Assembly: GCA_025360005.1 (NCBI GenBank)
Contig: JANYDA010000056.1
Location: forward strand, 1-40,409
Direction: 5' to 3'
Source: Fibrobacteria bacterium
Lineage (GTDB): Bacteria; Fibrobacterota; Fibrobacteria; UBA11236
DNA length: 40,409 nt
A model generated the notes under the pieces. The model searched no databases. It saw nothing but the letters and a program-made list of their open reading frames with translations, and had not been told where the DNA came from. Shown one piece after another: positions 1-40,409 of the stretch. Both the position numbers and the translations under genes were made by a program. Within the stretch, counting starts at the first letter, position 1. Each line of letters starts with the position of its first letter.

Positions 1-282
1 AGGGAACGGGGACTGCTGCGGTGATAAGCCTGCGTTGCTTGACGTATTCCACGGGCAGATGGAATCAATTCTGGGAAAAGGTGGACCAGTATGGATTGTC
101 CATGGTAGCGTGAATGTTACATCAGATCGAGATCACACCCGATCCAACACGAACTTTTCGGCCGCATTCCAGGGATTGCCGGGGGTCTTTGGATTCAGCC
201 ACCCATCGAACACCTCGTTCGGAGAGGCGGGGATTGTTCGTTCAATCTTGAATTCAAGCGTGTTCGCCGAATTGTTCACCAC
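1..282 (-). pseudogene. AHSA1/SRPBCC-like gene fragment with early stop
   Basis: Reading leftward from GTG at 282 (or 279), behind a very strong AAGGAGGAG ribosome site, the frame gives about 49 residues and stops with TGA at 133-135. The peptide carries the N-terminal pattern of AHSA1/SRPBCC proteins: an ERTIPASPNEVFDGW helix start followed by a PW..A.K segment. After the stop, the same frame still reads HTGPPFPRID, which resembles the H.GRF..ID segment that follows in the family. This suggests a nonsense mutation in a once longer gene that continues past the window edge. No function should be assumed for the remnant. A genuinely short protein is the alternative. Confidence 0.45.
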
Positions 283-447
283 CGCTTCTCCTCCTTTTTC
301 TTGTCCTTAACCGCGTTTAGGGCGGCGCTGAACGGCTTTGCGACATCCGGAAATCGAGATGGGCCTTTTGCCGGCTGCCCGATAATTGCCCGTAGAGTCG
401 GGTGAGAAATGGCTGTAGGCACATTCGTCAATTGACTCAAGGTTTAA

Positions 448-476
448 ATTATACCTTATGGTGTAATGTTTTGCAA
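448..476 (-). promoter_or_regulatory. Near-consensus sigma70 promoter
   Basis: On the minus strand TTGCAA (471-476) is followed by exactly 17 bases and then a perfect TATAAT (448-453). The surrounding 430-520 stretch is AT-rich. It points at the AHSA1-like fragment. A 54-codon frame, TTG at 440 to TGA at 276-278, lies between and overlaps that start; I do not recognise it and it may not be translated. Confidence 0.5.
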
Positions 477-890
477 GTGCTTTTTTCGGGTTAAAGGGGG
501 GAAATACAGTAATAGGGGGTCGGGCGCAATCAACGCGTTCAGCGATGTCCATAACCGTATGACCGGCATGGACAAGTAGTAAAATGCGGCGGCGCTGCGC
601 GCGGTAGAGAACCATGGCTATATTCATGAAGGGGAAGTCTTTTGCGAGAAGGTTGGGGAGTGTGGTAGCGTACCCCACCATCGACTGGGGGTGCGCTACC
701 ATCGTCCCCGACGCAAGCGGCGGGGGCACGGGCCGAAGGCCCGTTAAATATTGGAAGCGATTGAAATTAGGATCGAGGGATGGGAAAAGAATGCGAAAGC
801 GATCTCCTTTCCATTCTGCCGCGCGGCCCATTCCTCATCCATCCGAAGGCAATGAATAAAAGAGTTCCCGGGCAACGCACTCCGAAAAAA
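477..890. other. Intergenic region with two hairpins, no convincing gene
   Basis: No frame here looks like an intact gene. Two inverted repeats stand out. GGTAGCGTACCCC (664-676) pairs with GGGGTGCGCTACC (688-700) with one mismatch and an 11-base loop. ACGGGCC (728-734) pairs perfectly with GGCCCGT (738-744) around GAA. Both lie downstream of the fibro-slime gene and could end its transcript, although neither has a clear T-run. The minus-strand reading of about 487-620 resembles a transposase helix-turn-helix (see findings). Confidence 0.4.
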
Positions 891-3326
891 TCACGGTCTT
901 AAATATCCGAAGCGGTTGATGAATTTCGTGGTGACCGCGGTAATACGGCTATGGGTGACGGGATCGGTTTCGCCTTGGGTCGCGATGGTCGCCTTTATGA
1001 TGTAAACTCCGGTTCCATACAATTGCCCGTCGCTGGCAACCGGAATGATATTCATCATTACCGTGACCGTGTCGCCTTTTCGGGGTAGCGATTTCCATTT
1101 AGCATCATCCGCCACGGTTCCGGTGGATTTGTTGACGAAGACTCCCAGGTGATCGTAAATGATCGCCGTATAGCTGAAGGGAGACAGGACCTTGAACACG
1201 AAAGCGGGAGTATGAGTCGGGTCGGCATTCGCCAATACGTTGGGGTCACAGTTATGAACGCATGTACCTCCGGTAACCGTCGCCGAGTCCTTGGTAAACC
1301 GCACCACCGAACTAACCCCGCCTCGAATCACGATGGGATCCGAAATAGGCGTTAGGACGGGAACCCCTTTGGGAACCGCCAACAAGCGATCGACATTCAG
1401 AATTCCATGCAACACCGGCGCCGCATTTCCGAATTTCGCCGTGTTATCGGCGTGATCGCCATCCAACGGATCCACGTAAACGCCGACCACTTGATCCCCG
1501 CCCCAAACCTCCAACGTGGAGTTGGCGGTATTCGCCGGAGAGCCGATTTGAGTCGGAATGACGCCGAGGCAAGTTCCTTTGACGCAGTTCAAGGTCACAA
1601 TGAGGGTATCCGGACTATGCGCCTCGGCATCCGGCGAGGGAACCGTGGTGATTTTCGCCGTCATTGATTGGTTGGGAGGCAAGGGTTCGTCCCGCACGAC
1701 GAAGTAAATGCGCGATTCGGTGCCCGCGAAAGTCGTAGTGGTCGGCGACCCGGTGGAGTTCGCGCTGAAAGCCGCCGTGGATTGCCTGGGCGAAGGGCGA
1801 ACTGGCATTTTGACGCTGGGGTGATCCGTCGCGTTCAAGGGATCTTGCCATGAAACCGTGAGCGTGTCGTAATCCGAGGCTTCGGTTTGACCATTGCCAT
1901 TCTTGGCAGTAGAGCCCGCGTGGAAAACGATAGGGGCGGCGAAAACCTGGGTGCCGTTCGCCTGGGTTGGGCTGGTGGCGCGTATCGCGGATTCATTGTC
2001 CCGGCTCACGCTCGTTAAGGCTGAAAAAACCACGGTGTCCAAACCCGCTTGTGTGGTGAGACGGATTTCATACGCGGGGTTGAGTTCGGAGAGATAGCCC
2101 ACGGCGAAGGGTTTTCCGTTTTGATCCAGAATTTCCAGGCTCGAGATCCCGGCGAATTGTTGGGTGTAAACCTGTGTCAGCACGCCGCTGGGAGTATACC
2201 CTGCCTTGGTAGCGATGGCTTTCAAGGTGGTGGTTGCGGTAAGCGCAATCGGTCCAGCGTACAAATGGGTTTGTGGACTCGAGGTATCCGGCGCCGACCC
2301 ATCGGTGGTATACCAAATCACGGCTCCCGGGGTACTGTCGGAAAGCGTGACGGTTTGGTTGGGCGAGGTGAACACGACGGGTCCGCCACTCGGGTTGGTG
2401 GGATTGGCAACGGGAGATCCCACTTGGGGCGTGGACCGTAGCGCCAGGCTGGTGGTGATTTTGGAGTTCGATCCGGTGCTATGCCTTTCGGCCTCGAAAA
2501 AATCCAGAATGTAAGCTCCATTATTCACCAACCCCAAAGCCGCGGCGCTCGCGTCCAAATCCACGCCCGCGTTTTGCTCGGTATGCAGCCCGCCCAAATC
2601 AATCGCCAGGGTGCCGTTGATGAAGACCCAAACGTCATCGTCTCCCGAGAAGTTGAACACCTGTCCGGTGCCTTTCAAGTAGGTGAAGTAGGCGTGGAAT
2701 TCCAAGGTAAAACCAAAGACGTGGTTGAAGGCGGGATCCTTGTCCGGAGCGGATTGCAAGTAGCCGAAAGAATTCGCGTTCCCGTTGGGAAGAGCCCTGC
2801 GGTTGTAGGCCGCGGTTTGATCCGAATCCAACGGGATAAATTGTTGGTTCTGGCTAACCGGATTGGTTTTGGTTCGATCAAACACATAACTATTCCCCGC
2901 TGCGTTGGGAGTGAACGTGAGATCAATCAAGAAGGGCCGGTTGATGTCCTGAGCGGTTCCCGACGCACCGGTCCTGTCGTTGTACCACTGGCCGAATCGC
3001 GTAATGCTGGTAAAACATGAGATTCCGGTGCTGGAATTCAATTTGGAATTCTTGACGGGAGTCCGATTGTCCATGGGGAATACCGCGGTGTCTCCGAGAT
3101 CCCCGGCGGTACCGATGGTTTTTTCCACATAACCGGTGTCCATGCAAGTTTTGAAATGCTCGAAGTCGGGCTGGGTGTTGACGGGATTGGAGATGCCGCA
3201 AGTGTCGTTGTCATTGCATTCCCGCAAATCCCGTATTTTGGCCTTTAACGTGATCGATTGCGGCAACTGGGCCTGAATCGAGACCGTCAGGCCGACGATT
3301 AATCCCCATGCTATTTGGATTTTCAC
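891..3326 (-). CDS. Secreted fibro-slime domain protein with chitobiase C-terminal-like domain
   Basis: This 811-residue protein starts at GTG 3326, with AGAGAGG about 8 bases upstream, and opens with a short hydrophobic signal peptide ending near QAQ (residues 1-20). Residues about 200-296 form a fibro-slime domain: a VFGFTLEFHAYFTYL segment, FSGDDDVWVFING, DLGGLH and an ILDFFEAERH segment. Residues about 312-388 look like a chitobiase/hexosaminidase C-terminal domain (IWYTTDGS..., then TTLKAIA..AGY). The remainder is beta-rich and ends in a GTGVYIIKA...FGYLRP tail, as in secreted Fibrobacter-type surface proteins. Known members of the domain family are extracellular and often linked to adhesion or polysaccharide contact; the exact role here is unknown. 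It is a single gene downstream of, but well separated from, the metal operon. Confidence 0.85.
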   Translation of the reverse strand: MKIQIAWGLIVGLTVSIQAQLPQSITLKAKIRDLRECNDNDTCGISNPVNTQPDFEHFKTCMDTGYVEKTIGTAGDLGDTAVFPMDNRTPVKNSKLNSSTGISCFTSITRFGQWYNDRTGASGTAQDINRPFLIDLTFTPNAAGNSYVFDRTKTNPVSQNQQFIPLDSDQTAAYNRRALPNGNANSFGYLQSAPDKDPAFNHVFGFTLEFHAYFTYLKGTGQVFNFSGDDDVWVFINGTLAIDLGGLHTEQNAGVDLDASAAALGLVNNGAYILDFFEAERHSTGSNSKITTSLALRSTPQVGSPVANPTNPSGGPVVFTSPNQTVTLSDSTPGAVIWYTTDGSAPDTSSPQTHLYAGPIALTATTTLKAIATKAGYTPSGVLTQVYTQQFAGISSLEILDQNGKPFAVGYLSELNPAYEIRLTTQAGLDTVVFSALTSVSRDNESAIRATSPTQANGTQVFAAPIVFHAGSTAKNGNGQTEASDYDTLTVSWQDPLNATDHPSVKMPVRPSPRQSTAAFSANSTGSPTTTTFAGTESRIYFVVRDEPLPPNQSMTAKITTVPSPDAEAHSPDTLIVTLNCVKGTCLGVIPTQIGSPANTANSTLEVWGGDQVVGVYVDPLDGDHADNTAKFGNAAPVLHGILNVDRLLAVPKGVPVLTPISDPIVIRGGVSSVVRFTKDSATVTGGTCVHNCDPNVLANADPTHTPAFVFKVLSPFSYTAIIYDHLGVFVNKSTGTVADDAKWKSLPRKGDTVTVMMNIIPVASDGQLYGTGVYIIKATIATQGETDPVTHSRITAVTTKFINRFGYLRP

Positions 3327-3651
3327 TTGTTTAACCTCTCTTTTAATTCAGCGGTATTCCTTGGCCATTGCTCCAGCCAAACCGGATTAGAGAATAAACT
3401 TACTGTTAAACCTAAGGTTCAGGAGCCCAAATTTTGCGAACCGTAACGTTCGCGCCATGGCGAAGTGGGTTTTTGCGAAAGGCTGGATACGCGAGGAGGC
3501 GGCTGGAGTGGGGTACTACGCCCCCGGAAGCCGCGGTGTCCGCCACTGTTTCTGGTTTAACCAGCGGACATTTTGACCTGAGCATGCCCGCGGGTTCCCT
3601 ACTGGCGCTTGTTGCACGACGTTTCGCCTCTTTCTTTTTTAAGGGGGGGTA
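3327..3651. other. Intergenic region with nested palindromes
   Basis: There is no believable gene in this stretch. TGTCCGC (3537-3543) and GCGGACA (3564-3570) form an inverted repeat. Inside it CTGGTTTAACCAG (3552-3564) is itself a perfect 6+1+6 palindrome. A run of T then A residues and seven G residues precedes the small ORF stop at 3652. The palindromes could be an operator or a relic of an insertion-sequence end. Confidence 0.35.
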
Positions 3652-3747
3652 TTATTTCTTGGTCTTCGCTAAAACTTTGTCGTACTCTTCTTCTCCATTC
3701 GAGAATCGTTTGGTAATGGACGCTATTTCTCCGGCTTGGTATTTCAT
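3652..3747 (-). CDS. Small 31-residue ORF at the end of the metal operon
   Basis: ATG at 3747, preceded by GGAAACTAAAA, opens a 31-codon frame ending in TAA at 3652-3654. The start lies only 25 bases past the stop of the multicopper oxidase gene. The peptide is charged (net positive, with an NGEEEYDKVLAKTKK tail), has no signal peptide or membrane segment, and matches no family I recognise. Position and spacing suggest co-transcription with the metal operon. It may be a real small protein or the remnant of a longer gene. Confidence 0.4.
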   Translation of the reverse strand: MKYQAGEIASITKRFSNGEEEYDKVLAKTKK

Positions 3748-3772
3748 TTTTAGTTTCCTTATTCGTTATAGT

Positions 3773-4993
3773 TTAGTGCGTTGAGTTTGAGGCCGATGTA
3801 AGCCCAGAATCTGCCGCTAAAGGATCTCTAATTTCATAAGTCGCCATCATTTCCGAAGCATGATGCTCAACATGGCAATGGAGCATCCACTTGCCCACAT
3901 TTTCAGCATTCATGATCAAATCGATCGCTACGGCCGAGGGAAGATCGAACACGTCTTTGTATAACTTGGTTCGAGACATTTCCTGTAGCATTTCCCCGTG
4001 AAAATGGATTGTGTGGTTTTGCGTGCCTTCATCGTCCATCGCCACAACTACGAACCTTATTTTTTGGCCTTTTACGAAACTGAGGCCTTTGAGGTTAGCA
4101 TATGCGAGCCCGTTGATCGTGTGGACCTCTGGTCCGCCCCCATGCGCCATGGAGTCTACGATATTTTCCGGCCATTGATCTTGCGGCACATGCTCTCTTG
4201 GATGACAGCCGCCATTCCAAGGTATCAGGGGCGACGTGCAGGTATCCTTCTTGGTGGAATCCTTCATGGTGGTATCCACGGGGGAAACCATTGCCAAGTA
4301 AGTCTTAAAAACCAATGCGATTGTGGTATCGAATTTTACGTATTCGGGATGATCGGGGGGCTCATCAACAATGATCGTTCCGATAAGCCCCAGTGAGAGT
4401 TCCTCCGCTAGGTGGAAGGAGTGGCTATGGTAGGGACCGACTCCCACGGACTTTTCTTCAGCCTTCCAGTGGTAAAGAAATTCATCCCCAGGTTGCACCG
4501 ATCCTCCCGCCGTCCCTTGGGCAGGCCAGTCTTTGGGCCTATCCTTCCTCCATACGCCTTCATTCGTCTCGTTATAAAAAAGATTATGGGGATGAATGCT
4601 TAAGGGCATACCCGTGTTCAGGCCGTTCTTGAAGTGGACTAGAACGGAATCCCCTACGGTAGCTCGGATGATGGGGCCAGAAAGCTGCTGCCATTCAGGT
4701 TGGGCCAACTTATTCCACTGGCTGTCGGTTTGCACGTACCGTATGGTTTTGTAGAGGTAGCGCCGTTCCGGGGTTATAACATCATTAGTCATCATGGCTT
4801 CACCCTGTGGAACCATATCCCATTTGAAAGTCGTCTCGGTAGTGATCCAGTATTCCCTTTTGATGGGCGTATAGGTCGATTTGAAGGAGGATAGGTTTGC
4901 CGGGCCGGTAGGGGAACTTTCTTGCTTAAAGCAACCCGATAGGGATAGAAGTGCGAGGACTAAACATATTCTGAGGGCTTTTTTCGCTTCCAA
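3773..4993 (-). CDS. Two-domain multicopper oxidase lipoprotein
   Basis: The 406-residue product starts at TTG 4993 with AGGAGA 7 bases upstream. Its signal peptide ends in a lipobox (LSLSGC, Cys21), so it is probably membrane-anchored on the periplasmic or outer face. The copper ligands are visible: HPH (134-136), HSH (189-191), HTIHFHG (327-333) and HCHVEHH (372-378), which supplies the type 1/3 cluster. The two cupredoxin domains span about 50-212 and 285-395, shorter than three-domain CueO. Multicopper oxidases oxidise Cu(I), metals or phenols with O2. Next to an RND metal pump, a copper or metal detoxification role is the likely inference. It follows the helical periplasmic gene in the same direction. 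Confidence 0.88.
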   Translation of the reverse strand: MEAKKALRICLVLALLSLSGCFKQESSPTGPANLSSFKSTYTPIKREYWITTETTFKWDMVPQGEAMMTNDVITPERRYLYKTIRYVQTDSQWNKLAQPEWQQLSGPIIRATVGDSVLVHFKNGLNTGMPLSIHPHNLFYNETNEGVWRKDRPKDWPAQGTAGGSVQPGDEFLYHWKAEEKSVGVGPYHSHSFHLAEELSLGLIGTIIVDEPPDHPEYVKFDTTIALVFKTYLAMVSPVDTTMKDSTKKDTCTSPLIPWNGGCHPREHVPQDQWPENIVDSMAHGGGPEVHTINGLAYANLKGLSFVKGQKIRFVVVAMDDEGTQNHTIHFHGEMLQEMSRTKLYKDVFDLPSAVAIDLIMNAENVGKWMLHCHVEHHASEMMATYEIRDPLAADSGLTSASNSTH

Positions 4994-5082
4994 TCGCGTT
5001 CTCCTGATTTGGACTTTTTCTTAATTGGGAATCAAAGTAGATGACGGGCCCCACGGGTTTAGGCAGCCCCTCATCCCTATAT

Positions 5083-5598
5083 CTATTTGCTCGCGCCTTT
5101 TGGATTCATGGCATCTTCATGCTTCGCACCCTCGGTGGGCTTGTGCGAATGGGTGAACTGCTTGTCCAAAAGATCCACTTGAGCCTTCAGCTTCGCGAAG
5201 GCCTTCTTGGTCTCATCCAGTTTTTTCTCATCGGCGGCATCGTGCAACTTATCCGCCAACTTGGCGATGTTTTTGGCATAACCTTGAACCCGCTTCTTCT
5301 TGGATGCATCTAGGGTAGTGTCCTTGTCCAGGTCTTTGGTGGCGGCCTCGATGGCTTCGGCATGTTCATGCATTCCTTCCAATTTACCAGCGGCCAACTG
5401 CGTTTCAACTTCTTTGAGGTGTGCATACAAGGCGGTCATTCCGTCATGGGAGCTCATGACGGTGCCTGGCTTCATCGAATCCATGGAATGGGCTGCCGCT
5501 TTTGTAGAGTCTTTCCCTTCCTGGGCTTGGGCTCCATGGCTGGTGAAGAGCAGGGCCCCTGCAAAGACGGTGGACAGTGTCAACTTGGTGTTCTTCAT
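5083..5598 (-). CDS. Periplasmic helical protein of the metal operon
   Basis: I choose ATG 5598 (171 aa) over an upstream in-frame possibility because AAGGAGATTCAA sits directly before it and a clean signal peptide follows (residues 1-25, ending AQAQ). The mature part is almost wholly helical and charged, like cytochrome b562-type or other four-helix periplasmic metal-handling proteins. A HEHAEAIE stretch, HSH and several Met and His residues near both ends are possible metal ligands. The gene begins 57 bases after the pump gene stops and is followed by the multicopper oxidase. A metal-buffering or sensing role is inferred from context only. Confidence 0.7.
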   Translation of the reverse strand: MKNTKLTLSTVFAGALLFTSHGAQAQEGKDSTKAAAHSMDSMKPGTVMSSHDGMTALYAHLKEVETQLAAGKLEGMHEHAEAIEAATKDLDKDTTLDASKKKRVQGYAKNIAKLADKLHDAADEKKLDETKKAFAKLKAQVDLLDKQFTHSHKPTEGAKHEDAMNPKGASK

Positions 5599-5654
5599 TT
5601 GAATCTCCTTGGTTGTTGGAATGAAGTTCTTAGGACGAAATAGGTATAGAGCAA

Positions 5655-8600
5655 TCAATGTGCCTTGGTTTCCAGAAGGTGCTGGACTGCTTTCCGGCTA
5701 AAGTTCCAGAAGAGGGTGGGCATCAAGGCCATATTCATCAAGGTGGAACTTACCAGGCCTCCGAAAATCACGATCGCAACTGGATACAGGATTTCTTTGC
5801 CAGGTTCACCGGGGCTTAAGATCAACGGTATCAAGGCTAAGGCTGCGGTGAGGGCCGTCATGAGTACGGGTACCATGCGCTCCAGAGCGCCCCGGATAAT
5901 CATATCCTTGGTCCATGTTTCTCCTTCCTCTCGAAGGAGATGCAGATAATGGGAAATCATCATGATCCCATTTCGGGAGGAAATCCCGCATAGGGTGACA
6001 AAGCCTACGAGGGATCCGATGGAAAAGGTGCGGGTGGTGAGCCAGATCGCGGCCACGGCGCCTATCATAGAAAAAGGGATATTGAGCAGTATGAGGCCCA
6101 CAAGATTGGCGGATCGGAAGTGCATAAACAACACCAAGGCCATGCCTATAATCGAGAAGATGCTGAGGATGCCGATCATCCGCGAAGCCTGTCTTTGACT
6201 TTCGAATTGGCCGCCATATTCGATGAAATAGCCCGTAGGCAATTCGATTTTCTGACGTATGGTTTTCTGAATGTCTTCCACTACGGATCCCAAATCCCGC
6301 CCGCTGGTATTGCATTGGATGACGATTCGGCGCCTCACATTTTCCCGGAGGATTTGATTGGGGCCTGTGGCGGGCTGAATGGTAGCTACCGTATTCAATG
6401 GGATTTGCTCCCCATTGGGTAGGTCAATCAGTATCTCCCCGATTTTCTCTATGTTCGCCCGGCTCTCTTTATCCAAGAGCACTACCAGGGAAAATCGTTT
6501 CTGGTTTTCCAGGACCTCGGATGTTTTCTCCCCACTCAAGGCGGTTTGAACGAGTTCGGTGACCTCGCCGGCTTGAAGGCCATAGCGTTTGAGCTCGTCT
6601 CGATTTAATTGGACTTCCACTTGGGGAACGAGCACCTGTTTCTCAACGGACAAGTCGACCACACCTTTGATGGAAGCCAGCTCTTTTTCAATTTGTCCGG
6701 CTTTCTCCCGAAGCAGTGCCAAGTCGTCGCCGTAAAGCTTCACGGCTACCTGAGCGCGGATTCCGGAGAGGAGGTGATCGATACGATGGGAGATGGGTTG
6801 TCCGATATTCACGGCAACACCGGGAATCTGATCCAGATTGTGGCGGATGTCCGCCAGGACGGCTTCCCGCCTTCTCTTGGTCGGTTTGAGGTCCACGTCG
6901 ATCTCGGAGGAATGGACCCCTTCCGCATGGTCATCCTCTTCGGCCCTGCCAGTGCGGCGTCCCGTTGTAATCACTTCCGGGACCTTGAGGATCAATTTCT
7001 CCGCAATGGTGCCTATGCGATCCGATTCGGCCAGGGACGTTCCAGGAGGGGAGAGGATATTGATGGTCGCGGTCCCTTCATTGAACGGGGGCAGGAATTC
7101 TTTGCCCAAGAATGGAAAGGAAACCAAAGCCAAGGCTGCAAGAAGAAGAGCGATCCCCAGAGCCATCCAGGGTCTACCCAAGGTGGGAATTAGAATGATA
7201 TTCCGGTTTGCCTTTTTTAGGAATCGAACCAAGGGCCCGTCTTCTTCCTTCTTTGGAATCGTGCCGTCCGGAAGGATTTCCCTCTGCATCAGCTTTCCCG
7301 TGGGAAGGAGATAGGCACAAAGAGCAGGGGTTATGGTGAGTGAAACGACGAGTGAGGCCAGGATGGAAACGATATAAGCGATTCCAAGGGGGGCGAAAAT
7401 CCGGCCTTCGATGCCGCTTAGGGAAAAGAGAGGTAGGAAAACAAGAACCACCACCAAGGTGGCGAAGACGATGGAGTTGCGTACTTCGGCGGACGCTTTG
7501 AAGATGACTTCGAGGGCCGGTTCCGGATTGGGCCTATGGCGGTTTTCCTTGAGGCGCCGGAAAACATTCTCGACATCCACGATGGCGTCATCCACCAGTT
7601 CGCCGATGGCCACGGCCAAGCCTCCCAAGGTCATGGTATTGATGGAAACGCCGAACAGCCGGAATACCAAGGCCGTGATGAGGATGGACAAGGGAATGGC
7701 GGTCAAGGTGATGAAGGTTGTCCGGAAATTGAGGAGAAATAGGAAGAGGACGATGATGACCAGGATACTTCCATCCCTCAAGGCATCTTCGACATTCTTA
7801 ATGGCACGATCAATGAATGCGGACTGGCGGAAGAGATGGGGATTGACCACCACGCCTTTGGGAAGCCCTTTCTCCAATTCCGAAATCGCGGCATCAATTG
7901 TTTTTGTCAATTCTATGGTGCTTGCTCCCGGTTGCTTCTTCACGCTGAGAATGACTGCGGGATGCGCATTGGCTCCGGCCGAGCCTCGCTTCTGAGGCGA
8001 GCCAAACTCGATGCTGGCGACCCTGTCCAAGGTGATGGGCTGACCGTCGTGGAAAGCCACCACGGTTGATTTCAAATCGTCTAAGGATTGCAACCGGCCC
8101 AAGTTCCGGACTACGGCTTCCGTATAGTCCTGAACAAGAAAGCCACCGGAGGAACTTGTATTGGTGTTCTTGACTGCCGTCTCCACCTCATGCAGGGTGA
8201 CGCCATTTTGTTTCAGCTTATCGGGAGAGACGAGCACATGGTATTGCTTCAGATCGCCGCCGATGGCGATGACCTGGGAGACGCCGGGTATGCTTAAAAG
8301 CCGTGGCTTGATGGTCCAGTCCGCCAAGGTCCGCAAATCCATGGGGGAGATGGAGTCACCGCTGACACTGATAAGCATGATTTCGCCCATGATGGACGTG
8401 ATGGGCCCCAGCATGGGGTTGACCCCACCCGGCAGGCCTTCACGGATGCTTTGCAATTTCTCGGCCACGATTTGCCGGTCGATATAGATATCCGTGCTCC
8501 AACCGAATTCAACATAGACGATACCGAGACCTGGTGCTGAGACGGAGCGAACCCTTTCCACACCTGTGGCGCCGTTCAAGGCCGTCTCAATGGGATAAAC

Positions 8601-8795
8601 GACCAGGGCTTCCACTTCTTCCGGTGAAAGCCCGGCAGCTTCGGCCTGGATGGTTACGGTAGGCCTATTCAAGTCTGGGAAGACATCCACCGGTAGCTTG
8701 ATCAGGACATAGGACCCATAGACCAGTAAAAGGGCGCCCAAGGCCACGACCAGGAGGCGATTGCGCAAGGAAAAACGGATGATTGCGTTAAGCAT
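5655..8795 (-). CDS. Heavy-metal efflux RND permease, CzcA/CusA family
   Basis: This is a full-length (1046 aa) heavy-metal RND pump. An inner-membrane TM1 is followed by the FPDLNRPTVTIQAEAAGLS porter segment, two large periplasmic loops and the TM4 motif AIGELVDDAIVDVEN near residue 400. It exports metal ions by proton antiport, as a trimer with the adaptor and TolC-like channel encoded just upstream. The motif differs from the DAAIVMIEN form known for the copper/silver pump CusA, so the substrate is uncertain. ATG 8795 lies 9 bases after the adaptor stop, and the AAGG ribosome site overlaps that stop, so the genes are tightly coupled. Confidence 0.95.
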   Translation of the reverse strand: MLNAIIRFSLRNRLLVVALGALLLVYGSYVLIKLPVDVFPDLNRPTVTIQAEAAGLSPEEVEALVVYPIETALNGATGVERVRSVSAPGLGIVYVEFGWSTDIYIDRQIVAEKLQSIREGLPGGVNPMLGPITSIMGEIMLISVSGDSISPMDLRTLADWTIKPRLLSIPGVSQVIAIGGDLKQYHVLVSPDKLKQNGVTLHEVETAVKNTNTSSSGGFLVQDYTEAVVRNLGRLQSLDDLKSTVVAFHDGQPITLDRVASIEFGSPQKRGSAGANAHPAVILSVKKQPGASTIELTKTIDAAISELEKGLPKGVVVNPHLFRQSAFIDRAIKNVEDALRDGSILVIIVLFLFLLNFRTTFITLTAIPLSILITALVFRLFGVSINTMTLGGLAVAIGELVDDAIVDVENVFRRLKENRHRPNPEPALEVIFKASAEVRNSIVFATLVVVLVFLPLFSLSGIEGRIFAPLGIAYIVSILASLVVSLTITPALCAYLLPTGKLMQREILPDGTIPKKEEDGPLVRFLKKANRNIILIPTLGRPWMALGIALLLAALALVSFPFLGKEFLPPFNEGTATINILSPPGTSLAESDRIGTIAEKLILKVPEVITTGRRTGRAEEDDHAEGVHSSEIDVDLKPTKRRREAVLADIRHNLDQIPGVAVNIGQPISHRIDHLLSGIRAQVAVKLYGDDLALLREKAGQIEKELASIKGVVDLSVEKQVLVPQVEVQLNRDELKRYGLQAGEVTELVQTALSGEKTSEVLENQKRFSLVVLLDKESRANIEKIGEILIDLPNGEQIPLNTVATIQPATGPNQILRENVRRRIVIQCNTSGRDLGSVVEDIQKTIRQKIELPTGYFIEYGGQFESQRQASRMIGILSIFSIIGMALVLFMHFRSANLVGLILLNIPFSMIGAVAAIWLTTRTFSIGSLVGFVTLCGISSRNGIMMISHYLHLLREEGETWTKDMIIRGALERMVPVLMTALTAALALIPLILSPGEPGKEILYPVAIVIFGGLVSSTLMNMALMPTLFWNFSRKAVQHLLETKAH

Positions 8796-8804
8796 GCATT
8801 GCCT

Positions 8805-9776
8805 TCACTTGCCGGCGGGCTTGGTGGCGGGTTTCGCTGCTGGATTCGCAGCGGACGCAGCGGTCTTTGCGAATTGCAATTGATAATTGCCGCGGGTAAC
8901 GACGACATCCCCGGGGGCGACGCCTTCTACGATTTCCATCCATTTATCGTTCTCGATGCCTGTTACTACCGGTGTCCGGGTGTATTTATTTCCGTCCTCA
9001 ATGAATACGAATCGGTCGCCGCCCGTGCCGAGCACGGCGATGCGGGGAACCGTGATGGTTTCCTCCTCGCGATTGGCCAGGAAGTAGACGTTCACGGTCA
9101 TATTGATTTTAAGTCGCTCTTCCGGGTTCTTGACTCGCAACCAGACTTCTACGGTTCGGCTCTGTGGGTTGACTTCGCTGCCTATGATTTCCACCTTGCT
9201 GTCCATCTCGGAGTTTTTGAGAACAGGAGAATAAACTCGGGCAGACATGCCTTTGGAGATGCTCCCTATTTGGGATTCAAACACTCGGGCCACGGCATAG
9301 ACTTCATGGTAATCGGCGATCTCCAGCAGGGAGGTACCGGGCTCGACCGCATCCCCCTTGATCACATTCTGTTTGACGATTTTTCCGGCGCGGGGCGCGG
9401 CTACCGGTACCCGAATAGGTGTTTCGGAAAGCTGCCTGGATTCGAGAGTGAACAAGGGTTCGCCTTTTTTCCGATATTGACCTAAGGTCGCCTGTATATC
9501 CGCCACCTTTCCCGATATTTTGCTCGAAACATTTTCACGGCTGCCGGGAATGGCCTGGACGGTACCAGACGCTTTAATGGTCTTCTCGATGGCTTGAACC
9601 GTGGCTTCCGCCGTTTGGATTTCAAGATTCTGTTTTGCTTCGGAAGACAGGGTTACGGGGCCGCTCTGGGCCGTTTCCGAAGGTGCAGCATCCCCATGAC
9701 CTTCATGGGCGAATAAGGGCAGTCCAAGTGCAATCAGGCTCGCTGTCAGAATTCTAAGGGTATTTGAAATTACCAC
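8805..9776 (-). CDS. RND efflux periplasmic adaptor (CusB/CzcB-like)
   Basis: I place the start at GTG 9776 (323 aa), which has GGAGG 6-7 bases upstream and begins a good signal peptide. The GTG overlaps the end of the preceding channel gene by a few bases. After the signal peptide comes HEGHG, a His-rich head common in metal adaptors. Barrel-sandwich and lipoyl-like segments (ENVSSKISGKVADI, VPVAAPRAGKIVKQNVIKGD) and a beta-barrel domain follow. The C-terminal tail is an Ala/Pro/Lys repeat (AANPAAKPATKPAGK). Adaptors of this family link the inner-membrane pump to the outer-membrane channel and can pass metal to the pump. Confidence 0.92.
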   Translation of the reverse strand: MVISNTLRILTASLIALGLPLFAHEGHGDAAPSETAQSGPVTLSSEAKQNLEIQTAEATVQAIEKTIKASGTVQAIPGSRENVSSKISGKVADIQATLGQYRKKGEPLFTLESRQLSETPIRVPVAAPRAGKIVKQNVIKGDAVEPGTSLLEIADYHEVYAVARVFESQIGSISKGMSARVYSPVLKNSEMDSKVEIIGSEVNPQSRTVEVWLRVKNPEERLKINMTVNVYFLANREEETITVPRIAVLGTGGDRFVFIEDGNKYTRTPVVTGIENDKWMEIVEGVAPGDVVVTRGNYQLQFAKTAASAANPAAKPATKPAGK

Positions 9777-10984
9777 GTCTTTCCTCCCACAGCTTTTCCA
9801 AGCCGGTTCCACTGGTCGTAAAAAGCATCAAGAATGTTGAGGCCGTCCTGTTCTTCAGAAAGGAACTCCTCCTGCACACGGGACAATTCGAAAATCCCTA
9901 ACAGGCCCTGGGTGAATCCTTTCTCAGATAAATCGAGTTGTTTGCGGCTGAGTGTCTGGATTTCCTTCTGGTAACTCTGGTATCGTTCAACTAAACTTTC
10001 CAGCCGTCCGTGCATCTCCGTGATTTCGGTTTTGAGTCGCGCCTCGGCCGCCGCCCTTCTCGTTTCAGCCAGGCGTATCTCGGCGCGGGACTTCGCGAGC
10101 CCGATTTGGTTGCGGTTGAAAATCGGAAGGGGAAACTCAATCCCACCGCCCAACATGTGGTAGCCTTCCGCTTCGCGATCATATCCCAAGGAAACCGTAA
10201 AAGAAGGATTCCGAAGAATTTTTTCCAGCTCCAGTTGCCGCTTTTGAGTTTCCAGTTCCCGGTCCAAGGTCTTGAGATCCAAATTCTCTTCGATTGCCAA
10301 TTTATAGAGGCCCTCAATTGAGGGGACAATAGGCAGGGTGTCGATAGGATAAGGTGCGATGGAATTCGGACCCATGTTCTTGCCCGTAAGGTAGGCCAGC
10401 CGATTTTCTACCGCTCCCATTTCGGTTTGGATTTCCATCTCCTTCTGTCTTGCCCGTGCTCGATTGAGCTGAGCCTGCGCCTCATCCACCTGGGATAGTC
10501 GACCTTCTTTTACCTTGGCGGATACGATGCGTGAAAGGGTTTCCCATCTTTTTTCAACTTCCAACTGAAGCGCTTTTTTGCGGCTTAGAATCTGCCAAGA
10601 ATAGTAGACCGACCGGATGTCCGAGGCGATATCAAGTTCCCGGGATTTTTGTGATTGACGCTTTGCGGCCAGGTTAGCTTTGGAGACTTGGTACTGATTG
10701 CCGCGAAGGCCGGGCTGGAATTCCTTGGAAAGTCTGACTCCCGCCTTGGGCTTGGCAGGGTCGGTCCAATTATAACCGGCCTCGAAGCCAAGGGTGGGAT
10801 TTCTATAAACCGTCGTGGCCAAGGTGTCGCTCGCCACCACGTCACCTTCTACCTGGGTAGTCAAAAGATCCGGATTGTTCCGGAGCCCCAGTGCGACAAG
10901 CGAGTCTAAGGTGAGTCCTTGAGAAAAGGACTCAGCGTAGCCTAGTATAACGAGGAATACACCAACTCCCCAAAAATTGCGCAT
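9770..10984 (-). CDS. TolC/CusC-type outer-membrane efflux protein
   Basis: The likely start is ATG 10984 (404 aa), with GGGGAG upstream and a signal peptide of about 22 residues. Longer in-frame starts would put extra residues before the signal. The sequence shows the paired outer-membrane efflux protein repeats: two long helical regions with ALGLRNNPDL near the start and EENLDLKTLDRELETQKRQL at mid-protein. A GYNW beta segment lies in the first half. As a trimer it would form the channel for metal export by the downstream adaptor and pump. It overlaps the adaptor gene at its 3' end. Confidence 0.92.
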   Translation of the reverse strand: MRNFWGVGVFLVILGYAESFSQGLTLDSLVALGLRNNPDLLTTQVEGDVVASDTLATTVYRNPTLGFEAGYNWTDPAKPKAGVRLSKEFQPGLRGNQYQVSKANLAAKRQSQKSRELDIASDIRSVYYSWQILSRKKALQLEVEKRWETLSRIVSAKVKEGRLSQVDEAQAQLNRARARQKEMEIQTEMGAVENRLAYLTGKNMGPNSIAPYPIDTLPIVPSIEGLYKLAIEENLDLKTLDRELETQKRQLELEKILRNPSFTVSLGYDREAEGYHMLGGGIEFPLPIFNRNQIGLAKSRAEIRLAETRRAAAEARLKTEITEMHGRLESLVERYQSYQKEIQTLSRKQLDLSEKGFTQGLLGIFELSRVQEEFLSEEQDGLNILDAFYDQWNRLGKAVGGKTW

Positions 10985-11124
10985 GTGAAAAGAACTCCCC
11001 GTGGTTGAGCCATAAGAAACCGAAGGTTGGATTAAATACGGAAACATCGACTGAAAGCACCGGAGGCATAGGCTCAGGCGTTAGTCGATTGAAGGGATGC
11101 CGCGTATCGGCTCCCTATGGAGAT

Positions 11125-11616
11125 TTAAACGAGGATACGAAGCGTGAGGAGATAAACAGGTGGGCCGGACCTGTTTTGGGGGCGAGGTCTATCAACGGAA
11201 TAGGTTTGAACGAGGACGGGTCCTTCGAAAATCGCAACATATGCGGTAGGGATTTCCAGCGCGAAGGATTCGCTTCCCACCATGGATTTTTTGGTAATAG
11301 ACAATTCGGAAATGCAGCTTCCATCTTGCGTGAACATGGAATAGCCGGTTTGGACGGCCTCATCTAATTGAGCGTTAGAGGGCGCTTCATGGCCATGGCA
11401 ATGAGAGTGATGATCAGGGTCCTCGGAAGTATTGGAAGCCATCTTTAAAGGCTTCATCAAGCCCAGGGATTGGATGGCTTGGCGGACGTCACTCGCGAAG
11501 GCTTCATTGATGCGGCAACAGCTGAAGAACTCGCCTGTGAGAAGAAAAAAAACAGAGAGTACAGCGATTGCAGGGAGCAGTCGATTTCTTTTGAAGCTTA
11601 AGATAGTCCCTGGCAT
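11125..11616 (-). CDS. Secreted Cys/His-rich protein, first gene of metal operon
   Basis: ATG 11616 (163 aa) follows AAGGATACT and begins a signal-anchor-like segment (ILSF..LLPAIAVLSVFFLLTG). The mature part contains a CC pair and the dense metal-binding-looking stretch HHSHCHGHE, then a predicted beta-rich C-terminal half. I do not recognise the family. It is 140 bases upstream of the channel gene in the same orientation, with a promoter-like sequence just before it. A metal-binding or surface-sensing role is inferred. The alternative start at 11649 adds 11 residues and lacks a ribosome site. Confidence 0.6.
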   Translation of the reverse strand: MPGTILSFKRNRLLPAIAVLSVFFLLTGEFFSCCRINEAFASDVRQAIQSLGLMKPLKMASNTSEDPDHHSHCHGHEAPSNAQLDEAVQTGYSMFTQDGSCISELSITKKSMVGSESFALEIPTAYVAIFEGPVLVQTYSVDRPRPQNRSGPPVYLLTLRILV

Positions 11617-11636
11617 AGTATCCTTCTGGTCGAGGA

Positions 11637-11665
11637 AATATAAGAACATGCGGGAGTCAGGGCAA
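11637..11665 (-). promoter_or_regulatory. Candidate promoter of the metal operon
   Basis: On the minus strand TTGCCC (11660-11665), 17 bases, then TATATT (11637-11642) lie just upstream of the first metal-operon gene. I saw no MerR-type long dyad between the two boxes, so the regulator is not evident. Confidence 0.35.
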
Positions 11666-11779
11666 TCAAAGACGCTTGGTTTCTGAATTCTCCTGGCCGC
11701 AGTTCAGTTTGAATCAAAAGCCGACCCTTACTTTCTAAAGATTTGAAGTGTAAATCATCAACGAATTGCCATTTGTGGG

Positions 11780-12368
11780 CTATGTAAATCCCGAAAATGG
11801 AACCTGGAATAGGCGTGTCGTCTTATTTTCTGGAATGGAAAGGTGGTTGATCCACTCGGAACTTTGATGCCCAAAGAGGATAATGATTTTCAATTTTTCT
11901 ACACTGAAATCAAGATCAGTGAGAAACTCATTCACCAGATCATCTCCCGTAGATTTTGAGATTCCTTGGAAAAAGAGATTGCCCCTTAGCAGGGTGTTGA
12001 AAAAGTCATTTCGACACCCTGAAAACGAGGCTGAAATGCCAAAATCGCAGGAATTTCAAACATCATGGGTATCATACGTGTTACGTAAACGGACTTTTTC
12101 AACACCCTGTTAGAGTGAGAGCGGCAAAGCACCAGGATTCACCAGTATTCTCAGGGAATATTTTTAATTGAATTCTTTCAATAAAAACGATTTCCGCCCT
12201 TTCCTTTTCTGCAGATTCTCGAATTTTGGTGAACTCTCCATGTATCCAAGATTGGACCTCGGCGGACGAGGATTGGAACAATCCATTTGATGGTCGCCTA
12301 ATACCCAGTCCAAATTTCTGGAGGAGCCTTCCAACCGAACGTCGGGAAAGGTTGACTTTTTCCGGTTT
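11780..12368 (-). pseudogene. Decayed IS630-family transposase split by a MITE
   Basis: On the minus strand, directly after a TAG at 12369-12371, the frame reads LSRRSVGRLLQKFGL. It then gives W..GEFTKIRESAEKERAEIVF, the winged-helix and pre-catalytic region of IS630-family transposases. After the 120-bp insertion at 11990-12109 the reading resumes in another frame with RGNLFFQGISKS, a VNEFLTDL helix, IIILFGHQSS and TRLFQVPFSGFT, then TAG at 11780. These match the later IS630 blocks (FL..L, VDGHP-like, RLFFLPPYSP). The expected catalytic Asp/Glu positions are lost (IVFIERIQ for IYFGDESG, LFGHQ for VDGHP), and about 30 residues appear to be missing between ENTGESW and AALTL. It cannot be active. 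Confidence 0.8.
11990..12109. mobile_element. MITE-like element, 120 bp, TTAG target duplication
   Basis: The ends are perfect 18-bp inverted repeats (CAGGGTGTTGAAAAAGTC), flanked by direct TTAG at 11986-11989 and 12110-12113. A partial internal copy of the end (ACACCCTG, 12014-12021) can pair with the left terminus. There is no coding capacity. Removing the element with one TTAG gives a continuous reading frame across the host IS630 remnant. A TA duplication with one extra unpaired base at each end would give the same excised sequence, so the exact duplication length is not settled. Confidence 0.85.
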
Positions 12369-12510
12369 CTATTTTTTCACACCACCCCAAAAACACCTTC
12401 AAAATGCTTGCCCGAAGGGCATCTATTCGATGTCGCTCGCCATTTCCGAAACGCGCTACTCCGCCTTCTTTTCTTCCATTCGATCCCAACCTGAAAACCC
12501 GCATCTCCCG

Positions 12511-13536
12511 TCATTCTTTCTTCCACAGCGAAAACCTCCTATCCGCCACCGCCTTATAAAAATCCACCAACCTGCTCCTTGCCTGCCCCTCCCGCACCAA
12601 CGCAAACCCACGCGCCTTCTTACCCAATTCCTTGAACAGCTCATGCTCATTTTGCGTATGCGTATACACCAGCATCCATCCGCCCGGCTTGAGCGATGCC
12701 GCCGCCTTCTCCAGCAACTTCTCCGGCCGGTAAAAGCGCAGCGGCAGTCCCCACAACAACAGATGATGCCGGGTCACAAAGGGATAGAACCAGGTCAAAA
12801 CATCCGCCGCATTCCCCGTCGTTTTCAGGAAATCCCCGACCTCGTAGGTAATGTCTGAGTTACCTGTCTGCGCGCCGTAGGCCTGCGCATAGTCTTTGCG
12901 CGAGCGGAAGTCAGGATAGATTCCGTAGCCATCCGCTTCCACGCCTTTCAATTTCACGTCGCGGCCCTGGGCCGCATTCGCGTAGCGCAGCCAGCGCTCC
13001 AGGGCGAACACATAGTGCCAATCCTGCGATCCGACGTCTATTGCATTCAGGGGGGACGGCAAAAAGCGAGGAATTTTTTGCCCCTCGAATTTGCTACTGG
13101 AAGTCGCTTTCGTCGAGGATCCGGGTTCCGCTTCCCGCGCCCCGGGAATGTCCAATCCCCCGCAAGCCTGTTCCAGGATATCCAACAGATAGAGATTCTT
13201 CCTGTACAGCGCCCGCGTAGAGGCTTTCCGCAGCGGCGCCAGGTTGTATCGCTCCCGCAACTCCCCTTCGCGTCTCTCCGCCTCCTTCCTGGCATCCGGC
13301 GATTCCCCGGAATTTTCAAGTAGTGGATTCCGGCCGGCCGGCTTCGCTCCCTGGGGATTGTTTAACTCGTGATTCGCAATGCCCAAGTAGTCGAACAGGT
13401 TTTCCTTGGGCTCATGGGGCAAGGTCGGGGCGCCGCGGGACCACTTGAGGGTTTGGCGGATCCAGAAGGAGAATGCATTTCCGGGAATGCGGGAGAAGGC
13501 GAGCATCGTCCAGAGTCGGTAGGGAACCAGGGGCAT
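12511..13536 (-). CDS. Class I SAM-dependent methyltransferase-like protein
   Basis: The 341-residue product has the order of a Rossmann methyltransferase: AIDVGSQDW (about 165-173, motif I), GVEADGY (198-204), YEVGDFL (231-237), DVLTWFYPF (245-253) and LKPGGWMLVY (282-291). Motif I lacks the usual GxGxG, so binding of S-adenosylmethionine is likely but not certain. Residues 60-155 are charged and of low complexity. ATG 13536 has GGAG very close upstream. The substrate is unknown. It stands alone, divergent from the TonB receptor operon, and is the first gene with the GC-rich codon use typical of the rest of the window. Confidence 0.6.
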   Translation of the reverse strand: MPLVPYRLWTMLAFSRIPGNAFSFWIRQTLKWSRGAPTLPHEPKENLFDYLGIANHELNNPQGAKPAGRNPLLENSGESPDARKEAERREGELRERYNLAPLRKASTRALYRKNLYLLDILEQACGGLDIPGAREAEPGSSTKATSSSKFEGQKIPRFLPSPLNAIDVGSQDWHYVFALERWLRYANAAQGRDVKLKGVEADGYGIYPDFRSRKDYAQAYGAQTGNSDITYEVGDFLKTTGNAADVLTWFYPFVTRHHLLLWGLPLRFYRPEKLLEKAAASLKPGGWMLVYTHTQNEHELFKELGKKARGFALVREGQARSRLVDFYKAVADRRFSLWKKE

Positions 13537-13883
13537 TCACTCCTCGGCCGGTCCATCGGAAAGGCGATGGGGAATCGCTGGTCTCGGCGGGGAAGGAAAC
13601 CACCGGAAAGATTCCCTTACGGGCCGCGGTAAAGATAACCAGAGGAACTATCGGGCGGATGCGTATTGGGTATGGAAGGATGAAAAATGGGCGGAATTGT
13701 TCCATGGAGGATGCCGCAGGGAGGCGGATTGGTATGGCGTTAGCCCGGGAAGGCGCCTTTCCACGGTTAACCTGTTCAGTCTGTGCGCAAATAATCGAAG
13801 CTTGGCTTGTGTCCCCCCTTAAATAACTCTAATTAAAGTTTTAGAATATTCTCAAGTGGCTTTGCGGGATCCGGAGGTCAGTG
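13537..13883. other. Divergent intergenic region before the TonB operon
   Basis: There is no convincing gene between the methyltransferase-like gene and the TonB receptor. The last 60 bases (about 13818-13856) are AT-rich and probably hold the promoter of the receptor operon, but I could not pick confident -35/-10 boxes. The ribosome site GGAGG lies at 13873-13877. Confidence 0.5.
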
Positions 13884-15812
13884 ATGTGGGTTTGCTTTTC
13901 CCGTCGTTTCAACCGTGCGGGGGCAGGGCTGTTGCTATTGCTCACGGGGATTGGAAGCCTGACCGCGCAAATCCCGGACACCCTTCCCACCCCGTCCGAG
14001 CTCAAGAAGATGAGCCTGGAAGAGTTGATGGATCTCAATGTCACCGTGGTCTCCAAACATTCCGAGCGGCTGGTGGAATCCCCTTCCTCCGTCCAGGTGA
14101 TCACCCAGGACGATATCAAGCGCTTCGGGGCGTTCACGCTTCCGGAAGCGTTGCGGCTGGCGACCAATCTGCAAGTGGCCCAGGTGGATGCCAGCCGATG
14201 GGCCATCTCCGCGCGCGGCCAGAACAATATCATCTCCGACAAGCTTCTGGTGATGATCGACGGACGCACCGTCTACACCCCGCTCTATGCCGGAGTCTTC
14301 TGGGACGTGCAAAACATCATTCTGGACAATGTGGAGCGTATCGAAGTCATCAGCGGACCGGGCGGCACTTTATGGGGCGCCAATGCCGTGAACGGCGTCA
14401 TCAATATCGTCACCAAAGGGGCCGAATTCAGCCAGGGCGGCCTGGTGGGAGGCGCGGTGGGAACGGCCATGAAGGACTTGGCGGCGGCGCGTTACGGCGG
14501 CAAGATCGGCAAGGATGCCTATTACCGCGTGTGGGGCCGCTGGATGGATCATAGCAGCACGCAACAGCTGGATGGCGCCGATGGCGGAAATCCCTGGAAC
14601 ATGTCTCAGGGCGGCTTCCAGATGGACTGGCTGCCCCAAAGTGGGGAAAGGCTGATGGTCTCGGGCAATCTATATACGAGCGATCAAGATGAGAAAAAAC
14701 CCGATCAACCCACCCAGGCCAATGGGCAAAACATCATGGTCCGTTGGTCCCGGGATTATTCGGATGAGTCCGGTATTCAATTGCAGGTCTATACCGATAG
14801 GGCGGTGCGGGATATCCGCGACACCTGGAGGGAGGATCTGCTTATCCAGGATTTCGATTTCCACCAGCGTTTGCCGGTTGGGGATAGGAACGGGTTGATC
14901 TGGGGCGCCGGTTACCGGTTTATGCACGATGAACTGGTGAACACCCCCATCATCGCCTTTTTGCCCGCGCATAAGATCCTGAACCTGTACAATGGATTCC
15001 TGCAGGATGAGCTGACCCTGATCCGGGAACGGTTGAAGCTGACCCTGGGCTCCAAAGTGGAGCACAACGATTATTCGGGCTTCGAGTGGATGCCTTCCGG
15101 CCGTCTGGCGTATACCCCGGATACCCGCCAGACCCTGTGGGGGGCTGTATCCAGGGCCGTGCGTTCGCCCAGCCGCATCGACGTGGATCTTTTGCTGCCG
15201 GTGGGAGGGACGGTGAACATTGCGGGCGGAAGCGACTTCAAGTCGGAAACCCTGCTGGCATACGAGGCCGGATACCGGGTGCAACCCGCGAACAACATCA
15301 CCTTGTCCCTGTCCGTTTTTTACGATTGGTACGATGATCTCCGCGTCCTCGAGCGACCCGGCAACGGCGACTATGTATTCATGAACGGAAAGAAAGGCGA
15401 AGTGAAGGGCGTCGAGTTCAATGGCGGGTACCAGATGCTGGAATGGTGGCAGTTGCGGGGAGGCTATACCTTTTTGCGGGAGGCTTTTTGGGACAAGCCC
15501 GGCCATGCGGAGATCCCCACGCCCGGCAGCCAGGGGAACGATCCCGAGCACCAATTCCTGATGCAATCCATGATGGATTTGCCCATGGGGTTCCAGCTTA
15601 ACCAGACGGTCCGCTACGTCGCGGCCTTGCCGCACCCGGTTATCCCATACTATGCCACTTTCGATCTGAGCGCATCCTGGCATTACCAGGCGCTCACGCT
15701 GACCGTGGTGGGGCATGACCTGGCGGAGGCCAACCATCGCGAGTTCTTTTCGGACAAGGCGCAGAATGAAGTGCCGCGCTCGGTATCGGGCCGGGTGGGA
15801 TGGCGGTTCTGA
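13884..15812 (+). CDS. TonB-dependent outer-membrane receptor
   Basis: The start is ATG 13884 (642 aa), 6 bases after GGAGG; the in-frame GTG at 13881 is too close. A signal peptide ends near LTAQ. It is followed by a LKKMSLEELMDLNVTVVSK segment and a plug domain (SPSSVQVITQDDIKRFGA.TLPEALR, ERIEVISGPGGTLWGANAVNGVINI). A 22-strand-type barrel ends in the expected terminal Phe (GRVGWRF). The ligand cannot be told from sequence. This receptor subtype, with the LEELM leader, commonly sits beside YfiR-like and hybrid kinase genes, as it does here. The stop shares bases with the start of the next gene (TGATG), so the three are one operon. Confidence 0.93.
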   Translation: MWVCFSRRFNRAGAGLLLLLTGIGSLTAQIPDTLPTPSELKKMSLEELMDLNVTVVSKHSERLVESPSSVQVITQDDIKRFGAFTLPEALRLATNLQVAQVDASRWAISARGQNNIISDKLLVMIDGRTVYTPLYAGVFWDVQNIILDNVERIEVISGPGGTLWGANAVNGVINIVTKGAEFSQGGLVGGAVGTAMKDLAAARYGGKIGKDAYYRVWGRWMDHSSTQQLDGADGGNPWNMSQGGFQMDWLPQSGERLMVSGNLYTSDQDEKKPDQPTQANGQNIMVRWSRDYSDESGIQLQVYTDRAVRDIRDTWREDLLIQDFDFHQRLPVGDRNGLIWGAGYRFMHDELVNTPIIAFLPAHKILNLYNGFLQDELTLIRERLKLTLGSKVEHNDYSGFEWMPSGRLAYTPDTRQTLWGAVSRAVRSPSRIDVDLLLPVGGTVNIAGGSDFKSETLLAYEAGYRVQPANNITLSLSVFYDWYDDLRVLERPGNGDYVFMNGKKGEVKGVEFNGGYQMLEWWQLRGGYTFLREAFWDKPGHAEIPTPGSQGNDPEHQFLMQSMMDLPMGFQLNQTVRYVAALPHPVIPYYATFDLSASWHYQALTLTVVGHDLAEANHREFFSDKAQNEVPRSVSGRVGWRF

Positions 15813-16390
15813 TGCGCGCGCGCGGGTACATGGCGGACGGGGCGTTGCGATTGGCGGCCAAGATTCTGATACTGGCCTGGGCCTGCGCATGCCCGGGAGC
15901 CTGGGCGCAAGCCGCCCCGGACAAAGAGCATCGCGTCAAAGCCGTTTTCCTGTTCAACTTCGCGCAATTCGTGCAATGGCCGGACAGCGCATTCGCGGGT
16001 CCGGAAGAGCCTCTGGTGGTGGGCATCCTGGGAACGGATCCTTTCGACGCCTATATGGACGAGGTGGTGCGAGGCGAGAAGGCGAACAAGCGGCCCATCA
16101 TAGTGAAGCGGTGCCGGAAGATCGAGGAGGCCAAGGCTTGCCACGTGCTCTTCGTAAGCAATTCGGAAATGCCCAGGGTGGAAACCATCCTGGCCGCCCT
16201 CAAGTCCCGCCCGGTATTGACGGTGGGGGAATCGGAAATCCTGTACAGGCACGGGGGCATGGTCAGCTTCGTCACAGAAGGCGGCCGCATCCGCCTTAAG
16301 ATCAACCTGGAAGCGGTGCAGGGTTCCTCGCTCACCGTAAGCTCCAAACTGTTACGGCTGGCCGACGTGACCGCGCCTCCGAGGGACTGA
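15812..16390 (+). CDS. YfiR-like periplasmic protein (DUF4154)
   Basis: I favour ATG 15812 (192 aa), overlapping the receptor stop in a TGATG arrangement with GGCGG upstream; ATG 15800 would add four residues. A signal peptide ends around AWAQA. The mature protein has the YfiR pattern: VKAVFLFNFAQFVQWP at its start, then LVVGILGTDPF, the CHVLFVSNSE strand, a VLTVGES.I segment and GGMVSFV..GGRIRLKINLEA near the end. In Pseudomonas, YfiR is a periplasmic repressor of a membrane signalling partner. Here the partner is probably the hybrid kinase encoded 3 bases downstream. Confidence 0.88.
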   Translation: MRARGYMADGALRLAAKILILAWACACPGAWAQAAPDKEHRVKAVFLFNFAQFVQWPDSAFAGPEEPLVVGILGTDPFDAYMDEVVRGEKANKRPIIVKRCRKIEEAKACHVLFVSNSEMPRVETILAALKSRPVLTVGESEILYRHGGMVSFVTEGGRIRLKINLEAVQGSSLTVSSKLLRLADVTAPPRD

Positions 16391-16393
16391 CGG

Positions 16394-18772
16394 ATGGCCT
16401 TCGAGAACATGCGGTTGCGGCAGCGGCTGATGGCCATCATGCTGATGACGAGCGCGTCGGTGCTTCTTCTCACCTGCGCGGGGTTCTTCGCTTATGAATT
16501 CCTGACCTTCCGCCACTCCATGCACCGGCAGCTTTCCACCATCGCCGCCATCGTGGCGGACAACAGCACCGCCGTGCTGGCATTCAAGGATCGCGGCGCC
16601 GCCAGGGAAATCCTCTTTGCCCTCAAGGCCGAGCCGCACATCACCGAGGCGGCCCTCTATGATGAAGAAGGCCACCTTTTCACCACCTTTCCGGACGGCA
16701 ACGGCGCGGAAGGGGCGGCCAGCGTTCCCTTGCTGCCCGCCGCGGACGGCTTCCGCTTCGACGAGTCGCATTTATCCGGCTTCCAACCGGTGATCCAGAA
16801 CGGCAAGCGGCTGGGGACCTTATACGTGCAATCCGATCTCAAGGCCGTGTCCGAGCGCTTCCGCCTCTACGGGGCGGTGGCGGGGCTGGTGGCCGGCGTA
16901 GCTTTCCTGCTGGCCTACCTGCTTTCGCGCGCCTTGCAACGGCAGATCTCCATGCCCATCATGGCGCTGGCGGAAACGGCGCGGATGGTCTCGCAGCGGC
17001 GCGATTATTCCGTGCGCGCCAGGCGCATCGGGGACGGGGAACTGGGGATGCTCACCGACTCCTTCAACCAGATGCTGAATCGGGTCCAGGAGCAATTGTC
17101 GCGCATGGAGCTGCTGAACCAGATTACCCGCGCCATCGGCGAGCGATTGGATTTGTTCAGCGTATACCAGGTGATGGTGGGCGCGCTGGAGGATAACCTG
17201 CCCGTGGATTTCGCGTGCGTATGCCGCTATGAAGCCTCGGCGGGCAAGCTGACGGTGACCAGCGTGGGCGGCAAATCCATCGCCTTGGCTTCGGACCTGG
17301 GCATGCAGCCCCACGCTTCCGTAGAGGTGGAGGGCAACTCGCTGGAAAAATGCGTGCAGGGCAGCATGATCTACGAGGCCGACGTTGCCGAGACCAAGCT
17401 CCCGTTCGCTGAAGGCCTGGTGGCGCGGGGCTTGCGCACCGTGGTCCTCTCCCCGCTGATCGCGGAAGGCAGCGTGTTCGGGGTGTTGATCGCGGCGCGG
17501 CGCCCGGTGGACGGCTTCAGCGGATTGGATCGGGAGTTCCTGCGGCAACTGAGCGATCACGCCGCGCTCGCGGCCCACCAGGCCCACCTGTACGGGGCGC
17601 TGCAACAGGCCTACGAGGACTTGCGCCGATCCCAGCGCGCGGTGATGGAGCAGGAGCGGCTGCGCGCCCTGGGCCAGATGGCAAGCGGCATCGCCCACGA
17701 TATCAACAACGCCATTTCGCCCGCGGCCCTGTATACCGATTCCATTCTGGAACGGGAAACCAACCTGAGCCGGAAATCGCGCGAGCAATTGCAGACCATC
17801 GCCCATGCCATCGAGGACGTGGCCGCCACGGTGGGGCGCATGCGCGAGTTTTCCCGCAAGCGTGAATCGGCCAGGGCCCTGGTGCCCGTGCAGGCCAACC
17901 GCTGCCTGCAGCAGGTCATCGAACTTACGCGCGCGCGCTGGTACGATACCCCGCAGCAACGGGGCATGGTCATCAAGGTCAAGACGGAGCTGGAAGCCAA
18001 CCTGCCCCCCGTAATGGGCATCGAAGGGGAAATGCGGGAAGCCCTCACCAATCTTTTCCTGAATGCCTTTGACGCCATGCCGGAGGGCGGCACGCTTACC
18101 TTGCGCACCCGCACGGTGGCGGATCAAGTGCATGTGGAGGTGTCGGATACGGGCAGCGGCATGGACGAGGAAACACGGCTCCGCTGCCTGGAACCCTTCT
18201 ACTCCACCAAAGGCGAGCGCGGGACCGGATTGGGCTTGGCCATGGTTTACGGCGTGGCCGAGCGGCATGGCGCGGAATTGGTGATCGAAAGCGAGCCGGG
18301 CAAAGGCACCACCATGCGGCTGGTATTCCCGATGGCTAAAGAGGCTTTGGTGGAAACGCCGGCCCCGCCGCCCCCGCAGCCTCCCTCTTCCTTGCGCATC
18401 CTGGTGGTGGACGACGATCCCATGGTGGCGAAAGTGCTTAAGGAAACCATCAGCGCGGACGGCCATGCGGTCACCACGGCCAATGGCGGGCAAAGCGGCA
18501 TCGATGCCTTCATTTCCGCCCTCCGTTCCAACGCGCCCTTCGCCGTGGTCCTTACCGATCTGGGCATGCCCTATGTGGACGGCCGCCAGGTGGCCAAGGC
18601 TATCAAGGATGCCTCGCCGGGCACGCCTGTCATCTTGCTGACGGGTTGGGGTCAAAGCCTGTTGGAAGACGGGGAGATGCCGGCCAACGTCGATCGGCTC
18701 CTGAGCAAGCCGCCCAAGATGGCGGATCTGCGCCAGGCCCTGGCCGCCTGCTTCCCGCAGCACGCGCGTTAA
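16394..18772 (+). CDS. CHASE8-type hybrid sensor histidine kinase/response regulator
   Basis: This is a 792-residue membrane hybrid kinase. TM1 spans about 11-36, a periplasmic CHASE8-like sensor about 38-155 (LSTIAAIVADNSTAVLAF..., AALYDEEG) and TM2 about 158-178. HAMP covers about 180-235, GAF about 245-400, HisKA has His435 in SGIAHDINNA, and the ATPase has N boxes near 553-557, DTGSGMD and KGERGTGLGLAM. A C-terminal receiver has Asp722 in LTDLGMP and DDD at 673-675. All catalytic motifs look intact. There is no output domain, so a partner regulator must act elsewhere. It should sense a signal relayed by the receptor/YfiR pair upstream. Confidence 0.93.
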   Translation: MAFENMRLRQRLMAIMLMTSASVLLLTCAGFFAYEFLTFRHSMHRQLSTIAAIVADNSTAVLAFKDRGAAREILFALKAEPHITEAALYDEEGHLFTTFPDGNGAEGAASVPLLPAADGFRFDESHLSGFQPVIQNGKRLGTLYVQSDLKAVSERFRLYGAVAGLVAGVAFLLAYLLSRALQRQISMPIMALAETARMVSQRRDYSVRARRIGDGELGMLTDSFNQMLNRVQEQLSRMELLNQITRAIGERLDLFSVYQVMVGALEDNLPVDFACVCRYEASAGKLTVTSVGGKSIALASDLGMQPHASVEVEGNSLEKCVQGSMIYEADVAETKLPFAEGLVARGLRTVVLSPLIAEGSVFGVLIAARRPVDGFSGLDREFLRQLSDHAALAAHQAHLYGALQQAYEDLRRSQRAVMEQERLRALGQMASGIAHDINNAISPAALYTDSILERETNLSRKSREQLQTIAHAIEDVAATVGRMREFSRKRESARALVPVQANRCLQQVIELTRARWYDTPQQRGMVIKVKTELEANLPPVMGIEGEMREALTNLFLNAFDAMPEGGTLTLRTRTVADQVHVEVSDTGSGMDEETRLRCLEPFYSTKGERGTGLGLAMVYGVAERHGAELVIESEPGKGTTMRLVFPMAKEALVETPAPPPPQPPSSLRILVVDDDPMVAKVLKETISADGHAVTTANGGQSGIDAFISALRSNAPFAVVLTDLGMPYVDGRQVAKAIKDASPGTPVILLTGWGQSLLEDGEMPANVDRLLSKPPKMADLRQALAACFPQHAR

Positions 18773-18780
18773 CCTTCCGG

Positions 18781-18794
18781 GGAACCCGGGTTCC
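18781..18794. terminator. 14-bp palindrome after the kinase operon
   Basis: GGAACCCGGGTTCC is a perfect palindrome nine bases after the kinase stop, followed by GTCTTTCC. It may help end the operon transcript, but the loop is minimal and the T-run weak. Confidence 0.25.
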
Positions 18795-18902
18795 GTCTTT
18801 CCATCGCGACTTCTATCGGGTACCGGTCCGCATAAAATAGCGGGCGTAAAATCCATTGCGCCTTTGATCCTGTTCCGGTAAGGGTGAGTATCTTTTCTTA
18901 CA

Positions 18903-21581
18903 ATGTCCGCCTCCGCCCCAACCTTCCGCGATATCCTGGAAACCCTGCCCGCCGAATACCGCTCCGACAACGGATTCCTCCTGGAATCCTTTCTGGACTG
19001 GGCCAGGCTGCGCAACCTATCGCTGTATCCCGCCCAGGAGGCGGCCGTGCTGGAGCTGTTCGAGGGCAAGAACGTCATCCTCAATACGCCCACCGGATCC
19101 GGGAAATCCCTGGTGGCTTCCGTCCTGCATTTCCAGGCCCTGGCGCAGGGCCGCCGCTCCGTGTACACTTGCCCCATCAAGGCCTTGGTGAACGAGAAGT
19201 GGATGGCGTTGTGCAAGGAGTTCGGCCCGGAGAACGTGGGACTTTCCACCGGGGACGCGACCGTGAACCGGGATGCGCCCATCCTCTGCTGCACGGCCGA
19301 GATCCTTTCCAACATGGCGCTCTCGGAAGGCGAAGCCAGCCCGGTGCGGGACGTGGTGATGGACGAATTCCACTACTACAGCGACCGGGACAGGGGGGTA
19401 GCCTGGCAGATACCCCTGCTGACCCTGCCGCGCGCGCGCTTCCTGCTGATGTCCGCCACCCTGGGCGACACTGTTTTTTTCGAGGAAGCCCTGGCCAAGC
19501 TCACCGGCCTGCCCACCGTGGCCGTCAAATCTCAGGATCGGCCCGTTCCGCTTTCCTTCCATTATGCGGAAACCGCTTTGGCGGAAACGGTCATGCGCTT
19601 CGCTTCCGAGGGGAAGGCGCCCGTATATGTGGTGCATTTCACCCAGGCGGACGCTGCCCGCAACGCGCAGAGCTTCACCAGCCTGGATCTTTGCAGCAGG
19701 GAAGAGAAGGCGGCCTTGTCGGCGGGCGTGGAAGGCTTCCGCTTCTCCAGCCCGTACGGACCTGATCTCAAACGCTGGCTGCGCCAGGGCATAGGCCTGC
19801 ACCATGCGGGGCTTTTGCCCAAGTACCGTATCCTGGTGGAGCGCCTGGCCCAACAAGGCCTTCTCAAGGTCATATGCGGCACGGACACCTTGGGCGTGGG
19901 CGTGAATGTGCCGATCCGTACCGTGCTCTTCACCCAGCTCTGCAAATACAGCGGCGAGAAGACCGCCATCCTGACCGCCCGCGATTTCCACCAGATCTCC
20001 GGCCGCGCCGGCCGCAAAGGATTCGACGATCACGGCTACGTGGCCGCGCAAGCGCCCGAGCACGTGATCGACAACCTGAAGCTGGCCGCCAAGACGGCCC
20101 AATCCGGCAAGAAGTTCGTCAAGCGCCAGCCGCCGGAAAAGGGATACGTGCCGTGGGACAAAGGCACTTTCGAGAGGCTCATCGCCGCATCGCCGGAACG
20201 CCTGGTCTCGCGCTTCCAGGTCACCCATGCCATGCTGCTCAATGTGCTGGGAAGGCCCGGGGACGGCTGCGCGGCCATGCGCAGGCTGATCACGGACAGC
20301 CATGAATCGGGCAAAGACAAAGCGTCCCATCGCAAGCGGGCCTTCCAACTGTTCCGATCCCTGGTGGAAAGGGGTATCGTGGAGATTACCCCCGGGTCCG
20401 GCGGAGGCGGCGGCAGCGCGGTCCGCAAAGCCAAGTTGCACGTGAACGTGGATTTGCAGCAGAACTTTTCCATGGATCAGGCCTTATCCCTGTACCTGTT
20501 GGACACCTTGCCGCTATTGAACCCGGAGATCCCGGAGCATCATCTGGATCTGCTCACCCTGGCGGAAGCCATCCTGGAGGATCCCGATCTGGTGCTGCGG
20601 CGCCAGTTGGACATGCTCAAGACCGAACGCATGGCGGAACTGAAGGCGCAGGGCGTGGAATTCGATCAGCGCATCGCGGAGCTGGAGGCCATGGAGCATC
20701 CCAAGCCCTTGCGGGAATTCGTCTACCGGACCTTCAACGATTTCACCGAGAAGCACCCTTGGGTGGGCGGCGGGAACATCCGCCCCAAATCCATCGCCCG
20801 CGAGATGCTGGAAGGCTATTATACCTTTTCCGGCTATATCAAACGCTATGGGCTGGAGCGATCGGAAGGCCTGCTGCTGCGCCATCTCAACAGCGTCTAC
20901 AAGGTTTTGGCCAATACCATTCCCGAGTCCTTCAAAACCGATCCGGTGCGCGAGATGGAAGCCTTCTTCGGCGATCTGGTCCGGCGCGTGGATTCCAGCC
21001 TGTTGGAGGAATGGGAGCGGCTCAGGAACCCGGATTTCAAACCCGCGCTGCAATCCGAACCTTTGCCTCCCGGGGCGGAAGCGGCCGCCCTGGCCGCGGC
21101 GCGCGATGTCACCGCGGACGTGAAGGCCTTCACCGCTTCCATCCGGGCGCGCGTTTTCAGTTTCCTGGCGTCACTGGCGCGTTACGATGTCGCCGGGGCC
21201 TTCGAGGCCTTGGCGGAAGGATTGGGCGAGGCGGGACCGGCCGGTCAGGGATCGGGCGGCCCCGGATGGGACGCGCAGAACGCGGCGGCTTTGGCCATGG
21301 CCGCGCTGGCGGGCGGGGAAGGGGCGCCTTGGTCGGAAGAGCGGTTGCGCAAAGCCTTGGAGGAGTATCGCGGCGATCACGGCATGTATCGGTTGGATCC
21401 GGAGGGGCGATCTTTTCAGCATACCGTGATCGATATGACAAATACTCCAGGCGCGTGGCGCGTGGAGCAGATGCTCCAGGACCATGAGGGGCACAATGAC
21501 GGGAAAGCCGTGTTCGAAGCGGATCTGGCGGCCTCGCGCGCGGCGGGGGCGCCGGTATTGCGCTTGATCGGTTTCGGCTAA
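18903..21581 (+). CDS. Ski2-like DEAD/DEAH-box helicase (DUF3516 type)
   Basis: The protein has 892 residues. Motifs: Walker A TPTGSGKS (62-69), a [13 protein letters not shown] segment (motif Ia), DEFH (154-157, motif II), MSATLGD (III), a [11 protein letters not shown] segment, [12 protein letters not shown] (V) and [10 protein letters not shown] (VI). A long C-terminal helical extension follows, the size and type of the DUF3516 helicases best known in Actinobacteria. The family is thought to act on RNA or structured nucleic acid, related to Ski2/Mtr4, but bacterial roles are poorly known. ATG 18903 has only a weak ribosome site. It converges with the XRE gene across 9 bases. Confidence 0.88.
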
Positions 21582-21590
21582 GGGCCTGTT

Positions 21591-21818
21591 TTATTTCCGG
21601 GATCGGACCAAATCCGCTACCGGAACTTCCAAGGCCGCGGCGATCTTGTTCAGGGAGCTTATGCGCGGATCCGCCTTGAGATTGAGGATCCGGCTGAGCA
21701 GGGACTTCTGGAGCCCCGTGGAGCTCGCGAAGTTCTCGATACTGGAGAATTCCCCCAGCTTGATCTTCTTAGCGATCAAACGCCGGATGTTTTCCGCGAT
21801 GGTTTGTCTGTTGTTCAA
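21591..21818 (-). CDS. Small XRE-family helix-turn-helix regulator
   Basis: The 75-residue protein is one Cro/CI-type helix-turn-helix domain: SIENFASSTGLQKSLLSRIL as the HTH core, then DPRISSLNKIAAALEVPVADL. The start is TTG 21818, the only start available because an in-frame TGA lies three codons upstream; AAGG is about 9 bases before it. There is no effector domain, so it may sense through dimerisation or act with another protein. The gene is divergent from the STAS-like gene, and a perfect palindrome lies between them, which suggests it controls that gene and itself. Confidence 0.85.
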   Translation of the reverse strand: MNNRQTIAENIRRLIAKKIKLGEFSSIENFASSTGLQKSLLSRILNLKADPRISSLNKIAAALEVPVADLVRSRK

Positions 21819-21867
21819 TGTGGATCAACCTTGACTTGCAAAGGTACGGATTAAGGATGTTCCATGA

Positions 21868-21883
21868 GTTCTATTGATAGAAC
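21868..21883. promoter_or_regulatory. Palindromic candidate operator of the XRE regulator
   Basis: GTTCTATTGATAGAAC is a perfect 7-bp inverted repeat around TG. It lies between the two divergent starts, 50 bases before the XRE start and 33 bases before the chosen start of the STAS-like gene. This is where a small Cro/CI-type dimer would bind. Confidence 0.6.
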
Positions 21884-21915
21884 AAACGTCATTACCTATA
21901 CTTTCATCTTTACTC

Positions 21916-22299
21916 ATGGCATCGCCCGGACAAGAACACAGGCTCTCTCTCAACGCGGATATTTCCGTCGTAGAGGATCGATGGGAAGTCATCTGCTCCG
22001 GTTCCCTGGAACGCGCGGACGTGGTCGCCCTCATCGACAAACTCTCCGATCGCATCGCGACCCAGCCCGACGTCAGGAAATGCCTGGTGGATATCCGCGA
22101 GGCCCGCGTGACCTTGGGCATCATGGGGGAGTACGTGATCGGAGAACATGCGGCCAAAAGGCTGGCAGGCATCCGCATCGCACTCATCCACCTTACCGGC
22201 CAAGTCAACAAGCTTCTGGAAGACACGGCCCATAATCGCGGATTGCGGATTTTGATGGTCGATTCCCTTTCCGTGGCGCGGGAGTGGCTGGACAAATAG
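21916..22299 (+). CDS. SpoIIAA/STAS-like protein
   Basis: I choose ATG 21916 (127 aa). A longer frame from TTG 21874 would begin inside the palindromic operator. The fold pattern alternates strand and helix: WEVICSGSL, ADVVALIDKLSDRI, VRKCLVDIREARV, a long helix, IRIALI and GLRILMVDSLSVAREWL. This resembles the SpoIIAA/STAS-like single-domain proteins (compare the CLVDIRE and final AREWL helix). Such proteins bind partners or small lipids; no conserved phosphoserine site is clear. There is no good ribosome site at either start, so leaderless or weak translation is possible. It is probably regulated by the divergent XRE gene. Confidence 0.55.
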   Translation: MASPGQEHRLSLNADISVVEDRWEVICSGSLERADVVALIDKLSDRIATQPDVRKCLVDIREARVTLGIMGEYVIGEHAAKRLAGIRIALIHLTGQVNKLLEDTAHNRGLRILMVDSLSVAREWLDK

Positions 22300-22421
22300 T
22301 TGGGGGCCCGGCATCGGCCTAATCTACCCCATCCTGCGCCATTCGCGATCACCAATTCGAGTGGTGTTTAAGACCCGGAGCCTGGCCCCTTCCGGAACCA
22401 ATCGCACCGGAAAAAGTTATT

Positions 22422-22943
22422 TTGCCTGATGTGATCATCTATATCGATGCGGATGCCTGCCCGGTCAAGGAGGAAATCTACCTGGTGGCCAAGCGCCACG
22501 GCCTGAACGTGGTGGTGGTGGCAAACTCGCCCATGCGCATCCCCTCCGATGCCGCCATCAGGCTGCAGGTGGTTTCGGACGGATTCGACGCTGCGGACGA
22601 TTGGATCGTGGAACAGGCCGCTCCCGGCGACATTGTGGTGACATCCGATATCCCCCTGGCCGATAGAAGCCTCAAGAAAGGCGCCTTCGTACTGGGGAAC
22701 ACCGGCCGGCCCTTTACGGAAGAGAACATCGGGGATGCGCTGGCCTCGCGTGAAATCTCCTCCGAGCTCCGCGAAATGGGTGTGCTGCGCGGCGGGCCTG
22801 CGCCCTTCCAGAAAAAAGACCGCTCGCAATTCCTGCAGCAATTGGACAAGGCCATCCACGCTCTCAAGCGGCGCTACAAGCCCGGCGGCCTTGCTGCGCC
22901 CCCGGCCATACCACCCTCCCTTCCACACGGGACCGGACCTTGA
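22422..22943 (+). CDS. YaiI/YqxD family protein (DUF188, UPF0178)
   Basis: The sequence follows E. coli YaiI: IYIDADACPVKEE at the start, VVVVANSPMRIPS, VVSDGFDAADDWIVEQ, GDIVVTSDIPLA, KGAFVLGNTGRPFTEENI and FQKKDRSQFLQQLDKA. The family has a PIN-like arrangement of acidic residues (DAD near the N-terminus, DAADDW and SDIPLA), but its biochemical role is not settled. The start is TTG 22422 with GGAAAAAG upstream; GTG 22431 would give the commoner N-terminus. The Pro-rich tail is longer than usual. Its stop overlaps the next gene (TTGA), so the two are translated together. Confidence 0.9.
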   Translation: MPDVIIYIDADACPVKEEIYLVAKRHGLNVVVVANSPMRIPSDAAIRLQVVSDGFDAADDWIVEQAAPGDIVVTSDIPLADRSLKKGAFVLGNTGRPFTEENIGDALASREISSELREMGVLRGGPAPFQKKDRSQFLQQLDKAIHALKRRYKPGGLAAPPAIPPSLPHGTGP

Positions 22944-23464
22944 GCGATGTGGAGGTGGGTGAACCGAAACCGCCGTCCCCGGCCGTGATCCGCGTCCTGC
23001 CCGCCGATCTGGCCGATCCCGCTCATCAGGCCGCCATCCTGGAAATTGTGGACATGTATGCTTGCGATCCCATGGGCGGCGGCAAACCGTTGCCGGATTC
23101 CACGCGCATCGGCTTGATCCCGGGCTTGCGGGCGCATCCCACCACCCTGGTTTTCCTGGCCTATGCAGAGGAGCGGCCCGTGGGCGTGGCCGTGTGTTTC
23201 CGGGGCTTTTCCACTTTCGCGGCCAAACCGTTGCTCAATATCCATGATTTGGCGGTCTATCCGGAACAGCGCGGGCGCGGAGTGGGCCGGGCGTTGTTGG
23301 CGGCGGTGGAGTCGCATGCGCGCGCCATCGGTTGCTGCAAATTGACGCTGGAAGTCTTGGAGGACAACCCCATCGCGCGCAAAGCCTACCATGCCGCCGG
23401 GTTCAATCCGGCCGGCTATGTCGCGAACAAGGGCCACTGCCTCTTCTACGCGAAACCCCTGTAA
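22940..23464 (+). CDS. GNAT family N-acetyltransferase
   Basis: The 174-residue protein has the GNAT core. IHDLAVYPEQRGRGVGRALLAAVES is the acetyl-CoA-binding loop and helix, followed by CKLTLEVLEDNPIARKAYHAAGF and a final strand. It acetylates an unknown amine. The start is TTG 22940, sharing four bases with the preceding stop, so it is coupled to the YaiI-like gene. An N-terminal Pro-rich segment precedes the first GNAT strand. Confidence 0.9.
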   Translation: MSDVEVGEPKPPSPAVIRVLPADLADPAHQAAILEIVDMYACDPMGGGKPLPDSTRIGLIPGLRAHPTTLVFLAYAEERPVGVAVCFRGFSTFAAKPLLNIHDLAVYPEQRGRGVGRALLAAVESHARAIGCCKLTLEVLEDNPIARKAYHAAGFNPAGYVANKGHCLFYAKPL

Positions 23465-23471
23465 AAGGCCC

Positions 23472-24581
23472 CTAGGTTGCGGGCGGACCGGGACATTCCC
23501 ATCCGGACGTGAAGCTTTTGTTTTTGTCCGGGCCGAACAGAGGCGCCCGAAACAGCAAGGTTACCCCCGCCTCCAATCCCCCCGCGCCAAAGCCGGGATT
23601 TTCCGCGCAGTCGCGATGATCCCGCGAGGCCTGCGGCCCACCCCGAGTTTGCCCGGTCCCGGAAGCCGTTATCTCCCAGCCCTTACGATGGGCATCCAGA
23701 TAAGCGGCGGCGCGATCGGATTCATATAAAGCAACGGTGACTGAGGTGGACGTGTTTTCGCAGAGGCGGGAGAAGGACGAGGAGACCAGCGCCTTGCCCC
23801 AAGCCCCGGCATCGATGCGGGCGGAGCGCGGCGGGTTTTCCCGGGTAAGCCGGATCAAGGCGCGGGTATCCAGGTAGGTCAAATGCAGTTCGCCCGGCGA
23901 AGCGATCAGCCAGGCCGCGAAGGGGGCCAAGGTGCGCGTGGCCGTGGGCGTGCCCCCATGACAAGCGGACAAGGCCACCAGGTCGAATGGCTTGCCGCTA
24001 TCCCGGCGCATCGGGGCCGCGAAGGATCGCAAGCCGGCGGCGAAGGAAGCCAGGGTAAAGGCCAACTCCGGCTGGGAACGGGAGTAGGGGATGCCGTTTG
24101 ATTCGGGAATTTCATGCCCGAAATAAAAAAAGGAACGATGCTCCGCAGGCGAGGCGTATTTGCGGAAGAGGTCGGCCTCGGCCTGCATTCCGTCTTGCTT
24201 GCGCGCATAGGCCGCCGTACGCTCCAGGCGGCCGTTACGGTATAGCCGCAGCGATCCTTGCCCGCCGGGAAGGCCCCACAAATGCTTGGGACGCTGATGG
24301 AAAATCAGCACTTCCGCGTCCTTGGCGCCCAGACCCACTTCCTCCGCTTGGGATTCGGCTTCGCTGTCGGCCAGATGGCGCTTACCGTTTTGATCAAAAT
24401 AGGCATAACCCGCATCGCCATGGATGACGTAGACGAACTGGAAACGTGTGGGGAAAGAAGACGCTGGGGAAACCTGCGTGTTACCTGGCGCACCGGAGGA
24501 GGACCGGGAAACGGCGCAACCTTGTGCTAGAAGGCCGCAGGTGGCGGCGAGCACGGCCAGCCAAGAGGCGCATTTCCGCAT
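23472..24581 (-). CDS. Lipoprotein with clostripain/caspase-like fold
   Basis: The 369-residue protein starts at ATG 24581 (AAGGA 5 bases before) and has a lipobox (LLAQGC, Cys22), so it is an envelope lipoprotein. The middle resembles clostripain (C11) and other caspase-fold proteases. An N-terminal FQFVYVIHGDAGYAYFD strand and acidic turn comes first, then FFYFGHEIPE with His156. LVALSACHGGTPTATRTLAPF with Cys207 follows, then AAWLIASPGELHLTYLD, close to the clostripain ACLMG...YAD..V.SE block. His156/Cys207 would be the catalytic dyad. The family cleaves after Arg or Lys. The match is by pattern only. It is the last gene of a three-gene envelope operon. Confidence 0.6.
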   Translation of the reverse strand: MRKCASWLAVLAATCGLLAQGCAVSRSSSGAPGNTQVSPASSFPTRFQFVYVIHGDAGYAYFDQNGKRHLADSEAESQAEEVGLGAKDAEVLIFHQRPKHLWGLPGGQGSLRLYRNGRLERTAAYARKQDGMQAEADLFRKYASPAEHRSFFYFGHEIPESNGIPYSRSQPELAFTLASFAAGLRSFAAPMRRDSGKPFDLVALSACHGGTPTATRTLAPFAAWLIASPGELHLTYLDTRALIRLTRENPPRSARIDAGAWGKALVSSSFSRLCENTSTSVTVALYESDRAAAYLDAHRKGWEITASGTGQTRGGPQASRDHRDCAENPGFGAGGLEAGVTLLFRAPLFGPDKNKSFTSGWECPGPPAT

Positions 24582-24588
24582 CGCATCC

Positions 24589-25047
24589 TTAGGTAAGGAT
24601 AATGATGAGGATAAGGATCACTATCAATACGCCGCTACTGATGTAAATGCCTCCGCCCAGGGGGGCCTGCTCCATTCCTTGCTGGATATACCCCGCGAAT
24701 GCGTTCAGTCCCCCATCCGGAACCCGCGCGAACCCGGCCGTCCCGTTCAATTCCGCGCCATAGTCCCGGTATTTGCCGGCCAGGGTCTCCAGGGTTGTTC
24801 TATCGGCAGGATCAAGCCCTTGCAAGCCTTCCGCCTTTTCCAGGCCTTGCGCCATATGATCGATGAACTTTCCCAACTGCTCGCGCTTGGCCGCGGGATC
24901 GGAGGTGTTCTTGGTCGCCTGCACCATTTCATTGAGAGCCGCCTGGTAGCGGGCTTCCAGGGCATCCGATGCCGACGCCATGGCACCGGTTGCCGCGGTT
25001 AAGGTGCAAAAGACGCTCAACGCCATATATCTCGTAAAATTGTTCAT
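24589..25047 (-). CDS. Secreted helical protein with C-terminal membrane anchor
   Basis: The 152-residue protein has a good ribosome site (GGAGAAG) before ATG 25047 and a signal peptide ending near MASA. The mature part is helical and charged (ALNEMVQATKNTSDPAAKREQLGKF...). Its end is a very hydrophobic Ile/Leu run (GVLIVILILIIILT) that should sit in the inner membrane. I do not recognise the family. The caspase-like lipoprotein gene begins 7 bases after its stop, with a ribosome site overlapping this gene's end, so the two are probably made together. Confidence 0.6.
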   Translation of the reverse strand: MNNFTRYMALSVFCTLTAATGAMASASDALEARYQAALNEMVQATKNTSDPAAKREQLGKFIDHMAQGLEKAEGLQGLDPADRTTLETLAGKYRDYGAELNGTAGFARVPDGGLNAFAGYIQQGMEQAPLGGGIYISSGVLIVILILIIILT

Positions 25048-25087
25048 TTTGTTGCTTCTCCAAGTTAGAGGGCCAAGCGGCGGAATT

Positions 25088-25351
25088 CTAATGGGTCGCC
25101 CTGTCGATGGACCTGTCGATTTTATTGCCGGCTTTATCTACGCTATTATCGATGTTCCGGCCCGCTTTGTCGATTTTCTTACCCGCCTTTTCCCCTATGC
25201 CATCCGGTTCCAAAGCATCGTGGATGGGATCCTTGGTTCCGTCGATTTTCTCGCCCAACTTCTCGGCAGGGCCTTTCTTGCTGCAACCCGTTGTCCCCAT
25301 CAGGGTGGCGGCCAACAACAAAAGTGCGGCCGATAATCCGAAATTCTTCAT
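25088..25351 (-). CDS. Small lipoprotein with amphipathic 11-residue repeats
   Basis: ATG 25351 (87 aa) follows AAGGATTACC and gives a lipoprotein signal (LMGTTGC). The mature chain is a series of roughly 11-residue units of the form KAG.KID.SID (GEKAGKKIDKAG, RNIDNSVDKAG, NKIDRSIDRA). These should form an amphipathic helix like apolipoprotein or LEA-type repeats that lie on membranes. I do not recognise it further. It is first in the three-gene envelope operon, 40 bases before the next gene. The upstream in-frame start at 25387 lacks support. Confidence 0.6.
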   Translation of the reverse strand: MKNFGLSAALLLLAATLMGTTGCSKKGPAEKLGEKIDGTKDPIHDALEPDGIGEKAGKKIDKAGRNIDNSVDKAGNKIDRSIDRATH

Positions 25352-25562
25352 GGTAATCCTTTGGATGCCGCGGGAGCCCTCTGTCAATGGGCCCCCGGGA
25401 ATGGTTCACAGCGAAGATAAATTCCTGCTCCCCATGCGCAATGGAAAAGGAGGAAAGGATCAGGCGCGCTTTGCCGTATTCCTCGAGCATGCGCTCCCGC
25501 GCGGCCGCGGAGGAGTTATTTTTCGGACCTGTTCCTTTCCAAATCCCGTCAAGGAAACCCAC

Positions 25563-25970
25563 ATGGCCAAGGAAAAAGGCAGCAAAGAAAATCCCTGGAA
25601 GCTCAAGACCCCGCCGGGCGCTTCGGAGTACGCCATGCATAAGGAGGAAAGCGCGGAGCCGCCCATACTCGTATGCACCGTGGGTAAAACGGTTTTGCAT
25701 TACCAATGGCGCGCCGTGGACGATCTGCATAAAATGCTGAAGAGGCACGGGGACTGGATGGATCTGGGCGGCGCGGACGAGCAGAAGCCCGCCAAGGACG
25801 GCACCGTAGAGGCTTGGGGCCGATCGCCTAAGAACCCGGTGGGCGGCTGGTATGGGTTGAAGAAGGGCTTGCGCGGCCGCTTCGGAGTCTACTTGCCACC
25901 GTTGTTGGAAGCGCTGGGGCTGGCGGAATTGGAGCACAATCCCAAGAACAACCGCATGCGGGCAAAGTAG
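25563..25970 (+). CDS. Conserved small protein, DUF6855-like
   Basis: ATG 25563 (135 aa) has AAGGA 8 bases upstream; the longer frame from 25107 runs through non-coding sequence and opposing genes. The sequence has the look of a widely conserved soluble family: a KENPWKLKTPPG..EY N-terminus, HYQWRAVDDLHKMLKRHGDW, GADEQKPAKDGTVEAWGRS, NPVGGWYGLKKGLRGRF and LGLAELEHNPKNNRMRAK. I match this to DUF6855 from memory, so the name is tentative. No catalytic motif is apparent; the function is unknown. It is divergent from the small lipoprotein operon and its stop nearly meets the RNA helicase. Confidence 0.7.
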   Translation: MAKEKGSKENPWKLKTPPGASEYAMHKEESAEPPILVCTVGKTVLHYQWRAVDDLHKMLKRHGDWMDLGGADEQKPAKDGTVEAWGRSPKNPVGGWYGLKKGLRGRFGVYLPPLLEALGLAELEHNPKNNRMRAK

Positions 25971-25976
25971 AGATTT

Positions 25977-27737
25977 TTAAAACTCCGCGCGCCGCGCTTT
26001 AACGGGCACGCCCTTGATGCGCACCTTTTTGAACACGGCCACGATGGTGTCCAGGCTGTCCTCCGGCACTTCCGCGATGGTATGCTTTTCCTTGACGTCG
26101 ATGTTGCCGAAGGCTTTTCCGGGGATGCCGGTCTCGCCCGCCAATGCGCCCAGGATGTCCTTGGGACGCACGCCTTGCAGCGTACCCACATTGATGAAAA
26201 GCTTGGCGTGGGCGGCGCCGTCGAATTCGGCCATGTCCTTGGAAGCGGGCTTGTTCTTCCACTCGCGTTTGGGCCTGTCCTCCCCGATATTGTCGCTGCG
26301 GCTGGGGCGGTCGTTGTATCCGCCCCGATCCTTGGGTCCCCGATCGTTTCGATCGGACCGATCGTTGCCCTTGCGATCGCCGCGATCGCGCGGATCGAAA
26401 CCGCCGCCTTCGCGGCCGGCATTGAAGGGCTCCGGTTCCCGCACCTGGGCTTCCGGCAGGGTCAGCTTGAGCATGGCGGCGGCCACGTCGGACGCGGTCA
26501 CCTCGCCTTCGATCAGGGTATCCACCATGGCGTGGAAGCGATCCAGGCCGCCTTCGGCCAGGGTTTCCCGGATCTTGTCCAGGACCACGGAGTGTTGGGC
26601 CGCTTCCACCTGATCCAAGGTGGGCACGGCGCGGCGCGCGATCTTCATCTTGGCGAAGCGCTCGATGTTGCGGAGGCGGAAGATATCCTTGCCGGAGGCG
26701 AAGCTCAGGGCCAGGCCCTTCTTGCCCGCGCGGCCCGTGCGGCCGATGCGGTGCACGTAATCCTCTTCGTCCTTGGGTAGATCGTAATTGACCACCATTT
26801 CCACGTCCTTGACGTCGATGCCGCGCGAAGCCACGTCCGTGGCCACCAGGATCTCCACGGTGCGGTTGCGGAACTTGGCCATGATGCGATCGCGCATGGC
26901 CTGCTTGTGCTCGCCGTGCAGGCCTTCCGCGGAATAGCCGCGCGCCTGCAGATGCTCCACCAGTTCGTCCACGCCGATGCGGGTATTGCAGAACACGATG
27001 CCCAGCTTGACGCGGTGGAAATCCAGCACCCGGCTCAGGGCCTCGGCCTTCTGATAGCGTTGCACTTCCATGTACGCCTGTTCGATGGCGGGGATGGTCA
27101 GGTTTTCCGGCGTCGATTTGATCATCAGCGGATTCTTGAGGAAGGCCTGGGCCAGGCGCTTGATGCCGGGTTGCATGGTGGCCGAGAACAAAATGGTTTG
27201 CCGCTCCGCCGGGATGCGCCCGACGATCTTTTCCAGATCCTCCTGGAAGCCCATGTCCAGCATCTCGTCGGCTTCGTCCAATACCACCAGCTTGACCTTG
27301 TCCAGCTTGAGGCTGCCGCGTTCCAGATGATCGATGAGGCGGCCGGGGGTGCCGATGACGATATGGGCGCCGCGCTTGAGGCCGAACAATTGGCGATCAT
27401 AGGCCGTGCCGCCGTAGATGGGAAGCGCGCGCAGGTTCTTCTTATGCTTGCCCAGTTTGCCTATTTGTTCCGCTACCTGGATGCACAGTTCGCGCGTGGG
27501 GCAGAGTACGATGACTTGCACGGCATCGCTGGAGGTATCTACCTTCTCCACCGCGGGCACGGCGAAGGCGATGGTCTTGCCGGTGCCGGTGCCGGATTGG
27601 CCGATCACGTCGCGGCCTTCGAGGATGGGGGGGATGGCCTCGCCCTGGATGGCGGTGGCGGTTTCGAAACCCATTTCCTCGATGCTCTTGAGCACTTCTT
27701 TGGAAAGGGACAATGAGGTAAACGCGACTTTGGACAT
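25977..27737 (-). CDS. deaD: DEAD-box RNA helicase, DeaD/CsdA type
   Basis: The 586-residue protein has the Q motif (GFETATAIQ, about 23-31), SGTGTGKT (48-55), PTRELCIQ, DEAD (154-157), SAT (185-187), VATDVASRGID and HRIGRTGRAGK. A disordered Arg/Asp/Gly-rich linker (about 435-495) precedes a C-terminal DbpA-type RNA-binding domain (AKLFINVGTLQGVRPKDILGA...). DeaD/CsdA proteins unwind structured RNA in ribosome assembly and mRNA turnover, often in the cold. ATG 27737 follows AGGAGTTCC. The linker is biased to RGD repeats, as in other family members. Confidence 0.95.
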   Translation of the reverse strand: MSKVAFTSLSLSKEVLKSIEEMGFETATAIQGEAIPPILEGRDVIGQSGTGTGKTIAFAVPAVEKVDTSSDAVQVIVLCPTRELCIQVAEQIGKLGKHKKNLRALPIYGGTAYDRQLFGLKRGAHIVIGTPGRLIDHLERGSLKLDKVKLVVLDEADEMLDMGFQEDLEKIVGRIPAERQTILFSATMQPGIKRLAQAFLKNPLMIKSTPENLTIPAIEQAYMEVQRYQKAEALSRVLDFHRVKLGIVFCNTRIGVDELVEHLQARGYSAEGLHGEHKQAMRDRIMAKFRNRTVEILVATDVASRGIDVKDVEMVVNYDLPKDEEDYVHRIGRTGRAGKKGLALSFASGKDIFRLRNIERFAKMKIARRAVPTLDQVEAAQHSVVLDKIRETLAEGGLDRFHAMVDTLIEGEVTASDVAAAMLKLTLPEAQVREPEPFNAGREGGGFDPRDRGDRKGNDRSDRNDRGPKDRGGYNDRPSRSDNIGEDRPKREWKNKPASKDMAEFDGAAHAKLFINVGTLQGVRPKDILGALAGETGIPGKAFGNIDVKEKHTIAEVPEDSLDTIVAVFKKVRIKGVPVKARRAEF

Positions 27738-27896
27738 GGAACTCCTGAATGGGCCAACGCGAACGGCCGGAACGGCGGCAAGGCGGGCAAGGGAGGATAG
27801 CTTTTTATACCCGATCGGACAATGCCGCTTTTTGAGAAGCGCCGCTACGGGTCGGAAACCGGGCCTATCGCTCCCAATCCATGGAAAATGCCGTAC

Positions 27897-27946
27897 TCCG
27901 CCCCCCTAGACCGTTCCGCACAAGGGGAACGGTCTAGGGGGGCGGA
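27897..27946. repeat. Perfect 21-bp inverted repeat with 8-base loop
   Basis: Arms at 27897-27917 and 27926-27946 are exact reverse complements: six C residues, TAGA and CCGTTCC on the left arm match GGAACGG, TCTA and six G residues on the right. It lies in the 300-bp divergent gap between the RNA helicase and cfa. No T-run follows on either strand, so it is not a standard terminator. Confidence 0.9.
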
Positions 27947-28037
27947 AACACGGCGGTAACGTTTTGCTCTATGAATGCTTAGTTTGAAATGATATTTTTC
28001 CCAGTACATCCACGGCTGAATACCTGCGGGAGGAACG

Positions 28038-29180
28038 ATGAAGACCAAGATGAAGTCCCGAGGGGCAAAGTCCCGCGCACAAAGTGAAATCGAAGATTTG
28101 CTGGAATCCACCCCCGTTCGCATCAACGGCGATCGCCCTTGGGACCTGCGCATCCACGATGATCGGTTTTTCGACCGGGTGCTCGCGCACGGCACATTGG
28201 GCTTGGGAGAGTCTTACATGCAGGGCTGGTGGGACTGCCCCTCCATAGACGAATTCTTCTGCCAGGCATTGCGCGGAGGCCTCCAGGAAAAAGTGGAGCG
28301 TAGGCCCATGCTCATCCTATCGGCCATAGAGGCGAAAATCCGCAACCGCAGCGCCAAATTCGAGCCCATGGGTTCGGTCAGCGCGCATTATGATCTGGGT
28401 AACGATTTGTACCAAGCCATGCTGGATAAGCGCATGGTGTACACGTGCGCGTATTGGAAGAACGCCCACAATCTTGAGCAGGCCCAGGTGGATAAGCTCG
28501 ATCTGGTCTGCCGCAAGCTGGGCCTGGAGCAGGGTATGCGCGTGCTGGACATCGGCTGCGGCTGGGGCAGCTTCTGCAAATACGCGGCCGAGCGCTACGG
28601 CGTGGAGGTGGTGGGCATTACCATCGCGGGGGAGCAAGCCAAGCTGGCGCGGGAAATGTGCGCGGGATTGCCGGTGGAAATCCGGGTGCAGGACTACCGC
28701 GAAATCGAGGAGCCGTTCGATCGCATCGTCTCGCTGGGCATGTTCGAGCATGTGGGCGTCAAGCATTTCCGGCCATACATGAAGGTGGCGCATCGCTGCC
28801 TCAAGGACGGCGGCCTCTTTTTGCTGCACACCATGGGCGGGAACAAATCCTACACGGAAACCAACGATTGGATCGCCAAGTACATTTTCCCCGATTCCAT
28901 CATCCCTTCCATCGCCCAGATCGGCAATGCCCTGGACGACTTGTTCATCATGGAAGACTGGCACAACATCAGCACCGATTATGACCGCACCCTGCTTTGC
29001 TGGAACGACAATTTCCAGAAAGCCTGGCCGCAATTGGAAGCCAAGTACGGCTATACCTTCAAGCGGATGTGGGAATATTACCTCCTGTCCTTCGCGGGGT
29101 TGTTCCGCGCGCGCCAGAACCAGGTCTGGCAGATAGTGCTGTCCAAGAATTTCCGGTTCCAGTACCAGTCGGTGCGGTAG
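28038..29180 (+). CDS. cfa: Cyclopropane-fatty-acyl-phospholipid synthase
   Basis: The protein has 380 residues (E. coli Cfa has 382). A lipid-binding N-terminal domain contains LGLGESYMQGWWD (54-66). The catalytic domain has SAHYDLGNDLYQAML (115-129), VYTCAYW, VLDIGCGWGSF (169-179, SAM motif I), VVGITIAGEQ, SLGMFEHVG (232-240) and LHTMGGNKSY. It adds a methylene group from S-adenosylmethionine across membrane lipid double bonds. ATG 28038 follows GGGAGGAACG. It is a single gene behind the large hairpin region, which may carry its promoter or a regulatory structure. Confidence 0.95.
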   Translation: MKTKMKSRGAKSRAQSEIEDLLESTPVRINGDRPWDLRIHDDRFFDRVLAHGTLGLGESYMQGWWDCPSIDEFFCQALRGGLQEKVERRPMLILSAIEAKIRNRSAKFEPMGSVSAHYDLGNDLYQAMLDKRMVYTCAYWKNAHNLEQAQVDKLDLVCRKLGLEQGMRVLDIGCGWGSFCKYAAERYGVEVVGITIAGEQAKLAREMCAGLPVEIRVQDYREIEEPFDRIVSLGMFEHVGVKHFRPYMKVAHRCLKDGGLFLLHTMGGNKSYTETNDWIAKYIFPDSIIPSIAQIGNALDDLFIMEDWHNISTDYDRTLLCWNDNFQKAWPQLEAKYGYTFKRMWEYYLLSFAGLFRARQNQVWQIVLSKNFRFQYQSVR

Positions 29181-29186
29181 GGCCCA

Positions 29187-30482
29187 TCACCCCTCCCCCA
29201 ACGCCTGGTCTATGTCCCAGATGATATCCCCGTAGTCCTCCACCCCTATCGACAGGCGGATCAGCTTTTCCGTGATGTTCATTTCCGCGCGATGATGCGC
29301 CCCCACCCCTATGTGGGTCATGGTGGCGGGATGTTCCGCCAGCGATTCCGTGCTGCCCAGGCTTACCGCCAGCTTGATTAGCTTGAGCCGGTTGAGGAAG
29401 CGGAAGGCCAAGCGTTCCGAGTCCTGCCCATCCGCGCCGCCATTGATATCGAAGGCCATCATCGCGCCAGGCGAGTTATGCTGCTTGCGGTAGATGCGGT
29501 ATTGCTGCCCGTCCTCCGGCGTCAGCAAACCCAGGTAATAGACCTTCTCCACCTTGGGATGCTTGGTGAGCCAGGCAGCCACTTTTTCCGCGTTGGCGGC
29601 CTGCTGCTCCATGCGCACCTTGAGCGTTTCCAGGCTGCGTAAAAGCAGCCATCCGGTCCAGGGCCCGGCCATGTTGCCCATGAAGGTTCGCAGCCCCTTG
29701 ACGCGATGGATGAGCTCTCCGCTGCCCAGGCACGCGCCGGCGATCACGTCGCTATGCCCGCCGATGTACTTGGTGGCGGAATACAGGACCAGATCCGCGC
29801 CGTGCTTGAGGGGATGTTGCCACAACGGGCCCATATAGGTGTTGTCCACCGCCACCAGCACGCGCTTGCCCTCCTTGCTGTAGCGATCCGCTATTGCCCG
29901 GCAGGCTTCGATATCGATAAGGGCATTGGTGGGATTGGCCGGCGTCTCGATATAGATCATGGCCAGGCGGTCCTGCTTGCCGGAGGCCTCCAGTTGCTTG
30001 ATGATGTCCGCGCCTTCCTGCCGAGGCTGGAATTCCATGGACTCGATGCCGATCTTGGGCAGGAAGGAATGCAGGAAATGATCGGTGCCGCCGTATAAAG
30101 GCGCGCTGGTGAGGATCAGATCGCCGGGCTTGAGGAATTCCAGGAAGGCGGTGGTGATGGCGCCCATGCCGCTCTCGAACACGGCGCAGTCCTCGGCCTC
30201 CTCCCACAGGCTGAGGCGGTCCTCGAGGATTTCCAAATCGGGATTGTTGATGCGGCTGTAGATGAGCCCGCTTTTCTCCTTGGGCCGGGCCGCGCGCAAT
30301 CCGTAGGCCACTTCGAAAAAGGCCTTGCCCTGCTCGGCCGATCGGAACACGAAGGTGGAGGTCTGGAACACGGGGCATTTGATGGCGCCCTCTGACCATT
30401 CCGGATGATAGCCATAGCTCATCATCCGGCTCTCCGGCTTTAGCTTCCTGCCGTGATCGGGTTGGTGCTTTTCCTTGGGCAT
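29187..30482 (-). CDS. Cys/Met metabolism PLP enzyme (cystathionine gamma-synthase/methionine gamma-lyase family)
   Basis: The start is ATG 30482 (431 aa) with GGAGAAGCC before it. The fold-type I pattern is clear: SRINNPDLEILEDRLSLWE, FESGMGAITTAFLEF, LYGGTDHFLHSFLPKIGI, ETPANPTNALIDIE, AVDNTYMGPLWQHP with Asp213, and YSATKYIGGHSD with the PLP Lys at 238. A C-terminal SLGSTESLAEHPATMTH segment completes the family. It acts on cystathionine, homoserine esters or methionine; the subgroup cannot be fixed by eye. It is convergent with cfa and divergent from the TMEM175-like gene. Confidence 0.93.
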   Translation of the reverse strand: MPKEKHQPDHGRKLKPESRMMSYGYHPEWSEGAIKCPVFQTSTFVFRSAEQGKAFFEVAYGLRAARPKEKSGLIYSRINNPDLEILEDRLSLWEEAEDCAVFESGMGAITTAFLEFLKPGDLILTSAPLYGGTDHFLHSFLPKIGIESMEFQPRQEGADIIKQLEASGKQDRLAMIYIETPANPTNALIDIEACRAIADRYSKEGKRVLVAVDNTYMGPLWQHPLKHGADLVLYSATKYIGGHSDVIAGACLGSGELIHRVKGLRTFMGNMAGPWTGWLLLRSLETLKVRMEQQAANAEKVAAWLTKHPKVEKVYYLGLLTPEDGQQYRIYRKQHNSPGAMMAFDINGGADGQDSERLAFRFLNRLKLIKLAVSLGSTESLAEHPATMTHIGVGAHHRAEMNITEKLIRLSIGVEDYGDIIWDIDQALGEG

Positions 30483-30588
30483 GGCTTCTCCGGGTTGGTG
30501 TCCGATCGAATAACCCGATTTTATCATTCGCAGGCAAGCAAAGGGGAGAGATTGCTAATTTCACCGCCGGACCTCATAGGAGCAGCGC

Positions 30589-31185
30589 ATGGGCAAGGGA
30601 CGGATGGAAGCGTTCAGCGACGGCGTCATCGCCGTCATCATCACCATCATGGTGCTTGAGTTGAGGGCGCCGCATGGATATGGGCTGGCGGATCTTCGTC
30701 CCCTGTTCCCGGCGTTCCTGAGTTACGCGATGAGTTTCGTCTTCATCGCCATTTATTGGAACAACCACCATCATCTGCTCCAGGCCGTCAAGCATGTCAA
30801 CGGTCCCATCCTGTGGGCCAACGCCAATCTTCTTTTCTGGCTTTCCCTGGTCCCATTCGTCACCAGTTGGATGGGGGAGAACCATTTCAAGCCCGTACCT
30901 ACGTCCCTTTACGGCGTTGTGTTGCTCTGTTCGGGCCTCTCTTTCACCCTGCTGGTGCGCGTTCTCATCAAGCATCACGGGCCGGATTCGGACCTGGCCG
31001 CAGCGCTGGGAGCCGAATTAAGAAGCGATCGCAAAGCCTACCTATCCGTGCTCCTGTACGCCGCCGCCATCCCCGCCGCCTTTGTCAGTCCGTGGATTTC
31101 CGGTTGCATGTACGTTACGGTATCCATAATGTGGCTGATCCCGGATCGCCGCATCGAGCGCGTCATGGGGATCAAAGGTCATTAA
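30589..31185 (+). CDS. TMEM175-family potassium channel-like protein
   Basis: The 198-residue membrane protein begins with the family signature R-x-EAFSDGVIAVIITIMVLEL, followed by about five more hydrophobic helices (AFLSYAMSFVFIAIYW, NANLLFWLSLVPFVTSW, LYGVVLLCSGLSFTLLVRV, YLSVLLYAAAIPAAFV, MYVTVSIMWL). Bacterial members form tetrameric potassium-conducting channels with the first helix lining the pore. AGGAG precedes ATG 30589. An NNHHHLLQAVKH loop is unusual in its His content. It is a single gene. Confidence 0.88.
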   Translation: MGKGRMEAFSDGVIAVIITIMVLELRAPHGYGLADLRPLFPAFLSYAMSFVFIAIYWNNHHHLLQAVKHVNGPILWANANLLFWLSLVPFVTSWMGENHFKPVPTSLYGVVLLCSGLSFTLLVRVLIKHHGPDSDLAAALGAELRSDRKAYLSVLLYAAAIPAAFVSPWISGCMYVTVSIMWLIPDRRIERVMGIKGH

Positions 31186-31280
31186 GATCACGAAAAACCA
31201 CCGGGGTCATCGAGTCCATCAATCCCCAAGGGCCCGCCAAAGACGGTTGAAGCCGGAGCGCGCGGCCGTCCCGTTCCCTT

Positions 31281-31297
31281 GAATAGTCCAACTATTC
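31281..31297. promoter_or_regulatory. Perfect 7-bp inverted repeat before the secreted-protein operon
   Basis: GAATAGT-CCA-ACTATTC is a perfect dyad in the 221-base gap upstream of the formylglycine-enzyme-like gene. A second, imperfect GC-rich dyad (CCCCTACCTT / AAGGGTGGGG) follows at about 31332-31355 and may end the TMEM175-like transcript. The first could be an operator or a short hairpin. Confidence 0.35.
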
Positions 31298-31406
31298 CCA
31301 TTCGATTTCCAATCTCGTTGCGGATTCCGCCCCTACCTTAGGAAAGGGTGGGGGGGTTAGTCCATCAATCTTGCCGGCGGAGTATTTCCCCGTTTAAGGA
31401 TCTCTC

Positions 31407-32480
31407 ATGAATTCCCAGCTTTCCATATCCGTCCCCGGCATGGTGCCCTGCCTTGCGTTCCTGGCGCTCTTCCACGCGCTCCCGGCGGCTGCCGACGCAC
31501 CCGCGGGCATGGTCCTGATCAAATCCAAGGGCGACAGCTTTACCATGGGCATGGCTCCCAGCGAATACAGGACGGGCGATCCCTGGGCGCATTATGAAAA
31601 CGCCCACAAGGTTTCTTTCACCTACGACTTTTACATGGATACTGCGGGAGTCACCCAAGGCGATTACAAAGCCTCGACGGGGCGCACGCCTTCCAAACAT
31701 TTGATTCCCGGGGAAATGAGATTGCCGGTCGAGCAGGTTTCCTACTATGACGCCATCCTCTACTTCAACGCCAGGAGCAGGAAAGAGGGTCTGGACACCG
31801 CCTATTCCTATAAGACGGTGATCAAAAGCGCCACGGGATCGGCAAGCGACATGACGGGCCTCGTCTTCAATCTCAAGAGCAGCGGCTATCGCATCCCCAC
31901 CAATGCCGAGTACGAATATGCGGAGCGGGGCGGGGCCAAGGGAACCTACTTTTTCGGGTTGGATGCCGCGGAAGCCAACAAGGCGGGTCCGGACTATGTT
32001 TGGTGGTCCGGAAATTCCGGGGGTGTGACCCATCCGGTGGGAACCAAAAAACCCAACGGCTACGGTTTGTACGATTTGGTAGGCAACCTTTTCGAATGGT
32101 GCAATGATTTCGACGCGCCCTATCCCACCGCGGATGACGTGGATCCGGTAGGGGCGGCCACCGGAGGCAGCCGGGTAGCCAAGGGTGGCTCCTATCGGAA
32201 TGACATCACCGGGCATATGCGCATCAAATACCATTACAAGTGGGGACCGGCTTCCAACCATTTGGAGGTGGGATTCCGGGGCGCGCGCACGGTGACCGGG
32301 GTGACGGGTATCGGATCCCAAAACCGCTCTCTTTCTCCCATCAAGCTCCGCAGCTCCTACCTGCTGGGCAACGGCGTGCCCGGCATCCAAGGTCTCTCGG
32401 ACGGCGCGGTCTACGATATCGGCGGCCGGCTGACCCGCGCCACCGACCGTAAAATATGGATCATTCCTCTCGCCCAATAG
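31407..32480 (+). CDS. Secreted SUMF1/formylglycine-generating-enzyme-like protein
   Basis: The 357-residue protein starts at ATG 31407 after AAGGATCTCTC and has a signal peptide ending near AAADA. The SUMF1/FGE-sulfatase pattern follows: PAGMVLIKSKGDSFTMG, VSFTYDFYMDTAGVTQGDY, LPVEQVSYYDAILYFNARS, YRIPTNAEYEYAERGG, NGYGLYDLVGNLFEWCND and RVAKGGSYRND...IKYHYKWGP...GFRGAR. True enzymes activate sulfatases in the cell. Secreted bacterial members usually act as binding or scaffold domains. The end (GAVYDIGGRLTRATDRKIW) looks like a surface-attachment or sorting tail. It heads a three-gene operon with the two laminin-G-like proteins. Confidence 0.85.
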   Translation: MNSQLSISVPGMVPCLAFLALFHALPAAADAPAGMVLIKSKGDSFTMGMAPSEYRTGDPWAHYENAHKVSFTYDFYMDTAGVTQGDYKASTGRTPSKHLIPGEMRLPVEQVSYYDAILYFNARSRKEGLDTAYSYKTVIKSATGSASDMTGLVFNLKSSGYRIPTNAEYEYAERGGAKGTYFFGLDAAEANKAGPDYVWWSGNSGGVTHPVGTKKPNGYGLYDLVGNLFEWCNDFDAPYPTADDVDPVGAATGGSRVAKGGSYRNDITGHMRIKYHYKWGPASNHLEVGFRGARTVTGVTGIGSQNRSLSPIKLRSSYLLGNGVPGIQGLSDGAVYDIGGRLTRATDRKIWIIPLAQ

Positions 32481-32496
32481 AGAACGGAAAAGCCCC

Positions 32497-33582
32497 ATGA
32501 AGCGATTGGAATCGGCGGTCTTTGCCGGACTCGCGTGCCCGGCCATGGCGTTCCTGTTGGGGATCGCCGCATCCGTGCGGGGTCAGGACGCCGTGCCGCG
32601 CGCCGGATTGCAACTGTGGATCCGCGCCGACAGCGTGAAGGTCGAAAGCGGCAAGGTCACCCAGCTTTATGATCTCAGCGGCAAGAATAATCATCCCATG
32701 CATGAGAGTCTGAACGGGATGGATCCGCTTTCGCCGGCCTTGGTGCCCAACGCCAACAACGGGCATCCCACGCTCCGCTTCAACAACAAGTTCACCGGCT
32801 TCGCCTTCGCCAACATCGCCGATATCCGCACCGTGATCGCCGTGCTCGCCAAGGATTCCGCTTCCTGCCTGCCCACCCTGCCCAATTACAAAACACCGGC
32901 GAAGTTTTTCCTGGGGCAGAGCGACAACAACACCAACTTCCATCCCGAGCACGGATGCAGCCTTTACAACGCCAACCTTTCGGAAGTCTCGCCTTTGCTG
33001 GTGAACGGGAAAACCTACGTCAACGGCAAGCAGGTCGCGGACGGCAGGAAAACCTTCTTCCCCTTCAAGCTGGGCCTGGTCACCATGATCCCCACCGGCA
33101 ACGTCAAGGCCAGCACCGTGGCGCGGGACCGCACCAATGCCGACCGCTCCTGGCAAGGCGATATATCCGAAATCCTGATCTACAACGTGCCCTTGGACGA
33201 TGCCGCGCGGGACGGCGTGGAGAAATACCTGATGGGCAAGTACGGCATCAACGGAGTGGTGGGCATTCGGCCCCGCCAGGCGGGGGTTGCGGGGCTTCCC
33301 CAGGCCTTCAGGACAGCCTTCGCTTACGTCCGGCCATACGCTTCCGGAATGGAGCTTTCCTTCTCCTCCGCGGGGAGTACCTTGCTGGTCATCCGGGATT
33401 GGAACGGAAGACGGATCCGCTCCCTGATGGATTCCTCCCTGCCGGCGGGGGATCATAGCGTGCAATGGAACGGAAGCGATGACGCCGGCAGGCGCGTTTC
33501 GCCAGGCGTTTACGTGGCCGAATTGGAAACCCGCGGCGGCCGGCTCGTGAACCGCGCCCAACACGTCTTCTTCCTAAGGTAA
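32497..33582 (+). CDS. Secreted LamG-like protein with FlgD-like C-terminal domain
   Basis: The 361-residue protein has a signal peptide ending near VRGQ. Residues 35-250 look like a concanavalin/LamG-type sandwich: GLQLWIRADSVKVESGKVTQLYDLSGKNNH at its start, SEILIYNVPLDDAARDGVEKYLMGKYG at its end. The C-terminus (RIRSLMDSSLPAGDHSVQWNGSDDAGRRVSPGVYVAEL) is an FlgD-type Ig domain, often used for surface anchoring or secretion. Ligand unknown; carbohydrate or surface contact is typical. It begins 16 bases after the FGE-like gene and ends 5 bases before the next, so all three form one operon. Confidence 0.75.
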   Translation: MKRLESAVFAGLACPAMAFLLGIAASVRGQDAVPRAGLQLWIRADSVKVESGKVTQLYDLSGKNNHPMHESLNGMDPLSPALVPNANNGHPTLRFNNKFTGFAFANIADIRTVIAVLAKDSASCLPTLPNYKTPAKFFLGQSDNNTNFHPEHGCSLYNANLSEVSPLLVNGKTYVNGKQVADGRKTFFPFKLGLVTMIPTGNVKASTVARDRTNADRSWQGDISEILIYNVPLDDAARDGVEKYLMGKYGINGVVGIRPRQAGVAGLPQAFRTAFAYVRPYASGMELSFSSAGSTLLVIRDWNGRRIRSLMDSSLPAGDHSVQWNGSDDAGRRVSPGVYVAELETRGGRLVNRAQHVFFLR

Positions 33583-33587
33583 TCCGC

Positions 33588-34964
33588 ATGAATCTATGGA
33601 TCCGTTTCTTGGCGCTGTTCGCCATTCTATTCATGATCCCTTCCGCCTCCCGGGCCCAGACCGGTTTCCCGGAAAAGTGGGCCTTCAAACGCGCCATCAC
33701 CCTGAACACCACAGCCGCCGGGGCCAACGTCGTCTCCGATCAATCCCGGTTCCCCGTGCTCATCAGGCTGGGCGCTTCCGAAAGCGACGTCTTCGCCGGT
33801 TCGCGCGGCCGGGGGCGGGACATCCGCTTTGCCAAAAACTCGGGCGCGCTGCTGGGCCATCAGATAGAACGCTGGGACAGCGCCGCCGCCCAGGCCGCCA
33901 TCTGGGTGTTGGTGGATACCGTGAAAGGCAACGCGACTCAGACTTTGCAGATGTATTGGGGCAATGCGGACGCGGCCGAATCGTCCAACGGCGCCGCCGT
34001 ATTCGAGACCTCCAACGGTTACCAGGCCGTCTGGCATTTCAACGAGGCCGCCGGCGATTCCGCGCGCGATGCCACCGGCAATGGTTTTTCCGCCGCGCCC
34101 AAGGACTTGCTGGGCCTGGGCAATCCCGCCGACGCAGCGGGCATGATAGGCAAGGCGAAGGCCTACGCCGGCAATGCGAACGGAACCGGAGGCGGCTACT
34201 ATCTGGTTCCCGGCAGCGCCGGCGGGAAGCTGGATTTCCCGATGGGAAGCAGCTATACCCTATCCGCCTGGGCCAGCACCGATATCGTCAACAAGCAGTT
34301 CCGCGCCATCGTCACCACCCATGATCAGCAATACGCGCTGGACATGACGGCGGGGGATATGTGGGAGTTCAACGAATACGATAACGCAAGCGGCAAGTGG
34401 GGATGGCAGGATGTGCTGTCTCCGGCCGCCGGGCATGAAGGCAAGTGGAAGCATATCGTGGGCGTGCGCGACGGTGCCAAGGAATACCTCTACATCGACG
34501 GGGCCTTGGCCAATGCCGTCATCAAGACCAATGCCGGCGGTACCGGCGCGCATCTTTCGGCCCCGGTATGCATCGGCAAGCGCGGCGACAACCTGTCCCG
34601 TTTCTGGGCGGGAAAGATAGACGAGGTGGAAATGGCGAGCGTGGCCCGCAGCGCTGATTGGATCAAGCTGAGTTACGCCAGTCAGGCCGCTGCCCAGACG
34701 CTGGTTTCCATCGGCCCCGCTTCCGCCGCGGCCGTTCGGATGCGCGTTCGGTCACCCAAAGCGCAGGCTGCGTTTTCTGGCGCGGCGGAATCCACGCCTT
34801 CGCCCTTTTTTCGCGCGCCGGGATGGGGACACGGTTGGGATTATTTCGATATGACCGGCCGCATTCGGGCGATGCGGTACCGCGCGCAAGCGGCCACGGC
34901 CGAATCCCAAACCGGCAGTGGCCCGGGGAAGCCCGGGCAAGCATGGAAATGGAATCGACCGTGA
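33588..34964 (+). CDS. Secreted DUF2341 plus LamG protein
   Basis: The 458-residue protein starts at ATG 33588 with AAGG upstream and has a signal peptide ending near SRAQ. A DUF2341 domain (about 25-145) shows FPVLIRL, GRDIRFAKN, IERWDS, IWVLVDTV and MYWGN. A LamG-type domain follows (about 145-375) with AVWHFNEA, SARDATGN, YTLSAWAST, WKHIVGVRDGAKEYLYIDG and RFWAGKIDEVEMASVARSADWIKLSY. The tail (WDYFDMTGRIRAMR) matches the YDxxGR sorting-type ends nearby. The domain pair is typical of secreted polysaccharide-binding proteins. A paralogue with the same domain order lies at 35918. Confidence 0.82.
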   Translation: MNLWIRFLALFAILFMIPSASRAQTGFPEKWAFKRAITLNTTAAGANVVSDQSRFPVLIRLGASESDVFAGSRGRGRDIRFAKNSGALLGHQIERWDSAAAQAAIWVLVDTVKGNATQTLQMYWGNADAAESSNGAAVFETSNGYQAVWHFNEAAGDSARDATGNGFSAAPKDLLGLGNPADAAGMIGKAKAYAGNANGTGGGYYLVPGSAGGKLDFPMGSSYTLSAWASTDIVNKQFRAIVTTHDQQYALDMTAGDMWEFNEYDNASGKWGWQDVLSPAAGHEGKWKHIVGVRDGAKEYLYIDGALANAVIKTNAGGTGAHLSAPVCIGKRGDNLSRFWAGKIDEVEMASVARSADWIKLSYASQAAAQTLVSIGPASAAAVRMRVRSPKAQAAFSGAAESTPSPFFRAPGWGHGWDYFDMTGRIRAMRYRAQAATAESQTGSGPGKPGQAWKWNRP

Positions 34965-34976
34965 AAAAGGGGCCCG

Positions 34977-34992
34977 CCGCCGGGAGGCGGCT
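34977..34992. terminator. GNRA-loop hairpin between convergent genes
   Basis: GCCGCC-GGGA-GGCGGC is a 6-bp perfect stem with a GNRA tetraloop, between the convergent DUF2341 gene and the charged-protein gene. It lacks a T-run, so its use as a terminator is unproven. Confidence 0.3.
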
Positions 34993-35016
34993 GGACCGGA
35001 TTGGGGTACTTAAGGC

Positions 35017-35541
35017 CTAGTGCCCGGGGTTGTCGGAGGCCTTTTCCGCTGCGTCTTCTTTGGCTTCCTTCTTTTCGCGCTTCAGGACGGACTTGTCATG
35101 CTTTTGATCATGCTTGTCCTCGCTCAGGTCCTTTTCATCGCGCTTGATGTCCTTACCGTCTTCCTTGATTGCCGCTTTGTCGGTTTGGACTTCGCGTTTT
35201 TCCACCGCTTCGGCGTGCTTGGCCTTGGCCACCGCCACCTGGTTTTGGGTCACCTCATGGGTAGTGCCATTCTTTTCGGACTTGCTTAAATCCGATTCGG
35301 CGGCTTCGCGTTTTTCATGCGCGGCTTCGGCCTCTTTCTTATCGGCCTTTAGCCTGCGTTTGTGGATCTTCATCGAGGTCTCGCCGTTCTTGACGTCCTT
35401 GCGATCATTCTTGACATCAATGCTGTCTTTCTTGACCTCTTGCTTTTCCTGCCCCACGGTGCTTTGCGCACGCGAGGGAAGGAAAGCCAGGCCGGTGGCC
35501 AGCGCCATAATAGCGGCGGTGTAGTTGAGTTTGTTGTTCAT
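35017..35541 (-). CDS. Secreted, highly charged helical protein
   Basis: The 174-residue protein has AAAGGGGTCATC before ATG 35541 and a signal peptide ending near SRAQ. The mature chain is almost entirely Lys, Glu, Asp and Ala, with short repeated units of the form D.K.D.KD.K (KKDSIDVKNDRKDVKNG, AIKEDGKDIKRDEKDLSEDK). This predicts a long solvent-exposed helix or coiled coil, without Cys or aromatic core. I do not recognise a family. Proteins of this type may be periplasmic stress or spacer proteins; that is a guess. Confidence 0.6.
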   Translation of the reverse strand: MNNKLNYTAAIMALATGLAFLPSRAQSTVGQEKQEVKKDSIDVKNDRKDVKNGETSMKIHKRRLKADKKEAEAAHEKREAAESDLSKSEKNGTTHEVTQNQVAVAKAKHAEAVEKREVQTDKAAIKEDGKDIKRDEKDLSEDKHDQKHDKSVLKREKKEAKEDAAEKASDNPGH

Positions 35542-35917
35542 GATGACCCCTTTCGGATGGTTATGGCACCAAGGTATGCTTTGCGGATGGGGGGAGCAAG
35601 AATGTTTTAGTTTTCCTGCCCGTTAAAACGGAACCCCTGCGGCGCGAAAACCCATGAAACCGATTGGAGCATTCCTCCATTCGGCCATCCTACCCAGGCT
35701 CTTCCGGCCGCGGTTTTTGGGTTTTTCCCGCGGTCATCCCAAACTCATCCTGTTCCCCATTCTTGCCGCCAGGCTTCTTGCTTGCATCAGCTTCTTTAAC
35801 CGACCCCCATTTCCCCAAAAAGATGAATCCGGCTGCCCGAGCGGTCGGGATTCCCTACGCGGTCTCCATTTCTCCGCTGTATTGTTCGTGACAGCAAGAT
35901 TGGGAAAAGGGGAAACC

Positions 35918-37747
35918 GTGGCCGCTCTCATTTCTACCGTAACCTGTACGATACGCTGGTTCCGATGCGCGGCCTCCGTGGCCTGCTTGTCGGCATTCTC
36001 CTTGGTCCGCGGGGCGGAGGATCTCTCCCAGTGGGCCCATTCCTCCGACCTTTATTTCGACACATCCCCGGCGGGAGCCAACGTGGCCAATCGCGTGCTG
36101 GACTTCCCCGTGCTGGTGCGCCTCCGCTCCCCGGACTTCGACTTCTCCCAAGCCATGGGCAAGGGGGAGGACATCCGCTTTTCCAAACCTGACGGCGCTC
36201 CCATCAACTACGAGATCGAGCGCTGGGACCCGGTTGCCAAAGCCGCCGAGATTTGGCTGCGCCTGGACACGGTGCCAGGAGCCTATCAGGGAAGGCTGGC
36301 CCGTATGCACTGGGGCAAACCGGGATCGGCATCCCTGTCTTCCGCCGCGGGCGTATTTTCCGCCGCCAACGCCTATGAATCCGTCTGGCATATGGGCGGG
36401 GCGGGCAGCGGTCCGCGGGCCAACGCCGTGACCGGAAAACCTCCGGCCTCCCCGGGCAATTTCGAGGGAGACGAATCGGGCGAGGGTGTGATCGGCCTGG
36501 CGGACAACCTGGATGGCGGGGCCCCGGGGGATTATCTCAACATCGGGAACGGCTACGCCCAGTTCCCCAACGGATTCACCTTTTCCATATGGGCGCATCC
36601 TACCAGGAACTCCAAATGGGGACGCTTGTTGGACATGGGAAACGGTCCGGGCATGGACAACATCTACCTCATGCGGAAATTCGATTCCCAGGATCTGGTC
36701 TTCGGCTTATGGCAGGGCGGGACCAAGACCGCCGGGGAAATCACCGCCAACGGCATATTGTATCCCGACCAATGGGGATGGTACGCGGTCACCGTTTCCG
36801 GGAAATCGGTCCGCATCTACCGCAATGGCGCCTTGGCCGCCTCGGGCGATCTGCCGGTGGGCATCAACAATGCCGTCCGCACCAAAAGCTATTTGGGCCG
36901 ATCGAATTGGGCCTCGGATGAATACTTCGCGGGCGCCTTCGACGAGGCCGAGATCGCCAACGTCGCGCGCAGCGCCGATTGGATCAAGCTGGCCTATGCC
37001 AACCAGAATCCCCGGCAAAATCTGGTCAGCTTCACGCCCCCCTCCGCCTACTGCGCCGAGCCGAAATTCTCCGCTCCGTCCGACACTTCCCTGCCCGAAG
37101 AATCGGTGGTGGAACTGGTCGGCATCGCCGAGTGCGCCAAGTCCTTTCTCTGGTCGGCCTTGTCCGGGCCCGCCCCGCGCATTCTGGACCCGGAGGTAAA
37201 AGTCCTCCTGGTATCCTTGCCCCGCGTCGGCAAGGATACCTCCATCGTCTACCGCTTCTCCGCCGACTACGGGGTTTCGGCCCAGGCCGGGAACGTGCAG
37301 ATCCGCATCAAGAAGTCCATTCCCGATCCCGTATTCACCCTGGGCGCAGCGGCCTGGAACGGCAAGGATTCCCTGGTGCTGAAGCCGGTGATCTCCAACC
37401 TGGACGAGATCAGGGCCAGCCGCGAACCCAATATTTCCTATGCCTGGACGGTTGCGGGATTGAACGCAGATACGGCATGGCGCGCGGACGGTTTGCTGCT
37501 GAAGTCGGCCTATGCCGAAGGCGATCTGAACGTGGGCCTATGCCTCAGCAACAATGGCGCGCCGGTCTGCAAAACGGTCCTCGTCAACGTAAAGTATGCA
37601 ACTACCTCGCTAGGTGGAAAAAAACCGCCTATCGGAGGGGAGTCCACGCATGGGGCCCTGCAGGCCACGCCCGGGCACGATGCCCAAGGAAGATTCATAT
37701 CCGCTTCAAAGTCCCGGACCGAGTTCCCCGCGGGGCGGTTTTTCTGA
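35918..37747 (+). CDS. Secreted DUF2341 plus LamG protein with Ig-like C-terminal part
   Basis: The real start is probably GTG 35918 (609 aa), with AAGGGG 5 bases before it and a signal peptide following (FRCAASVACLSAFSLVRGAE). The open frame extends upstream to 35654, but those residues look non-coding. DUF2341 (FPVLVRLRSPDFDF, GEDIRFSKPDG, IERWDP, MHWGK) is followed by LamG (ESVWHMGGA, NGFTFSIWAHP, GWYAVTVSGKSVRIYRNG, YFAGAFDEAEIANVARSADWIKLAY). Two Ig-like stretches come next. The end in this frame (HDAQGRFISASKS...) looks shifted: one base off, the next frame gives RFKVPDRVPRGAVFL, a normal-looking sorting tail. It is a paralogue of the 33588 gene. Confidence 0.75.
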   Translation: MAALISTVTCTIRWFRCAASVACLSAFSLVRGAEDLSQWAHSSDLYFDTSPAGANVANRVLDFPVLVRLRSPDFDFSQAMGKGEDIRFSKPDGAPINYEIERWDPVAKAAEIWLRLDTVPGAYQGRLARMHWGKPGSASLSSAAGVFSAANAYESVWHMGGAGSGPRANAVTGKPPASPGNFEGDESGEGVIGLADNLDGGAPGDYLNIGNGYAQFPNGFTFSIWAHPTRNSKWGRLLDMGNGPGMDNIYLMRKFDSQDLVFGLWQGGTKTAGEITANGILYPDQWGWYAVTVSGKSVRIYRNGALAASGDLPVGINNAVRTKSYLGRSNWASDEYFAGAFDEAEIANVARSADWIKLAYANQNPRQNLVSFTPPSAYCAEPKFSAPSDTSLPEESVVELVGIAECAKSFLWSALSGPAPRILDPEVKVLLVSLPRVGKDTSIVYRFSADYGVSAQAGNVQIRIKKSIPDPVFTLGAAAWNGKDSLVLKPVISNLDEIRASREPNISYAWTVAGLNADTAWRADGLLLKSAYAEGDLNVGLCLSNNGAPVCKTVLVNVKYATTSLGGKKPPIGGESTHGALQATPGHDAQGRFISASKSRTEFPAGRFF

Positions 37748-37829
37748 CCGGCTTCCGCTCCCATTCCTGCTCCTCTGCGACGCGGCGATACCATACGACG
37801 ATATTTACGCAGCCCGCGGGCACGGCCCG

Positions 37830-38183
37830 CTAGTTGTTGAGATGGAATTTATGCGCCGCCCGATGCAAAATCGGCGCGAAGAAAATCCCCACCGCGGTCA
37901 GGAAGGCGATGCCGCTGTATAGCGCATAGCATCCGGCGAACAGCTTCGCGCCGGGCGTGGCCATGGCGTTGATGGGACCCATCCCCGTCAGGATCATGCT
38001 GGCATTGAGGAAGGCGTCCAACCAGGGCAGTCCGCTCAACCCATGGTATCCCAGCATGCCGATGGCCAATGAGAAGAACAAAAAGGCGCACGCCATTCCG
38101 CCGTGCCGGACCACTCGAAAAAGGAAAATCCGCCTGGATAGAATGGGCTGCGAAAAGTGCTCGAACCTCCTGGAACGCGTCAT
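37830..38183 (-). CDS. Small conserved membrane protein
   Basis: I choose ATG 38183 (117 aa) with GGTGGA upstream; GTG 38192 would add three residues. After a basic N-terminus come three hydrophobic helices: GGMACAFLFFSLAIGMLGYH, a LDAFLNASMILTGMGPINAM loop and helix, and LFAGCYALYSGIAFLTAVGIFFAPILHR. The tail is His-rich (HRAAHKFH). The ASMILTGMGP...KLFAGCYAL pattern recurs in small bacterial membrane proteins that resemble half of a two-pore ion channel, but I cannot name a function. Confidence 0.7.
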   Translation of the reverse strand: MTRSRRFEHFSQPILSRRIFLFRVVRHGGMACAFLFFSLAIGMLGYHGLSGLPWLDAFLNASMILTGMGPINAMATPGAKLFAGCYALYSGIAFLTAVGIFFAPILHRAAHKFHLNN

Positions 38184-38276
38184 CTTATCCACCGAAGGAT
38201 CCTTCCCGCTCGTTTTCCCGGCCCCTTTCGGCCCAGGCCAAAGATAAAATCTAACCGGGAAAGCGCGTGGGAAGGT

Positions 38277-39098
38277 TTAAGGGGCGGCTCCGGCCCGCTC
38301 TTCGTAGGTCCACACATTGAAGACGGCGAGCTGATTGAGCCCGAAAGAGGTGGTCAAAGGGACATCGGCGGCATCGCGACCGCGGCCTATGAGGATGCGG
38401 CCGATGCGGGGCGTGTTGTTGCGCGCGTCGAAAGTCCGCCATTGTCCGCCCAGATAGACTTCGAACCAGGCGCTGAAATCCATCGGGGGCACCTCGGGAA
38501 CGCCGATATCGCCCAGATATCCCGTGCAATAGCGGGCAGGGATGTTCATGATGCGGCAAAATGCGATGGCCAAATGGGTATAGTCCCGGCAAACGCCCAC
38601 GGATTCATGGAAGGTTTCCAAGGCCGAACGATTGGAACGCGCCAGCATATAATCGAAACGGATATGCCGGTTGACGAAGTCGCAAATGGCCTGCACGCGC
38701 GGCCACCCCGTGGGGGTACCGTAAAAATTCCGCTTCGCGACTTCGCGTAAATCGCTATCGATATCACAATAGCGACTGGCCAGCAGGTAAACCAGGGTGT
38801 GGTCGGGAAGGTCTTGCACGTCATGCTGCCGGGCATCCCATATCTGGGGATCGGGCAAACCGTTGTCCTCCAACAGGAGGTCATTGCGGAAAGCGGTGCG
38901 GCCCGGGTTCACGAAGACGCGCGCGCATCGGTTGCCGTACAAATCGGTGTATTCCGAAACGGAGGTGGCCGGCAAGACCTGAAAACTTTCCGGCTTGCGC
39001 ACATCCGCCAGGCGGGACGGGTGGAGGAGGAGCGTGAGCACAACCGCGGTCGGCTCCGGATAGTCGAAGGATATTTCATAACCGGCGCGGATGATCAT
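38277..39098 (-). CDS. Transglutaminase-like family protein
   Basis: The 273-residue protein has an N-terminal beta domain (Bact_transglu_N-like: YEISFDYPEPTAVVLTLLLHPSR...). A transglutaminase core follows: VQAICDFVNRHIRFDYM, the Cys segment ESVGVCRDYTHLAIAFCR (Cys170), NIPARYCTGYL and MDFSAWFEVYLGGQWRTFDAR (Asp224). The His normally found before AW in HAWVEVY is Ser209 here (FSAWFEVY), so the usual Cys-His-Asp triad looks incomplete. This may be a subfamily trait. It is cytoplasmic by sequence, with no signal peptide, and is a single gene with a palindrome upstream. Confidence 0.88.
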   Translation of the reverse strand: MIIRAGYEISFDYPEPTAVVLTLLLHPSRLADVRKPESFQVLPATSVSEYTDLYGNRCARVFVNPGRTAFRNDLLLEDNGLPDPQIWDARQHDVQDLPDHTLVYLLASRYCDIDSDLREVAKRNFYGTPTGWPRVQAICDFVNRHIRFDYMLARSNRSALETFHESVGVCRDYTHLAIAFCRIMNIPARYCTGYLGDIGVPEVPPMDFSAWFEVYLGGQWRTFDARNNTPRIGRILIGRGRDAADVPLTTSFGLNQLAVFNVWTYEERAGAAP

Positions 39099-39597
39099 TT
39101 CAAGAACCTAGTTTACGGCGCGGCCTTTCCTAACCGATATTCGCGCGCGCGCGATTAATCTCCGGAAAGCCCAACAATAACGAGCATCTTGGGCCATTTT
39201 ATGACATAAAAATCATGCCTAACCCCAGATGAAACGGCGTGAATCCGGGACCAAGGGTCTCCTCTTGCCGATTCCCGTCAAGCATGGCGAGAACGGCGGA
39301 CTTACTCCGGCACCAGAACGTGGTGCGCCCCTTCGGCACGGTCCGTTGAACGCAACGGATCGGGCGCCATGAAATTGGGGATGCCGGCGGAAGTCGCGGT
39401 GGGCAAGGATTTCCTCATAGCCTACGTCCAGCGGGCGGAATCCCTTCGGGTGCTGGGCGCCACGCGCATGGCGCTCCCTTCGCAAATCCGTTAGCGTTCC
39501 TTTTCGTTCCCCGCGGGGCCCGCGTCCCGCTTTTTCAATCCGGGATCCTTTTATACCTTTAGCGCCCATACCCCCCATCCGGCGGGTCAACCCTGAC
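39099..39597. other. Intergenic region with palindrome and paired hairpins
   Basis: No frame in this 499-base gap looks like a real gene. It holds a 15-bp palindrome (39197-39211). Two short perfect hairpins share a GAACG loop: GCACCA-GAACG-TGGTGC (39310-39326) and TCCGTTG-AACG-CAACGGA (39342-39359). A GC-rich stretch without recognised motifs precedes the acetyltransferase gene. Confidence 0.5.
39197..39211. promoter_or_regulatory. Palindrome upstream of the transglutaminase-like gene
   Basis: TTTTATGACATAAAA is a perfect 7+1+7 palindrome in AT-rich sequence, 99 bases before the transglutaminase-like start on the minus strand. It has the size and symmetry of a dimer-binding operator; the regulator is unknown. 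Confidence 0.4.
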
Positions 39598-40179
39598 ATG
39601 GCCGTGGACACGATGCGCGCAGATACGATGTATGAAACCCCGCGGCTCACGGTGCGCCGCTTTCTGCCCGGGGACCTGCAGGACGTTTTCGAGATCCTGT
39701 CCGATCCGGAAGTGGCCAGATATGAATTCTGGGAGGCCTATGATCTGGAAGCCGCGCGCGAGGACCTGGAGATCCAGGGCGCCGTGGAGCCCGGCACCTG
39801 CGGGGTCTGGAACGAGTTCGCCGTTCAGCTTAAGGACGGCGGCAGGGTCATTGGCAACATCTCTTTCAAGATGCGGGATCGCGTCCAGCTCCAGGCGGAG
39901 ATCGGCTTCCATTTCAACCGCGCCTTCCATGGCCGCGGCTACGGCAAAGAGGCCGCCGCCGGCCTGATAGAATACCTGTGGAAGCTGGGCGCTCACCGGG
40001 TCTGGGCGGTGGCGGACACGCGCAACGTCAATTCCTGGAAGATGATGGAGAAGCTGGGCATGCGGCGCGAAGGCTGCATGATCCACAATTGCTTCGTAAA
40101 GGGCGAATGGTGCGACGAATACCTGTACGCCGTTTTGGAAGAGGATTGGCGGGGCCTGCGCGCAGGCCCGGTCCCGTAG
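39598..40179 (+). CDS. RimJ/RimL-type GNAT acetyltransferase
   Basis: The 193-residue protein shows the RimJ/RimL subgroup pattern: YETPRLTVRRFLPGDLQDVFEILSDPEVARYEFW, VIGNISFKMRDRVQLQAEIGFHFNRAFHGRGYGKEAAAGLIEYL (the acetyl-CoA loop) and HRVWAVADTRNVNSWKMMEKLGMRREG. It probably acetylates a protein N-terminus or a small amine. Starts at 39598, 39613 and 39628 are all possible; the last begins nearest the first conserved strand. The second MITE copy lies 35 bases past its stop. Confidence 0.9.
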   Translation: MAVDTMRADTMYETPRLTVRRFLPGDLQDVFEILSDPEVARYEFWEAYDLEAAREDLEIQGAVEPGTCGVWNEFAVQLKDGGRVIGNISFKMRDRVQLQAEIGFHFNRAFHGRGYGKEAAAGLIEYLWKLGAHRVWAVADTRNVNSWKMMEKLGMRREGCMIHNCFVKGEWCDEYLYAVLEEDWRGLRAGPVP

Positions 40180-40214
40180 CCGACAGGTTACCCTCCGCCC
40201 AAAGGTTCCCTTAG

Positions 40215-40276
40215 CAGGGTGTTGAAAAAAGTCCGCGCGGGCGTCGGCCGGCTGCGCGGACTTTTTCAACACCCTG
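40215..40276. mobile_element. MITE-like element, 62 bp, TTAG target duplication
   Basis: It has the same ends as the element at 11990. The 23-base arms match except for one extra A in the left arm (A6 against A5), around a 16-base GC-rich loop, so almost the entire element folds into one hairpin. Direct TTAG flanks it at 40211-40214 and 40277-40280. It has no coding capacity. It could also act as a terminator for the acetyltransferase gene, because a T5 run lies in its right arm. Confidence 0.8.
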
Positions 40277-40282
40277 TTAGTT

Positions 40283-40409
40283 CTACTGTGTCATATAAAA
40301 AGTACGAGGAGGGAGATTGGCGGAGCAGCAAGCCGGACAGAACTTCAGAGTTTGCACCAGGGAGCGCGCCAGGAGGATGCGCAGCGTCGCGATGGAGTAG
40401 GGGTTATGC
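40283..40409 (-). CDS. Open frame running off the right edge
   Basis: A minus-strand frame enters from beyond the window and stops with TAG at 40283-40285 after about 41 codons. The visible end contains SIATLRILLARSLVQTLKFC and a PACC pair. I do not recognise it. Being next to the MITE it could be the end of a mobile-element gene or a chance frame. Confidence 0.2.
   Translation of the reverse strand, partial: HNPYSIATLRILLARSLVQTLKFCPACCSANLPPRTFYMTQ

Follow-up and report, generated by a model that had tools for sequence, protein, structure and literature searches.

A conserved two-gene module encoding a predicted C11-like caspase-fold lipoprotein and a helical, putatively membrane-anchored partner in Fibrobacterota and other bacterial lineages

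To our knowledge, few bacterial caspase-like enzymes have a known dedicated partner, and most of those that do act inside the cell. Among the C11 cysteine proteases, fragipain is an envelope enzyme able to process surface and secreted proteins (PMC9308784). In PmC11, Asp177, two residues before the catalytic Cys (Cys-2), is the primary S1 residue and is stated to be conserved throughout C11, the pocket is also lined by Thr204, Met205 and Asp207, and autoprocessing takes place at Lys147, in the loop that follows the catalytic His (PMC4850288). Here we describe a locus in a 40,409-nucleotide contig of a Fibrobacteria bacterium (JANYDA010000056.1, positions 1 to 40,409, henceforth referred to as the window) in which a gene for a predicted caspase-fold protein is accompanied by a small partner gene. 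Three open reading frames follow one another on the minus strand, in the order small lipoprotein (25088..25351, 87 aa when counted from the ATG), 152-aa protein (24589..25047) and 369-aa protein (23472..24581), spaced 40 and 7 bases apart. Conservation across phyla leaves no doubt that the 152-aa and the 369-aa reading frames are genes. An earlier note, made from the window alone, had called the three genes an operon; the close co-directional spacing holds in this genome, but only two of the three form a conserved unit, and the core of the locus is a two-gene module of protease gene and partner gene rather than a three-gene operon because these two genes are nearly always paired across loci. 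No convincing match for either protein of the pair was obtained in Pfam or NCBIfam (the window protease had no match to the C11 family, PF03415, at E 10), a description of the pair as a system was not found in the open-access literature, and the pair appears to be undescribed as such.

The 369-aa protein is predicted to contain a C11-like caspase-fold domain at approximately residues 42-291, followed by a C-terminal extension with conserved Cys325 and Cys363. A PDB sequence search with the single protein returned chance matches only, and a search with a profile of its family matched PmC11 weakly (E 0.095). The fold was read from an AlphaFold2 model, built from 7 sequences (mean pLDDT 69, pTM 0.74). 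With this model, C11 proteases took the first five places in Foldseek, all with E of at most 4e-9 (the best, at 8.7e-10, was iotapain) and the next, unrelated match stood at 1e-2; all five matches below 0.001 were thus C11 chains. Alignment with VIA-align gave a Z of 18.5 for iotapain over 259 aligned residues, and values of 18.5, 18.1, 17.5 and 16.0 across iotapain, a Parabacteroides C11 protease and clostripain; below C11 came a SAVED-CHAT protein (Z 11.9) and then gingipain, legumain and caspases (Z ~9). The modelled strands span residues 45-54, 89-96, 146-157, 199-207 and 222-227, and the alpha-beta-alpha caspase/hemoglobinase sandwich by which clan CD is recognised is present in the model, with C11 proteases as the top matches and caspases and legumains after them. 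The caspase fold predicted in the earlier note is therefore borne out by the modelled structure. When five divergent homologues were scanned against the curated cut-off of PF03415, three scored above it (loci L017, L023 and L048), one fell short by 0.6 bit (L037) and one was clearly under (L046). Overall, we place the 369-aa protein in clan CD as C11-like but stop short of proper C11 membership, since it lacks two tested features of characterised C11 enzymes, the Asp at Cys-2 and a basic autoprocessing residue after the His (Lys147 in PmC11, Arg181/Arg190 in clostripain).

The N-terminus of the 369-aa protein resembles that of a lipoprotein. Cys22, which follows a hydrophobic leader, is kept in 42 of 43 sequences, and the lipobox is strict in 19 of the 40 complete sequences and looser in most of the others (AQGC in the window). 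The protein is accordingly predicted from its sequence to be exported and lipid-anchored in the cell envelope, where we infer that it probably sits on the periplasmic face of the outer membrane.

His156 and Cys207, the two residues singled out in the earlier note as a clostripain- or caspase-like pair, are retained in all 42 homologues of the 43-sequence alignment that cover them. In the AlphaFold2 model, His156 ends strand 146-157 and Cys207 ends strand 199-207, so that the His and then the Cys lie at the C-termini of consecutive core strands, as in clan CD enzymes. This invariance argues for use of the two residues as a catalytic dyad. Further near-invariant positions are His54-Gly-Asp56, Glu90-Val-x-Ile-Phe-His95-Gln96, Ser228, Leu232-His233, Cys325 and Cys363. 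As modelled, His54, His95, His156 and Cys207 would all lie at C-terminal ends of strands, the site of clan CD active centres.

The substrate pocket, however, appears to differ from that of characterised C11 enzymes. A profile alignment to 3uws_B places Ser205, which is Ser in 41 of 43 sequences, at the position of PmC11 Asp177, and an ungapped extension of it places Leu232, His233 and Thr235 (Ser in most homologues) at those of Thr204, Met205 and Asp207. A profile-profile alignment with five canonical C11 proteins aligned the Cys region only, and a joint alignment misplaced the His. The Gly that follows the His in C11 is replaced by Glu in most family members (HG to HE), and the loop after His156 (consensus GHEIPExxGxGYxxSxP) lacks a conserved Lys or Arg across the family alignment. 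One protein scoring above the C11 cut-off (L084) has Asn at Cys-2, and the Asp is therefore not absolute in C11; an acidic group might still come from Asp56, located where strand 1 ends. Since both the S1 Asp and the basic residue of the activation loop are missing, an Arg/Lys specificity is not supported, and Arg/Lys substrates, which the earlier note had proposed for a protease assay, are not the obvious choice. The Ser for Asp at Cys-2 and the Glu for Gly after the His also mean that the 369-aa protein could either differ in specificity or be non-proteolytic. In the latter case the fold and the Cys/His pair would have been kept for binding or for another reaction, which would also accommodate the additional near-invariant His54, Asp56, His95, Gln96 and His233, located at or just past the C-terminal ends of strands on the active-site side; we nevertheless consider a non-proteolytic protein unlikely, as His156 and Cys207 never vary.

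The pairing of the 369-aa gene with the 152-aa gene is near-obligate. A contig search with a single sequence returned nothing, and with the alignment it returned 41 loci. Of 43 protease genes, one lies at a contig edge, which leaves 42 testable loci, and in 41 of these the partner gene is located directly upstream on the same strand, with a gap of -26 to +76 bases. The paired loci come from Fibrobacterota, KSB1, Ignavibacteria and related lineages, Balneolaceae, Rhodothermia and Krumholzibacteriia. All six family relatives have the partner gene as the nearest upstream neighbour of the protease gene, and in 15 whole genomes the 16 partners and 16 proteases are each adjacent to their counterpart; these genomes were picked via the pair, and the comparison is thus a search for unpaired extra copies, of which none was seen. 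Among 168 genomes of the window's phylum, the same seven carry both protease and partner, and an eighth carries a frame-broken partner only. This remnant (L073:3880-4287, plus strand), in a genome of the same genus that lacks the protease, goes out of frame after approximately 75 residues, which would fit a joint loss of the two genes. When genomes were drawn evenly from the phylum to which a Balneola genome belongs, 20 of 198 had the protease. The loci share no third gene. In two genomes of a sister genus, a second partner-like gene flanks the protease gene (L011:10655-11098, plus strand, and L013:11706-12917, minus strand). Distances between proteases and between partners are correlated (r 0.83, 39 loci), which is no evidence of contact because common descent explains it. 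The sole protease locus without a recognisable partner (L020:1-1300) has an OmpA-type gene ending just upstream; its extended reading frame includes a hydrophobic stretch that could be a leftover of the partner's membrane segment.

The co-occurrence of genes anticipated in the earlier note therefore holds for the 152-aa gene and the protease (41 of 42 loci, 16 of 16 pairs) and fails for the small lipoprotein. Its 11-residue periodicity, read in the note as an amphipathic repeat, is real and well above shuffles, since only 0.06% of 5,000 shuffled sequences scored as high at any period from 3 to 19. Relatives of this lipoprotein are present in seven of the ten family genomes, and the window is the only one of the seven in which the gene adjoins the pair. 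Two same-genus genomes have it on the contig and strand of the pair, at 1.3 and 5 kb upstream, in one genome it shares a contig with the partner remnant, and in three it is on other contigs; no relative was found in any locus searched outside the family. A three-gene operon in which the 11-residue-repeat lipoprotein is a functional third member, for which the tight spacing in the window and the two same-genus genomes would speak, is thus an extremely improbable arrangement given this distribution, and we regard the small lipoprotein as a neighbour that is no part of the conserved module.

The surroundings of the pair in the window have other features of their own. A gene for a DUF6855 protein (E 2e-70; 25563-25970, plus strand) is divergent from the small lipoprotein gene. 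The G+C content is ~0.49-0.57 over the first 13 kb (1-13000) and ~0.58-0.64 in the remainder (15000-40409), and the AT skew is markedly negative at 2-7 kb; the first ~13 kb may be of other origin or contain unusual genes.

The 152-aa partner begins with a predicted signal peptide. The AlphaFold2 model is a four-helix bundle (pLDDT 81.7) with helices to residue 47 and at 51-73, 80-101 and 111-127, and the terminal hydrophobic segment is helical at 138-151 with low confidence and has no tail after it. Because no cytoplasmic sequence follows this membrane segment, signalling through a released cytoplasmic domain is argued against. Strong conservation is confined to residues 45-58 and 99-128 and two hydrophobic positions in the membrane segment, and comprises Lys54-Arg55 at the start of helix 2 (kept in 43 of 43 homologues, and also in both extra partner-like genes), the loop between helices 3 and 4 (99-111), and helix 4 with the pre-membrane stretch (114-128). 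With helices running in alternate directions and the last one heading for the membrane, the turn between helices 1 and 2, which bears Lys54-Arg55, and the loop between helices 3 and 4 should both lie at the membrane-distal end of the modelled bundle. As Lys54-Arg55 lies within a helix in the model, it would be unusual as a cleavage site and may be structural. A fold search with the partner model matched generic helical bundles only (Z up to 8.8) and thus gave no functional hint.

We tentatively favour, at a little under an even chance, a two-gene envelope module in which a C11-like protease acts on, or is controlled by, its membrane-anchored partner. The downstream gene would encode an exported, lipid-anchored C11-like (clan CD) cysteine protease and the upstream gene the partner dedicated to it, a four-helix bundle that would likewise be exported and that a C-terminal segment would anchor in the membrane. 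The protease would recognise the membrane-distal tip of the partner and cut there or, alternatively, the partner would keep the protease inactive until an envelope signal alters their contact. The fold similarity, the conserved dyad, the near-obligate pairing and the predicted topology of the partner are computational results; the catalytic activity, the partner's part as substrate or regulator, the choice of membrane and the signal are inferences. A different, and rather unlikely, arrangement is one in which the partner serves the protease as inhibitor, chaperone or anchor, with other proteins of the surface or periplasm as the substrates. The one-to-one pairing fits this equally well, the conserved bundle tip could be a docking site, and fragipain in Bacteroides, a cell-surface C11 protease, frees many surface proteins and activates toxins (PMC9308784); the S1 pocket is nonetheless unlike that of fragipain-type enzymes, and the two partners per protease in L011 and L013 are a little easier to reconcile with substrates than with a stoichiometric inhibitor.

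The earlier note had also suggested membrane stress, the processing of secreted proteins or defence as possible roles, of which the first two may still apply. A scan of 110 neighbouring proteins found OmpA in six, DUF4398 in four, and Ice-binding, M48 and glycine-zipper families in three each; since there was no background control, these envelope-type neighbours are only a weak hint of a stress role. Defence received no positive support: PADLOC models gave no match with the six proteins of the pair that were scanned, and no copies were found in viral contigs, phages or plasmids. These results weigh against a pair that serves self-killing or phage defence by proteolytic release of a helical protein that damages membranes, in the manner of bacterial gasdermins, as do the predicted export of both proteins and a partner modelled as a four-helix bundle that matched generic helical bundles alone. 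Despite a similar outline, with a caspase-like protease beside a membrane protein, a hydrophobic C-terminal segment without a tail in the partner, and a Pycsar-type effector gene that adjoins the pair on the other strand in Balneolaceae, we hold such a pair to be very unlikely.

The Balneolaceae neighbourhood is an observation in its own right. After the pair, on the opposite strand, lie genes for a Pycsar-effector-type membrane protein (PF18967) and a cyclase-like protein (L046:8273-8845 and 8912-10849, both minus strand). The latter resembles class III nucleotide cyclases in sequence and occurs at five loci (L046, L049, L050, L051 and L053), and a PycTM-type homologue occurs also at L038, L044 and L054, there with no cyclase-like gene; judged by their sequences, the two genes are a possible Pycsar-like system. 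PADLOC matches among neighbours were mostly to OmpA and other cross-matches by appearance.

What is new here is a caspase-fold protease family with an altered pocket and a fixed, apparently undescribed partner. That such a protease is inherited together with a single small membrane protein in several phyla points to a specific and directly testable protease-partner relationship, and the pair is open to genetics because cultured hosts exist (Fodinibius, Balneola). A more specific form of our preferred reading, which we put forward as doubtful, is an envelope proteolytic switch conserved in the Fibrobacterota-Bacteroidota-Ignavibacteria lineages, in which a caspase-fold lipoprotein with a non-clostripain specificity would cut one dedicated membrane-anchored helical protein and would, as part of the same conjecture, form with it an exported equivalent of the protease-substrate pairs that work inside the cell, gasdermin systems among them.

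The bacterial gasdermins and their caspase-like proteases share with the present pair the two-gene layout of protease and membrane protein, and differ in that the partner described here is modelled as a four-helix bundle and that both proteins of the pair are predicted to be exported. Iotapain (PDB 6n9j, 6nag) and the C11 zymogen of Parabacteroides distasonis (6mzo) are the best fold matches, with ~260 residues aligned at 12-14% identity; the 369-aa protein departs from them in which of its residues are invariant, in its conserved C-terminal Cys pair and in having a fixed partner gene. PmC11 of Parabacteroides merdae (PDB 3uws; PMC4850288) can be aligned with the 369-aa protein over a strand, the catalytic Cys and the ASP motif that follows, and has Asp177, Thr204, Met205 and Asp207 where the latter has Ser205, Leu232, His233 and Thr235. 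Fragipain (Fpn) and the doripains of Bacteroides and Phocaeicola are likewise envelope C11-type cysteine proteases, come from the same broad bacterial group and reach the cell surface. These enzymes cut after Arg (LTR and QTR sites) and are activated via a cleaved loop, and the sections of PMC9308784 used here mention no fixed four-helix partner gene for them, whereas the 369-aa protein lacks both the S1 Asp and the basic loop residue and has such a partner.
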